Assembly: GCA_025363295.1 (NCBI GenBank)
Contig: JANYEC010000033.1
Location: 34,256 to 98,255, forward strand
Source: Akkermansiaceae bacterium
GTDB lineage: Bacteria > Verrucomicrobiota > Verrucomicrobiia > Verrucomicrobiales > Akkermansiaceae
Direction: 5' to 3'
DNA length: 64,000 nt
Below are positions 1-64,000 of this stretch, piece after piece (the first letter of the stretch is position 1; every line of letters begins with the position of its first letter). The notes under the pieces are model-generated. The model was not told the DNA's origin. It saw only the letters and a program-made list of their open reading frames with translations, and did no database searches. The position numbers and the translations under genes were made by a program.

Positions 1-1
1 C

Positions 2-1444
2 CATCCTGCTATTGTTTCGGGGCGGGAAGTTTGGTTGATTGAAGATCCGTTATTTTTCGGCAATGACCCAAGCTGGCCAACAGCGATGCATCAGCAAAAA
101 CTAATGCTTCATCGTGCCTCAATGAAGGCCTATGCAGTTGAGCTAGAATCGTTGGGCCATCGCATCCGCTATATCGAAGTGCCCACTGGGATATCGACTG
201 ATAACGTCTCGTTGTTAGACAAAAATCTTCCGCGCGCGCTCCAACAAATCCACCTTGCCGATCCCGCCGATGACGTCTTGATGAGGCGTATCAATCGATT
301 CGCTCAAAACCGGGGGATCGAAGTGTGCGTCTATCAATCGCCCAATTTTATCAGCTCACCCGACTTTCTCGAAACTCACCTGGCCTCGCGGAAGAAGCCC
401 TTTATGGCGAAGTTCTACGAAGCCCAACGCAAGCGCCTGCACCTGCTTGTGAACGCCGATGGTTCGCCTGTCGGCGGCAAGTGGTCGTTTGATACGGAGA
501 ACCGGGCGAAACTTCCTAAAAGTCATTTACCACCGCGGGAGCCTCTCGCACGAGGCGATGATTATACTCGTGAGGCAAGAAGCTATATCACACGATTATT
601 TTCTGACAACCCGGGATCCCTAGACCACTTTCGCTGGCCGGTTACGCGAGCTGACGCAGAAGCATGGCTAGAGCAATTTATAGATGAGCGCTTGGAAAAC
701 TTTGGCCTCTATGAAGATGCGATTTCCACCGACCACGCCTATATCTATCACTCTGCCATCACCCCGGCACTCAATATCGGCCTGCTCGATCCACAAGATG
801 TGATCGACCGCGTGATGGCACGATCAGACAGAGTTCCGATGAATTCGCTGGAGGGTTTCATCCGCCAAGTGATCGGATGGCGGGAGTTCATGCATGGAAT
901 CTATCAATTCCGTGGCACTGAGATTCGGAATGGTAATTTCTGGAATTTCGAACGCCCCCTGCCGCGTTCGTTCTATGACGGAACGACCGGAATCCCACCG
1001 GTTGACCGCGTCATCCGCCAATTGCTGGATGACGGTTATTGCCACCACATTGAGCGGCTGATGGTGCTGGGAAATTTCATGTTGCTCTGTCGAATCAAGC
1101 CGGATGATGTCTATCGGTGGTTCATGGAATTGTTCGTGGATTCGTATGATTGGGTGATGGTGCCAAATGTTTATGGCATGTCCCAGTTTGCAGACGGCGG
1201 GACGTTTACGACTAAACCTTATATCTCAGGCTCTAATTATATTTTGAAAATGTCTAACGAGCCAAAGGGAGAATGGTGCCAAATATGGGACGGTCTTTTC
1301 TGGACCTTCATCGGCGATTACACCCCGTTTTTCTTGAAAAATCCGCGGCTCTCCATGATGGCGAGGAACTGGGAAAAACAGTCGCAGGAAAAAAAGGAGG
1401 CGCACCGCAGGGCTGCGGATGAATTCCTTGCTGCGTTGAAGTAG
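2..1444 (+). CDS. Cryptochrome/photolyase-related protein (DPRP / FeS-BCP, prokaryotic 6-4 photolyase type), 5' truncated by window edge
   Basis: The frame is open from the window start (HPAIVSGREVWLIEDPLFF...). C-terminal TTKPYISGSNYILKMS motif and spaced Cys residues are typical of the family. Confidence 0.88.
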   Translation, partial: HPAIVSGREVWLIEDPLFFGNDPSWPTAMHQQKLMLHRASMKAYAVELESLGHRIRYIEVPTGISTDNVSLLDKNLPRALQQIHLADPADDVLMRRINRFAQNRGIEVCVYQSPNFISSPDFLETHLASRKKPFMAKFYEAQRKRLHLLVNADGSPVGGKWSFDTENRAKLPKSHLPPREPLARGDDYTREARSYITRLFSDNPGSLDHFRWPVTRADAEAWLEQFIDERLENFGLYEDAISTDHAYIYHSAITPALNIGLLDPQDVIDRVMARSDRVPMNSLEGFIRQVIGWREFMHGIYQFRGTEIRNGNFWNFERPLPRSFYDGTTGIPPVDRVIRQLLDDGYCHHIERLMVLGNFMLLCRIKPDDVYRWFMELFVDSYDWVMVPNVYGMSQFADGGTFTTKPYISGSNYILKMSNEPKGEWCQIWDGLFWTFIGDYTPFFLKNPRLSMMARNWEKQSQEKKEAHRRAADEFLAALK

Positions 1445-1555
1445 CAGCATGGAAAATGCGCGCTCCGGAAGTTTTCCAAAACCCACAAAATTTTCCAGCG
1501 GCATGCATTCCAATTGCCATCTGCCGAATCGCGGTAAGATTCCGCTTGAGAAAAA

Positions 1556-1837
1556 ATGACCACCACCCACGAGTCCCAAGCCATCGAAGTCGAAGTTCTG
1601 GAGATTGATGGCGCAGTCCCATTGGCAAAACCCGAATCTGCCCGGGATTCCCAAACGCGCCAACCCTGGCAAAATTGGCAGGGCCGCGTCCGCCAGCTCG
1701 ACAGCCGTTGGTGGCCGCTATGGGTTGTTCTGGGCGTGATCGCGGTGGTTTTGCTCCTGACTGTGGGTGTTTTCCTCGGGATCATTTTTCTGATTTTCAG
1801 CATCCTCCGGGGATTCATCCGAGCTCTGATTGGCTGA
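1556..1837 (+). CDS. Small hypothetical membrane protein
   Basis: 93 aa ORF with one strong C-terminal hydrophobic segment (WVVLGVIAVVLLLTVGVFLGIIFLIF). Confidence 0.55.
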   Translation: MTTTHESQAIEVEVLEIDGAVPLAKPESARDSQTRQPWQNWQGRVRQLDSRWWPLWVVLGVIAVVLLLTVGVFLGIIFLIFSILRGFIRALIG

Positions 1838-1886
1838 ATGGATCGCTGCATTGACAGCGCCCCCGTCCTCCTACCACCCTCCGCGC

Positions 1887-2633
1887 ATGTCACTCTTCGC
1901 CAATAAAGTCGCCGTTGTCACTGGAGGTGGCCGCGGAATCGGTCAGGAAATTGCCCGCGCGCTCGCCGCCGAGGGAGCGAAAGTTGCCGTCGTCAGTCGC
2001 AGTGCCCCGAGCTGTGGAAAAGCGGCGGAGGAAATTAACGCGATATTTCCCGGATCTGCGACTGCCTATGCGGTGGATGTGGCCGACCATGCCGCCGTGC
2101 AGGAGCTGGCAAAAAAAATTGGGGATGAACTCGGTGCGGTGAATATTCTAATTAATAATGCCGGCGTCACCCGCGATGGACTGCTGATGCGGATGAAAGA
2201 GGAAGATTGGGACACCGTGCTCGATACCAATTTGAAGGGTGCATTCAACACGGTGAAGGCGTTCATGCGCCCCTTAATGAAAGCCGAAGATCCACGCATC
2301 ATCAACATTGCTTCAGTCATCGGCCTAATCGGAAACGCGGGACAAACAAACTACTCCGCCAGCAAGGCCGGCCTCATCGGTTTCACCAAAGCTGTCGCCC
2401 GCGAACTCGCCGGACGCAGTGTCACTTGCAATGCCGTAGCTCCGGGCTTCATCACTACCGACATGACTGAGGACCTTCCACAAGCAGTCAAAGACGCGGT
2501 GATCGCAAAAATACCGTTAGCCACGTTTGGCGAAATCAAAGACATCGCAGCCACTGTGGTTTTTCTAGCAAGCCCCGCCGCCCGTTACATCACGGGGCAA
2601 GTGATCGCCGTGGATGGTGGAATGACGATGTGA
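1887..2633 (+). CDS. fabG: 3-oxoacyl-ACP reductase, SDR family
   Basis: VVTGGGRGIGQEIA, NNAGVTRDGLLMRM, YSASKAGLIGFTKAVARE motifs. Start moved to ATG 1887 (MSLFANKVAVVTGG). Confidence 0.93.
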   Translation: MSLFANKVAVVTGGGRGIGQEIARALAAEGAKVAVVSRSAPSCGKAAEEINAIFPGSATAYAVDVADHAAVQELAKKIGDELGAVNILINNAGVTRDGLLMRMKEEDWDTVLDTNLKGAFNTVKAFMRPLMKAEDPRIINIASVIGLIGNAGQTNYSASKAGLIGFTKAVARELAGRSVTCNAVAPGFITTDMTEDLPQAVKDAVIAKIPLATFGEIKDIAATVVFLASPAARYITGQVIAVDGGMTM

Positions 2634-2713
2634 ATCACCACGCGCTCAATCTCTAATTGAAAATTTGAAAGGCTAATCATTTTTGTTAGCATATTATATT
2701 TGAAGTTTAAATC

Positions 2714-3199
2714 ATGATAGAACTCGTCTTATTGCGGCATGGCAAAGCGGAGAACTTCAATGTTGAAGGCGACTTCTCACGCAACCTTGTCGAAAAAGGC
2801 CGAGAACAGGCGCGCCGGGCAGCGCGAAATTTGAAAGGTGCCGGGCTGCTTCCCGATATTGTCCTCACCAGTCCGTTGATCCGCGCACGCCAGACGGCAG
2901 ATGAGTTTTGTCTAGCAGCGGAGATTCCAGGAGCCGTGATCCAAGGATGGCTTGCGTCCGGCATGTCGCCCCAAACGGCGATGACAGAACTGTCGGCGTT
3001 CCGCGATTTCAAACGGATCGCAATCGTCGGCCATGAACCGGATTTCTCTCTCCTCGTCGAGTGGATCCTTGGCGTCACGGGCGGTGGAGTGGAACTCAAA
3101 AAAGGTGCCATCGCCTGCCTCAGAATCACGCCACCCCAGCGTTTTGGAAGTCTCGTGTATCTCGTGCCCCCAAAGCTGGCCGGGGAAGTCGAGCTGTAA
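2714..3199 (+). CDS. sixA: Phosphohistidine phosphatase SixA-like
   Basis: [23 protein letters not shown] and VGHEPDFS histidine phosphatase motifs. Confidence 0.85.
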
Positions 3200-3303
3200 G
3201 GGCTGATGGTAGAACCCCGGATTTCAAAACGATCTGCGGTTTTGATTGCCAGCACGGCGGTCTCTCGAAAGAGTTTCGTTGTGGAAGATCTTATTTACCC
3301 AGC

Positions 3304-4098
3304 ATGAAAGTCGTTGCCATCGCCAATCAAAAAGGCGGCGTGGGAAAAACCACGACCGCTTTGAATCTTTCCGCAGCCCTCGCCCTGCGCGGACAACGAG
3401 TGCTTTTGGTGGACCTTGACCCGCAGGCAAACTGCACCAGTGGCCTTGGAATTGAGCCGCCAGATGGCTGCAGCATGTATCCGGTCTTGCTAGGTGAAAA
3501 AACGGTGTCCCAGCAAATCATGCCGACGGGTCGCGAAAATCTCTCTTTGGTTCCTTCCGAAATGGACCTCGCCGGAGTAGAGATCGAGCTTGCCCGCAGC
3601 GATGACCACCTCACCCGCTTGAGAAATATCCTCCAGGGGCTCAAGCCGAATGATCTTTTCGAATATTGTATCTTAGACACCCCGCCCTCGCTCGGTGTCC
3701 TCATGACTTCCGCATTGGCGGCGGCCGATGAAATTTTGATTCCCCTCCAATGTGAATGGTTCGGACTCGAAGGATTAGCAAAAATCGTGCATGTCATTGA
3801 CCAAATCCGTGGCTCCGATGCCAATCCGGGCATCCGCCTTGAGGGGATTGCGATGACGATGTATGATGGTCGCACCCTTCTCTCGCGGCAAGTGGTGGAG
3901 GAAGTTTCAAAATACTTTCCCGACCAGATGTATCACACGATGATTCCCCGGACGATCCGCATCGGGGAAGCGCCGAGTCACGGGAAAAGCATTTTTGAGC
4001 ATGATCCCAATGGGCTCGGGGCACAGGCTTACGGGGCCTTAGCGGATGAATTCCTGACCCGTCACGCGGTTTGCGGCCCCTTGCTCGCGGGAGGATGA
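3304..4098 (+). CDS. ParA/Soj family ATPase
   Basis: [26 protein letters not shown] with deviant Walker [14 protein letters not shown]. Start refined to ATG 3304. Confidence 0.92.
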
Positions 4099-4335
4099 AT
4101 CAATTTGAGTGAATTCAACAAATTTTCCTCAATCGAACAAGGTTCGTCTATCAGCCTGAGTGACTGGAATCATCGGGAATTAGAATCGAGAGTCGGATCA
4201 TCGGCAACACGGATTCTCGCTTGACCTTGAAGCGGCGAATGTTGACGGTTTCTTACTTCTTTCGAAGGTCAACAGGTTTATTCCGCATGCGAGATAGGCA
4301 TTTCGGTTAGATTCAGTTGTTTTCGAGCATTATAA

Positions 4336-5397
<1,062 letters not shown>

Positions 5398-5424
5398 GCG
5401 GAACTTAACTGACTCACTCCGGCC

Positions 5425-6240
5425 ATGAAGCCGCTCAATCTAATCGCCTTGCTGCTTTTCCTCGGAGGGGTCGTGTGGACATTCACGCGGAGTGACCGCG
5501 CCGTCCGTGAAATTCAGGACTACTACTTTGCCTCCATGGCGCCGTTCTTGAAGTCCGGATCTGCCATGGAAACCCAAGCCCGAAAATTTCTCGACGAGAC
5601 GCGCCACTCAAAAGAATTGGAAGTCGAGTTAGACACCACTCGCAAGGAACTTGGGAAATTGCAAATCATCGAATCCCGCTTCCGTGGACTCGAAGCGGAG
5701 AATGAAACTCTCCGGCACGCACTGAATTTCAAGAAAGCAACTCACTTTGTCGTCGTGCCTGCGCAAGTAATCCGTCGACACCCGACGACTTGGTGGCAGA
5801 CGGTGGACATCGACGCGGGTGAGGACAAGGGCATCGGCACTCAGCTTGCCGTTTTATCTAACGATGGATTGGTTGGGAAAATTGACCGTCCAGATAAGGG
5901 CCGATCCTCCGTGATTCTTCTAACTGATGAGAAATGCCAAGTATCCGCACGGGTTGAAGGATCTCCTGAAGTCGGCATCCTCAGCGGCCAGCGTGGGCAT
6001 TTTGTTGGCAACCCATTGTTACGTCTGAAATTTCTATCAACCGAAGCATCGCTGCACCAAGGGCAGCGGGTCTTCACAACGGGCCGGGGAGGTATCTTCC
6101 AGCCTAACATTCTATTAGGAACCGTTGAGTCCGTCGAAAAAGGCGCTCTGGATTCCGAAGCTCTCGTCCGACCATCGGTGAACTTCGCGGATCTAGGAAC
6201 GGTTTTCGTCGTGCTTTCCGCCGATCCCAACCGCCCGTGA
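5425..6240 (+). CDS. mreC: Rod shape-determining protein MreC
   Basis: Position after mreB; N-terminal TM, coiled coil, then VVPAQVIRRHPTTWWQTVDIDAGEDKGI...GLVGKI. Confidence 0.9.
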   Translation: MKPLNLIALLLFLGGVVWTFTRSDRAVREIQDYYFASMAPFLKSGSAMETQARKFLDETRHSKELEVELDTTRKELGKLQIIESRFRGLEAENETLRHALNFKKATHFVVVPAQVIRRHPTTWWQTVDIDAGEDKGIGTQLAVLSNDGLVGKIDRPDKGRSSVILLTDEKCQVSARVEGSPEVGILSGQRGHFVGNPLLRLKFLSTEASLHQGQRVFTTGRGGIFQPNILLGTVESVEKGALDSEALVRPSVNFADLGTVFVVLSADPNRP

Positions 6241-6821
6241 TCCGATACTCGTTCATCACCATTTTACTCCTGCTTGCCTCGTTTGTGGTGCAACAGTTTT
6301 TACCCGCGTTCACCGGGCTTCATGATTCTCGGATTCTTCTGGTACAACTTGTCTTCCTTTGCTCCGCGGTCACCGTCGGGCAACCCACCATGTTGCTCCT
6401 TGCCTTTATCGGCGGATTTTTATGGGACGCACATTGTGTGTTAGGACCGCATGGCGGCGAAGCATCGGTTTACTCACAACAGGTTGAATCCATACGTTTC
6501 GGTTATTCGACGCTACTTTTCGCCGCAATGGGATTTCTCATGCAGGGAATTCAACCGCTTTTCAAACAAGGGAAATGGCACTTCTCCGCATTTCTATCAG
6601 GAGTCGCGATCTTTCTCTATTTGTCTGCCGAGTATGCCATTATCAACTTCGTTCGCGGTGACTTTGTTCTATCAAAGTCCACCGTGCTGCAAATGGCTTT
6701 CACCTCCCTACTGACCATGCTTTTTTCTCCTTTTGTCTTCTGGCTGCTTTTCCATATCGCAAGCGTCTGTGACCATTCAATCAACCCTGAAGCCGGACGA
6801 AAAAACCGCCGTCTTGCCTAA
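6237..6821 (+). CDS. mreD: MreD-like membrane protein
   Basis: Multi-pass hydrophobic protein between mreC and PBP2; overlaps the mreC stop. Confidence 0.7.
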   Translation: MIRYSFITILLLLASFVVQQFLPAFTGLHDSRILLVQLVFLCSAVTVGQPTMLLLAFIGGFLWDAHCVLGPHGGEASVYSQQVESIRFGYSTLLFAAMGFLMQGIQPLFKQGKWHFSAFLSGVAIFLYLSAEYAIINFVRGDFVLSKSTVLQMAFTSLLTMLFSPFVFWLLFHIASVCDHSINPEAGRKNRRLA

Positions 6822-6827
6822 CTTAGT

Positions 6828-9047
6828 ATGGAACCCAGCTACCGGCTTCGACTCTACCTTCTAACCGCCCTTGTGCTGGTTGGCTTTGGTGCGTTGCTAA
6901 ACCGCTTGCACGAATTCCAAATCGTTCAGCGGGAGAGGTTTCTTGAACAGGTCCCCGGGAACCGCACCGTCACCGTTCGAGAACCCGGCATTCGTGGCGA
7001 AATCACTGACCGCAACGGCATCACCCTTGCCCGTAACCTCCGAAACTACGAAGTCTCCTTTAACCTCGATGAAATACGCCAAGCGTATCTCTCACAACAC
7101 GTGGAAGATCCCACAATCCAACGCCTAACAAAAGAGGATGGGCTCACGCGCAAACGCTCGGAGAAAGACATCGTCACGATTGTCAACGAAGGCACCATCG
7201 AACGATTGAGAAAACTAGGGCTCGCGAAAAACTACAAAGCCGGCGACCTGCGCGCCCATTTCCTAACTCATGGAGGACTCATTCCGTTCAGTTATCGGGC
7301 GGATCTAACTTACGGAGATTTCGCGCGTTTTGCAGAGCACAACTTGGATCTGCCCGGAGTTTATTTGAGTATCCGCCCGCAGCGGCAGTATCCATTCGGA
7401 GCGCTTGCCAGCCATGTTCTCGGTTACATGAAGCAATGGGAAAAGGCAGACATACCAGAGAGCGCCACGCGGAAATTCAATCATTACATCGGAGACGATA
7501 AAGGAATCGCAGGTGTGGAGGCATCCATGGATAGCATCCTCCAAGGCCCTGAAGGACAGAAGACCATTGTAAAGGATGAAAAGGGGCGCACCATTCGAAT
7601 GTCCGATTATACCAAGCCCGGCATTGGTGCAAAGCTCCAACTAACCATTGATGCACGCGCTCAATATCTATTAGAGTATGCCTTGCATTTCGCGGGGAGA
7701 GCAGCGGGTGTCGTGATGGATGTGAATACAGGAGAGGTTCTCGCCATGGCTTCGATCCCGGATTATAACCCAAATGATTTCATTCCTAGTATTTCCCAAA
7801 AACGCTGGGACGGCTATCGGGCAAATGCACAACTCGCGCCATTTACCAACCGTGCCATTTCCGAATTCACGCCCGGGTCCACCATGAAAATTCCCACAGC
7901 CATTGCAGGTTGTCTAGCAGGAATGGGTTCTCGCATCTTCTCTTGTGATGGTTATGTGACTTATGGAAATTCGAAGGTCGGCTGCTGGATCTGGAACATG
8001 CACAAGGGCAGCCATGGCTCGCAAAACCTGTCGCAAGCGATTCAACATTCATGTAACCCGTATTTCAACAAACTGGCTAACACCATCGGAGCGAAGGCCA
8101 TGGTAGAGGGTTGCCAGTTAGTTGGAATCGGCAAACGCACGGGCATTGAACTCCCTAAAGAAGACGCAGGAATTCTCCCAGGTAGCAGGGCCTGGCGTAC
8201 GTCGAAACCGAACGAGCCGATGACACCCGCGCTCACTGCTTTCCTTTCCATCGGCCAGGGAGATACCCTCGCGACCCCGCTCCAGATCTGTGCTGTTGCG
8301 GCAACCATTGCTAACGGAGGGAAATACTACAAACCGCGCATCGTAAAAAAGGCGGTCGGTGAAGACGGTGAACTCGTCATTGGCGATGTTCCGAAACTCG
8401 AAGTCGATCTTACGCAAGCTGGCGTCAAGGCAGCCGACATTGAACTCATCCGCAAAGGCATGCGAATGTCCGCAAATGAACCGGGCGGAACTTCTGGGAA
8501 AGTTAAATTACCTAACATCGTCGTCGCAGCGAAAAGCGGGACTGCCCAGACAGTCGATAATGGCAAAAAATCCAATAACTCTTGGATCATGAGTTTCGCC
8601 CCCTATGACAAGCCGAAATACGCAATATGCGTGCTCGTCCAAAACGGTGGCGCCGGTGGGGGCGTTTGTGGCCCACTTGTGAATCTCGTCTACCGAGGGC
8701 TTTTCGCACAAGATCGTGGTGTTAGGCTTCCTCTTAAACCACAAATCGAAGTTCCCGGAAACACCAATCGTTTTGAAAAATCAATCGACATCCCCGCTGA
8801 GGCCATCGCTGCGGTGGAAGCAGGCGATACAACTCCGGCACCAGAAGCCATCGCCGCTGCCGCCGCATCCATCTCTCCAACTGCCGGGGGAGCCGATGAC
8901 GGGGAAACCGGCGATGAGGCCGGCGACAACCTCCCCACCTCGATTCAGCCTGCTCCTTCTGGCGTTACTCCAGCACCTACCATCACTCCAGAGGTGGATG
9001 CCGAGGGTTCGGTGATTCCGAAAGCCCTGCCGGTCCCAGAAAACTAA
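6828..9047 (+). CDS. mrdA: Penicillin-binding protein 2 (peptidoglycan D,D-transpeptidase)
   Basis: FTPGSTMKIPTAIA (SxxK), SCN and KSGTAQT motifs; Ala/Pro-rich C-terminal tail. Confidence 0.93.
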   Translation: MEPSYRLRLYLLTALVLVGFGALLNRLHEFQIVQRERFLEQVPGNRTVTVREPGIRGEITDRNGITLARNLRNYEVSFNLDEIRQAYLSQHVEDPTIQRLTKEDGLTRKRSEKDIVTIVNEGTIERLRKLGLAKNYKAGDLRAHFLTHGGLIPFSYRADLTYGDFARFAEHNLDLPGVYLSIRPQRQYPFGALASHVLGYMKQWEKADIPESATRKFNHYIGDDKGIAGVEASMDSILQGPEGQKTIVKDEKGRTIRMSDYTKPGIGAKLQLTIDARAQYLLEYALHFAGRAAGVVMDVNTGEVLAMASIPDYNPNDFIPSISQKRWDGYRANAQLAPFTNRAISEFTPGSTMKIPTAIAGCLAGMGSRIFSCDGYVTYGNSKVGCWIWNMHKGSHGSQNLSQAIQHSCNPYFNKLANTIGAKAMVEGCQLVGIGKRTGIELPKEDAGILPGSRAWRTSKPNEPMTPALTAFLSIGQGDTLATPLQICAVAATIANGGKYYKPRIVKKAVGEDGELVIGDVPKLEVDLTQAGVKAADIELIRKGMRMSANEPGGTSGKVKLPNIVVAAKSGTAQTVDNGKKSNNSWIMSFAPYDKPKYAICVLVQNGGAGGGVCGPLVNLVYRGLFAQDRGVRLPLKPQIEVPGNTNRFEKSIDIPAEAIAAVEAGDTTPAPEAIAAAAASISPTAGGADDGETGDEAGDNLPTSIQPAPSGVTPAPTITPEVDAEGSVIPKALPVPEN

Positions 9048-9100
9048 CATTTAACACTCATTTCACCCACTAACTCATTTCCCAACAATTACTTAATATC

Positions 9101-10696
9101 ATGATCCAACATATCAAAAGACTCCTCGGCATCGGCAAACCGGACCCATCACGCGGCAACAGCATCGTCGTCAACGTCGAAAAACTCGAACGCCGTGTCG
9201 CACTTCTCGAAGACGGCGTGCTCGAAGAATACACCGTCGAGCGAGAGGGTGATCAAAACATCGTCGGCGGCATTTTCAAAGGACGCGTCAAAAACATCGA
9301 ACCCGGACTCAAAGCGATGTTTGTCGATATCGGTCTCGATAAAAACGCCTTCCTCCACTTCTGGGATGCCATCCCCGCCGCCCTCGACGGCGGCTTGGAG
9401 GAGATCCAGCGCGAAGGCAGCAACCGGAAAAAACAGCAGAAAAAGATTACCTCCAAAGACATCCCTGACATCTATCCGATTGGGTCGGAAATCGTGATCC
9501 AAGTTTCCAAAGGTCCGATCGGCACCAAGGGACCACGTGTCACGACTAACATCTCGCTTGCCGGACGTTACCTTGTGCTGATGCCCTTCACCGAGCAATT
9601 CGGAATTTCCCGCAAAATCGAAGATCCAAAGGAACGCGCCCGCCTGCGCAAAATTGTCCAGAATCTCTCAGTTCCAGAAGGTATGGGCATCATCATGCGT
9701 ACCATCGCTCAAGGCACACGCGCCCGCCATTTTGTCCGCGATCTCGCGATGCTGCTAGAGCAATGGGATGAAATCGAAGCACGCCGCGCGAATAATCAAG
9801 CGCCCGTTTGTATCTTCCAAGAACCTGGCCTCATCGAGCGCACCGCCCGCGATTTTCTCACCGATGAAATCGACCAAGTGATGTGCGACGACGCAGAAAC
9901 CACGGAGATGATTCGCAACATCGCGGGGAAAATTTCTCGTCGCGCAAAACGCCGCGTCCACTACATGCCCTCCTCCGCTGGCCAGCCGATTTTCGAACGC
10001 ATTCACATTCAAAAGCAAATCGACGAAGCCTTCTCCCGCCAGGTTTGGCTCCCTTGCGGCGGCTACATCGTTATCGACGAAACCGAGGCCCTCATCGCCA
10101 TCGACGTCAACACCGGTCGCAACCGTGGCTCCAAAGATGTCGATAAGATGATTTTAGAAACTAACGTCGAGGCTGCCGTCGAAGTGGCCCGTCAACTCCG
10201 TCTGCGCAACATCGGTGGGCTGGTCGTGATCGACCTCATTGACATGCGCCACCGCAAGGACCAACAGACGGTCTATAAAGCCATCAAAGACCGTCTCAAA
10301 AAGGACAAGGCAAAGACGCAAGTGCTCCAGATTTCTCCTATCGGTCTGATGGAGATGACCCGTCAGCGCCTTAATGAATCGTTGCGAGATTCGATGTATG
10401 AGCCATGTCCCTATTGCCAAGGCCGCGCGCGAGTGAAAACCCCAATGACCATGTCCGTGGAAATCCAGCGCCGTCTCAACACCGTCATTCAAAAACATCA
10501 TGACACCGTCGGCGACATTATCGTGATCGTGAACAGCGATGTCCTCAACCGTTTCAAAAGCGAAGACGCCAAGCTCCTTCACGAGCTTGAACGCTCGCAC
10601 TCCGGCCGCCTGATCTTTCGCTCCGATCCGACCCTCAATCGCGAGCGCTTCGCCATCGTTGATGCGACTACCGAAAAAACCATCGATCAAGGCTAA
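9101..10696 (+). CDS. Ribonuclease G/E family
   Basis: S1-like N-terminus, ALIAIDVNTGRNRG, CPYCQG zinc-link. Confidence 0.93.
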   Translation: MIQHIKRLLGIGKPDPSRGNSIVVNVEKLERRVALLEDGVLEEYTVEREGDQNIVGGIFKGRVKNIEPGLKAMFVDIGLDKNAFLHFWDAIPAALDGGLEEIQREGSNRKKQQKKITSKDIPDIYPIGSEIVIQVSKGPIGTKGPRVTTNISLAGRYLVLMPFTEQFGISRKIEDPKERARLRKIVQNLSVPEGMGIIMRTIAQGTRARHFVRDLAMLLEQWDEIEARRANNQAPVCIFQEPGLIERTARDFLTDEIDQVMCDDAETTEMIRNIAGKISRRAKRRVHYMPSSAGQPIFERIHIQKQIDEAFSRQVWLPCGGYIVIDETEALIAIDVNTGRNRGSKDVDKMILETNVEAAVEVARQLRLRNIGGLVVIDLIDMRHRKDQQTVYKAIKDRLKKDKAKTQVLQISPIGLMEMTRQRLNESLRDSMYEPCPYCQGRARVKTPMTMSVEIQRRLNTVIQKHHDTVGDIIVIVNSDVLNRFKSEDAKLLHELERSHSGRLIFRSDPTLNRERFAIVDATTEKTIDQG

Positions 10697-10734
10697 TTGC
10701 GTATTTAAGTGCTTAGTCGCTACTCTTTAATACG

Positions 10735-12138
10735 ATGTCCCGCAAAACAAAAATCATCATTACCCTCGGCCCGGCAACCGAATCAGAAGAAATGATCGGC
10801 AAGCTCATCGATGAAGGAACCAACGTGTTCCGCCTCAACATGAGCCACGCGAAACATGAATGGGCGGCTGAAATGACCAAGCGTGTTCGCAGACAGTCAG
10901 AACTCAGAAATGCGCACATCGCCGTGCTTTTCGATCTAACTGGACCCTCGATTCGTACGGGAGATTTGGAGAAACCTTACACTCTAGCAGAAGGTGATAC
11001 TGTCGAGTTTCGCAAGGTCGGAGCGGACGCCACAGTACCACTTTCCACCACCGTCAACTACGATGGTCTCATGGGTGATGTCACCATCGGAAACACGCTC
11101 GTCGTGGACAACGGAGCGATGCTCATGCGTATCGACGTGGTGGAGGCAGACCGCATCCTCTGTTTTGTCAAAACTCCTGGGACGATGGGCTCCAGACGCC
11201 ACATCAATCTTCCCGGCGTCCGTCTGAATCTTCCCGCACTCACAGAAAAAGATCACAAGGACCTTTCCCTCGCCGTCGAGTGCAGAGCGGATTACATCGC
11301 CGGTTCATTCGTTAGAGACTCTGCTCATGTTAAAGAACTTCGCGCAGCCATGGTCGCGCTTGAAGGTGAGGCGCAAATCGTTGCCAAAGTGGAAGACCAA
11401 GAAGCCATTCGTAACATCGACGCCATTATCAACGAGGCCGATGTCATCATGGTCGCTCGCGGAGACCTTGGCACGGAAGTCGAGTTCGAGGAGCTCCCGA
11501 TCCTTCAGCGCCGCATCGTCAAGCGCTGCCACGAACTCGGGACTCGTGTCATCGTTGCGACCCAATTGCTCGAATCGATGATCACCAATCCAACGCCCAC
11601 TCGTGCCGAAGTGACCGACGTCATGAATGCTGCGTATGAAGAAGCGGACTGCCTCATGCTCTCGGGTGAAACCTCCGTGGGCCGCTATCCCGAGCGCTGT
11701 GTCGAGGCTCTGGTTAGAATTTCCTCCCGCATCGAACGCTCCGGCGGCCACGGCTTTGGCCAAAGTGCACTGCTTCGGGACGAGCGCCAGAAAACCGCCC
11801 GCGCTGCAGTGACTCTAGCAGACTCACTGCCGGATGCCCGGCTCGTCGTGCTCACCCGTCGTGGTGTTCTTGCGAACCACGTCGCCATGCTGCGCCCGCG
11901 CACGTCCGGCTTCTATGCCTTCACGCCTAAGGAAACTGTTTGCTGCAAACTTTCTCTAACGAGAGGAGTCCGAGCTTTCAAGTTATCCTTCGCCTCTAAC
12001 ATCGAAGAGACCATCAAGAAGGTCAGCGAGCTTCTGCTGAAAGAAGGCCTCGTCCGCCCCGGCACACCGTTGGTGATCGTTTCTGACATTCTATCAGATC
12101 ACTTCGCTGCAAATTCAATTTTGCTGCACCATGCCTGA
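10735..12138 (+). CDS. pyk: Pyruvate kinase
   Basis: TKIIITLGPATES, FRLNMSHA, IMVARGDLGTEV, ATQLLESMI. Confidence 0.95.
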   Translation: MSRKTKIIITLGPATESEEMIGKLIDEGTNVFRLNMSHAKHEWAAEMTKRVRRQSELRNAHIAVLFDLTGPSIRTGDLEKPYTLAEGDTVEFRKVGADATVPLSTTVNYDGLMGDVTIGNTLVVDNGAMLMRIDVVEADRILCFVKTPGTMGSRRHINLPGVRLNLPALTEKDHKDLSLAVECRADYIAGSFVRDSAHVKELRAAMVALEGEAQIVAKVEDQEAIRNIDAIINEADVIMVARGDLGTEVEFEELPILQRRIVKRCHELGTRVIVATQLLESMITNPTPTRAEVTDVMNAAYEEADCLMLSGETSVGRYPERCVEALVRISSRIERSGGHGFGQSALLRDERQKTARAAVTLADSLPDARLVVLTRRGVLANHVAMLRPRTSGFYAFTPKETVCCKLSLTRGVRAFKLSFASNIEETIKKVSELLLKEGLVRPGTPLVIVSDILSDHFAANSILLHHA

Positions 12139-12171
12139 ATGGATTAGGCCCGCCTAGGACCTATAAAATTT

Positions 12172-13011
12172 ATGAACTTAATTCACGGCGATTGTCTGCA
12201 AGTCCTCCCCACGCTGCCGGATAGTTCATGCGATCTGGTAGTCACTTCTCCGCCCTACAATCTTGGGATTGCTTACAAGAGTTTCAAAGACACGGCTCCG
12301 CGTGAAGAATTTCTCACGTGGTGCCGGGAGTGGGCGGCCGAGCTTAGGCGCGTGATGGCGGAAGACGGTTCATTTTTTCTCAATGTAGGCGCTGCTCCGG
12401 CGAATCCCCTGATGCCCCATCAACTGATCCTTGCTCTAACCGATGGCGATGATCCTTTGTTCGTGCTTCAGAACACGTTCCACTGGATCAAGTCGATCAC
12501 GATCGAAACCCGTGCGAATGAGCAAATCAGCGCGGGACATTTTAAACCTATCAATTCCCAGCGGTTCGTGAATGACTGCCATGAGTATATATTTCATCTA
12601 ACGAAAAACGGCAATGTAACGCTCGACCGTCGCGCGGCGGGAGTGCCCTATGTTCATAAGTCAAACATCGCGCGTTGGGGTCACACTGGCGGCACCGATC
12701 TCCGCTGCCGAGGAAACAATTGGTTCATTCCTTACGAAACCATCAATTCCCGCGACAAGGATCGGCCTCATCCTGCTACCTTTCCGGTGGCCTTGGTAGA
12801 ACAGTGCGTGCGACTTCACGGAAAGGGCCCGGCGACGCGGTTAATAGATCCGTTTCTTGGGATCGGGACATCCGCCATCGCGGCAAACCGGCAAAAACTC
12901 GCGCACTTCACCGGTATCGAAATGGATGCGCACTATCTTGCCACGGCGCGGGAGCGGATCGAGGAGGAGCTTGGCGGGTTGTTTCAAGAACTGCCGTTTG
13001 GTAATGAATAA
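12172..13011 (+). CDS. Site-specific DNA methyltransferase (beta-class order; amino-MTase)
   Basis: VVTSPPYNLGIAYKSF (motif IV) N-terminal; LIDPFLGIGTSAIAANR (motif I) C-terminal. Confidence 0.9.
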   Translation: MNLIHGDCLQVLPTLPDSSCDLVVTSPPYNLGIAYKSFKDTAPREEFLTWCREWAAELRRVMAEDGSFFLNVGAAPANPLMPHQLILALTDGDDPLFVLQNTFHWIKSITIETRANEQISAGHFKPINSQRFVNDCHEYIFHLTKNGNVTLDRRAAGVPYVHKSNIARWGHTGGTDLRCRGNNWFIPYETINSRDKDRPHPATFPVALVEQCVRLHGKGPATRLIDPFLGIGTSAIAANRQKLAHFTGIEMDAHYLATARERIEEELGGLFQELPFGNE

Positions 13012-13093
13012 GCCCGCGCTGCACGTTTTCACTTCTACCCCGGAATCGAATCACTAGGGTGTGGGGATCTCACATTCGATCACTTGATCATCC

Positions 13094-14146
13094 ATGGACT
13101 CTGCCCTTCACCAACTTATCCGCGATGCCTTTGCAGACGAAGCGACCGATGTATTCCTCGTCGAGAACGAACCGCCGCGCATCCGCCGCGAAGGTGATGT
13201 AGTGATCCTCCATCCCGGCCCGATTCCGCGTGCGGGACTCGAGGAGTTTTGGAAATCCTGCGGGGTCGATCATACGGCACTGTTGGAAGCCGACGTTTCC
13301 TGGCAACTTCCTAACGGCGGGCGACTGCGGGTAAATCTCTATCACACGCTCGGCCGCCTAGCAGCGGTGCTGCGGCCGATCCGTAAAACGATCCCGCCTC
13401 TAGCAGAACTCGGATTACCAGGCCCGCTATTGGAGTCATGGATGCAGCGGCGTTACGGCCTGATTCTCATCACCGGCCCCACAGGATCTGGGAAATCCAC
13501 GACGGTGGCTTCGTGTCTGGATTGGATCAATCAACATTTGGCACGTCACATCGTGACGTTAGAAGATCCGATTGAGTTTCTGTTTGAGAATGACCGTTCG
13601 TTATTTTCCCAAAGGGAGATCCGCTTGGATTCCCCGAGTTTTTCGACAGGTCTGCGCGCCGCCCTGCGCCAAAGCCCAGATATTCTTTTTCTGGGAGAAA
13701 TTCGCGATCCGGAAACCGCGATTACCGCGCTGCATGCGGCAGAGACCGGGCACCTCGTTATTTCCACCCTTCATAGTAGCAGTGTTGTCGAGACGCTGGA
13801 CCGCTTTTCGCATTTGCTTAGCTCGGAAACCGCAGGGGCCTTGAATTTGTTAGCTTCACAGTTGGTCGGAATCATTTCCCAACAACTGCTTCCGAGAAAA
13901 GGAGGCGGTCTGTTCCCGGCGTTAGAGTATCTTCAAAACGAGGCAGCGACTCGACGTTGGATACTTGAAAACCGACTAACGGATCTTCAAGATCATTTGA
14001 ACAAGGGCGATGGTATCACCAATTGTTCACTTTTAGATTATCTGGTCGCGTCCGTTCAGCAGGGATATTTAGAACAGGAAATCGCCCGAGCCGCATGTGC
14101 CCGCCCGCAGGATTTTGATCGCGCCATGCGTGGAATTTCAGGATAA
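13094..14146 (+). CDS. PilT-type type IV pilus ATPase, paralogue 1
   Basis: ITGPTGSGKSTT Walker A; canonical ILFLGEIRDPET Walker B; AAETGHLVISTLH. Confidence 0.9.
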   Translation: MDSALHQLIRDAFADEATDVFLVENEPPRIRREGDVVILHPGPIPRAGLEEFWKSCGVDHTALLEADVSWQLPNGGRLRVNLYHTLGRLAAVLRPIRKTIPPLAELGLPGPLLESWMQRRYGLILITGPTGSGKSTTVASCLDWINQHLARHIVTLEDPIEFLFENDRSLFSQREIRLDSPSFSTGLRAALRQSPDILFLGEIRDPETAITALHAAETGHLVISTLHSSSVVETLDRFSHLLSSETAGALNLLASQLVGIISQQLLPRKGGGLFPALEYLQNEAATRRWILENRLTDLQDHLNKGDGITNCSLLDYLVASVQQGYLEQEIARAACARPQDFDRAMRGISG

Positions 14147-14158
14147 TTCATTCAAGCC

Positions 14159-15247
14159 ATGGCCCGAGAAATCACCGAATACCTCAGAGAAACCATCGCC
14201 CGCGGTGGGTCGGATCTGCACCTCAGCGCATGGGCGCCGGCCTGCGCCCGGGTGAACGGATCGATTGTTCCATTTGATCAAGAGGTATTAGACCCGACGA
14301 CTGTCCGCAACCTTATCCTCGACACGCTCAGTGAAGCACAACGGGCAACACTGGAGCAAGAGTGGGAGTTAGACTACGCACTGCAAGTCGAAGGCGTGGG
14401 CCGTTTCCGCGGTAATGTCCACATGGCACGCGGCCAAGCAGAGGCTGCATTTCGTTTCATTAGCCAAGAAATTCCCGATCTCGATACGCTCGGGCATCAC
14501 TCGGTGGTGCAGGAATTTTGTAATCTTCGCAGCGGACTTGTGCTGGTCACGGGGATCACTGGCTCAGGTAAGTCCACCACTCTGGCTTCGATGGTGCGCC
14601 GGATTTCAGACACACGAAATGGAGTGATCATCACTTTAGAAGATCCGATCGAATATGTATTTCAACATAGTTCCTGCCTCATCAAACAACGCGAGGTAGG
14701 AAATGATACTAAAGATTTTCCGCGGGCCTTGCGACAAGCATTACGCCAAGATCCCGACGTGATCGTTGTCTCAGGGTTACGGGATCTCGATACGATCCGC
14801 ATCGCTCTAACGGCTTCGGAGACCGGGCATCTGGTCCTCGCCACGCTTCACACGGCAGATGCGCCTCAAACGATTGACCGGCTTGTGGATGTGTTTCCCG
14901 CAGACCAGCAGCCACAGATCATCACTCAACTTTCCAGTGCACTCGAAGGTATTATTTGCCAGCGATTGATCCCCCGTGCTGACGGACAGGGGCGGGTGCT
15001 CGCGTCGGAAATTTTACGCCCTAACCATGCGGTGCGAAACTGCATCCGTGATCGCAAGCTCGAACAAATCGTGGGGCTGATGGAAATTGGTTACAAGGAA
15101 GGTAATCGGACTATCGACCAAAGTATCACCACGCTTTTCGATGCGAACATCATCACCCGCGAGGACGCACTGTTCAATTGCCGCGAACGCAAAATTTTCG
15201 AAGCTCCGCCAAAAGAGCCTCGCAAACCAAAATCAATCTGGACCTGA
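14159..15247 (+). CDS. PilT/PilU-type ATPase, paralogue 2, with altered Walker B
   Basis: VTGITGSGKSTT Walker A; VIVVSGLRDLDT at the usual GEMRD position; ASETGHLVLATLHT. Confidence 0.9.
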   Translation: MAREITEYLRETIARGGSDLHLSAWAPACARVNGSIVPFDQEVLDPTTVRNLILDTLSEAQRATLEQEWELDYALQVEGVGRFRGNVHMARGQAEAAFRFISQEIPDLDTLGHHSVVQEFCNLRSGLVLVTGITGSGKSTTLASMVRRISDTRNGVIITLEDPIEYVFQHSSCLIKQREVGNDTKDFPRALRQALRQDPDVIVVSGLRDLDTIRIALTASETGHLVLATLHTADAPQTIDRLVDVFPADQQPQIITQLSSALEGIICQRLIPRADGQGRVLASEILRPNHAVRNCIRDRKLEQIVGLMEIGYKEGNRTIDQSITTLFDANIITREDALFNCRERKIFEAPPKEPRKPKSIWT

Positions 15248-15253
15248 TCTATC

Positions 15254-15949
15254 ATGGAAGCCCCAAGCCCGCGCTATATTCTCACTCGTGCCGTTTTCTT
15301 TATCGCTCTGCTTATCGCGGTGCTTTACGGCATGAGCTTTTTCAAAAGAATTCAGCGCCAATCCGCGATTGTTGCGGAGTTAAAATCGTTCACCAGTGAC
15401 AGCTCATTTTTTCAACAGTTTTACCCAGCGGACGCACAGAAATCACTGGTTCAAGCAATCGGATTGATCGCCGAGGCAAACGAACTCGGCCTCCCGCCGG
15501 ACCGAGCGATCGATGGCGGACTGGGCATCGAGCGCAAGTATTTCACGATAGACGAAGACCACAAGGATCCTCCTGTCCGCGACAAAATCATCCGTAACAA
15601 CCTGAGGAGCAACTATGAGAATTTCAAAAAACTCGGTTACACTGCGGACTTTCATACCCTGCAGGGCATGAAAAATGGCGAGCTGCCAGCGATTCCTAAC
15701 GGCCCTCAAGCCGGTCACAAACCTGAGATTGGAACGATCATCGACCCGGCGCTTTCTCCCGGGATGGAAAGGGTCATCGCAAATCTGGAACTTCGCCCGA
15801 TCCGCACAGAAAAAGTCCAACCATCCGACTTAGAACTCGCAGCGGCCAAGCAACTCGCCTGTGACCTCTCCGATGCCAAAATCATCGAAGAATCTGCCCG
15901 CGACCGGATTCTCGGCAAGCTCTCTTCCGACGCCAAGCTCATCAAGTGA
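15254..15949 (+). CDS. Hypothetical protein with N-terminal TM segment
   Basis: 231 aa ORF immediately downstream of the PilT pair; hydrophobic AVFFIALLIAVLYGMSFF. Confidence 0.65.
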   Translation: MEAPSPRYILTRAVFFIALLIAVLYGMSFFKRIQRQSAIVAELKSFTSDSSFFQQFYPADAQKSLVQAIGLIAEANELGLPPDRAIDGGLGIERKYFTIDEDHKDPPVRDKIIRNNLRSNYENFKKLGYTADFHTLQGMKNGELPAIPNGPQAGHKPEIGTIIDPALSPGMERVIANLELRPIRTEKVQPSDLELAAAKQLACDLSDAKIIEESARDRILGKLSSDAKLIK

Positions 15950-15985
15950 AGCGGAGTTTATTTCGCTAACATTAAATCAGATCGA

Positions 15986-16396
15986 ATGGAAAACCCCATT
16001 TCATCGGAAAAGAACGGAGCGCTCGAGCAACGGATGATCGCGCTCGGAATCACCGAAGCAAGTTGTCTAGAGAAATTCGTCCGCGGTTCCGGTGCGGGAG
16101 GTCAGAAAATCAACAAGACTTCTAACTGTGTGTTTCTCAAGCATCTGCCGACGGGAGTGTGTATCAAATGTCAGATGGACCGCTCGCGTGAGATGAACCG
16201 CTACCTTGCGAGAAAGGAATTGTGCGATCAGATCGAAGCGATCCGCGATGGCAAGGCAACCGCTAAAACCCAAGCAATCGAAAAGATGCGGCGTCAAAAG
16301 CGACCTCGTTCGCAGCGCTCCAAACAACGTTCCGTAGTGGACAAGCGCATTACTTCGCAAAAGAAATCCATGCGCCGCCCGCCATCGAGCGACTGA
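15986..16396 (+). CDS. Peptide chain release factor-like (RF-1/ArfB-type GGQ domain) protein
   Basis: RGSGAGGQKINKTSNCVFLKHLPTG; basic tail; no codon-recognition domain. Confidence 0.88.
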   Translation: MENPISSEKNGALEQRMIALGITEASCLEKFVRGSGAGGQKINKTSNCVFLKHLPTGVCIKCQMDRSREMNRYLARKELCDQIEAIRDGKATAKTQAIEKMRRQKRPRSQRSKQRSVVDKRITSQKKSMRRPPSSD

Positions 16397-16402
16397 TAGA
16401 AA

Positions 16403-17038
16403 TCAATGATCCAGCTTTAGTTTTTTGAGTTTCGGCTCAATGACGAAGCGGCAATACGGATTCTTTGATTTGTTCTCGTTATAATAGTTCTGATGGTAGT
16501 TTTCAGCCGGATAGAATTCCGAGGCTTTCGTGATGGTTGTCACGATTGGATCTTTGAAGTTCTCCTTCGCAGCGGCTTTGGAAGCTTCCGCAGTCTTTTT
16601 CTGCTCGTCCGAGTAGTAAAAAATCACCGAGCGATATTGATCCCCCACATCATTCCCTTGGCGATTAAGTGTCGTGGGATCGTGAAGGTTCCAGAACCAA
16701 CTGAGAACTTTTTCATAGGAAACTTTCTTGGGATCAAAAACGACGTGCACCACTTCCGCATGACCGGTCGAGCCGCTGCAGATATCATCATAGCTTGGAT
16801 TTTTCACCGAGCCGCCCATGTAGCCGGATGTCGCCGAGTAAACGCCCGGAATCTGACGGTAAGCAGCTTCGATGCACCAGAAGCACCCGGCCCCGAAAGT
16901 GGCGACTTCCGCGCCGGCGGGAACTTCGGGCATTTTGGCGGCTACTTTGGCATCAGGGGACATGGTGATTTTCTGTGGTTCGCAGGACGCGAGGGTGGGA
17001 AGAAGTAACAACAGTGAAAGTAAATTTCGGCGAGTCAT
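16403..17038 (-). CDS. msrA: Peptide-methionine (S)-S-oxide reductase, predicted lipoprotein
   Basis: FGAGCFWCIEAAYRQIPGV, SGYMGGSVKNPSYDDICSGSTGHAEVV; N-terminal signal with LASC lipobox. Confidence 0.95.
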   Translation of the reverse strand: MTRRNLLSLLLLLPTLASCEPQKITMSPDAKVAAKMPEVPAGAEVATFGAGCFWCIEAAYRQIPGVYSATSGYMGGSVKNPSYDDICSGSTGHAEVVHVVFDPKKVSYEKVLSWFWNLHDPTTLNRQGNDVGDQYRSVIFYYSDEQKKTAEASKAAAKENFKDPIVTTITKASEFYPAENYHQNYYNENKSKNPYCRFVIEPKLKKLKLDH

Positions 17039-17083
17039 AATCGTAGGATACACCGAATCCATTTTTGTTCCCGAAAAGTTTTA

Positions 17084-18007
17084 TCACCACTCAATTCCTA
17101 CGCCTTCGCCCGGGATGAGGACCTGTTCGCTGATGCCGAGACGTTCCGCTTCTATCAGGAGCCTTTCCACCGGCTCGTCGTGAGGTTCATTACCTAACGG
17201 GAAAGTTCCGTAGTGCATCGGGATGAGAAGTTTCGCGCCCAGATCGATAAAGGCACGCACGGCTTCCTCGGGATTCATGTGCACATCACGGCCACTAGGC
17301 GACTCGTAAGCGCCGATCGGCATGAGTGCGATGTCGATTTCGTAGCGTTTCCCAATCTCCTCAAAGCCATCAAAATACGCGCTGTCACCACAGTGAAAAA
17401 CGCTTTTCCCTCCCGCCCGCACAATGTAACCGCCGAAATCGCGGTGGGTATCGTGAATGAAGCGAGCACCCCAGTGATGGGATGGCGTATGGATAATTTC
17501 AAGTTCTTCAAACTTCAGCTGATCCCAAATGCGCATTTCGAAAGTGGCGGAAAATCCTAAGCGTTTCACAAGGGAGCCGCTTCCGCAGGGGACGATAATG
17601 CCTTCGCGGGCTTGCAGGATTTTCAAACTCGGTTTGTGAAGGTGATCGAAATGGGCGTGAGTCACTAAAACGAGATCCACTTCCGGCACCCCTTTTAAAT
17701 CCAATCCGGGTTGGCGCTGGCGTTTCACTGGGCCATGCCATTTCGCCCAATTGGGATCCACGATTACGGAATGCCCAGCGAATTGCAGGAAAAATGAAGC
17801 GTGGCCGATCCACGTCACTCTAACTTTTCCGTCGTCGGGCGGGTCAAGCACTGGCTCAAGCACGTCCCCATCGGCCCGCCGGAACATGCCCGGAACGATC
17901 CGGTGGCGAAGAAACTGAAGATTCCGACGCGGCCAGCCTTTTTGCGGAAGCAGTCCCGAGTTCCGAGAGGGATTCGAGCTCATCGGTATTTTCCCATTCT
18001 CTTCCAC
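17084..18007 (-). CDS. MBL-fold metallo-hydrolase (NAPE-PLD/UlaG-like)
   Basis: VTWIGHASFFLQFAG, VTHAHFDHLHKPSL, HCGDSAYFDGF. Confidence 0.9.
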   Translation of the reverse strand: MEENGKIPMSSNPSRNSGLLPQKGWPRRNLQFLRHRIVPGMFRRADGDVLEPVLDPPDDGKVRVTWIGHASFFLQFAGHSVIVDPNWAKWHGPVKRQRQPGLDLKGVPEVDLVLVTHAHFDHLHKPSLKILQAREGIIVPCGSGSLVKRLGFSATFEMRIWDQLKFEELEIIHTPSHHWGARFIHDTHRDFGGYIVRAGGKSVFHCGDSAYFDGFEEIGKRYEIDIALMPIGAYESPSGRDVHMNPEEAVRAFIDLGAKLLIPMHYGTFPLGNEPHDEPVERLLIEAERLGISEQVLIPGEGVGIEW

Positions 18008-18058
18008 GTGCCACGATTACTACGCCAGTCCATTCAATCTTGCATCGAAAATTCCCAC

Positions 18059-18835
18059 TTACTTTGAGTAGGCTGCGGCGATTTTCCCAGCCCAATTCAT
18101 GGCGCGTTCCCCGAACCCTCGCTCATCACCCGCATAGAGAATTCCCCGGGAAACATTAATCACATCAGGTGCCGTCCGGGCGGCAGCGGCAAGCGCTGCG
18201 AGATCGCCGCCCTGCGCGCCAAGGCCAGGAACGAGAAGTGGCGCGTCCGGCATTTTGTCGAGCACGTCCGCTGCATTTGTTAGGCCGACGACATACCCCA
18301 CATCCGTGGCCCGTCCTTCCGACTTCGCCCGCTCACCCAGCGCCGTCACTAATTCAAAAACCGAGCGACCATCCGCAAGTTTCTGCCGCTGGAAATCGGC
18401 CGAACCAGCATTCGAAGTAACAGCTAACAGATAGATCCCCTTCCCTTCCCAATCCAGGAAAGGCTCGATTGAATCATAGCCGAGAAAAGGATTGAGGGTG
18501 ACGGCGTCCACATTCCAGCCGCCGAAATACCCTTGCGCGTAATATTTCTGCGTCTCGCCGATGTCACTGCGTTTCGCATCGAGAATGACCGGCACGTCCT
18601 CCGGAATTGCGGCGAGCAGACTCTCTAGCAGGCGGATACCCTCGATGCCCATCGCCTCGAAGTAGGCCATGTTCGGCTTGAACGCGGCGGCCCAGACCGC
18701 AGTCTCCTCGATGACTTCGGTGAGGAAATTTCTCGCAAAATCCGCGCCGCCGTCGCCGGGCCGAGGGTCAAGTCCGACACAAAGGCGCGACCCTGTTTTT
18801 TCAATGCGTTTCTGGAGGCGTTCCGCGTAACTCAT
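18059..18835 (-). CDS. pyrF: Orotidine 5'-phosphate decarboxylase
   Basis: LCVGLDPRPGD, VILDAKRSDIGET, LVPGLGAQGGD. Confidence 0.95.
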   Translation of the reverse strand: MSYAERLQKRIEKTGSRLCVGLDPRPGDGGADFARNFLTEVIEETAVWAAAFKPNMAYFEAMGIEGIRLLESLLAAIPEDVPVILDAKRSDIGETQKYYAQGYFGGWNVDAVTLNPFLGYDSIEPFLDWEGKGIYLLAVTSNAGSADFQRQKLADGRSVFELVTALGERAKSEGRATDVGYVVGLTNAADVLDKMPDAPLLVPGLGAQGGDLAALAAAARTAPDVINVSRGILYAGDERGFGERAMNWAGKIAAAYSK

Positions 18836-18866
18836 GTGGGGAGGTTGGAGACTCTTCGCCCACAGT

Positions 18867-19316
18867 TCAACCCTTTAGGGTGTCTTCGGAAGCATGTGAC
18901 TCCCTGCACCACAGCCAGCCGAGTAGGACGAAATAACCGGTAAATTCAGCCACCTTGTTCCAGTATTGAATCGGAGCATCACCGCCATGACAGCCGCAGG
19001 AAATTTCGAGTTTGTGATACCAAGCCCAGCCGATGGAAACGGAAAAAACGACGACCAGTCCGGCTGTTGTTAGGATCGCGCCCTTGCGAAGAATTCCGAG
19101 CATCAGGCATAGGCCTGCAAGGCATTCGAGCCACGGCACCGAGTAGGCGGCGAGCATATCTAACGGCGGCTTCACGAGGTGATAGTTTGCCACATCGCGG
19201 GTGAAGCGGTCCAGGCCCGTGCCGAAAATTTTCAGGCCTCCGCTGTACAGAAACCATGAGCCTAGCAGCACGCGGGCGATCAATGCGACCACCTGGGATT
19301 TGCTCTGCGGTTTCAT
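18867..19316 (-). CDS. DoxX/MauE-like membrane protein
   Basis: RVLLGSWFLYSGGLKIF; four hydrophobic segments; CGCHGG. Confidence 0.75.
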   Translation of the reverse strand: MKPQSKSQVVALIARVLLGSWFLYSGGLKIFGTGLDRFTRDVANYHLVKPPLDMLAAYSVPWLECLAGLCLMLGILRKGAILTTAGLVVVFSVSIGWAWYHKLEISCGCHGGDAPIQYWNKVAEFTGYFVLLGWLWCRESHASEDTLKG

Positions 19317-19326
19317 GCGTGAGTGA

Positions 19327-20721
19327 TCAGACAGGTTGCAAGAACCGGCGTTGGGCTTCTTCTTCCGGATTGTGCGGAATCGTTGCGTTTTCCTGCTTCG
19401 TGTCTGCTAGAAGTTCGTCGCGAAATTTCGCGATGATCGCTTCGACTGGCCACGACGACGCTTCTCCAAAAGCACAGATGGTGCGACCGTCGATCTGATA
19501 GGCAACGCTTTCTAACGTATCGATATCAGACGGACTCGCAGTGCCCTCCACGAGGCGGTCGGAGATTTTTTTCATCCATGTGGAACCCTCACGGCAAGGC
19601 GTGCATTGGCCACAGGATTCATGGGCATAGAAGGCGTTCAGGTTATTGAGCACCCAAGACATTTTGCGTGTGTCATCGAGCACGATGACGCCGCCGGAGC
19701 CAGCCATAGAACCACAGGCGGCTAGAGTGTCAAAGTCCATTTGGATGTCCCAGAAATCGAGTTCGCGCTCACTGCCATCCGGGTTCTTCAGTTTGAATTT
19801 TTCCTCGCACTTGAGGATCTTCGATGACGAGCCACCGGGGATGACGGCTTTGAATTCACGCCCGTCTTTGGGGCCGCCGCACATGTCGTAGAGGAGCTCG
19901 CGCATGGTGATCTTGCCCACCTCGACTTCGAAATAACCGGGATTTTTAACATCGCCGGAAACGCAAAGGATGCGGGTGCCAGTGTTTCTAGCAACTCCGA
20001 GTTTCGCATACTCATCGCCACCCATCCGGATGATGTGCTTCACATGACAGAGCGACTCCACGTTATTCACGATCGTAGGACACATGTAGAGACCGAGGGC
20101 CGCAGGGAAATACGGGGGTTTGATGCGTGGATAGGGGCGCTTGCCTTCGAGCGATTCAATGAGGCCCGTCTCCTCGCCGCAGATGTAGGCACCTGCGCCA
20201 CGGTGGACGTAAATTTCCACATCGAAGCCCGAGCCTAACACGTTCGTGCCAAGGAAGTTTTTCGCTCGGGCTTCTTCAATCGCCCGCTCGACGATGAGAG
20301 CGGCTTCCGGGAATTCCTCGCGAATGTAAATGTAGGCGGTGTGCGCCCCAACGGCAAAACACGAGATCACCATGCCCTCGACCAGCTGGTGCGGATCCTG
20401 ATGAAGGATGTAACGATCTTTAAAAGTGCCGGGCTCGGATTCATCACCGTTGCAGATCAGATAGACGGGCTTGGTATTGTTAGGCGGAATGAAAGTCCAC
20501 TTCATACCGGTGGGGAAACCCGCGCCGCCACGACCGCGCAGGCCGGATTTTTTCACTTCTTCAGTGATTTCCTTCGGCTGCATGGAGAAGGCCTTTTTTA
20601 GATCCTCATAACCGCCATCGCGCATGTAGCAGTCGATGGACGGGTCCCAACCCTCGCGATCCACATTTTTAAAGATGAGCCGGTATTCTTTCGGGTGAGG
20701 CTGCTTGGTGTAGGTAATCAT
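19327..20721 (-). CDS. nuoF: NADH-quinone oxidoreductase subunit F
   Basis: GLRGRGGAGFPTGMKW, GAGAYICGEETGLIESLEG, ESCGQCTPCREG. Start refined to MITYTKQPHP. Confidence 0.96.
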   Translation of the reverse strand: MITYTKQPHPKEYRLIFKNVDREGWDPSIDCYMRDGGYEDLKKAFSMQPKEITEEVKKSGLRGRGGAGFPTGMKWTFIPPNNTKPVYLICNGDESEPGTFKDRYILHQDPHQLVEGMVISCFAVGAHTAYIYIREEFPEAALIVERAIEEARAKNFLGTNVLGSGFDVEIYVHRGAGAYICGEETGLIESLEGKRPYPRIKPPYFPAALGLYMCPTIVNNVESLCHVKHIIRMGGDEYAKLGVARNTGTRILCVSGDVKNPGYFEVEVGKITMRELLYDMCGGPKDGREFKAVIPGGSSSKILKCEEKFKLKNPDGSERELDFWDIQMDFDTLAACGSMAGSGGVIVLDDTRKMSWVLNNLNAFYAHESCGQCTPCREGSTWMKKISDRLVEGTASPSDIDTLESVAYQIDGRTICAFGEASSWPVEAIIAKFRDELLADTKQENATIPHNPEEEAQRRFLQPV

Positions 20722-20783
20722 GGAAGGGGTCTGGAGGACTATCGCTAAAAAGGCTCTTTTCGCAAAACCGATTTTCTGAAATT

Positions 20784-21611
20784 TCACATTTTGGCGGGCG
20801 GAAGCGTCCATTTTAGCGCCTCATCAAGTTTTTTCAGAAATTCATCGCCAGCGCCGCCCATGTCGTGAAGGCAGTTAGGAAGCTTGAGAACGAGATGGGG
20901 AATCTTTCCCAAATGCTTCAACCACGTCACGTCGTCCAATGGGTCGAGACCGGCGGCGAATTGAGCGATTCTCAAGCCACTCAGCTTGGGTGCGAAATCC
21001 GCCAAGGCAAATGCCCCCGGTCCAGAAGGTTCCATGCCCAGCAGATCGCTCTCCGTGATGCCGAAGCGTCCATGTTCTCCAGGTGCCGCCAGCAAAAGTC
21101 CCACCAATCCTGGAGGTCTTTCGGGAAAAGCAGCGGCCGCGATCGATTGCTCTGCGCCGGTGGACCAGCCGCCATACCAGACAGGGTCTTCATCATCGAG
21201 ATCCGCCCGCTCACGCACGGCGGCCACGGCGGCAGAAAATCCGGCAGCAAGCTCCGCCTGATCGTATTTCCGGCTGTCTGCAAAGCCTCGGCAATCCCAG
21301 CCACCGACCGCGTAACCTTTTGCCACTAGATGCCTAGCAACTTTTTCCTCCCAATATGACCAACCACCGTCGCCCGTGCCAAGAATCACGATGCCGCGCG
21401 GGTTATCAGTTTCATTATAATACAATGTCTGATAGTGTCCATGCGGCAACTCGATGGGTAGAATTTCACCACTTCCCCTGAAATTTCGAGGGAGGACTAG
21501 GTGCATGATGAACTTCACTAACAAAGCCAAAATCACCACACCAATCACGATCAAGATATGGCGCAGCCAGCGGCGTTTTTTAGGGAGCGGAGCGATTTCT
21601 AATTCAGTCAT
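20784..21611 (-). CDS. AcvB/VirJ-like serine hydrolase (putative aminoacyl-phosphatidylglycerol hydrolase)
   Basis: ILGTGDGGWSYWEEKVARHL, VWYGGWSTGAEQ nucleophile elbow; overlaps the upstream mprF stop. Start refined to MTELEIAPLP. Confidence 0.75.
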   Translation of the reverse strand: MTELEIAPLPKKRRWLRHILIVIGVVILALLVKFIMHLVLPRNFRGSGEILPIELPHGHYQTLYYNETDNPRGIVILGTGDGGWSYWEEKVARHLVAKGYAVGGWDCRGFADSRKYDQAELAAGFSAAVAAVRERADLDDEDPVWYGGWSTGAEQSIAAAAFPERPPGLVGLLLAAPGEHGRFGITESDLLGMEPSGPGAFALADFAPKLSGLRIAQFAAGLDPLDDVTWLKHLGKIPHLVLKLPNCLHDMGGAGDEFLKKLDEALKWTLPPAKM

Positions 21612-24223
21612 GATGATTTTGGGCGACCGATTACATTCCGCCAACCTCCGCCAATCAAGGCGGTGATGTCGGTGAGGGCGGCAGGCAGGTGCCACGAACC
21701 CGGGACCGCCAGATAACGCGGTTCCCACTGGGGGTTGAACTTTTCCTTGAACTCGCGGAGACCTTGGAAGTTGTAAAACGCACTACCACGCAGATAGATG
21801 AGGGCACCCAGTTTCTGCCAGAGAGGAGCTAGAGGATGCGCGACCATTCCAGACAGCGGTGCCATTCCGAGACCAAACCACTGATAGCCCTCGCCCTTCC
21901 CCCAAAGGAAAAGTTCCGTAAAAAGGAAATCCATCACACAGCTCGGGGCCTCCGCGCTGTGCCTCATGAGATCCACCGAAAGCTCCTCATGCTTTCCGCC
22001 ACACCATAAGTTAGCGAATGCGCATGCCACGCCGTCTTTGGTGACCACTGCCATCAATCCTCTCTCCAGATAAGCTTCATCAAAACGTCCTAACGAAAAG
22101 CTTTTTTCCCGGGCCGCATGGTTCGCAAGCCACCCGTCGGAAAGCGCCCGTAGCGCGGGCATTTCCTTTTTAACTTGCTCAGGCTTCCAGATTTCAAACT
22201 GCAACCCTTCACGTTCCGCACGGTTGCGTGCCTTGCGGAGTTTTCTAGCAGCGGGACTTTCCACATCGAAATCCGTTAGTGCCACGCGCGCTTCTTCGCC
22301 CAGCTTGAACAAGCGCATCCCCATATCCACATAGTGAGGGATGCTACCGGCTGAAATCTGATAGTAACAGACACGGAATCCTTCATCTTCTGCTTCTTCG
22401 TTGAAGCTCCATAACAGATCATCCCACTCGTCCTCATCTCCCACTGGATCCCCCATCACGATTCGTGATCGGCCCTGCTCGCCATACATCACGAACGAGC
22501 GGCCGGTCTCGCTGAAATGAAACATCTTGTCTCCCAGAAGCGCGAGATGCGATTGGCACTGCGGCGCGGAAAGAACCAACCGCGTAATTTTTTCCCAAGC
22601 CTTTTCGTCGATCACATCTCCCTCGCCCGAGGAGCGCGGAGGCGTCCTGCGCAGCCACTGAGCCAGCATCACACCGATGAGCAGCACTGCGATCCCTACC
22701 TGACCGCGAAGGAAACGCGATGCATCTCCCTCGAATGAAAACTTCCACCACAACTCACTCTGATACTCGATATGGCGGCTGGTAAAAAATCCCAGCCACA
22801 CGGACACCGATGTGAGTCCACCTAACAAAATCCACCATTCCAAGGTAAAACGCCGGGACCAGACCGCTGCATGGCGGTGGAAATAATCGCCATAGGGAAG
22901 CAGGCAGAGCAGCAAAAACCCAAGGATCAATGCTTCCTCATAATCCACACCCTTCAGCATTGAAAACACCACCCCCGAGGATGATAGAAAAATCGCCGCC
23001 CACCAAGCGGCATGCACGCGGCGCTGGAGTCCCCGTGCCACGATAATGAGAGCGACACCCGCGATGCTAGAGAGGAAGTGGGACGTTTCCACAAATGACA
23101 GAGGGATTCGCGCGATCAGCCAGTCGCGCCGTCCCGGCTCCATCGGGGTGTTCGCGGAAAGGAGCAACACGAAGCCGCCCGCCAAGGCCAGCAAGGGACC
23201 GAGGCGAGGTCCTAACCTGCGCCAGACACCGCCGAGAATGCCCGCGCCATGGGTGAAATGGCGGCGATGCTCCCAAAGCTCCCGCCCGCCCATCCAGGCG
23301 GCCGCCACCACAAAAGGCATCAGATAGAAGAGCACCCGATAGGACAACAAGGCCGCCGCTAACCAAGCATGAGGCAGCGCGGAACCCACCAATTTTGTCA
23401 CCGAAAGCTCTAACACACCGACTCCGCCCGGCACATGGCTGAGAGCGCTGAGAAACTGGGAAACGATCACCGCACCGAGAAATCCTGCGGTGCCGATGCT
23501 CCCAAGATCCGCGGGCATCAACACCCGGATGGCCATGCCCGCCATGATCCAGTCCAACGCGGAAACAAAAATGGATCCCGCAAGCAACAACGTGGGAGGT
23601 AGAGTTTCCGAACGACCCTTCCGCCTGCGCCAAGCATTCAGCCCAATCACCACCCCCACGCCCGCGATCAGCAAGAGGGCAATCTCCCGCACCAATATCG
23701 GATGAAGTAGTGGTAAAATTCCTGGTGCGATTCCTAACAGCACACCTGCGACCAAAGCATTTCCAGCCCATCCGGCGACCATGGCAAATCCCGCCATCTT
23801 CGCCACTTCTGCCGGGGTCAGTCCGTTGCTGGTGTATAAACGCATTCTAACTCCACCACCTCCCAAGAGCGTGCCTCCCGCGTTCATGCTGAAAGCGGCG
23901 GCGATGTATGAGCAGCCAAGCGCATTTCTAACTGGAATTTTTTTACCTAACCAACGTAACGAAAAAAGATCAATCGATGCATTGCTCAGGTAACTCAGCG
24001 CCGTGCAGGCCAGCGCTAAAGCAACATGCTTCCAACCTAAGCGAGCTAATGCCGCGTTCAGATCATCCATGTGAAACTCCGCCCATTCGCGGTGCAGGGC
24101 GATCAATGCAAAACTCATCACCGCCAGCCAACCAGCGATTCCGAGACGCCAAAGCCAAATTCTCAAGCGCGAGATTTCCTCGGGTGCGGGGACGGCGGTG
24201 GTGATCGCTTCAGAGTCGCTCAT
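21608..24223 (-). CDS. mprF: MprF-like bifunctional lysyl-phosphatidylglycerol flippase/synthetase
   Basis: 871 aa; multi-TM N-terminal half; DUF2156-type C-terminal domain (GEQGRSRIVMGDPVGDEDEWDDLLWSF...WFGLGMAPLSG). Confidence 0.88.
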   Translation of the reverse strand: MSDSEAITTAVPAPEEISRLRIWLWRLGIAGWLAVMSFALIALHREWAEFHMDDLNAALARLGWKHVALALACTALSYLSNASIDLFSLRWLGKKIPVRNALGCSYIAAAFSMNAGGTLLGGGGVRMRLYTSNGLTPAEVAKMAGFAMVAGWAGNALVAGVLLGIAPGILPLLHPILVREIALLLIAGVGVVIGLNAWRRRKGRSETLPPTLLLAGSIFVSALDWIMAGMAIRVLMPADLGSIGTAGFLGAVIVSQFLSALSHVPGGVGVLELSVTKLVGSALPHAWLAAALLSYRVLFYLMPFVVAAAWMGGRELWEHRRHFTHGAGILGGVWRRLGPRLGPLLALAGGFVLLLSANTPMEPGRRDWLIARIPLSFVETSHFLSSIAGVALIIVARGLQRRVHAAWWAAIFLSSSGVVFSMLKGVDYEEALILGFLLLCLLPYGDYFHRHAAVWSRRFTLEWWILLGGLTSVSVWLGFFTSRHIEYQSELWWKFSFEGDASRFLRGQVGIAVLLIGVMLAQWLRRTPPRSSGEGDVIDEKAWEKITRLVLSAPQCQSHLALLGDKMFHFSETGRSFVMYGEQGRSRIVMGDPVGDEDEWDDLLWSFNEEAEDEGFRVCYYQISAGSIPHYVDMGMRLFKLGEEARVALTDFDVESPAARKLRKARNRAEREGLQFEIWKPEQVKKEMPALRALSDGWLANHAAREKSFSLGRFDEAYLERGLMAVVTKDGVACAFANLWCGGKHEELSVDLMRHSAEAPSCVMDFLFTELFLWGKGEGYQWFGLGMAPLSGMVAHPLAPLWQKLGALIYLRGSAFYNFQGLREFKEKFNPQWEPRYLAVPGSWHLPAALTDITALIGGGWRNVIGRPKSS

Positions 24224-24296
24224 TGAATAGAAATATCTCGTTAGACCATCCTCTGTGGGATGGTGCTGGCAATGACTATGATCGTAATTGGCACGT

Positions 24297-24333
24297 TTTC
24301 ATCTGCGTTCATCCGCATCTATCTGCAATTAAA
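24297..24333 (-). repeat. Dispersed intergenic repeat copy
   Basis: Reverse complement reads TTAATTGCAGATAGATGCGGATGAACGCAGATGAA; related copies at 43531 and 50288. Confidence 0.6.
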
Positions 24334-24414
24334 AAATTTAAAGTTGCCATCAGCTAGCGTCGCAGCCCGGACGATTTGCGGATAAAAGTCAGCCGGGTAA
24401 TCTCCTAGACGATC

Positions 24415-24979
24415 CTAATATTTTGCAAGCAACTCCTCTGCCTTTTCGGGAGCAATGCATTCGTGGAAATCATCGTTTACCATGCAAACCGGCGCACTGC
24501 CGCAGGAGGCGAGACACTCCGCATATTCGACCGAGAATTTTCCACATGGGGAAACGGACACGGGATGATGATGGGAATCACTTGCAGACCGATCAATCCC
24601 AGTAAGTTCGCAAAGTCGCTCCATCAGCTCGTACGAACCACCCATCGCACAAGACAATGTGCGGCAGACGCGAATGTGGAATTTCCCTGGCGCGGATTGG
24701 CGGAAGCCCGGATAGAACGTTACCACTTCCAGAACTTTGATAGGCTCGATTTCCAATTTCGCCGCAACCCACTCGATCGATGGAGCGGAAATATAGCCAA
24801 ATTTATGCTGCACGATATGAAGCAACGGCAAGGTCGCCGAGCGCTTGTTCACCGTGTAATGGGAAATGCGATCATTTGCTTCCGCTTCCAATTCAGGAGT
24901 GATGACAAACCGCGGATAGAACTGGCTGCCAGGAGTCTCGTGCGAGGCGATGGTTTCTTCGAGAGTGGAGTGGGACATA
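24415..24979 (-). CDS. nuoE: NADH-quinone oxidoreductase subunit E
   Basis: VCRTLSCAMGG...CLASCGSAPVCMVND 2Fe-2S cysteines. Start refined to MSHSTLEETI because the longer ORF reads into the flanking repeat. Confidence 0.93.
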
Positions 24980-24993
24980 GTGAACGATGAGTT

Positions 24994-25013
24994 AGCCGCA
25001 AAAAAGCGCAGAA
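24994..25013. repeat. Left arm of inverted repeat bounding the GxxExxY gene
   Basis: AGCCGCAAAAAAGCGCAGAA pairs with the reverse complement of 25466-25485 (AGCCGCAAAAAGGCGCAAAA), 18/20 identical. Confidence 0.75.
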
Positions 25014-25041
25014 AGCACAAAAAAGAGGAAAAAAGCGGGAG

Positions 25042-25440
25042 TTAGAATGAGGGAAGTTCCTGTGAGATGATGTATTTACGGATTTCGAGTTCGGGTGCTC
25101 CGAAGTTGATGATCAAACCGTGTTCTTTGCGACAAGCACGGAGATAACCAAGGAGTTGCGCGGTGTGCCCGGGAGCGATCACTTTGGCAGCTTTGACCTC
25201 GATGACTAATTCACCTTCAATCATCAGTTCGATGAGAAGATCCCCAAGCACGGTTCCGTCGGCATCAAAAACCTGGAGGACGAGCTGCTGCTCAACGTCG
25301 ATTCCCTGATTCCTCAAACGATGCGCCATCCCGTTTTCATAAATCATTTCCTTATGACCATGACGTAAAAAGGAGTGCAGCGAAAATGCCGTTTCCCTTA
25401 CTTTGTCGCAGAGTTCGAAAATTGGATCTTTCGCGGTCAT
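25042..25440 (-). CDS. GxxExxY family protein
   Basis: GHKEMIY (GxxExxY) motif; GDLLIELMIEGELVIEVKA resembles a PD-(D/E)XK active site. ATG start at 25440. Confidence 0.9.
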   Translation of the reverse strand: MTAKDPIFELCDKVRETAFSLHSFLRHGHKEMIYENGMAHRLRNQGIDVEQQLVLQVFDADGTVLGDLLIELMIEGELVIEVKAAKVIAPGHTAQLLGYLRACRKEHGLIINFGAPELEIRKYIISQELPSF

Positions 25441-25465
25441 CAAAGCATCAATCTGTATCTTCAAC

Positions 25466-25485
25466 TTTTGCGCCTTTTTGCGGCT
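25466..25485. repeat. Right arm of inverted repeat bounding the GxxExxY gene
   Basis: TTTTGCGCCTTTTTGCGGCT. Confidence 0.75.
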
Positions 25486-25494
25486 GAAAATTCT

Positions 25495-26754
25495 TTATCT
25501 ATCACACTCGCCCATGACAAAGTCTAGCGAACCTAGGATTGCCGGAATATCCGAAACCATGTGGCCGGGCAGAAGCTTCGAAGTGATCGATAGATTGCAG
25601 AACGAGGGACTACGGATTTTTAAGCGATACGGCACACCACCTCCCTTGGAATGAATGTAAAATCCGAGCTCGCCCTTGGGATTTTCTGCGGCGAAATAAA
25701 CCTCACCCGCGGGAGCATCGATGCCTTGAGTGGAGACAATGAAGTGGTGGATGAGCTCTTCCATCGACATCATGACCTTCTCTTTGTTAGGGAGCATGCT
25801 CTTGGAATCCGCTAGATTGACCGGACCCTCGGGCATGGTATCGAGGACCTGCCGGCAAATGAGAATCGACTGGCGCATTTCCTCCATCCGAATCTGATAG
25901 CGGGCGTAGCAGTCGCCTTCATCGGCGATCGGCACATCAAACTGATATTTTTCGTAGCCCAGATACGGGCTGTCCTTCCGCAGATCGCGGGCGACACCTG
26001 AGGCACGCAGATTCGGCCCGGTCATGCCCCAAGCGATGGCGGATTCACGGCTGATCACGCCGACATTCACCATACGGTCGATGAAGATCTTGTTCTTATC
26101 GAGCAACTTGGAAATTTCTCCGATGGTCACCAGGCACTCATCGAGAAACTGGCGGACAGTGGCTTCGAAGCCCGGCGGCATATCGCGGAGTTGGCCACCG
26201 ACGCGGGTGTAGGAAGTGGTGAAACGTGCGCCTGTTAGCTGCTCGCACATGTTATAAACTTTTTCGCGCTCGGTGAATGTGTAGAGGAAAACGGTCATTG
26301 CCCCGACGTCCATCGCACAAACCCCAACGCCTAACATATGGGAGGAAATTCGCGCGAGTTCACAGCAGAGCACGCGCAAGGCCTGGCCGCGCGGTGGCAG
26401 CGTCCAACCCATCAATTTTTCCACGGCACAGGCGTAGGCGACGTTGTTCGCTAACGGGGCAAGATAGTCCAAACGGTCCGTGTAGGGCACGAACTGGTTG
26501 TAGTGCATGTTTTCCGCGATCTTTTCATCACCACGATGCAGGAAACCAACGTCTGGATCAGCTGAGTCGATAATTTCACCGTTCAGCTCGAGAATGAGGC
26601 GCAGCACCCCGTGAGTCGCCGGGTGAGACGGACCCATGTTGAGAACCATGCGCTCGCCAACGAGGTCGTCCGTTTCAGCGTGGTAACTGTCCGCAGCTCG
26701 TGCGGCGCGGGCCATGGTGTCAGGGGCGTCGATTTCTTGGGTAGTGGTGCTCAT
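25495..26754 (-). CDS. nuoD: NADH-quinone oxidoreductase subunit D
   Basis: LNMGPSHPATHGVLRLILELNGE...DPDVGFLHRGDEKIAE; FVMGECDR C-terminus. Confidence 0.96.
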   Translation of the reverse strand: MSTTTQEIDAPDTMARAARAADSYHAETDDLVGERMVLNMGPSHPATHGVLRLILELNGEIIDSADPDVGFLHRGDEKIAENMHYNQFVPYTDRLDYLAPLANNVAYACAVEKLMGWTLPPRGQALRVLCCELARISSHMLGVGVCAMDVGAMTVFLYTFTEREKVYNMCEQLTGARFTTSYTRVGGQLRDMPPGFEATVRQFLDECLVTIGEISKLLDKNKIFIDRMVNVGVISRESAIAWGMTGPNLRASGVARDLRKDSPYLGYEKYQFDVPIADEGDCYARYQIRMEEMRQSILICRQVLDTMPEGPVNLADSKSMLPNKEKVMMSMEELIHHFIVSTQGIDAPAGEVYFAAENPKGELGFYIHSKGGGVPYRLKIRSPSFCNLSITSKLLPGHMVSDIPAILGSLDFVMGECDR

Positions 26755-26818
26755 GCCGGAATTGCCGGGCAAATAAGCGCCCAGAAACGCTCAATTCGCA
26801 AGGGCTTTGTGAAAATTT

Positions 26819-28897
26819 TCACAAGCTCCCCCGACCGTAGCGTTCGCGAAATTGGCGGAGCAAGTCATCCACGCGATCCGTGTCTGGTGCAGCGGGCGGC
26901 GGCGTAGGCTCGGCGGGCGGGTTCGACGAAGCGAAGATAGGCGGCTCAGCTGGCTGAGAGGAGGGCGCAGGCTCGGGTGAAAAAACTGGCGGGGCCATTT
27001 GAAAAGGTGAATCGATTTGTGGCTGATAGGACGCCGTTGACGGTGGTTGGAATGATGCTGCGGGTGGGTCTTGTGCAAAAATGTCCGGTGCCGCTTGGAA
27101 GGGTGAGGCGGAGGCTGGAGGGTTGAATTCAAATGCGGCGGCTGGCTCGGGCGGAAAAACCGGCGGAGTGACTTGAAATGGTGAATCCAACTGCGGCTGA
27201 TGGGAGATTACCGGCTCCTGCGAAAATGGAACCGCTGGGGGCTCCTGTGAAAAAATATCCGGTGCTACATGGAATGGAGACTCGGAAGCTGGCGGGTTGA
27301 ATTCAAATGCGGCCGTTGGGTCTGGCGAAACGACCTGCGGAGTCACTTGAAATGGATTCACTGGCGGCTGATAGGGAACTGCTGGCTCTGAATGACACTG
27401 CGCGGATGGCGCAGGCGGTTCGCCGAATGACGGAGCGGCTTGCGGTGCATCATGCCAATGTTGAGCAGGTGAATGCTCAGGCACATAAACCGGGGGGCAC
27501 GCCTGAAACGGTGAGTTTACAGCAGTTTCAGCGATGACGGGATTCGGAAAGAATTGAGGTGCAGGCCATGAGTTAGACTCTTCGTGCGTGGGCACGATTT
27601 CAACAGCCGGCGGGGCCAAAACGGGCTCAACCCCAGGCACTACGATCGCAGTTTCAGTTCGCGGGATTTCCGTGACCGCCTCGATTTCGGGCCGCTTTGC
27701 CTCAGGCACAGAGGCGAGGATTGCAGTGGGGGCGGAATCCATCGCTGATGCCTTGAGCCAAGCCAGACCCGCCGCACGGATCAGGCCGCGCGCGTGAGTT
27801 CCGGTAGAAGCCACGTCGATTTTTTCCAGCACCCGACTTCCCAATCCAGGGACGCGAGAATCTAGCAGCGCGATCATCTCAGATTCCGTTAGAGGGTCAA
27901 GTTCGATCACCACCTCCGAGAGACGGTCCGCGAGACCACCGCTCAGTCGGGGAAGGAAGGCACTCTGCCAGATGTCCTGATTGAGAGAGAGAATCACGTC
28001 CAAGCGCTCCACCGATTGGCGGAGAGATCCGAGAAAAGCGGCCAATCTCAGGGCTGCGGTTTCATCGGCAGAAAATCCTTCGAGGTCATCCGCGACAAGG
28101 ACGACGCGCATCAGCAGGGAAAGCAGTCCAAGGAGGGATTCCAGCCGTTCCATGGCTTCATTGTCTGATGGATTTCCCGCATGCACGCTTTCAGCCAGCG
28201 CCCTCACGCGGCCCGCATTTTCGACGGGGGTGGCCGCAAATCTGAACAAGGCTTCCACCCAGAATGCGACTTCGCGCACAGGCAGCCCGCAATTTTGTGC
28301 GAGTTCAAGGCTCAGGCGCTGACCCAGCACCTCAAAATTTTCTTGTGCCCAGTGCGCGGTCACTGCATTCGGGTGATGGAAGTCAAACGTTTCTATCGGG
28401 CGATTTCGTAAGGCCGTGAGCGCACCCTCACGATCCTGACATGGCACCTCGCCGGATGCCACTAACGGCTGCAAGGCGATTGCAAATAAACGCCGTGTCA
28501 CGAGATCTAACACACACATCCCACCCGATGCCGGAAGCGGACGCAGGAGGCGGCGAAGTGCATCGTCCGTGACCGATGCCGCGTCGATCCGGCAACCAAA
28601 TCCCGGCTGTAGTGGAATAAATTCGTGAGTCGATCCGAGGTAATGTTGGACTCGTGAGAGCAAATGCGTCTTTCCATGACCGGCGCGAGGAGCGCGTAGC
28701 AGGATGCATCGGCCGGTTTTCTCCAACGGAGCGGTCAGCATGTCAGACAAGATTTCGTAAGCCCGGCGATTGACCGATTCCGCGTGAGCAGCCGGGATCC
28801 GACCGAGGGTTTCGAAAAGCATTTGGAACGGGTGATCGTTGGCCATGGGGGTATTAAATCGGATTGGACGGAGATTGCATGCCTTTTCGTGATTCAC
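26819..28897 (-). CDS. AAA/P-loop ATPase with long Pro-rich repetitive C-terminus
   Basis: RAPRAGHGKTHLL Walker A, RVVLVADDLEGF Walker B; C-terminal repeats (SPFQVTPPVFPPEPAAAFEFNPPAS...). Confidence 0.7.
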   Translation of the reverse strand: MNHEKACNLRPIRFNTPMANDHPFQMLFETLGRIPAAHAESVNRRAYEILSDMLTAPLEKTGRCILLRAPRAGHGKTHLLSRVQHYLGSTHEFIPLQPGFGCRIDAASVTDDALRRLLRPLPASGGMCVLDLVTRRLFAIALQPLVASGEVPCQDREGALTALRNRPIETFDFHHPNAVTAHWAQENFEVLGQRLSLELAQNCGLPVREVAFWVEALFRFAATPVENAGRVRALAESVHAGNPSDNEAMERLESLLGLLSLLMRVVLVADDLEGFSADETAALRLAAFLGSLRQSVERLDVILSLNQDIWQSAFLPRLSGGLADRLSEVVIELDPLTESEMIALLDSRVPGLGSRVLEKIDVASTGTHARGLIRAAGLAWLKASAMDSAPTAILASVPEAKRPEIEAVTEIPRTETAIVVPGVEPVLAPPAVEIVPTHEESNSWPAPQFFPNPVIAETAVNSPFQACPPVYVPEHSPAQHWHDAPQAAPSFGEPPAPSAQCHSEPAVPYQPPVNPFQVTPQVVSPDPTAAFEFNPPASESPFHVAPDIFSQEPPAVPFSQEPVISHQPQLDSPFQVTPPVFPPEPAAAFEFNPPASASPFQAAPDIFAQDPPAASFQPPSTASYQPQIDSPFQMAPPVFSPEPAPSSQPAEPPIFASSNPPAEPTPPPAAPDTDRVDDLLRQFRERYGRGSL
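26960..27385 (-). repeat. In-frame tandem repeats (about 170-180 bp period) encoding the Pro/Phe-rich tail of the ATPase
   Basis: YQPPVNPFQVTPQ / HQPQLDSPFQVTPPV / YQPQIDSPFQMAPPV recur at regular spacing. Confidence 0.7.
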
Positions 28898-28953
28898 AAG
28901 AATAGAGCAGGGAAAATCTTTGGCTTTCCCCTGGGGCTCTGCTTTTATTGGTC

Positions 28954-29463
28954 ATGACTTCCTATCTTGTGATCACCCTCCTCGGAAATGACCGTCCCGG
29001 TTTGGTGAATTCTATCGCAGACATCATCGCCAAACATGGTGGAAACTGGCTCGAAAGCCGCATGTCGCGCCTCGCCGGACAATTCGCCGGCATTGCACGG
29101 ATCGAGTGCCCGCCTGAAGCAGTCTCCGCCCTACTCCTCGAGCTTCAAGCCCCCGGCATTCCCGGACTAACAATTCAAGCAGTTCATGAAAATGCGGTTG
29201 AAACCCTTCCCCGTCGCACGGTGGTCGTCGATGTCGTCGGCAATGACCGCCCCGGCATTGTGCGTGAACTCACTGCCGCCATCGCGTACGCGGGAGGAAA
29301 CGTGGAAGAACTAACCACTGGCCTTGAAAGTGCCCCGATGAGTGGTCACCCGATGTTCCGCGCCCACGGCATCGTCTCGATCGCGGAAAACACCGAAACC
29401 GATATCCTCACCACTGCGATCGAAAGTCTAGGCGGTGATTTGACCGTGGATCTATCAATCTGA
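28954..29463 (+). CDS. ACT-domain protein, glycine cleavage repressor (GcvR)-like
   Basis: LVITLLGNDRPGLVNSIADIIAKHGGNW and VVDVVGNDRPGIVRELT (two ACT domains). Confidence 0.83.
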   Translation: MTSYLVITLLGNDRPGLVNSIADIIAKHGGNWLESRMSRLAGQFAGIARIECPPEAVSALLLELQAPGIPGLTIQAVHENAVETLPRRTVVVDVVGNDRPGIVRELTAAIAYAGGNVEELTTGLESAPMSGHPMFRAHGIVSIAENTETDILTTAIESLGGDLTVDLSI

Positions 29464-29602
29464 TTGCGGCTAACATAATGAAGAACATGGAACCGCGAAT
29501 GGATGCTATATTCAGATTGAAAATTCGATTAAATCACCTTAGATAAAGTCAAAAAATCTATTAAAATGTTAGGTTTTTCTACTCCTAAGGGTTGATCTCT
29601 GA

Positions 29603-30121
29603 TCAAACCAATTTCCGCGCGAGGTATTCCCGCGAAACCCGCACATACTTTTCCGCCCAACTTTTCACCTTCGCTTGCTCCTCTAACGAAAGCGTGCGAA
29701 CCATTTTCCCTGGAGAACCTAACACCAGCGAGCCCGGCGGAATAATCGTGCCACCGGTCACTAAGGCCCGGGCCCCGATGATTGAGCGCTCGCCGATCAC
29801 GGCACCATCCAGAACGATCGCTCCCATACCGATGAGAACTTCGTCCTTCACTGTACAGGCATGGAGAATGGCCGAGTGGCCGACTGTTACCAGTTCGCCG
29901 ATATAACAGCCATAATCATCTGCTAGATGGATCACCGCGTTGTCCTGCACATTCGAGCGCGGGCCGATTACGATTTCATTGATATCCCCGCGTAAGGTGG
30001 AGTTATACCAAATGCTTGTTTCCTCCCCTAACGTCACTCGCCCGATCACATCTGCGCTCGCGGCAACGAATGCGCTTTTGGGAATCGTGGGAAAAATGCC
30101 AGCAAATATCTCAATTGCCAT
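29603..30121 (-). CDS. Gamma-carbonic anhydrase family protein
   Basis: Left-handed beta-helix hexapeptides; IWYNSTLRGDINEIVIGPRSNVQDNAVIH; VGHSAILHACTV. Confidence 0.92.
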   Translation of the reverse strand: MAIEIFAGIFPTIPKSAFVAASADVIGRVTLGEETSIWYNSTLRGDINEIVIGPRSNVQDNAVIHLADDYGCYIGELVTVGHSAILHACTVKDEVLIGMGAIVLDGAVIGERSIIGARALVTGGTIIPPGSLVLGSPGKMVRTLSLEEQAKVKSWAEKYVRVSREYLARKLV

Positions 30122-30191
30122 GCCGGACCCTAGGAAAATCCGTCAACCATCGCAAGACTCGCGAGAACCTGTTTTCAAAAATTGGCACAAA

Positions 30192-30222
30192 AAAGCCATG
30201 AGATTCGAGTTCTCATGGCTTT
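30192..30222 (-). terminator. Rho-independent terminator of the aminotransferase gene
   Basis: Perfect 12-bp stem AAAGCCATGAGA / TCTCATGGCTTT with 7-nt loop; followed on the minus strand by a T-run. Confidence 0.85.
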
Positions 30223-30260
30223 CTGTGAAAGGAGCGAAATGAATTTCGCGGTCCGTAAAT

Positions 30261-31427
30261 TCAATGTTCGCGGCAGAACTGCTCGAAGCGAGTGAGTCCT
30301 TCGTTGAGGATATCCAGCGTCGTGCAATAGCTGAGGCGAATCCCTTCATCATAGCCGAAGGCAATGCCAGGAACGGCAGCCACCTTGTAGCGGGAAAGAA
30401 GTTTATCACAGAGGTTCATCGACTTCAGGCCAGTATTGCCGGTGTAAACGAAGAAATAAAACGCTCCCAGTGGCTCGACGACCCGGATGTTCGGGATCGC
30501 CTTGAGACGAGCAAACATGAATTGACGCTTCACATCGTATTCGCCGCGAAGGTCTTCGATGAACGATTGGTCACCGGTGAGGGCGGCCAGCGCGCCATAT
30601 TGCGAAAAGCTGTTAGCGTTAGATGTGGTGTGGTTCTGGATTTTTTCAATCGCATCCGCGAGGGCCTTGGGAGCTGCGGTGTAGCCGAGGCGCCAGCCAG
30701 TCATCGAGTAGGCTTTCGAGAAACCGTTGACGGTGATTGTGAGGTCATAGAGTTCTTGGCTGAGTGAGGCGATGGAAACGTGCTTGGCCTCCCCGTAAAC
30801 GAGCTTTTCGTAAATTTCGTCAGACAGGATCACGATGTCTTCTGTGAGAGCGATTTCCCCGAGGGCGAGCAGCTCTTCTTTGGTGTAAATGGCACCGGTT
30901 GGATTGCCCGGCGTGTTGATGATCACCATCTTGGTGGCCGGTGTCATGGCGTCCTCGAACTGCTCGGGAGTCATTTTCCAGCCCGTGGATTCTTTGGTTT
31001 CGACGATGACCGGGATACCACCGGCAAGCCGAACCATTTCAGGGTAGGAAACCCAGAATGGCGATGGGATGATGACTTCATCGCCTTCTTCGATTACGGC
31101 GAGGATCGCGTTGTAACACGCCATTTTCGCGCCGCCGGTGACGCAGATTTGGTGGGCGGCGTATTTGAGGTTGTTATCCGCAGCAAACTTCGCGGAGAGG
31201 GCCTCGCGGAGCTCTGGAATACCACCCGCCGGTGTATATTTGGTTTTTCCAGACTGAAGGGCCTCGATCGCTGCGTCCTTGATGAACTGCGGGGTGTCCA
31301 CTTCGGGCTCACCACCGGCGAGGGCGTAAACTTCTTCGCCTTTAGCAATCATGGCCTTAGCCTGGGCGGTCACGGCCAGAGTGAGGGACGGGGAAACCTT
31401 GGAGATACGGGATGAAATGCTGTCCAT
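30261..31427 (-). CDS. Pyridoxal-phosphate aminotransferase (aspartate aminotransferase type)
   Basis: PGNPTGAIYTKEELLAL, SDEIYEKLVYGEA, VNGFSKAYSMTGWRLGY. Confidence 0.94.
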   Translation of the reverse strand: MDSISSRISKVSPSLTLAVTAQAKAMIAKGEEVYALAGGEPEVDTPQFIKDAAIEALQSGKTKYTPAGGIPELREALSAKFAADNNLKYAAHQICVTGGAKMACYNAILAVIEEGDEVIIPSPFWVSYPEMVRLAGGIPVIVETKESTGWKMTPEQFEDAMTPATKMVIINTPGNPTGAIYTKEELLALGEIALTEDIVILSDEIYEKLVYGEAKHVSIASLSQELYDLTITVNGFSKAYSMTGWRLGYTAAPKALADAIEKIQNHTTSNANSFSQYGALAALTGDQSFIEDLRGEYDVKRQFMFARLKAIPNIRVVEPLGAFYFFVYTGNTGLKSMNLCDKLLSRYKVAAVPGIAFGYDEGIRLSYCTTLDILNEGLTRFEQFCREH

Positions 31428-31648
31428 TTGAGCTCGATTGAGGATTGGTCCGTCAAACCGGGCGCAGAAAGGAAAGAACGCAGCCCCCGGCAGGAACGGG
31501 GCGCTTTTGTGCGCCATCGCCGGATAGGTGGCAAGCTAAATGGTGAGGCATTTTGTGGCAGCATCAGTGCCTTCCAAACGGGTGTTGGCCTCTGCGACGC
31601 AGGTTTATCATCCACCCAAGCACGATCCCATCAACCTTGCCAGCGGAT

Positions 31649-34600
31649 TCACATTCTCTTGCTGATTTCCCCAGCCAATGCCTCAACATGGTCAGGCGCG
31701 AACATGGTAAGATGCTTTCCGGCCACCTCCACAATCTCCATGGACTCGACTAATTTACCCCAACCGTAATCGTCGGGAATATCAAATTTATCATCGGTGG
31801 CCTGTGACTTGAAAAGTGTGATGTGGCAAGCGAGAGGATTCGGGTGAAATTCCTCCATCGATTTCCAATGAGCATCGCGAACTTTGAGCATTCGAAGATC
31901 GCTGTAAGGCTGGGTTATAGTCGTGCTTTTCACCGCCTGAATTTCCCCCTTGACCCTGAGATGAGTGGAAAGTCCATCACGAGCCCGGGCGAGCAAATGT
32001 CCAAGTCTTCTGAACAAATGCGTTTCACCTTTCGCTGCCCAGAAAACCTCCGCCCGCTCCCACAGGCCGTATTGCCTGATAGAAATCGCGGGATTGATCG
32101 TATCGAAAAGCCCGGCAAAGGCGACGGTCTCCCCCGCCTCCATCAGTTGGCGGGCCATTTCATAGACGAGCAGCCCACCATAGGAATATCCCGCGAGATG
32201 GTAGGGACCGTGCGCTTGATGCTCACTCAGCGCCGCAAGATACGTCGCGGCGGTTTCCTCCACCGGCACCGGTCGCACCTCCTCCTCTGCCGCAAGAGCC
32301 GGTGACTCAATCGCTAACAGAGGGCGCCCGGTAGGAAGATGCTTGCCGAGATCTTGATAGAAGAAGACGCCTCCGTCCCCGCCGTGGATGCAAAATAAGG
32401 GAGGCAGGTGCCCCTCAGGCCTCACGGGCACAACAATCGAGTGATGGGGCTTTACAGAAATTCTGTTAGCCTCATTTCTGTCAATCACTTCACCTAACAA
32501 ACGCGGAGTGGGAGCCTGGATGAGCATCGCCATCGGGATCCTAATTTTCCATTCCCGCCCGATTTGAGCGAAAAGCTGGAGAGCCGCAAGTGAGTGGCCG
32601 CCGAGTTCGAAAAATGATTCATCACGCCCGATTTTCTCGATGCCCAGCAAGGCGGACCACACTTCAGCTAACCGGATTTCTGTGGCGGTGGCAGGTGGAT
32701 CTGACGAGGCGTGCTGGCTTGCAGTTAGGCTTGGGTTAGGTAATCTTCGGCGGTCGAGCTTGCCCCGTTCCGTAAGGATAAATTCTTCTACCGCAGCCCA
32801 GCGAGTGGGGATCGCAGCGGTCGGCAAGTGAGCGGCGGCGTACACGGCGAGCTGTCCTGCCCAGCCATCTTCGGGTGATTGACTCCATCGGACCCAAGCA
32901 GCGAGCGAGGTGGAGCCGCCCCGGCCCGACACCGGCCCCACGTGAGCCGCCGAGACACCGGGAAACATTTCTAACACCCGGATGACTTCGTTAGGTTCCA
33001 CTCGGTTGCCACGGATTTTTAATTGGTCATCCTGCCGCCCTAGGAACCGAAGATCGCCGGCGTCATCCCAGAAAACGCGGTCACCGGTACGATACCACGC
33101 ACGCCCATCCATGAAATGAAAAGCATCTGCCGTGAGGTCTGGTCGTTGCCAGTAGCCCGCGCCCACGCAGATTCCTCCCAGCCAGAGTTCGCCTGCGGCC
33201 CCGGGTGGCAAGCTCCGCCCAGAAGCATCGCATACCCGCGCAAAAACTCCTGGCAGCGGACGGCCAATCGCCGGATCGCCGGATTCGTTCCAACTGCCAT
33301 CAATCAACTCCGCCGTGCCGACGATGGACGCCTCAGTGGGGCCATAAGTATTAATGAGAAAGTTCTGCCTGCCGCCCGCCTCGAACCAATCTTTGACGGC
33401 TGCGGCCGATGCCCTTTCACCGCCGATGATCGTCGTCCGCACCTGTTCAGGAATGGTTTCCTTTTCCGAAACCATCCAAGCACACCACGCCGCCCAATGC
33501 GCAGTGGATAGATCGAGCACGGTGATGCCAGCACTGCGGATGAATTTGTGAAAGTCATCGAGATCAGCTGCTAGATTTTCCGGGCGCGGAACGAGCGTCG
33601 CACCGCTGAGCAAAGTTGCCAAAAGCTCTTCAAGCGATGCATCGAATCCGGGCGACGCGAATTGCAACACCCGGTCACCAGGCTCGATGCTAGCCAGCCC
33701 TGCCATGCCGAGTGCTTCGTTGGTGACACCACCATGAACCATCATCACCCCTTTCGGTCGGCCGGTGGAGCCCGAGGTATAGAGAATGGCGAGGGTCGCG
33801 CGGGGATCGTTAGATAACTCCGTGTTACAAGTCCTTCCTCTCATGCCATCAACCTCAGTGCAGGGAAGGGAGAACTCAGCGCAAGCGTTAGGGTCGTCGC
33901 TAAGAATGAGGAGTGGCCCCGCATCGTCGATGATCGCGCGCAGACGATTCTGCGGCAAAGTCGGGTCCAGAGGCACATTAATCGCGCCGATCCTAGCAAC
34001 CGCTAACAAAACGACCGCTAAATTTTTCCGATCCCAAAGCATGCTCGCGACCGTAAGTCCGGGGCTCAATCCCGCTTCCTGCAAACGGGCGGCCAAGTGC
34101 TCCACCTGTGCGTCGAGTTCGGAATAACTGATCGCCCCGTCCGTCGTCCAAATTGCTTCCCGTAGGGCAAATTTTTCCACTGAGTCCCGCCAAGCCGTTG
34201 CCAAGTGGAGGTGGGCTGCTGGCTGACCACCGGATTCCCACTGATCGAGAAAGTCTCGCATGGGGGCTGGCAGTGCCGTTAAATTCGCTGCATCTGTCGC
34301 ACTCTCATCCGCGAGGTGGGTGATGATTGCCGCCCATTGATCTAGCAGAGATTGCGCCGCACGAACACCAAACTGTCGCCCATTCACCTCGACTTCGAGC
34401 TGCAGCTCGGGACGAATCCAAGCGCTCGCAAACAAAGGTTCGCCACCCAATTCGTGGATGGTGACAGATTCAATTCCTTCCGTTTTCCCCAATTGATCGT
34501 GGAGTGTCCCACGTTGCACCATGATCACTCCCCCAGGCCATGGCCCGCTGGTCTCCTGAAAAATCCCGGAGGGAAGATCCTGCGGGGAAACGTTTTCAAT

Positions 34601-35488
34601 CAAACGCATATCTAGCAGATGCTTGCGGAAATCTCGCAAGACCGGCATCGCGGACCCTGACACTGCACGCGGGATCACCAGCGGCACCGTATTCATGGAA
34701 AACCCAGCCTCATGAGGCCGTGGGGGTCCGGAACGCACTTGGCCAACAGCGACCATGTCTGCTCCAGCGGTGCGCCCGACCGCCTGCCCCCATGCCCAGG
34801 TAATTAGGGTTGGCACGGTGACCTCCATGCTACCAGCAACAGCCTCAATGCGGGCCACTGTTTCAATACCAAGGCAGCGATTCACACGCGTCGGGGCATT
34901 TTCCTCACCCGGGAATTCTAACTCAAATGCCTCTATTACCGCAAAAGCTCGGTGATGGAATTCTGTCGCTTGTTGGATCTCCTCCGATCCGGACGGGGCT
35001 AACAGGGCAAGCTCCAAGCCTCCTGGATCGTCCCCGTCGATTAACCGTGCATGAAACGCCCTAAGGATTTTTTCGATAGAAGCACCATCAAGCAGCGCGT
35101 GATGAAACGTCCACACGAGTCTCCCAGCGGTCGGCCATATCACCATCCGCCACGGCAAGCCTCCGCCGAGAGGAAAAGGCTTTACCCGATCCGCAGCAAG
35201 CCATGCACTCCAAGAAGAAGGTGTTTCCGTTTCGGTTCGGATTGGCGATTCGGCAGCTAGAGAATGAATTCCGCAGGGTTCACCTTCACTTACGAGAAAT
35301 CCGGATGCGAGAGCGGCGGTCTGCTCCACGGTCGCAAGCCATGCCGGATGCACCCGACTCATGGATAAATCCGCGCTGAAAACGATTTCAACCTGCTCCA
35401 CGTTTCTGCCCGAGCATTCTGCCAGCGAGTCGCGCAACATCGCGGCTTGCAAGTGAGAAATCGGGCGGACTGGTTGAAGATCAGACAT
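31649..35488 (-). CDS. Single-module nonribosomal peptide synthetase (C-A-T-TE)
   Basis: FHHALLDG (C); ILYTSGSTGRPKGV and NTYGPTEASIVGT (A); FFELGGHSLAALQLF (T); FCIHGGDGGVFFYQDL...LAGYSYGGLLVYEMA (TE). Confidence 0.95.
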   Translation of the reverse strand: MSDLQPVRPISHLQAAMLRDSLAECSGRNVEQVEIVFSADLSMSRVHPAWLATVEQTAALASGFLVSEGEPCGIHSLAAESPIRTETETPSSWSAWLAADRVKPFPLGGGLPWRMVIWPTAGRLVWTFHHALLDGASIEKILRAFHARLIDGDDPGGLELALLAPSGSEEIQQATEFHHRAFAVIEAFELEFPGEENAPTRVNRCLGIETVARIEAVAGSMEVTVPTLITWAWGQAVGRTAGADMVAVGQVRSGPPRPHEAGFSMNTVPLVIPRAVSGSAMPVLRDFRKHLLDMRLIENVSPQDLPSGIFQETSGPWPGGVIMVQRGTLHDQLGKTEGIESVTIHELGGEPLFASAWIRPELQLEVEVNGRQFGVRAAQSLLDQWAAIITHLADESATDAANLTALPAPMRDFLDQWESGGQPAAHLHLATAWRDSVEKFALREAIWTTDGAISYSELDAQVEHLAARLQEAGLSPGLTVASMLWDRKNLAVVLLAVARIGAINVPLDPTLPQNRLRAIIDDAGPLLILSDDPNACAEFSLPCTEVDGMRGRTCNTELSNDPRATLAILYTSGSTGRPKGVMMVHGGVTNEALGMAGLASIEPGDRVLQFASPGFDASLEELLATLLSGATLVPRPENLAADLDDFHKFIRSAGITVLDLSTAHWAAWCAWMVSEKETIPEQVRTTIIGGERASAAAVKDWFEAGGRQNFLINTYGPTEASIVGTAELIDGSWNESGDPAIGRPLPGVFARVCDASGRSLPPGAAGELWLGGICVGAGYWQRPDLTADAFHFMDGRAWYRTGDRVFWDDAGDLRFLGRQDDQLKIRGNRVEPNEVIRVLEMFPGVSAAHVGPVSGRGGSTSLAAWVRWSQSPEDGWAGQLAVYAAAHLPTAAIPTRWAAVEEFILTERGKLDRRRLPNPSLTASQHASSDPPATATEIRLAEVWSALLGIEKIGRDESFFELGGHSLAALQLFAQIGREWKIRIPMAMLIQAPTPRLLGEVIDRNEANRISVKPHHSIVVPVRPEGHLPPLFCIHGGDGGVFFYQDLGKHLPTGRPLLAIESPALAAEEEVRPVPVEETAATYLAALSEHQAHGPYHLAGYSYGGLLVYEMARQLMEAGETVAFAGLFDTINPAISIRQYGLWERAEVFWAAKGETHLFRRLGHLLARARDGLSTHLRVKGEIQAVKSTTITQPYSDLRMLKVRDAHWKSMEEFHPNPLACHITLFKSQATDDKFDIPDDYGWGKLVESMEIVEVAGKHLTMFAPDHVEALAGEISKRM

Positions 35489-35588
35489 TCAGGTATCGGC
35501 GTTTCAGGGACATAAATTTGTTAGCGATTAGTAAGAAATAAAAGTATGGGCTTGGCAATCACTCAGTCAAATTATGCATGTGGGTGCT

Positions 35589-36740
35589 TTATTTTTTCCA
35601 ATATGAATAGAGCTGATTGAAAAGCTCCGATTGCAAGATCCGGCTCAACAGCGGGGAAATGATAGGGATCTTCGGGAGGATAAACAAATCGTACAACGAG
35701 CGCTTTTGCATGCCCCAGTTTTTGTGCCATGCCGCATCTGCGACACAGTTGATCTCATCCACATCCCCCATTCTGCAAGCATGCTCGATGGCCTTTGCCA
35801 GCAACAAATTCCCCGGCGAACACAATGAGTAAGACTCGTCGTGGCCAATTTTCAGAAGGAACAGGGTTCGCTTGATGCGGACTGCATAATGCGCACCAAT
35901 CGTCTTGTTCTTGGTCTCGATAAGATTCCATTCCATCCATCCTTCATTCTCAAAACGTTCAGCGGCGATCGTATAAAAACGCGAACTTCCAGCCACGGAT
36001 TTAATCGAAGTATTTTCCGCGCCTTTCCACCCGGCATCTTCGACTTCCTCAAAACGTCTCATGTTTTCAATTAAAGAACGTGATCGCTCACGACAATGAA
36101 ACATAACTTCTTCGAGCTCCTGCAATTTCTTGCTTCCGCGTTTCAACTGCCGACGGAAGTTAGACGAAAGTTCAGAACGATATTTTTCAAAATCTCCTAA
36201 TATCGGAATATAACCCTCAGCCCCAGAAAGATTCTTAACGACGCTGAGCTTGCTCCCAGCCCGCCTCAAATAAACCATCGTGGGTGAATGTTCCGGTAAT
36301 TCCCGCAGACGAATGAGCGGCCAAGTGCGAGGAATCAGAGAAAGGTAATCAACAAACACATCCACGATTTCCTCCCGACCGTGAAGTGTCAGACAATCCA
36401 CGCCGCTGGTGTGCAAATTATTATATGGCGTCTTGAGGCATAGGATAGAAAAACCCGGGACACCGAACGACCTAACGGAAATTAAAGGAAAGACTCCGAC
36501 TAAGCGCTCTCCTTCATATGCAAACAGACAAAGCCAAGACTCCGACTCCAATAGTTGTGTCTCAAAAAACGCGCTGATTTGCGGATAGGAAAGCATCGGC
36601 GAGGCAGCGGGCGATTGCAAAAGCAACTCCGCCCACGCGCGCGCATGCGGCGCAAGATCTTGAGCCGACCTAACATCCATGACCCGCAGACCACCCAACG
36701 GCTCAAACTTCCAAGGGGGTGGTATCAGTTGCTTCGTCAA
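35589..36740 (-). CDS. GNAT / BioF2 (CelD, FemAB-like) acyltransferase
   Basis: GAHYAVRIKRTLFLLKIGHDESYSLCSPGNLLLAKAIEHACRMGDVDEINC resembles the PF13480-type domain. Confidence 0.8.
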   Translation of the reverse strand: MTKQLIPPPWKFEPLGGLRVMDVRSAQDLAPHARAWAELLLQSPAASPMLSYPQISAFFETQLLESESWLCLFAYEGERLVGVFPLISVRSFGVPGFSILCLKTPYNNLHTSGVDCLTLHGREEIVDVFVDYLSLIPRTWPLIRLRELPEHSPTMVYLRRAGSKLSVVKNLSGAEGYIPILGDFEKYRSELSSNFRRQLKRGSKKLQELEEVMFHCRERSRSLIENMRRFEEVEDAGWKGAENTSIKSVAGSSRFYTIAAERFENEGWMEWNLIETKNKTIGAHYAVRIKRTLFLLKIGHDESYSLCSPGNLLLAKAIEHACRMGDVDEINCVADAAWHKNWGMQKRSLYDLFILPKIPIISPLLSRILQSELFNQLYSYWKK

Positions 36741-36764
36741 AATTTTGGTCTTTTCGGTTAAGTT

Positions 36765-38300
36765 CTATGGGCGAAAGATCCCTTTGATCTTTGCCTTCGC
36801 TCCTGCGGGAATCATCTGCGGCAGACCGGTTTTTTTCAAAACATTGATCACTTGCCGTGCGCGGCTGACCGGTTCGGGCGGATTGATTGGCTCTGATAGA
36901 ACATCCGGCCACAGCGCTTCAATGAGGTCGGCAAGCAACCTGAAGTCTGGCCCTCGGCGCATCCCAGCATCGACCGTCAGCATCACTCGCAACAGGCGTC
37001 GATTGCTGAGCGGTGCAAAACTTTCCTGAGCCATGTCGTATTCCGCACGGACCCTTGCCTGCCAGCGCCCGGCCATTTGTTCCCAACAGAAAAGATCCAG
37101 CAGGTTGATAGGTGGCTTATTAGAACTTTCCAGCCACTTGCCGAACGCTTGAACCGCGAATGGGTGCATGCCCAGCCCTCCGAGTTCCGCCAATTCGAGC
37201 GCCGAAATGGGCTCCGGCTCGCTTCGGCGCCGCTCATAGTAACACTTTACGATTTCAGCGACATCACCGGTGACACAGACACGATCACCCGGATAGACGG
37301 CATACAAGGACTGCGTATCCGCGCAGTAAGCGGAATTTGCGGAGGGGTTGTTACGGCGGAAAATCTCTTTAAATGCGACGTCGATCGTATCTGGATAAGG
37401 AACCAAATGATGCTCAATGCCAAGCTTTCCTAACAAACGATTTGGCACACACACATCTCTCGATTCGGTGGGCAGGTGGGGATAGACGAGGGTGAACGCG
37501 TAGAGATTTTCTGTGTATTCCCGGTGCAGGGCCAGCATCAGGCGGCTATCCCAGCCAGCCGTCATTGAGATCGCCAGTGGAAAGCGTCGCTGCGCACTGT
37601 CGATTTGTCCGCGAAGCAAGCGAATACATTCCGATAGAACTTCCGGATAAGACATCGGCGGAAGGGCTTGCTCCGGCCAAAACCGATGGCAAATCCCGTC
37701 TGATAGGGTAAGAAAATGATTCGGCAACAGAGCGCAAATTTCCGCATACAACGACGTATCTCCTGGCATCCAGTAGATTTCATAATCGTCCGATTTTCGC
37801 GAGTGAATGAAATCTACCGCACTGGCATCCATAGTAAGCCCGAGTTGCTCAGCCATCACACCGGGTTTGGACGCGCAGACCACGCTTTCGCCGATTTCTG
37901 GGCGGGTGAAATAGACTTGGCGCTGGCCCGTGGCATCATGTAGAACCGTGGTTTCCTTTCCGTCGTGAACGATTAGAACCCAACGACCCCCTAAGGTTTC
38001 GGCGTCCCGCAAAACATCCTTGGAGCACCCCATACTTACGATCAAGCGACGCAAGATTGCTTCGTTGCCAGCCTCGGGATCATCAGGATCGAGCGCGAAC
38101 CCTAGCAGAGTGAGGGACTTTTCCGCATGTTCGATATGGGTGAGTTCAAGATCTAAATGGGCGCTGAGATGATAGCACCCACCTATCAGAATCTGCTTAC
38201 CATCAGCCAGACCATGGCCGATTTCCTTACTCAGAATGAACTGTCGCCTAAATAACAGCTTATCGAGCTCCGCAGGTTCGTTAAGTTGCATTGATTTCAT
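36765..38300 (-). CDS. Asparagine synthetase-like protein (AsnB-like ATPase lacking catalytic N-terminal Cys)
   Basis: GGRWVLIVHDGKETTVLHDATGQRQVYF (GATase-like); SMTAGWDSRLMLAL PPi-loop variant. Confidence 0.8.
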   Translation of the reverse strand: MKSMQLNEPAELDKLLFRRQFILSKEIGHGLADGKQILIGGCYHLSAHLDLELTHIEHAEKSLTLLGFALDPDDPEAGNEAILRRLIVSMGCSKDVLRDAETLGGRWVLIVHDGKETTVLHDATGQRQVYFTRPEIGESVVCASKPGVMAEQLGLTMDASAVDFIHSRKSDDYEIYWMPGDTSLYAEICALLPNHFLTLSDGICHRFWPEQALPPMSYPEVLSECIRLLRGQIDSAQRRFPLAISMTAGWDSRLMLALHREYTENLYAFTLVYPHLPTESRDVCVPNRLLGKLGIEHHLVPYPDTIDVAFKEIFRRNNPSANSAYCADTQSLYAVYPGDRVCVTGDVAEIVKCYYERRRSEPEPISALELAELGGLGMHPFAVQAFGKWLESSNKPPINLLDLFCWEQMAGRWQARVRAEYDMAQESFAPLSNRRLLRVMLTVDAGMRRGPDFRLLADLIEALWPDVLSEPINPPEPVSRARQVINVLKKTGLPQMIPAGAKAKIKGIFRP

Positions 38301-38958
38301 GAGCGGAGTTGGAATGTGATAGATTCGCTTTACCTCGCAAAATCACGCGTTTAAGGGTCACCCATTGCTGACCGGTATGATAGAATAAATCGATGTGGCG
38401 TGCACCAAACCTGAACTGAATCCCTTGCGATGCAAAGGAATCTCGAAGCTCCGCAAATTCCCGTTTTGATAGACCATAAGCAAGCGTCACATGAAAGCGA
38501 AAGCGCGAATCTTCGATTGGCAGCGCTTGGATTCCCCACTGTCCCGCCAAGTCGAAAAGAATGCGTTGGCGAAGTTTTTCCAGCTCGGGATTTGCCTCCA
38601 CATCGAGAAATAAAATGCCCTCATCGAAAGAATCAAAACCCTTGATCACGATTTCAAACGGAACAACCTCATTGGCTAATTTCGCCAAATATTTTTCAAA
38701 TGGCGCGCTGTCCCTAACATTGAATCCCAGCTTGAGCGTGATGTGCGGAGAAGCCTCCAGCCCAGGATTGCGCCGATATTTCCGCAAGATGCTCACTTGC
38801 AATTGCGTGACCTGGTCCGCAGCCTCGCCATCGAGAGGGATCACGAGGGCAAGCGGCAGTTCATCGAGCGGACGGGCACGCAGACGGCTGGCCAATGAAC
38901 GTAACCAAGCACGCAGCGAAGATCGCTGCAAACTAGGTGCTGATAGCTCAAAAATCAT
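38281..38958 (-). CDS. 2H phosphoesterase / 2'-5' RNA ligase family protein
   Basis: Two HxT motifs: ASPHITLKLGF and FRFHVTLAYGLS. Start refined to MIFELSAPSL. Confidence 0.8.
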   Translation of the reverse strand: MIFELSAPSLQRSSLRAWLRSLASRLRARPLDELPLALVIPLDGEAADQVTQLQVSILRKYRRNPGLEASPHITLKLGFNVRDSAPFEKYLAKLANEVVPFEIVIKGFDSFDEGILFLDVEANPELEKLRQRILFDLAGQWGIQALPIEDSRFRFHVTLAYGLSKREFAELRDSFASQGIQFRFGARHIDLFYHTGQQWVTLKRVILRGKANLSHSNSAHEINAT

Positions 38959-39204
38959 TAGGAGGGAGTGGCAATCGCGAGGGCAAAATTTTACGGAAAA
39001 TAGACGCATGGCCAGAGTGGCATGAAACCGGCCGTTGGAAACCACGTAATCGCGTAATCGCGTAAATCCAGCTCTTTCTCGCCTGACTGCCCGCTTTCGC
39101 CTGAGTTTCCATCCACCCCCAGATCGCTGAAAAAACGGCACGGAAAAAGCCCGCCATTGCTTCCGGCGCGGGGCCTTGCATACTCACTGCGTTCCGCAAA
39201 ACGA

Positions 39205-40854
39205 ATGCTTACTCTTTTAAAAATCCGCAATCTCGCCTTGGTCGATGAACTCGCATGGGAACTCGGCCCGGGCCTCATCAGCGTCACTGGAGAGACTGGC
39301 GCGGGGAAATCCGTCATCGTCGGTGCGCTCAAACTGGTGCTTGGCGAACGCGCTGAAAAAAACCTCATCCGCACCGGCGAGGACAATTGCTCGGTCGAGG
39401 CGGTGTTCGAGCTCAAAGACGCCAGTGAAATCAACGCCATCCTCGCCGACGGAGGGCTCGATCCTTGCGACGACACGCAGCTCATCATTCGCCGCGTGAT
39501 TGGCCAGACGGCGAACCGCCAGTTTATCAATGATTCGCCAGTCACTCTCAATTTGCTCAAACGACTCGGTGAGCATCTGGTAGATCTCCACGGTCCTCAC
39601 GATCATCAATCACTGCTTTCGGTGGAGCGTCAACTCGCGATGTTAGACGCCTACGCCGGAGCAGAACCCTGCGTCTTGAAATACCGGGAATCTTATCGCG
39701 ATTGGCGGGCCAAAGCCGCAGAGTTAGTGGAAATCCGCCACGCGGAGAATGCCAGTGAGCAGGAACTTGATCTCTTGCGCTATCAGCTCCAGGAAATCGA
39801 CGCAGCGAACCTCAAACCCGAGGGCGAACAAGACCTCGAGGATCGTTGGCGGCGTGCGTCGAATTCCACCCGCCTCGTCGAAGCCGCTGCTGCTGCCACC
39901 GCATCGCTCAATGGCGAAGACGGAATTCTCGAACGGCTCACCGAAGTCCAGCGCCTCGTGCGCGACTTGGAAAAACTCGACCCCTCCATCCGTGAGCGCA
40001 CCGCCTCTTTGGAAACGGCTTGCCTTGAACTCCAAGACTTGGAAAGCAACCTCGCCGAATACGTGGACGAGCTCGACATCGATCCAGCAGAAGCCGCCAC
40101 ACTCGAAGAACGGGTCAATCTGCTAGAATCTTTGAAACGGAAATACGGCCCTTCGCTCAGCGACGTGCTCACCCGCCGTGACGCCGCCGCTGCCCGCCTC
40201 GACACCATCGAAAACCGCGGGGAAAAACTTGAGACACTCGAACGCGAACTCGCCGCCTGCCGCGCGACCCTCGACGCGGGCGGAAAATTACTCAGTGCAT
40301 CACGCAAGAAAGCGGCACCAAAGTTAGCCAAGGAAATCGCCAGTCAGTTGAAAGACCTCGGCTTCAAGCAATCGTCGTTCGAAGCCCCGTTAAAAATCCT
40401 CACCGAACCCGGCCCGCAAGGACTGGAATCTATCGAATTTCAATTCGGCCCGAACCCGGGCGAACCGCTTTTACCGCTGCGGCAGATCGCATCGTCAGGT
40501 GAAATTAGCCGCGTGATGCTCGCTGTAAAATCTGCTCTAGCAGATCAGGATGCCACACCGTTGATGGTCTTTGATGAAATCGACGCAAACGTCGGCGGCG
40601 AAGTAGCACGGGCGGTGGGCAGGAAAATGGCGGCGCTGGGTATGCGCCATCAAGTCGTGGCAATCACTCATTTTCCGCAGGTGGCAGCGACCGCGACCCA
40701 TCATTTCGTGGTGGAAAAAGAAGTCTCCGGCGGGCGCACTCGTTCCCGACTTTTCCCAGTCAGTGGCGAAACACGTATCCAAGAACTCGTCCGCATGTTA
40801 GGCGGGGGTGGCGAACAGGCACGGGCGATGGCAGCCTCACTCTTGAACCTCTAA
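39205..40854 (+). CDS. recN: DNA repair protein RecN
   Basis: MLTLLKIRNLALVDELAWELGPGLISVTGETGAGKSVI; VFDEIDANVGGEVARAVG. Confidence 0.96.
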   Translation: MLTLLKIRNLALVDELAWELGPGLISVTGETGAGKSVIVGALKLVLGERAEKNLIRTGEDNCSVEAVFELKDASEINAILADGGLDPCDDTQLIIRRVIGQTANRQFINDSPVTLNLLKRLGEHLVDLHGPHDHQSLLSVERQLAMLDAYAGAEPCVLKYRESYRDWRAKAAELVEIRHAENASEQELDLLRYQLQEIDAANLKPEGEQDLEDRWRRASNSTRLVEAAAAATASLNGEDGILERLTEVQRLVRDLEKLDPSIRERTASLETACLELQDLESNLAEYVDELDIDPAEAATLEERVNLLESLKRKYGPSLSDVLTRRDAAAARLDTIENRGEKLETLERELAACRATLDAGGKLLSASRKKAAPKLAKEIASQLKDLGFKQSSFEAPLKILTEPGPQGLESIEFQFGPNPGEPLLPLRQIASSGEISRVMLAVKSALADQDATPLMVFDEIDANVGGEVARAVGRKMAALGMRHQVVAITHFPQVAATATHHFVVEKEVSGGRTRSRLFPVSGETRIQELVRMLGGGGEQARAMAASLLNL

Positions 40855-40855
40855 C

Positions 40856-41392
40856 ATGTCTCACATCTTCAAAGCCGTTCCAGAGCCCGTCGAGTCTTCT
40901 TCGCGAGATCTCGCTGCCTCATTGGGTCTGCCTTGGCACGGAACGGGAATGGCGAGATTAGTCATCGGGCGGCGGGAATGGGTCGCTTTGCCCGACGTCG
41001 GCGTCGGCCCGCTGAACGCGAAGACGGACAGTGGCGCACGCAGTTCCAGCATCCATGCGGAGGATGTGGAATTGTCAGATGACGAACTGACGGTGCGCTT
41101 TACGACGACCAATCACTACGGCAAGAAAATCGCCTGCCAAGTGGCCGTCGCCAGAATCGCCCGTGTTCGTAGTTCCACCGGAAAAGCCAGAAAGCGAATC
41201 TTCATCCAAACGACTGCTGAGCTTCCCGGCGGCTTCCGTTGGAGCATCATGATCAGCCTTGCGAACCGCTCTGAAATGCTTTGCCCCATGCTGCTAGGGA
41301 GACGGGCACTATCAGGTTATTTCCTGATCGATCCGCAAGGCGCACATTTGTTAGGTCCACGACGCTTGCTGAACTTCAGACTAACCGATTAG
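40856..41392 (+). CDS. RimB/ATP-dependent zinc protease-like (retropepsin-fold) protein
   Basis: IGRREWVALPDVGVGPLNAKTDSGARSSSIHAEDVE; LLGRRALSGYFLIDP. Confidence 0.85.
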   Translation: MSHIFKAVPEPVESSSRDLAASLGLPWHGTGMARLVIGRREWVALPDVGVGPLNAKTDSGARSSSIHAEDVELSDDELTVRFTTTNHYGKKIACQVAVARIARVRSSTGKARKRIFIQTTAELPGGFRWSIMISLANRSEMLCPMLLGRRALSGYFLIDPQGAHLLGPRRLLNFRLTD

Positions 41393-41410
41393 AGAAATCC
41401 GCGGGCTAAG

Positions 41411-42157
41411 TTACGATGCTCCGTGCGCACCGTGATGGTTCACCAGCCACGAGTCCACGGCATCGATAAGCTTTGGATAGTCCTCCTCCCCGAAGGAATG
41501 ACCCGCTCCCGGCAGTTCGATTAAATTTTTCTCACAAGTGGCCACTTCGAAGGCGTCGCGACTGTCTTGAACGGGAACGAGATCGTCAGCCTCACCGTGG
41601 ATCAACAGCCAAGGCTGAGTCACTGATTCCGCAGCGGAAAGGGTGTTATCTATCGAATTGAGATCATCCACAAATCCCTCCGAAAGCGGGCAATCCTCTT
41701 CCTCCCACATCAAGCCGGCACCGGGTAAAACATCGCCGAACTCGCGCTGCACGAAGGCTGCGGTGTGAGTCATTCCCGCCAATGAGATGAGCGTAGAAAT
41801 CCTCATGTCCCGCGCAGCAGTTAGAACACCCACGGCACCGCCCATGCTGTGGCCTACGTAGGCGATTTTAACGTCATTAGAAAGTGTTCCGAGCACCGCC
41901 TGGAGATCGCCGATTTCTTTAGTAATACAAGAATCTTCGAATCGGCCCTCGGAATCGCCATTTCCCGAGTAGGTAAAACGCAAGCAGGGCCATCCCCGCG
42001 CAGCAAGGCCGGTTGCAAGAGCAACAAGCTGCGGGCGGTCTTTGTTTCCCGTCAGCCCATGACCGAGCATCACCAGCGTGTCCGCACGGGTACTGGGGTG
42101 GAAACTGGTATCGATCCGCTCATTCTGGCGGTTTCGGATTTCGCTTAATGTTGTCAT
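41411..42157 (-). CDS. Alpha/beta hydrolase
   Basis: VMLGHGLTGNKDRPQ, IAYVGHSMGGAVGV, LLIHGEADDLVPV. Confidence 0.9.
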   Translation of the reverse strand: MTTLSEIRNRQNERIDTSFHPSTRADTLVMLGHGLTGNKDRPQLVALATGLAARGWPCLRFTYSGNGDSEGRFEDSCITKEIGDLQAVLGTLSNDVKIAYVGHSMGGAVGVLTAARDMRISTLISLAGMTHTAAFVQREFGDVLPGAGLMWEEEDCPLSEGFVDDLNSIDNTLSAAESVTQPWLLIHGEADDLVPVQDSRDAFEVATCEKNLIELPGAGHSFGEEDYPKLIDAVDSWLVNHHGAHGAS

Positions 42158-42169
42158 TGAATATTATAG

Positions 42170-43057
42170 TTAGATCGTGGCTCGATCGGGAAATGTGAGT
42201 TCCGCGATCCCAGACTTGTCGAGCTCGCCAAGTCCGATTTCCTCCATCTTGCGATATTGCGCCTCAGCGGCCTCGGAGAGAGGCACGAGCAGGCCGGCCT
42301 CATGCGCAAGAGCATTCGCGATGCCGCTGTCCTTAGCGGCATGCGCAGCAGAAAAATAACAATCGTGCTCGCGCATAATCATGTCATCACTATCAGTTTC
42401 TAACACCCTAGAATTCGCGCCCGTTTGTGAAAAAACCTCCTTGAGAATCTCCAAATCTAGCCCCAGCGCCGCTCCAAGGCCGAGACCTTCGGCGAGCCCC
42501 GCCGTATTGATGTTCATCACCATGTTCACCAGCGCCTTAATTTTCGCCGCATGGCCGACGGCACCGACGTGGCGGAGTGACGCGGAGATATCGTGGAGAA
42601 GTTCTTGGTGTTTTTCGAAGACCTCAGCATCGCCACCGATCATCAGATAGAGTGTGCCCTGCCGTGCTTGCGGGATGCTAGATGCCATGCTGGCTGCTAG
42701 AGTCGATGCACCCGCGTTCGCCGCTGCCACCGCTGCGAATTCATGGGTGGCTGGGCTGACCGTAGCACAGTTGATAAATGTCCGACCTTCCGCACCTTTT
42801 AAAAGGGATTCATCACCCGTGAAAATTTCGCTCATCGCCTCATCGTCGCTCACCACGGTGAAGATGACATCACAAGCCGCAGTGACTTCTGCTAGAGTCG
42901 CCACGGCCGTGGAACCGAGTTCGAATGCGAGTGACGTCGCGGACGCAGAATGATGGTCAAATATTGCAGCGATCGGATATCCCAAATCCGCCAAATGGCG
43001 GGCGATGTTCGCGCCCATTCGCCCGACACCCACAAATCCCAAAGCAATTTCTTTCAT
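42170..43057 (-). CDS. NAD(P)-dependent 3-hydroxyisobutyrate dehydrogenase-like oxidoreductase
   Basis: ALGFVGVGRMGANIARHLADLGYP; GHAAKIKALVNMVMNINTAGLAEGL. Confidence 0.9.
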   Translation of the reverse strand: MKEIALGFVGVGRMGANIARHLADLGYPIAAIFDHHSASATSLAFELGSTAVATLAEVTAACDVIFTVVSDDEAMSEIFTGDESLLKGAEGRTFINCATVSPATHEFAAVAAANAGASTLAASMASSIPQARQGTLYLMIGGDAEVFEKHQELLHDISASLRHVGAVGHAAKIKALVNMVMNINTAGLAEGLGLGAALGLDLEILKEVFSQTGANSRVLETDSDDMIMREHDCYFSAAHAAKDSGIANALAHEAGLLVPLSEAAEAQYRKMEEIGLGELDKSGIAELTFPDRATI

Positions 43058-43126
43058 CTGCGAAATCTTGGATTCAAAAACTTGGCCGGGCAACTCCTTG
43101 TTTCGGAAACCCAAAATCGAGTTGCA

Positions 43127-43510
43127 TCAGGCAAGCCAATCGCCGCTGCGGAGACGCCGATGTTCGTCAACTTCGCCCAGCCACTCCCAGACCGAGGCGG
43201 GAAGAGTCTCGCCGTCTGGGCGGATCACAGTGGTTTCTACCCGCCGATATTCGGTGCCCTCCGTATCGCCTGCCGAGACGTTTTCAAAACTATCGAGGCT
43301 CCCTAACATTTTTGCATCCACTGCGTAAACTTCGCCAATGATGTCGTCCCCGGCTGGATCGAGAACAAGGCCCGGATACCAGTCGATTTTATACATTTTT
43401 CCTGCAATCCGACCCTCCGTAATGAACTCCGCGCCATCCATGCGGAAATGATTCGAGCCCCCACGGCGGAGAGTGCCATAGACAAAAACCATTTCGCGTG
43501 GAGAGATCAT
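43127..43510 (-). CDS. Gamma-glutamylcyclotransferase family protein
   Basis: MVFVYGTLRRGGSNHFRM; YRRVETTVI. Confidence 0.88.
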   Translation of the reverse strand: MISPREMVFVYGTLRRGGSNHFRMDGAEFITEGRIAGKMYKIDWYPGLVLDPAGDDIIGEVYAVDAKMLGSLDSFENVSAGDTEGTEYRRVETTVIRPDGETLPASVWEWLGEVDEHRRLRSGDWLA

Positions 43511-43530
43511 GAGGATTTGGATGAAAAAAT

Positions 43531-43563
43531 ATTAACCGCAGGTGGACGCAGATTTACGCAAAT
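43531..43563 (+). repeat. Dispersed intergenic repeat copy
   Basis: ATTAACCGCAGGTGGACGCAGATTTACGCAAAT; related copies at 24297 and 50288. Confidence 0.65.
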
Positions 43564-43623
43564 GAAAGAGTAGATGATAAGTTTTTTTCTATCAACTATT
43601 AACCATCCTCTATCAACTCACCT

Positions 43624-44676
43624 TCACTTGTCTGAGCGGTGGCCGAGTTCGTTATCTAACATCTGTTTGAGATCGTCGATGCCGGTGCCTTGATCCGCAG
43701 AGATTGGAATGATGTCGATCTTTGGGAAACGCCCTCGGAAGATTTCGAGATTTTCCGCAGCCCCTTCGAGGTCCATTTTGTTAGCGATGATTTTCCATGG
43801 GAAGCGTGCGAGTTCATCGTCGTATTCCTTGATCTCGCGGCGGAGGATTTCCAGATCAGAGATCGGGTCGCGGCCTTCACTGCCTGCCATGTCGATGACG
43901 AAAAGCAGCACGCGGCAACGAGTGATGTGGCGGAGAAATTCGTGACCGAGGCCGCGGTTTTCATGCGCGCCTTCGATGAGGCCTGGAATGTCCGCGATGG
44001 TGCAGCGGCGGAAACCGGGGAACTCCACCACTCCGACGACCGGCTGAAGCGTCGTGAACGGATAGGAAGCTACTTTCGGCTTCGCATGGGAAAGTGCGCC
44101 GAGCAGTGTGGATTTTCCTGCATTTGGGAAACCCACAAATCCGGCATCGGCGATGCGGCGGAGCTCCAGATAGAATACTGCTTGGTCGCCAGGTGTGCCG
44201 AGTGTGTGCTCGACAGGCGTGCGATTGGTGGCAGTTTTGAAATTCCAGTTGCCTTGGCCAGGTTCGCCGCCTTTGCAGAGCACGAATTCCTGACCGTTTT
44301 CCGTTAGGTCTGCGATGGGTTCGAGGTCGATGCCTTCATCGCCGCGTTCGTATTCCACGGCTTCTTGCACGGTCACGGCGTTGCTGCGATAAACGACGGT
44401 GCCGGGCGGGACCTTGCCGATGACTTGCTTGCCACTTTTCCCGGTTTTCCGGCCACCCGCGCCGTTTTTCCCGTCCTCAGCGATGAGTTTCGGATCGTAG
44501 TGGTAAGCGCGAAGATTGTCGGTAGAAGGATCCACCACGAGGATGATATCGCCGCCGCCGCCGCCGTCGCCGCCGTCGGGTCCGCCACGCGGGACAAATT
44601 TTTCCCGACGCCAAGAAACAACGCCGTTTCCGCCGTCGCCCGCTTTGGCGAAAATCCGTATGTGGTCGATAAACAT
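43624..44676 (-). CDS. obgE: GTPase Obg/CgtA
   Basis: MFIDHIRIFAKAGDGGNGVVSWRREKFVPRGGPDGGDGG; FVGFPNAGKSTLLGAL. Start refined to 44676. Confidence 0.96.
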   Translation of the reverse strand: MFIDHIRIFAKAGDGGNGVVSWRREKFVPRGGPDGGDGGGGGDIILVVDPSTDNLRAYHYDPKLIAEDGKNGAGGRKTGKSGKQVIGKVPPGTVVYRSNAVTVQEAVEYERGDEGIDLEPIADLTENGQEFVLCKGGEPGQGNWNFKTATNRTPVEHTLGTPGDQAVFYLELRRIADAGFVGFPNAGKSTLLGALSHAKPKVASYPFTTLQPVVGVVEFPGFRRCTIADIPGLIEGAHENRGLGHEFLRHITRCRVLLFVIDMAGSEGRDPISDLEILRREIKEYDDELARFPWKIIANKMDLEGAAENLEIFRGRFPKIDIIPISADQGTGIDDLKQMLDNELGHRSDK

Positions 44677-44868
44677 GGTGGCACAGTTGCCATCCGAACC
44701 GATATGGTCAACGGCAATGGTAAGCGCGAGCGCGATTTCATGCGGAGCCGAGGCAACTTTGGTGGTGAAGAGCGGCGTTGTTCGGAGAAAGTTGCTAGAC
44801 CGGCCTAATGGGTTGGTTTTCCACCCGATTTTCCTTCCGAGATCGGCGGGTTCTGCTTCAATCCGCGC

Positions 44869-45354
44869 ATGAAATCGCCCTTTGCTGCACTTTCGATGAT
44901 GCTCGCTATTGCAGTCGCGCCCAATTTGCTTGCGAGCGGAAAGCCGGAAATCAAGACAGCGGTGTCGTTTCACATGGAGACGGACGCGACGGACAATCCA
45001 AAGATGATTTTTCCGCAGTTGGCGAATGGACAGACCCGCTACTTCCGCCGAATGCCGGAGATCACTATCAAGGATATCGTTTCGTTCCGCCCTTTTCCAT
45101 CAGATGTGGGGGAGGAATATGGAATCGTTTTCCAACTCAAGAGCAACGCCGTGAACCGATTGGCTGCAATCACGAACACAAATCAGGGAAAATGGCTCAT
45201 CTCCCAAGTCAATGGCCGCGTGGTGGACGGTGTGCTCATCGATAAGACCATCAATGATGGCTTCATCGTGATTTGGAAAGGCGTGACCTTGGATGACCTA
45301 ACTCTTTTGGATAAAACCCTACCCCGCACCGGAGCCGAGAAGAAGAAGAAATAA
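44869..45354 (+). CDS. Secreted hypothetical protein
   Basis: Signal-peptide-like N-terminus (MKSPFAALSMMLAIAVAPNLLASG); no recognised domain. Confidence 0.65.
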   Translation: MKSPFAALSMMLAIAVAPNLLASGKPEIKTAVSFHMETDATDNPKMIFPQLANGQTRYFRRMPEITIKDIVSFRPFPSDVGEEYGIVFQLKSNAVNRLAAITNTNQGKWLISQVNGRVVDGVLIDKTINDGFIVIWKGVTLDDLTLLDKTLPRTGAEKKKK

Positions 45355-45370
45355 GCGTCACCTCTCTCGC

Positions 45371-46438
45371 ATGACCCGAATTTTCGCCCTGATCCTGTCG
45401 CTGGTCGCCGCCGTGCCTGCCAGCCCTATCGATCTCCGACTCCCCACCGAAAACCAGCACCTCTTTACCGGGGAAATGGACCAGTTTTTCATGTATGTGG
45501 ACCGCACTTTTGAGGGCCAAATGTCTAAGCCTTGGGAAGCTGGCACGTTCGGCTTCGTCCGCAATGAGACCCGTATCAACGGTCAGGTGGTCTGCACGAA
45601 ATTCCATGAAGGCATCGACATCGCACCCGTCAAACGCGATCAGGCGGGGAATTCGTTAGATATGGTTTCTAGCATTGCAGACGGCCGCGTGGTCCACATC
45701 AGCCCACTCGCCGGCCGTAGTAATTATGGCAAATATGTGGTCGTTGAACATCATTGGGAAAACTCGCTCATCTACTCGCTCTACGCCCATCTTGCTGAAA
45801 TCACCTGCAATCCTGGCGATCCCGTAAAGGCGGGCTCGGTGCTAGGCCGCATGGGCTTTACGGGCGCGGGGATCGATCGCACCCGTGCCCACTGCCACCT
45901 TGAGTTAGCGATGTTGATGAGCATGAACTACGAGGATTGGAATAAATCCTGCGGCGGCGGCGGCGAGAACTATCAGGGGATATTCAATGGCATGAATCTA
46001 ACCGGCTGTGAAGTCTCACGGTTTTTCATCGAGCAAAAAGCGAATCCTGAGCTTCAGTTCAGCGAGTTCATTGCTTCAACGCCCGTCTATTTCAAAGTAA
46101 CGGTCCCCATGAAGGAGACTCCAGATTTCGTTAAACGCCACCCATGGATTAGCCATGGTAGCAGCGAGGGAGCGACCTCATGGGAAATAAGCTTCAGCGC
46201 CACAGGCATGCCCATCGCCTTTTCCCCCAGCAAACGTGAAATGGCCGCTCCCGCCCTGACTTCGGTCCGGCCCTCCACTATTCCCCACCGCTACCTCACC
46301 CGCGGCCTTGTCAACGGTGAGGGGAATCAAGCCGTTCTCACTCAGGCCGGCCTTCGGCTCGTCGCGCTTCTCACCGATACATTTCCTATAACTCCATTAT
46401 CCCATGCCCCCGTCTCAGCCGAACACGATCCTCGATAA
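45371..46438 (+). CDS. M23 (LytM) family metallopeptidase, secreted
   Basis: HEGIDIAPVK...IADGRVVHIS...GKYVVVEH...YSLYAHLAEI...HCHLEL. Confidence 0.87.
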   Translation: MTRIFALILSLVAAVPASPIDLRLPTENQHLFTGEMDQFFMYVDRTFEGQMSKPWEAGTFGFVRNETRINGQVVCTKFHEGIDIAPVKRDQAGNSLDMVSSIADGRVVHISPLAGRSNYGKYVVVEHHWENSLIYSLYAHLAEITCNPGDPVKAGSVLGRMGFTGAGIDRTRAHCHLELAMLMSMNYEDWNKSCGGGGENYQGIFNGMNLTGCEVSRFFIEQKANPELQFSEFIASTPVYFKVTVPMKETPDFVKRHPWISHGSSEGATSWEISFSATGMPIAFSPSKREMAAPALTSVRPSTIPHRYLTRGLVNGEGNQAVLTQAGLRLVALLTDTFPITPLSHAPVSAEHDPR

Positions 46439-46880
46439 ACTTACCTCCCTCGGACTCACCCTCCCTGCTGTCCCCTCCCCCGTCGCCGCTTACGTCAACT
46501 GCGTGCGCAGTGGAAATCTCCTATTTCTATCAGGTGGTTTGCCAATCGACGGCGACAAAAAAGTCATTGGTAAGGTCCCCACAGATGTCTCTATCGAAGA
46601 AGCGAAAGAAGGTGCCCGCATGATCATCCTCAATCGTCTCGCCGTCATTCAAAACGAGATTGGCTCGCTTGATCGGGTGACACAAATTGTGGCCCTCACG
46701 GGTTTCGTCAACTCCGAGCCCGATTTCTACGGCCACCCACAAGTGATGAATGGAGCATCCGAATTGTTAGTAGAAATTTTCGGCGACAAAGGAAAACACT
46801 CACGTACCGCCCTCGGTGCCGCCGCCCTGCCGCTTAACGTCGCCGTCGAAATCAATCTCATCGTCGAAGTGAAAGCCTGA
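46404..46880 (+). CDS. RidA family protein
   Basis: [47 protein letters not shown]. Confidence 0.92.
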
Positions 46881-46899
46881 ACTCACTCCGGCCTTCGCG

Positions 46900-49026
46900 A
46901 TGTCTGTCCCTTCCGCCACTTCGAAACCCCTTGTGATGACGCCTCATCAGGCGCTCAAGCAGTATTTCGGTTTTAATGGGTTTCTCGAAGGCCAAGAAGA
47001 AGTCATCCACGAAATCACTTCCGGCCGGGATGGCCTCGTGGTGATGCCCACGGGCGGCGGCAAGTCGCTCTGTTTCCAAATCCCCGCGCTCTGCTTCGGC
47101 GGTGTCACGCTCGTGATTTCCCCGCTCATCGCCTTGATGAAAGATCAGGTAGATGCACTCGTTGCACGGGGCATTGCTGCCACGGTCATCAATTCCACGC
47201 TGTCATGGCCGGAGCAAAAGGAGCGGCTCGATGGGATGCGTGCGGGGAAATATAAACTCGTCTATGTCGCGCCCGAACGCTTCCGCGCGGAGAGTTTTCT
47301 GAATGCTCTAACTGGCATCGAGATTTCGCTCTTCGCCGTAGATGAAGCGCACTGTCTCAGCCAGTGGGGCCACGATTTCCGGCCCGATTATCTGCGGCTT
47401 GGTAAATCGCTAGAAAAAATTGGTAGGCCTCAATGCGTCGCTCTAACCGCCACCGCCACCCCCATTGTCCGAGATGACATCACGAAGGTGCTTGCTCTGC
47501 GAAATCCCTTCGAGCGAGTCAGCGGATTTTCCCGACCGAATCTATCACTTACGATTTCCGCCATCGACAAGGCCGCCCAAAAGGACGAGCGCATGAAGGC
47601 GGTGATCGCTGCTCATAAAACCGGCATCGTCTATTGTGCCACGCGAAAAAAAGTCGATGCCGTCTCCGAGACTCTCGCGAGCTGGGGCATCAAATGCGTG
47701 GCTTATCACGGCGGTCTATCCGATCAAGAACGTGAGCGCGCCCAAGAAATTTTCATCAGCCGCAAGGCGGACGTTGCGATTGCCACCAACGCTTTTGGCA
47801 TGGGCATCGACCGTTCAGACGTGCGTTTTGTGATCCACTACGAAGTCCCCGGCAGCGTCGAGGCTTACTATCAGGAAGCTGGCCGCGCCGGTCGCGATGG
47901 TGAGGCTGCCGTCTGCGAGCTGCTCTTCAACTACGCAGATACCCGCACCCAAGAGTTTTTCATCGATGGCGCGAACCCAAATCCCACGGTCATCCGCTCA
48001 ATCTATCAATACCTGCTCAACGATGCGGACCGCGAATTCGAGGTCCACCGCACGCTCGACGAAATCGCCGAAGGGGCCGATGTGAAAAACTCCATGTCCG
48101 TCGGCAGCGCAATGGCGATCCTCGCACGCAGCGGCTACGTCGAGCGTTTCGATATTCCGAAAAAACGCATGAAAGGCACTCGTCTTCTCCGGCCCGATGT
48201 GCTCACCAGCCAACTTAAGTTAGACGAGGCTGCCATCGAGGAAAAGGACCGTCGGGATCGCGAAAAACTCAAGGCCATGGTGGAGATGTGTTACTCGCGC
48301 GTCTGTCGGCAAAAGTGGATTCTGATGTATTTCGGCGAGGACGACGCGGGCGTCTGCGGCTCCTGCGATGTCTGTCGCGATGAAGGCTCTGGCGAGTCCC
48401 GCGCCCCTACACCCGAGGAGGAAATCACAGTGCGAAAAGCCCTCAGCGGCGTCGCCCGCATGTCTCGCCGCACGTCACATGGCTGGGAACCGAAATTTGG
48501 CCGCGGGCGCATTGTCCAGATGTTAGCAGGGAGTAAGTCCCAGGAAATCATCAGCGCCCGCCTCGACCAGCTCACCACCTACGGCATTTTAAGGGAAAAA
48601 GGCGCAGGCTACCTTAACAGCCTCATGCGGTCCCTCGCTGATGGCGGATTGGTCCAGACAGTCACGGGAGAATTTCCACTCATGACGCTCACCATGCTCG
48701 GCGACAAAGTCATGCGCGGCACAGTTTCCTATCAGCTCGTCTGGCCCGATCCCGAGGCTGGAAAAAAAGAAACCGCCCTCAAGGACCACGGCCTAGACGG
48801 CCAGCTCTACTCCATGATGCGCGATCACCGGGCCCGCATCGCCAAGCGTGAGGACGTCCCCCCTTACGTCATTTTCAACAATAAAACTCTCGAAGCTCTC
48901 GCCCGCTATCAGCCGATCAACACTGAGGAGGCCCTCCATATCCCCGGCATTGGCACAGCAAAAATCCAGCGCTATGCCGAACCGTTTCTGGAAATGATCC
49001 GAGTTTGGAAAAAATCGCGCCACTAA
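46900..49026 (+). CDS. recQ: ATP-dependent DNA helicase RecQ
   Basis: [75 protein letters not shown]-terminal HRDC-like region. Confidence 0.96.
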
Positions 49027-49077
49027 GCTGCCGCAGCTTGGGCTTTAAGGGAAAAGCAACGTTGACCTACTGCATGT

Positions 49078-49093
49078 GCTACATCAGTGTAGC
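49078..49093. promoter_or_regulatory. Inverted repeat just upstream of antitoxin ATG, candidate autoregulatory operator
   Basis: GCTACA-TCAG-TGTAGC, ending 3 bp before ATG 49097. Confidence 0.5.
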
Positions 49094-49096
49094 CAT

Positions 49097-49348
49097 ATGA
49101 GAACCGCCACAGTCCGCGATCTTCGTAATCATTATTCCAGCCTCTTGAGCTGGATCAGTGCTGGTGAAGAGATCGTTATCACACAGCGAGGAAAGCCAAT
49201 TGCAAGGCTCATTCCTGAAAAGCCCGCAGAACCAGAAAAAGTCAGCTGGGCGGACAGTCCAGCGGTCAAACGTGATCGAACGGGTGAAAAAATGCTCACC
49301 GCCCAGGAATCTCTGGATCTCATCCATGAAGCCGCCAGCAAATGGTGA
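49097..49348 (+). CDS. Type II antitoxin, Phd/YefM family
   Basis: TVRDLRNHYSSLLSWISAGEEIVITQRGKPIARLIP. Confidence 0.9.
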   Translation: MRTATVRDLRNHYSSLLSWISAGEEIVITQRGKPIARLIPEKPAEPEKVSWADSPAVKRDRTGEKMLTAQESLDLIHEAASKW

Positions 49349-49776
49349 TCTCTGCCGATACCAGCTTCCTATTCTCACTATACGGGAACGATTCCAAAAC
49401 ATCCGATGCGGTGAAGTGGAGCGCACAAAACAGTTCGGAAATATGGATCACCAAGCTAACCCGTTTCGAGTTGATCAACGCACTTCGTTTCGCTGAGTGC
49501 CGACGTTTTATTAAAATCGGCGATTCCGACCTCTTCGCGGCCGATTTTCTAACGGACATCAAGGATGGAAGACTGGTCGAGCGATTCTGCGATTTTGAGG
49601 ACGTCCTTGTCGAATCTTCCCGTCTATCTCTCGCCCACACCCTCACCGGCGGCCATCGCGGATTCGATATCCTTCACGTCGCCGCAGCAAAAATCATCGG
49701 AGCCACCCATTTTCTAACGTTCGACATGAACCAAAAAAAACTCGCGCAACTTGATGGCCTTATCGCTCCTCTCTAA
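49342..49776 (+). CDS. PIN-domain toxin (VapC-like)
   Basis: MVISADTSFLFSLYGND; HRGFDILHVAAAKIIGATHFLTFD acidic residues; overlaps the antitoxin stop. Confidence 0.87.
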   Translation: MVISADTSFLFSLYGNDSKTSDAVKWSAQNSSEIWITKLTRFELINALRFAECRRFIKIGDSDLFAADFLTDIKDGRLVERFCDFEDVLVESSRLSLAHTLTGGHRGFDILHVAAAKIIGATHFLTFDMNQKKLAQLDGLIAPL

Positions 49777-49779
49777 CTC

Positions 49780-50283
49780 ATGCGCATCCTCTCCATCGAC
49801 CCCGCAGTTAGAAACACGGGCTACGCTGTGCTCGAAGGTGATCCGCGCAAGCCTACCGTGCTCGCCTTCGATGTGATTTCGATCCCAAAGTCCATCCCAC
49901 AATCCGCCGCGCTCTCCGCGATCCGCACTCACCTCGTCAACATTATCCAGAAATTCCAACCCGATGAAGTTGCCGTCGAAGGCATCATCTATGTGCAATC
50001 CCACCAGACCGCGATTTCAATGGGAGCCGCCCGCGCCGCCGCACTTATCGCCGCCGCCGATCACGGGCTAAAAGTTTATGAATACTCTCCGAAGAAGGTG
50101 AAGATGGCCGTTGTCGGGAATGGCAACGCGGACAAAGGGCAAGTCGCCTTCATGGTCCGCGCCATCCTCGGCCTCGCCGAAACCCCGCCCTCCGATGCCG
50201 CCGATGCCCTTGCCATCGGCATGGCTCACCTCCAAGCTTCTGATCCGCTCAAAGCGAAACTCCTCGAACGCAGGCTGATTTAA
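49780..50283 (+). CDS. ruvC: Crossover junction endodeoxyribonuclease RuvC
   Basis: ILSIDPAVRNTGYAVLEG; VEGIIYVQSHQTAISMGAARAAAL; DAADALAIGMAH. Confidence 0.88.
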   Translation: MRILSIDPAVRNTGYAVLEGDPRKPTVLAFDVISIPKSIPQSAALSAIRTHLVNIIQKFQPDEVAVEGIIYVQSHQTAISMGAARAAALIAAADHGLKVYEYSPKKVKMAVVGNGNADKGQVAFMVRAILGLAETPPSDAADALAIGMAHLQASDPLKAKLLERRLI

Positions 50284-50287
50284 GATT

Positions 50288-50310
50288 GATTAAACAGCAG
50301 ATGGACGCAG
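50288..50310 (+). repeat. Dispersed intergenic repeat copy (short)
   Basis: ATTAAACAGCAGATGGACGCAGG; matches the 43531 copy. Confidence 0.5.
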
Positions 50311-50335
50311 GGGTTAAAAAACTCTTCCTCTGAAA

Positions 50336-50959
50336 ATGCTAGAAATCAAACATCTCCCCGGCCTCATCGCTTACGAAGACGGCCTGCGGATTCAGGAAGA
50401 AAGGGTCGCCGCTATTCTATCAGGAACAAGTGGCGATACGATTTTGCTGCTAGAGCACCAGCCCGTTTACACCATCGGCCGTCTGCGCGACAGGTCTTCT
50501 CTCCGCGATCCAGCAGTGCTACCCTACCCCGTTCACGAAACGAACCGCGGTGGCCAAGCCACCTATCACGGGCCCGGCCAGCTCGTGGGCTACCCGATTC
50601 TCGATCTCACTCCGCGCAATAAAGATCTCCACGAACACCTGCGGAAACTCGAAGACGCGCTCATCCGCGCCAGCGCCCGCTTCGGCGTGAATGCAGGCCG
50701 CCGCGATGGACTCACCGGCGTATGGTTAGATAACCGCAAGCTCGCGTCCATTGGAGTAGGCGTTAGAAAATGGATTAGCATGCACGGCTTCGCGATCAAT
50801 ATCACAAACGAGTGCCTACCGCCGTTTTTCGCCATTACCCCCTGCGGCTTAGACGGCGTGAGCATGAGCAGTTTGGAAAAAGAAGCGGGGCGTCCGATTA
50901 GCATCCAAGAAGCCTCCGCCGTCATCAGCGAAGAACTGCGGAGTTTGTTCGAACTTTAG
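50336..50959 (+). CDS. lipB: Lipoyl(octanoyl) transferase
   Basis: RGGQATYHGPGQLVGYPILDL; KLASIGVGVRKWISMHGFAINI. Confidence 0.95.
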   Translation: MLEIKHLPGLIAYEDGLRIQEERVAAILSGTSGDTILLLEHQPVYTIGRLRDRSSLRDPAVLPYPVHETNRGGQATYHGPGQLVGYPILDLTPRNKDLHEHLRKLEDALIRASARFGVNAGRRDGLTGVWLDNRKLASIGVGVRKWISMHGFAINITNECLPPFFAITPCGLDGVSMSSLEKEAGRPISIQEASAVISEELRSLFEL

Positions 50960-50968
50960 CAACCGCAT

Positions 50969-52432
50969 TCAAGCGAACAAATCTGTCACCACTTTCGCGG
51001 GTTCCACGCCGGTGAGCCTTTGGTCGAGGCCCTGGAACTTGAAACTGAGCCGCTCGTGTTCGAGGCCGAGGGCGTGCAGAATGGTGGCATGAAGGTCCCG
51101 AATGTGGACGGGATTCTTGACGATGTTATAAGACATTTCATCAGTTTCCCCATACACTTGGCCGCCTTTGATGCCGCCGCCGGCCATCCAAATGGTGAAG
51201 CAGCGAGGGTGGTGATCGCGACCGTAGTCGGTCTCGGTGAGTTTCCCTTGCGAATAGATTGTTCTCCCAAATTCACCGCCCCAGACAACGAGTGTATCCT
51301 CTAACATACCTCGCTGTTTTAAATCTTTGATCAGGCCGTAACAACCCTGATCCACATCCTTGCACTGCGAGGCGAGGTCGCGGGGGAGATCACCGTGTTG
51401 GTCCCAGCCACGGTGGAAAATCTGCACGAAGCGGACGCCGCGCTCGGCGAGTCGGCGGGCCATAATCGCCGAGTTCGCGAAAGTCCCGCGGGTCTTGCTG
51501 TCCGGTCCGTAGAGTTGATAGGTGCTCTCAGGCTCGGAAGTTAGATCCGTGAGCTCTGGCACAGAAGCCTGCATTCGAAATGCCATTTCATACTGTTGGA
51601 TGCGGTTTTCAATCTCCGGATCGCCGACGGCCGAAAATGACCGGCGGTTCAAATCGTTGAGTCCATCGAGCATGTTGCGGCGAGTTTCCCGAGAAATCCC
51701 CGCAGTATCTTTCAGGAATAAAACAGGGTCGCCGAGCGAACGAAGCGCTACTCCCGCGTATTTGCCGGGAAGATAACCGGAACCCCACAAGCGCGAGGAA
51801 ATCGCCTGGACGTTAGAAAATGGCGAGGAATGCGTGGCATGCAGCACGACGAACGATGGCAGCTCCTTATTCATCGAGCCAAGGCCATAAGACAACCACG
51901 AGCCGATAGAAGCTTTTCCCGCTTGCATCGATCCGGTGCAAATCAATTGGTTCGCAGGTTCGTGGTTGATCGCATCCGTGTGCATCGACTTAATGATGCA
52001 GATGTCGTCCACCATTTTCGCCGTCCATGGCAGAAGCTCGCTGACCCACGCACCGGATTGGCCGTGCTGTTGGAATTTGAAAATCGAGGGAGCTAACGGA
52101 AAGCTCGCTTGGCCGGACGTCATCCCTGTTAGGCGCTGACCCTGCTCTTTCAGCCAGGTGTTAAGATCCTCCTTAAAGCGCTTTTGTAAGTCCGGTTTGT
52201 AGTCGAAAAGATCGAGCTGGGACGGCGCGCCAATGAGCGAAATATAGATCACGCGTTTCGCTTTCGGCGCGATTTGCGGCAACATGTCATTGATGCCAGA
52301 AAGGCTCTCCGCTGCCGAGATCCCGCGTTTGCCAAGCAAGGAGGCGAGCGCGGCCATCCCCAGACCCGTCCCAGACTTGCGAAAAAACTGGCGGCGGCTG
52401 TAGGCTGCGTTGTGCAGTTCGATTGGATTCAT
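50969..52432 (-). CDS. DUF1501 protein, predicted Tat-exported
   Basis: [29 protein letters not shown]...[21 protein letters not shown]. Confidence 0.93.
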
Positions 52433-52438
52433 CGTGAT

Positions 52439-55400
52439 TCAGCGGGTGATGGTTTCATCGAGATTGAGGATCTGGCTCGCAATTAAGGTCCAAGCGGCAA
52501 GCTCTGGAACATCCGCATCCTTGGGCGGTGGCGTTGCTCCGGTGGTGATGAGTTTCATCGCATCATCGGGCTGATTGCGGAATGATGCTATCGCTGAAGC
52601 GAGCGACTTGCGGACGATCTGTCGCTCATCCGCGTCGAAAGTTCTGCCATCCAGCCGTGCGGTGATAAAATCTAAACGAGCATCAAAATCATTGTTAGAG
52701 ACGAGCGCTTTCGAGGCCAGCTCGCGGGATGCCTCGATGAACTGAGGGTCATTTAATAAGACGAGCGCCTGCAACGGAGTATTGGTTAGGTCACGTCTCA
52801 CACAGAAAGTTTCACGTGTAGGGGCATTAAAAATTTCCATGGATGGAGGTGCTGCAGTGCGCTTCCACATCGTATACATCGAGCGGCGGTAGAGCCCTTC
52901 CCCTTTATCCTCGCGGTAAGTTCTGGTATTGGATTGAGGCATCGCGACTGCTTCCCAAATACCTTCTGGCTGATAAGGTTTCACTGAAGGACCACCTACT
53001 TTCGTTGAGAGCAGCCCAGCGGTAGATAGTGCTAGATCACGAATTTGCTCGGCATCAAGCCGGTAGCGTGGTCCACGCGAGAGTAGTCGGTTAGATGGAT
53101 CCTTTTCAAGCTTCTCCGCAGAGACCACGCCGGATTGGCGGTAGGCGGCGGAGGTGACAATCAGCTTGATCATGTGGCGGCTGTCCCATTTGGATTCGAT
53201 AAACTCAGCGGCGAGCCAGTCGAGCAGTCGCGGGTGGCTGGGCCGCGCTCCCATGACGCCGAAGTCAGAATTCGTCTCGACGATACCGGTCCCAAAAAAA
53301 TACGACCAGGTGCGATTCATCGTCACGCGGGCTGGCAACGGGTTCGCGGGATCGTTAAGCCAGCGCGCCAGACCTAACCGATTCCTTGGCGCGTCGGGGG
53401 CCATCGGAGGAAGCACGGCAGGAGTGATAGGGGTGACTTTCTCTCCCTCGTCCGCATAACCACCGCGGAGGAGGACGTGGGCAAAGGGCTCCCCCTTTTT
53501 TTCCTCCATCACGAGTGAAACTGACCCACGGGCTCGCAGCGCACCTTGCTCGGATTTCAATCCATCCAAGTGGGTCAAAAGCTCGCGAGACGGCGCATCC
53601 ACATTGGCGAGGAAATACTGAAAGACCGACTTGATCTGCTCGGGGGTTCGGCTGTTAGGAGTCAGTGAAATGATCTGATTGAGCATACTGTTCCCTGCAA
53701 GAATTTTGATTTCCTCCGGTGAAAGCAGGCGGCGGTAAAAGCGAAAATCTTGGAGGGCCACTTTACCATTGAGTTTCGCATCGCCGTGATGACGCGAACC
53801 AAGACGCAGTGGCACAGAGGTTTCGATGGTGCCACCGACACTGTTAGGATATGATTTGGATCCTGCTTTTTTCCCATCAATGTAGATTGCACCAGCTTGA
53901 TGCCCTGCGAGGGCACCGTCCCAAGTAGCGATGAAGTGATGCCACTCACCGGGCTTCAGTTCAGATTCTACAATGACTTTGTTAGCCGCTTTGTCCCATG
54001 AGTCGATAACATGAAAGGCGGGTTTTCCATTTTCGAGGAAGAAGTCCCAGCCGCGCAACGATTCATCAGGATTCATCCGGGCAATGATGGCACCGGTGGG
54101 CTTCCCCTCGATCCGTATAAAACCGCCGAAGGTCACTCGGTCGGCTCGCGAAAAGCTTCCAATGTCTCCGAGCTCGATGGACTCATCGCTGATGACCGGA
54201 GCTTTCCCGAGAGGCGCGTCGATGCGGGACATCTTGGTCAGCCATTCCTGCGGTTTACCATCCACCTTGCCGTGGAGAGGTCCCTCTGCTTCATTGAGAG
54301 GAAGGTGAATCGCAAGTGTAGAATCAATGTCACGAGAAGGCTCGATGATTGCCTTGGGCAGCCACGCATCGAACTCGGGACGCGCTGCTTTCGCTCGCGC
54401 GACGAGTTGTGCCTCTGTGCGGGAAATCTCGATCTGCAGAGCTGCCCAGCGGCCCCGCTCTTCCCTGAGAGGGACGAAAACATTTGGAGGATGGTCTGCG
54501 TTATTTCCGTCGAGCGATGACATGGGGGTATTCCGAAAAAATGCAGTTAGAGAATAGAACTCTTTGGTCGAAATGGGATCGAACTTGTGGTCGTGGCAGG
54601 CCGCGCAGCCGGTAGTTAGACCAAGCCAAATGGCAGACATTGTTTCCACGCGATCCCTAGCGTAGATGGCATCATATTCTGCAGGAATGGCCCCGCCCTC
54701 GCCCGTCGTAGCCAAGCAGCGGGAGAAACCTGTGGCAATGAGTTGATCAAGCGAACGGTTAGGCAACATGTCCCCGGCGATCTGTTCAGTCGTAAACTCG
54801 TCCCATGGCATGTTCTCCTGAAACGCCCGGATCACCCAATCGCGGTAGGGCCAGATGGCACGATAGTTGTCGATGTGAATGCCGTGAGTGTCCGCATATC
54901 GTGCTGCATCAAGCCAGTGACGGGCAAAATTTTCGGCGCTTGCCGTGCTCGCGAGCAATTCGTCCGCAGCAGTTTCCACCGCAGCTTGTGGATTGGCAGC
55001 TGCGGATTTTTTGAACGCTTCCATCGCTTCTAACGAAGGAGGGAGCCCAGTTAGATCAAGATTTAGGCGGCGGTAGAAACGCCCAAGGTCATCCGGGGGA
55101 TTCGGCTTTAAACCAGCTTTTTCAAGTTTTTCCGCAATGAAACGATCAATGGGATTTTCCGCCCAGCCCTCGCCTACTTTTGGGACTTCGGGCTTTTTCA
55201 CCGTGACGAATGACCAGTGCGGCTCAAACTCCGCGCCCTGCTCTACCCAACGCTCGATCATGGCGATCTCTTCGGACTTCAAAACCTTGTGGCTTTTCGG
55301 CGGAGGCATGATTGAGTCAGGGTCTTTTTCATGAATTCGCTGGACCAGCATGGATTCCCGAAGATTTCCCTTCACGATGATGGATTTGCCACTCTCACGC

Positions 55401-55699
55401 GGCCGGAATACGTCCTCTACCCGATCCAATCGCAGAGGTTCCTTCTTCGGCTCGCGCGTGCCGGAATCCGGCCCGTGGCAATGGTAACAATACTCGGAAA
55501 GAATCGGCTGGATGTGCTCATTGAACGAAATTTTCTCTGGCTGGGAAATTTTTTCCACGTCCTTCTCCAGAGAGCCAACGCGTGCGTGCGTAGAAGGCTC
55601 CGATTTCGACACTTTCGATGCCGGTGGATCGCACGCGCCAAGGACCCCGATGACACAAAGACCCAAAGCGGAAAGAACAAATCGGAAGGGACAATTCAT
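52439..55699 (-). CDS. DUF1549/DUF1553 (PSD1 cytochrome c-like) lipoprotein with LamG-like domain
   Basis: IQPILSEYCYHCHGPDSG heme-binding motif; IGVLGACDP lipobox; HWLDAARYADTHG; LNDPQFIEASRELA. Start refined to 55699. Confidence 0.93.
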   Translation of the reverse strand: MNCPFRFVLSALGLCVIGVLGACDPPASKVSKSEPSTHARVGSLEKDVEKISQPEKISFNEHIQPILSEYCYHCHGPDSGTREPKKEPLRLDRVEDVFRPRESGKSIIVKGNLRESMLVQRIHEKDPDSIMPPPKSHKVLKSEEIAMIERWVEQGAEFEPHWSFVTVKKPEVPKVGEGWAENPIDRFIAEKLEKAGLKPNPPDDLGRFYRRLNLDLTGLPPSLEAMEAFKKSAAANPQAAVETAADELLASTASAENFARHWLDAARYADTHGIHIDNYRAIWPYRDWVIRAFQENMPWDEFTTEQIAGDMLPNRSLDQLIATGFSRCLATTGEGGAIPAEYDAIYARDRVETMSAIWLGLTTGCAACHDHKFDPISTKEFYSLTAFFRNTPMSSLDGNNADHPPNVFVPLREERGRWAALQIEISRTEAQLVARAKAARPEFDAWLPKAIIEPSRDIDSTLAIHLPLNEAEGPLHGKVDGKPQEWLTKMSRIDAPLGKAPVISDESIELGDIGSFSRADRVTFGGFIRIEGKPTGAIIARMNPDESLRGWDFFLENGKPAFHVIDSWDKAANKVIVESELKPGEWHHFIATWDGALAGHQAGAIYIDGKKAGSKSYPNSVGGTIETSVPLRLGSRHHGDAKLNGKVALQDFRFYRRLLSPEEIKILAGNSMLNQIISLTPNSRTPEQIKSVFQYFLANVDAPSRELLTHLDGLKSEQGALRARGSVSLVMEEKKGEPFAHVLLRGGYADEGEKVTPITPAVLPPMAPDAPRNRLGLARWLNDPANPLPARVTMNRTWSYFFGTGIVETNSDFGVMGARPSHPRLLDWLAAEFIESKWDSRHMIKLIVTSAAYRQSGVVSAEKLEKDPSNRLLSRGPRYRLDAEQIRDLALSTAGLLSTKVGGPSVKPYQPEGIWEAVAMPQSNTRTYREDKGEGLYRRSMYTMWKRTAAPPSMEIFNAPTRETFCVRRDLTNTPLQALVLLNDPQFIEASRELASKALVSNNDFDARLDFITARLDGRTFDADERQIVRKSLASAIASFRNQPDDAMKLITTGATPPPKDADVPELAAWTLIASQILNLDETITR

Positions 55700-55838
55700 T
55701 GACTGACAAATACTGGCACAAAACGCATGGGCAGCTAGTATTCTTTCAGATGGGGCTTTCTCAGGTAACGGATTGAGTAGATTCAAGGGAATCAATTTTA
55801 TTGAAATTTCACAGCGTTTCATGAAGTAAAAACCACCG

Positions 55839-56849
55839 ATGCGCTACCTCATTCCGTTTCTTCTTGCTCCGCTCGCCTTCGCCCACCCCGAGCCAGGCGC
55901 GGTGCCAGGAGATGATCCCCAAGCGGCGGTGCGCACCGGCAACGGTGCCTGGTGCTATGAAGCCGTGCCGCACTGGGGCGAGTTGCCCGACGGAAAAATT
56001 ATCGGCCCAACCCACGGCGGCGTGGTCGTGGATAACGAGACCGGCCTGATTTACGTTTCTACTGATTCCGATCTCTCCGTGATCGTCTATCAGCCTGACG
56101 GCAAGTTTCTCCGCACAATCGCCCCAGAATGCAAAGGCTTCCACGCCATGGCGATCCGCCAAGAAGAGGGTAAGACGGTCATCTACGGTGCCCAACTCAA
56201 CGGCAATAAACCACCTCAACGGGTTTGCAAAATCGATACCGATGGCAAGCTGCTCTTGGAAATTCCGAACGCGGGCACCGGCGAAGTTCCCGGTGGCTGG
56301 GGCGGCCTCACCGGGGTCACGGTCGCTCCTGACGGCAGCATTTTTGCCTCCACCGGCTACGGAGCGAACATCATTCATAAATTCGACGCCACCGGAAAGT
56401 TGCTGAAATCCTTCGGCTGCAAAGGCCCTGATGAGAAGCAGTTCAATACCCCGCACGGCCTTGCGATCGACACCCGCTTCGGCGAGCCGCGCCTGCTCGT
56501 CGCCGATCGCGGAAAGCGCCGCCTTGTGCACTTTGACCTCGAAGGAAAATGGATCGGCGTGCATGCCAGCAATCTACGCCTTCCCTGCTCTGTGAGTTTT
56601 CGGGGAGATGAGCTGGCCGTCGCTGAACTTGAATCCCGCGTCACCATTCTCGATAAATCGGGAACTCCCATCGCCTTTCTCGGTGACAACCCTAACCGCA
56701 CGCAATGGGCGAATTTCAAGGTGCCACTGCAAGACATGCATCTTGGAATTTTCACCGCTCCCCACGGACTGAGTTTCGACAAGGCGGGCAATCTCTATGT
56801 CCAAGATTGGAACAAAACCGGTCGCATCACGAAACTAACGAAACTCTAA
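55839..56849 (+). CDS. Secreted NHL-repeat / 6-bladed beta-propeller protein
   Basis: Repeated propeller-like strands (HGGVVVDNETGLIYVSTDSD, TPHGLAIDTRFGEPRLLVADRGKRRLVHFD, APHGLSFDKAGNLYVQDW). Confidence 0.85.
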   Translation: MRYLIPFLLAPLAFAHPEPGAVPGDDPQAAVRTGNGAWCYEAVPHWGELPDGKIIGPTHGGVVVDNETGLIYVSTDSDLSVIVYQPDGKFLRTIAPECKGFHAMAIRQEEGKTVIYGAQLNGNKPPQRVCKIDTDGKLLLEIPNAGTGEVPGGWGGLTGVTVAPDGSIFASTGYGANIIHKFDATGKLLKSFGCKGPDEKQFNTPHGLAIDTRFGEPRLLVADRGKRRLVHFDLEGKWIGVHASNLRLPCSVSFRGDELAVAELESRVTILDKSGTPIAFLGDNPNRTQWANFKVPLQDMHLGIFTAPHGLSFDKAGNLYVQDWNKTGRITKLTKL

Positions 56850-56934
56850 TACGAATACTCACTGTGATGTTCAATGCGTTTACTTGGTCGAGAATCCAGC
56901 GCTGCGACATCGTCCCAGTGGCGCTTTAAGGCGA

Positions 56935-57385
56935 ATATCGCGCTTCCTACAAATTTTTCTCAAGGGTTCCGAAGTGCTGGTTGCCGATCTCGTCCTTGTT
57001 GATTTCCCAGAGCTACTAACATGGATTGAAGTCAGGATTGTAGGGTGGAATATCGATAATTCTGATCCGCTCGGGTAACCTCATATTGCGGTCATGCAGT
57101 GAAATCTTGTTAGGTCACCGATCACGACATGGATGGCGTGAGTGTTAGTTGCCGGGAGGTCTTCCCAATAGCGGCCGTCCTCTTCATTCGTTACCGCAAA
57201 ATCTGACAGAAATGCGGATGACCTCCAATGACGTCGAGCGAGGCGTGGGGGTCCGGAGCAACGATAGGAAGAAGCAAGCGAGGAGGAGATCGAGGCTTTC
57301 CGGAAATTCTGCGAGAGCCTTGGTTGAGGGAAAAGTGAGCGGGCCTCAAGCGTAAAATTCAATGGAAGGTCAGAGCCGAATGGCA
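56935..57385 (-). pseudogene. Decayed IS630-family transposase remnant
   Basis: Minus-strand reading across frames and stops gives DGRYWEDLPATNTHAIHVV, GDLTRFHCMTA and LPERIRIIDIPPYNPDFNPC**LWEINKDEIGNQHFGTLEKNL, resembling the IS630 C-terminus (lPpYsPELNPiE.lW). Confidence 0.7.
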
Positions 57386-58219
57386 CTATCCTCTACCTGA
57401 TAGAAAACCAAAGCATTTTCTAACATCTAATATTTCCTCGGTGAGCTGCCCTCCTTGATCGCGAACGACGAACGGCGATTCCACCTGAGGATGAACAATT
57501 AGATCATCTTGAAGTTTGCAGGCGAACAAAGTGAAAAGTGCGGGAAGGGTTTTGCGCGGGATCACATCGCGCATACGCAGGACATGAAATCCTGAGTCGG
57601 CGATTCCATCGAGCGCGCGCTGTTTCTGGCGGGATGGAAAGCATAACACAAACCACCCTCCGGGAGATAGATGCCTAACCGCAGCCTTCGCGTAATCCGA
57701 AACATCCCCTCGCAGCTCAAATCGCGCGTGAGCTTTTTGCGAGTCCTGCGGAATGATGCCCGAGCCGTCTGGGAAATACGGAGGACTCCCCGTGATGAGC
57801 GGAAATTTTCTCTCCAAAGCAAGCTCACGAAGATCCCCATGGGAACAACTCACGCGGTGACGGAGGCCATTGAGATTAATGTTAGATTGCAGGAGCCGAT
57901 AGCTGATTGCCTGCGCCTCCACACAGGTAAGCCGGGCGGCAGGCCCCATGCCCCACAGCGTCAACAATCCGACCGTGCCGATCCCGGTGCCAAGGTCGAG
58001 GTGCTCGGTGACTTTCGGGGAATTTCGCAATGCATACCACGCCGTGAGCACATCATCGATGGAATGGCGGTGGCCCCCCTTACGCTGGGCGATGAGCCAG
58101 CCGGCCGCACTGCCTGAATCGTCCTGCCATGGATCGCGATTGGAGATACCGTTAGGTCCGGTCAGCGCGTCGAGCGTGATACGCTCGCTGAATTCAGCTT
58201 CAAGGGATGCCCTTTCCAT
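57386..58219 (-). CDS. TrmN6-like SAM-dependent (tRNA1Val adenine-N6-type) methyltransferase
   Basis: HRHSIDDVLTAW...LDLGTGIGTVGLLTLWGMG...PLITGSPPYFPDG. Start may be MERASLEAEF (58219) or upstream (58234/58276). Confidence 0.83.
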   Translation of the reverse strand: MERASLEAEFSERITLDALTGPNGISNRDPWQDDSGSAAGWLIAQRKGGHRHSIDDVLTAWYALRNSPKVTEHLDLGTGIGTVGLLTLWGMGPAARLTCVEAQAISYRLLQSNINLNGLRHRVSCSHGDLRELALERKFPLITGSPPYFPDGSGIIPQDSQKAHARFELRGDVSDYAKAAVRHLSPGGWFVLCFPSRQKQRALDGIADSGFHVLRMRDVIPRKTLPALFTLFACKLQDDLIVHPQVESPFVVRDQGGQLTEEILDVRKCFGFLSGRG

Positions 58220-58251
58220 TTGCCAACTGTCCATGCTGCAAGTTGGCAAAT
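58218..58251. promoter_or_regulatory. Perfect 11-bp inverted repeat at the methyltransferase start
   Basis: ATTTGCCAACT N12 AGTTGGCAAAT. Confidence 0.5.
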
Positions 58252-58459
58252 TGGGTCCGGGCTGTGAGGAGATCATCGCGGGGCATTCTCAGCAGGAGTG
58301 CGAAACACAGGAAAGCCCGAATTCGATGAATTGACGGGACAATGAGGCACTATCGCTCCATTCTGTGCGGAGAGACGGGCTGACTCTCCCATGAGATTTT
58401 CCATCGGTTGCATCGTTACCTGCGCCCATCCTACAATGATTAACTAACTGTTAAATAGA

Positions 58460-59071
58460 TTGACCATACCGCTCATCAACCAATGCCGTTTCACCGCAAT
58501 CGATTTCGAATCGGCGGGCGCATCGCGTGGGCTGACGGACCACCCTGTGCAAATCGGTCTCGCCACTTGGTCTATCGAAAATGGCCATGGCAATGCCTTC
58601 ACCTCGTATCTTTTCACGGATCAACCGATCCAGTGGTCCGCGCGGAAGATTCACGGAATCGGTCCGGAACAACTGACGGACGCCCCTTCCCTACTCTCGC
58701 TCTGGCCGGAATTAAAAAACCGTCTAGCACGCGCGGTCGTAGTGGCCCATGGAAAGGGCACCGAAAAACGCTTTCTCCGCGCGTTCCCTGGCCACGGTTT
58801 CAAACCATGGATCGATACCCTTCTGCTAGCCCGCGCGGCTTGGCCGGACTTGCCTGATCATTCGCTCGGAGCGGTTTGCCAATCGCACCACCTCACCGAA
58901 GAAATCCAAGCAATCGTCCCTGCAAAGTTTTGGCATGACGCGTTGTTCGACGCGGTGGCTTCGCTGGTTTTACTCACTCATCTAATCAAAACTCACGATC
59001 TCGAAACTCAGCCACTCGATTCCCTGCTTCACCCGGACACTTCAGTGTGGCACAAGAGCCGAAGAAACTGA
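58460..59071 (+). CDS. DEDD 3'-5' exonuclease (DnaQ-like)
   Basis: FTAIDFESAGASRGLTDHPVQIGLATW; HSLGAVCQSHHL; WHDALFDAVASLVLL. Confidence 0.85.
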   Translation: MTIPLINQCRFTAIDFESAGASRGLTDHPVQIGLATWSIENGHGNAFTSYLFTDQPIQWSARKIHGIGPEQLTDAPSLLSLWPELKNRLARAVVVAHGKGTEKRFLRAFPGHGFKPWIDTLLLARAAWPDLPDHSLGAVCQSHHLTEEIQAIVPAKFWHDALFDAVASLVLLTHLIKTHDLETQPLDSLLHPDTSVWHKSRRN

Positions 59072-59095
59072 GCTTCTTCCCACCTAACCCTTCCT

Positions 59096-59884
59096 ATGTT
59101 CCTCAAAAATCTTCGCGTCATCGGGTTCCTAACAATCGCAGCAGTCATTCTTTCCATTGCTTTTTTCGCCCCTAGCCACCGAAAAAACTCCCCACCAACG
59201 CAACCCGCACAGCCCACAAACGCCGCACCGCAGGATGATGCCGCATTGGTTCGTTCGCTGTTAGGTGAACATTTGTCTGGCAGAACCTTCGCCTTCGCCA
59301 CCATCGCCGAGGCATGTTCCGGGAAAAAAGTCCTCCCGCTCAACGATAGCCCGGCCCATCAGCGCGTCATTGCCGCGATCCATCATGCGCTCAAGGAAAC
59401 GGTCGCAGAACTCAATCAGACAGACTCCCCGGTTAGACAACTCCGCAGAATCAACGAGGCCTCACGATTTTTCGAAGACGGCATTCACGCCCATATCAAT
59501 GCCACGTCCGGCCTCAAATGTGAGGTTCCGCCCACCCGCGATGGCGAGCACCAGCGTTCCGGCTACCCCGATCTCAAGATCACGGATCTGGAATCGAAAC
59601 TGATCTTTTACCTCGACCCCAAACTCGTCGAACAAGGCTCCGCAGAAAGCACCTTCCGCACCTTTTATTTCGAGCCCAAAAATGAAACCCTCAAAATCAA
59701 CGACGACGCCGTGCACCTGCTTTGCGGAATCGAACATGACGGTAAGGATCGCCTCTGGACCTTCACCGCGTGGCGTTTGGTCGATCTTTCGGATCTGCGC
59801 GTCCGCCTCAAGGCAGAGTTCCAGGCCTCGAATGCCGATCTCTATCAAAAATCCGTGCTTTCCCTCCCCGATTCAGTCCGTTAG
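59096..59884 (+). CDS. Membrane-anchored hypothetical protein with possible restriction-endonuclease-like fold
   Basis: N-terminal TM; GYPDLKITDLESKLIFYLDPKLVE...TFRTFYFEP...DAVHLLCGIEHDGKDRLWTFTAWRLVDL. Confidence 0.6.
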   Translation: MFLKNLRVIGFLTIAAVILSIAFFAPSHRKNSPPTQPAQPTNAAPQDDAALVRSLLGEHLSGRTFAFATIAEACSGKKVLPLNDSPAHQRVIAAIHHALKETVAELNQTDSPVRQLRRINEASRFFEDGIHAHINATSGLKCEVPPTRDGEHQRSGYPDLKITDLESKLIFYLDPKLVEQGSAESTFRTFYFEPKNETLKINDDAVHLLCGIEHDGKDRLWTFTAWRLVDLSDLRVRLKAEFQASNADLYQKSVLSLPDSVR

Positions 59885-59896
59885 CCTGTTGCCTTA

Positions 59897-60358
59897 GTGA
59901 CCCTTCCTCCCAGACGCACCAGCGGCTCAGTCGCCATGGATGACTACCTCGAACAGATTCTCCATCTGATCGAGGCGAAGGGATACGCTCGCGCCGTGGA
60001 TATTTCAAAAAATCTGGCGATCTCCCAAGCCAGCGTCACGAACATGCTCCAACGCTTGGATGCCGAGGGATTAGTGAAACATGAAAAATACCGTGGCACT
60101 ATCTTGACCGATGAAGGCCACCGGATCGCACACGCCATTATCGAACGGCATGAAACTCTCACTCGTTTTCTGCGCTTGTTCGGCATCGACGAAGACACCA
60201 TTTATCGCGATGTGGAAGGCATGGAGCACCACGTCTCCCGCCCCACCCTCGGCGTGATTCGCGCCGTCGCTGACGCGCTGGAAGCCGACCCCGCACTGCT
60301 GGAAAAAGTCCGTAAAAAGTGCAGCCCGCCAGCCGAAACCCAAGCACTGAGTCAATGA
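59897..60358 (+). CDS. DtxR/MntR-family metal-dependent transcriptional regulator
   Basis: MDDYLEQILHLIEAKGYARAVDISKNLAISQASVTNMLQRLDAEGLVKHEKYRGTILTDEG; EGMEHHVS. Confidence 0.93.
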   Translation: MTLPPRRTSGSVAMDDYLEQILHLIEAKGYARAVDISKNLAISQASVTNMLQRLDAEGLVKHEKYRGTILTDEGHRIAHAIIERHETLTRFLRLFGIDEDTIYRDVEGMEHHVSRPTLGVIRAVADALEADPALLEKVRKKCSPPAETQALSQ

Positions 60359-60546
60359 GAAAATTCAGGCTGCGACTCTAAACACCTTCATCACTTCGTC
60401 GCCTTGGAGTGTGACTTTAATTATTGGAGCTTGGGTGCGCCGGGGTCTCGCCACTGGGTGTAAAGCAGGCGCTAGGTGAGGTGGAAAATAAGCATGGAAG
60501 GGCACATGTCGCCACAGGATGCGACAGGGCGGAAGTCAAATCTGTG

Positions 60547-60570
60547 ATAAGGTAAAAGTTTTTACCTTAT
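60547..60570. repeat. 24-bp near-perfect palindrome
   Basis: ATAAGGTAAAA-GT-TTTTACCTTAT; 11-bp perfect arms. Confidence 0.8.
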
Positions 60571-60782
60571 GCAAGAACAAGTCACAAAACGCTGAATTCC
60601 AGTGAAATAGAAGCTCAATAATACTCCATTTGTCGCGAGAATTGGGCGGCAGTGACTCGTCGAACCAACATGACGCGGCGCATTTGGAAAACCGGGATAT
60701 ACTGTGATATAACACATCCCTCAAGTGGGCGAACTGCCTGCAGGATCGCCAGGTCAGTCACGGGTTCCGAGCCTCATGGCCT

Positions 60783-60816
60783 ACCTCCGCCTGACGCCCT
60801 CCCTCGGGGCGGAGGT
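60783..60816. repeat. GC-rich hairpin
   Basis: ACCTCCGCC ... GGCGGAGGT, with a smaller nested GCCC/GGGC. Confidence 0.6.
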
Positions 60817-61029
60817 GCCTCTGAAGCTGCCTTAAGTCTCCCTGTCACAAAGCGCAGGCCTCGCCATTTGGCCCCTGGGGGCAAGCCTCTCACTAGGATC
60901 CAGCAGTTCGATCCATTTCCTAGCGATTTTGCTTCCGCCGTGTTCCGAGATTTGGCGTCATGTCGCAGGATCATTGTAATTCATAGCTGCCCAATCCAGT
61001 CATCCACCAGGTCGCACTCCCCACCGATG

Positions 61030-64000
61030 TCTAATCCCTTCTTCGATCATCCCATCCTAAACTCCCCCTACGAGTGCCCGCCGCGACACTGGGAGCTGGC
61101 TCCAGACGGGCAACCGACCCAAAAAATCATCGAATCCCGGCGGAGCGCCGAGTTCATCACTCCCATCCCCAAGCCCAAGAAGCGGAAGGGATCCAAGAAT
61201 CAGGATGAAATGCTCTTCGACGAGGGCAAGGGCATCTCCACAAAGGAGCAGCGTTACGACCCCAATCCCATCATCAACGAGGTTCGAGGTTTTGTCGCTA
61301 TCTGGCGGGGTCTCGCTCCCGGACTGTGGCAGGTGACGCCGGAGAGCCAGCGGCTTCTCCAGCACTGGCGGCATCACAAATTCAGCGGCCCCCGCCCGTT
61401 CTTCTGTCAGGTCGAGGCTGTGGAAACTGCCATCTGGCTCACCGAAGTGGCTCCCAAGTCCGTTTCCGGGAAACGCATTCTCTCCCTCCTGGCCAGCGTC
61501 AACAAGGAGGCCAACCCGGATCTCATGCGGCTTGCGCTCAAGCTCGCCACCGGCGCTGGCAAGACGACAGTCATGGCCATGCTCATCGCCTGGCAGACGA
61601 TCAACGCGGTTCGCAGCCCCGGCAGCAAGACGTTCACTCGTGGATTCCTCATCGTCGCCCCCGGCCTCACCATCAAGGACCGCCTCCAGGTCCTCCAGCC
61701 GAACGATCCGAACAGCTACTACAAGGACCGCGAACTGGTGCCGGGCGACATGCTCGACGAGGTGAACCGCGCCAAGATCGTCATTACCAACTACCACGCC
61801 TTCAAGTTGCGTGAGCGCATCGAGATTTCCAAAGGCGGTCGCCAGCTCCTCAAAGGCCGCACCGGCGACGACATCCTGACCACCGAGACCGAGGGCCAGA
61901 TGATCCAGCGCGTCATGCCGGATCTGATGGGTATGAAAAACATCCTCGTGATCAATGACGAGGCGCACCACTGCTACCGCGAGAAAGCCGGCGAGAGCGT
62001 GGAGGACGAGGAGGATCTCAAGGGTGAGGAAAAGCAGGAGGCCAAGAAAAACAAGGAAGCCGCCCGTCTCTGGATCTCAGGCCTGGAAGCGGTGAACCGT
62101 AAAATCGGGGTATCACGCGTGATGGACTTGTCAGCCACGCCGTTTTTCCTCAGTGGCTCCGGCTACGTAGAAGGAACCTTGTTCCCGTGGACCATGAGCG
62201 ACTTCTCCCTGATGGACGCCATCGAGTGCGGCATCGTCAAGCTGCCTCGTGTCCCCGTGGCGGAAAACATTCCGGGCAATGAAATGCCCATGTTCCGAAA
62301 TCTCTGGGAGGCCCTGAAAAAGCAAAAAGTCAGCCTGCCGAAAGCCGGACGGAACAAGGCCGGTGACCTCGATCCCCTGAAGCTGCCCATCCTGCTCCAG
62401 ACCGCCATCGAGTCTCTTTACGGTCACTACGCCAAGACCTTCGACCTTTGGCAGCAGAGCGGCATCTCCGTTCCTCCATGCTTCATCATCGTCTGTCAAA
62501 ACACCGCCATCTCCAAGCTGGTTTATGATTTCGTCTCCGGCTTCATGCAGAAAAACGCGGATGGCACCGAGACCCCCGTGGGTGGACGGCACCAACTCTT
62601 CCGAAATTTCGACGAATACGGCAATCCGCTCCCCAGACCGAACACGCTCCTGATCGACAGCGAGCAGCTCGAATCCGGCGAAGCCCTCGACGACAGCTTC
62701 CGCGGCATGGCCGCCGACGAGATCGAGCGCTTCCGCCGGGAAATGCACGAGCGCAGCGGCAATGTCCGCTCAGCCGATGATATCACCGACCAGGAGCTTC
62801 TCCGCGAGGTCATGAACACCGTCGGCAAGGCCGGTCAACTCGGTGCCGGCATCCGCTGCGTCGTTTCCGTCTCCATGCTTACGGAAGGCTGGGATGCAAA
62901 CAACGTCACCCACGTCCTTGGCATCCGGGCCTTTGGCACCCAGCTCTTGTGCGAGCAGGTCATCGGCCGTGCCCTGCGCCGTCAGTCCTACGAGCTGAAC
63001 GAGGAAGGCCTCTTCAACGTCGAATACGCCGATGTCTTCGGCATTCCCTTCGACTTCACCGCCAAGCCCGTCATCGCGCCGCCGCAACCGCCGCGGGAAA
63101 CCATCCAGGTGAAGGCCCTCCGCCCGGAGCGCGACTCTCTGGAAATCCGCTTTCCGCGGGTCGAAGGCTACCGCGTGGAGTTGCCCGAGGAGCGGCTTGA
63201 AGCCAAGTTCGATTCCGATTCCACCCTGATCCTCAGCCCCGAGTTGGTCGGCCCTTCCGTCACCCAGAACTCCGGCATCATCGGGGAAACGGCGGACATG
63301 GGCCTGAAGCACCTCGGCGACATGCGCCCGTCCACACTGCTCTTCCACCTCACCCAGCGACTGCTTTACACCAAATGGCGCGACCCCGGCGAGGAAGCCA
63401 AGTTGCATCTCTTCGGCCAGCTCAAGCGCATCACCAAGGAATGGCTGGACACCTGCCTCATCTGCAAGGGCAACACCTATCCCGCCCTGCTCATGTATCA
63501 GCAACTCGCGGACCTTGCCTGCAACAAGATCACCGCCGGTATCACCGAAGCATTCGCCGACACCCGTCCCATCAAGGCTTTGTTGGATCCGTACAATTCC
63601 ACCGGCTCCACCAAACACGTCCGTTTCAATACCTCGAAAACCGACCGCTGGGACACCCAGGGCCCGCCGCCGAAATCCCACCTCAACTGGGTCATCCTCG
63701 ACAGCGACTGGGAAGCCGAGTTCTGCCGCGTGGCGGAGTCGCATCCGCAAGTCCGCGCCTACGTCAAGAATCACAACCTCGGGCTGGAAGTCCCATACCG
63801 CTACGGTTCCGAAACCCGCCGCTACCTCCCGGACTTCATCGTCCTCGTGGACGATGGCCACGGCCCGGACGACCTGCTCCACCTCATCGTGGAAATCAAA
63901 GGCTACCGCCGTGAGGACGCCAAGGAAAAGGCCACCACCATGAAAACCTACTGGGTTCCCGGTGTGAACCACCTCGCCACCCACGGCCGCTGGGCCTTCG
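61030..64000 (+). CDS. Type III restriction enzyme Res-like DEAD/DEAH helicase-endonuclease, 3' end beyond window
   Basis: Frame-1 reading from ATG 61030: MSNPFFDHPILNSPYECPPRHWELAPDGQPT...LKLATGAGKTTVMAML...ILVINDEAHHCYRE...MDLSATPFFL...PDFIVLVDD...LIVEIKGYR. No stop before the window end, so absent from the ORF track. Confidence 0.92.

Follow-up and report, generated by a model that had tools for sequence, protein, structure and literature searches.

What could be made by an operon that combines a one-module nonribosomal peptide synthetase (NRPS) with an AsnB-like ligase, an acyltransferase and a phosphoesterase? The window (the whole 64,000-nucleotide stretch of Akkermansiaceae bacterium DNA analyzed here) contains such a gene set, four co-directional open reading frames on the minus strand at 31649-38958 coding for a 2H phosphoesterase, an AsnB-like protein, a GNAT_6 protein and a C-A-T-TE synthetase (Table 1). 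The first-pass annotation had reported this arrangement, and our open reading frame calls agree with it. Both of the short distances it gave, an overlap of about 20 bp between the 2H and AsnB-like genes and a 24-bp gap ahead of the acyltransferase gene, were measured (20 bp and 24 bp), and a 100-bp gap precedes the NRPS gene. A longer 2H frame, 38281-39141, is possible from an upstream GTG. The ATG at 38958 is the better start, since similarity to the homolog from genome G030, another species of the same genus, begins only past approximately residue 67 of the GTG frame. The operon is flanked by RecN/SMC-like and Zn-protease-like genes on one side and an aminotransferase gene on the other. Annotation of the window revealed no recognizable transporter, regulator or glycan gene within the operon or adjoining it, and no glycosyltransferase or polymer-export gene beside it. 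Promoter-like sites around the operon were fewer than the shuffled mean; terminator-like sites were about 2 standard deviations above it, but scattered. That the four genes do not stand together by chance follows from the recurrence of their whole order in G030.

Table 1. Genes of the operon and domains of the synthetase, in window coordinates.
Feature	Position	Strand	Remarks
2H phosphoesterase (LigT/2'-5' RNA ligase-like)	38281..38958	-	operon gene 1; PF13563 (2_5_RNA_ligase2) 2e-19
AsnB-like ATP-dependent amide ligase (putative)	36765..38300	-	511 aa; relatives, AlphaFold model, Foldseek
GNAT-fold acyltransferase (Acetyltransf_6, FemAB/BioF2-like)	35589..36740	-	383 aa; PF13480
Single-module NRPS C-A-T-TE	31649..35488	-	1279 aa; Pfam, motifs, G030/G999 orthologues
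Condensation domain	34244..35488	-	HHALLDG intact
Adenylation domain	32741..34186	-	code DAEDIGTIV(K); predicted L-lysine
Thiolation (carrier) domain	32489..32674	-	LGGHS site
Thioesterase domain	31658..32404	-	GYSYGG

The AMP-binding, PP-binding and Thioesterase families are strongly supported in the synthetase by Pfam. The Condensation family scored 30.0 against a cut-off of 30.6 bits; the HHALLDG motif of this domain is nevertheless intact, as are the A3 core, LGGHS and GYSYGG. The protein is a single-module C-A-T-TE synthetase with all four domains and their catalytic motifs in place. The code of the A domain reads DAEDIGTIV(K) in the window and in genome G999, and DAEDIGTVV(K) in G030, with the final K (position 517) assumed invariant rather than taken from the alignment. 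The literature on the code string yielded nothing useful, and the code was therefore read directly from MxcG proteins. DAEDIGTVV(K) is common to six myxobacterial MxcG proteins whose scores exceed the curated cut-off; the G030 code is identical to it and the window code is one residue off (I for V). MxcG activates and loads L-lysine (PMC8400222). On the strength of this match L-lysine is predicted to be the substrate of the A domain, and we consider the prediction well based. Four other synthetases of the genus have quite different codes, DALWLGGTF or DAFWLGGTF. The module had been described as activating an amino acid; this is supported, and the amino acid can now be predicted from the code. 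In a phylogenetic tree (midpoint root only) the C domain clusters, with 100/100 support, with C-like proteins that stand alone in the genus (40-43% identity), separately from MxcG and other C domains. This grouping suggests that the synthetase arose when an acyltransferase-like protein that had been free-standing was fused to an A-T-TE protein.

The AsnB-like protein had no firm match in Pfam, NCBIfam or PDB sequence searches. It was placed through its relatives and its fold. Close relatives are 65, 47 and 45% identical to it, and one of them, from the Anaeromyxobacter locus L007, matches TIGR01536 (7.5e-8); remote relatives match PF00733 above the cut-off and also TIGR01536. AlphaFold gave a poor model with four input sequences (pLDDT 44); with seven, it reached pLDDT 79 and pTM 0.83. 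A Foldseek search with the second model ranked carbapenam synthetase first (8.8e-14), followed by beta-lactam synthetase and AsnB in that order. As the TM-scores are about 0.5-0.6, the domains may be arranged differently from those of the matched synthetases. Alignment to E. coli AsnB revealed a PP-loop variant, MTAGWDSR at 37565-37542, in which SGGLDSS of the E. coli enzyme reads TAGWDSR. The profiles of the relatives, the model and the alignment together place the protein, with a two-domain AsnB fold and a PP-loop, in the AsnB superfamily, in line with the proposal that it activates carboxylates. The glutaminase nucleophile Cys2 is missing from the window protein and from its three close relatives. 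Since Cys2 is absent and carbapenam and beta-lactam synthetases are nearest in fold, the protein should be an amide ligase that works without glutamine hydrolysis, not a glutamine-dependent amidotransferase. Glutamine-dependent amidation of the AsnB/WbpS type was rejected because there is no Cys2, and the amidation suggested in the first-pass annotation is unlikely to draw on glutamine-derived ammonia.

The GNAT_6 protein matches PF13480 at 1.2e-18 over residues 193-334. This was the only family matched, and membership in the FemAB family proper (PF02388) was not found; of the label "FemAB/BioF2" given earlier, acyltransferase stands, while FemAB is loose, the match being to Acetyltransf_6. 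The 2H phosphoesterase has the two HxT/S motifs of its class, HIT at 38745-38737 and HVT at 38493-38485; both are kept in all four 2H homologues, the second one as HAT in L007. With these two proteins and the AsnB-like one placed, the domain calls made at first reading are borne out by Pfam, motifs and, for AsnB, relatives and fold.

The AsnB-like gene was found in 2 of 73 genomes of the genus, while 384 genomes of the class and 260 of the phylum gave a close match only in the window's own genome. The second genome of the genus, G030, has the same four-gene order at 69% (NRPS), 64% (GNAT_6), 65% (AsnB) and 51% (2H) identity, with a gap of about 18 bp between the GNAT_6 and NRPS genes; conservation of the order, proposed earlier as a check, thus holds in one relative. 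Its flanks, read by eye, are different (FolK-like and PDZ protease genes; a hydrolase and a topoisomerase-like gene), which means that either the four genes relocated together or their surroundings did. A scan of about 85,000 species genomes, which detects close relatives only, added two distant relatives, in metagenome-assembled genomes of Sphaerotilus (L006) and Anaeromyxobacter (L007). Order-wide and phylum-wide searches around these two revealed no further close member, viral contigs contained no relative, and plasmids contained remote AsnB relatives only. The four-gene operon is rare and has probably moved horizontally.

At both distant loci a 2H-AsnB pair (45-47% AsnB identity) has no synthetase adjoining. 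In L006 the trio of 2H, AsnB and GNAT_6 genes overlap or lie about 20 bp apart, the GNAT_6 protein being just 13% identical to that of the window. Phosphonate-transporter-like genes are also located beside this trio, and we take them as incidental. In L007 the 2H and AsnB genes overlap by 4 bp, and the opposite strand carries genes for a LysA-like decarboxylase, a hydrolase, GT2 and GNAT_6, followed by an ATP-grasp-like gene. Overall, the 2H-AsnB overlap is present at all four loci and GNAT_6 directly adjoins it at three and lies nearby at the fourth. Conversely, two other genomes of the genus have relatives of the window synthetase on their own, a solo C-A-T-TE gene (62% identical) in G999 and a solo A-T-TE gene (51%) in G989. 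With the trio occurring without the NRPS in L006 and L007 and the NRPS without the trio in G999 and G989, the unit that recurs across lineages is 2H-AsnB plus a GNAT_6 gene, and the synthetase is an attachment. The view of the cluster as NRPS-centred has to be revised accordingly: the NRPS is attached in two species and solo elsewhere, and 2H-AsnB with GNAT_6 spans three lineages.

The reading we favor, with a probability of about 0.45, is that this rare and probably horizontally moved operon makes a lysine-derived amide. The A domain would load L-lysine onto the carrier domain, and the C domain, having no upstream module, would couple the lysine with an acyl group that CoA or a carrier delivers in trans; release of the acyl-lysine would fall to the TE. 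The AsnB-like ligase would adenylate a carboxylate and form an amide on a substrate amine without glutamine, the closure being either intramolecular or with a second molecule. GNAT_6 may acylate a remaining amine or hydroxyl, and the 2H protein, translationally coupled to the ligase, may open or remove a phosphoester on an intermediate. The four-gene order in G030, the lysine code, the intact motifs and the glutaminase-less fold of the ligase argue for this scheme, as do the coupling of 2H to AsnB, the solo synthetases and the lack of a recognizable glycan or export gene beside the operon in the window. Against it count the absence from the operon of a dedicated acyl-donor enzyme or carrier and the fact that the full four-gene set has only two instances. 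It is further weakened by the occurrence of remote AsnB relatives in capsule loci and by the lack of an Sfp-type phosphopantetheinyl transferase (PPTase).

The last point bears on whether the synthetase works in its host at all. The first-pass annotation saw no PPTase in the window, and this holds genome-wide except for AcpS: in the host genome (94% complete) the ACPS family is represented by one gene only, that of AcpS, next to a PdxJ-like gene, and no Sfp-type PPTase was found. In G030 a second, Sfp-like ACPS-family gene is present beside a different NRPS locus. With AcpS alone, the window synthetase may never be primed. An operon that is inactive for this reason is nevertheless very improbable in our judgment, as every reading frame and catalytic motif is intact; AcpS might act on the carrier, or an Sfp gene might sit in the portion that the genome assembly lacks.

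The strongest competitor, though a rather unlikely one, is decoration of a cell-surface glycan, with the AsnB-like ligase joining lysine or acyl-lysine to a uronic-acid carboxylate, GNAT_6 acylating the substituent and 2H trimming a phosphodiester, either in the glycan itself or in its carrier. It stays a live rival because remote AsnB relatives are found in capsule or exopolysaccharide loci (E. coli plasmid pCE1537-B, Natrinema, Pseudorhodobacter plasmids); another lies beside a flippase-like gene in G460, and the additional genes of L007, GT2 among them, point the same way. Exopolysaccharide clusters of Burkholderiales combine AsnB/WbpS-like with FemAB-like genes, and uronamides are made by WbpS (PMC3684757). 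However, the capsule-associated relatives are merely 23-28% identical, and no glycan gene was recognized beside the operon in the window or in G030, nor at the Sphaerotilus locus; the lack of such genes at three of the four close loci weakens this reading. The TE domain, too, suggests a released product. Both product classes of the first-pass annotation, a small amide metabolite and a surface-polymer decoration, remain open.

We regard it as improbable that two units merely lie side by side, the trio having a product to itself and the lysine synthetase, of the solo type, being only co-transcribed with it. The separate occurrence of the trio in L006 and of the NRPS in G999 and G989 would fit such an arrangement, as would the 100-bp gap in the window, but the arrangement persists in two species despite just 51-69% identity and differing flanks, and the corresponding gap in G030 is far from being so wide. 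More doubtful still is a bolder reading: the trio would be a tailoring module not described before that hops between phyla, its glutaminase-less ligase would turn a lysine unit into a lactam or conjugate, and its coupling in this lineage to a dedicated lysine synthetase would yield a new class of small metabolite. Should the trio indeed be a transferable module for amide formation, it offers a compact search handle for uncharacterized pathways in several phyla. The family is so rare in the genomes searched that standard cluster mining easily misses it. The lysine prediction makes this operon testable by one biochemical assay.

The operon consists of known enzyme classes, and with the tools used we could not match its arrangement to any described pathway. 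MxcG is similar: its C-A-T module carries the lysine code DAEDIGTVVK and is not preceded by another module in the same polypeptide. It ends, however, in a reductase and works with the DHBA enzymes MxcC-F, whereas the window synthetase ends in a TE; the A domains are about 35% identical, the C domain comes from a different clade, and the window synthetase scored 361 bits with the MxcG model NF038078 against a cut-off of 2300, which places it outside that family. With a TE in place of the reductase and no DHBA genes recognized around the operon, a myxochelin-like catechol siderophore was rejected. Carbapenam and beta-lactam synthetases share with the ligase the AsnB fold, the PP-loop ATPase and the lack of the glutaminase cysteine. 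The likeness seen is one of fold, at 12-14% identity, and the partner enzymes of carbapenam and clavam pathways are absent from the operon in the window. WbpS and the AsnB-like proteins of exopolysaccharide clusters belong to the same superfamily and are often encoded near FemAB/GNAT_6-type genes; WbpS-type enzymes are glutamine-dependent, while in the window family the nucleophile is missing and most of the close members lie outside glycan loci. A similar mix of enzyme classes is seen in the exosortase/PEP-CTERM-associated sets of AsnB, FemAB and acyl-ligase genes; this reading was rejected, as no such NCBIfam model matches the window AsnB-like or GNAT_6 protein at E <= 1. Finally, an NRPS on contig C9 of the same genome, which we take to be of the Pls/PosA type, resembles the window synthetase in being a one-module protein with A and T domains, but differs from it in its code, DFEYNGTIT, and in its membrane and hexapeptide C-terminal part.

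The 2H-AsnB pair of the Anaeromyxobacter MAG is adjoined by a gene for a LysA-like PLP decarboxylase, an independent hint of diamino-acid chemistry. Comparison of the window ligase with the C-terminal part of an AsnB-like protein from a capsule locus gave a 23% match.

Coordinates of the additional features
Feature	Source	Position
LysA-like PLP decarboxylase	Anaeromyxobacter MAG (L039, same locus as L007)	L039:16947-18539
AsnB-like protein, 781 aa	Capsule locus, E. coli plasmid pCE1537-B	L061:7035-9380
Stand-alone condensation-like proteins (examples)	Genus genomes	L055:9338-10471; L054:9370-10497
692-aa protein	Window	26819-28897
Second carrier-bearing synthetase	Host genome, G000:C9	L037:105-4328

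Free-standing condensation-domain-like proteins of about 375 aa, with an HHALLDG motif and with neither A nor T domain, were found in several genomes of the genus (loci L053-L059). Their genes are adjoined by a response-regulator-like gene in 4 of the 7 loci read and by an ECF-sigma-like/anti-sigma-like pair in the remaining 3. The same-genus genome G030 carries a larger NRPS locus (G030:C143; L041/L015), which reads DALWLGGTF as its code and has a gene for an Sfp-like PPTase close by; further members of the genus show a code similar to this one.

The 692-aa window protein combines an ATPase-like N-terminal part with a long, repetitive, proline-rich C-terminal part. In the second host synthetase, A-T is followed by membrane and hexapeptide-repeat-like parts, an architecture that resembles Pls/PosA-type synthetases.
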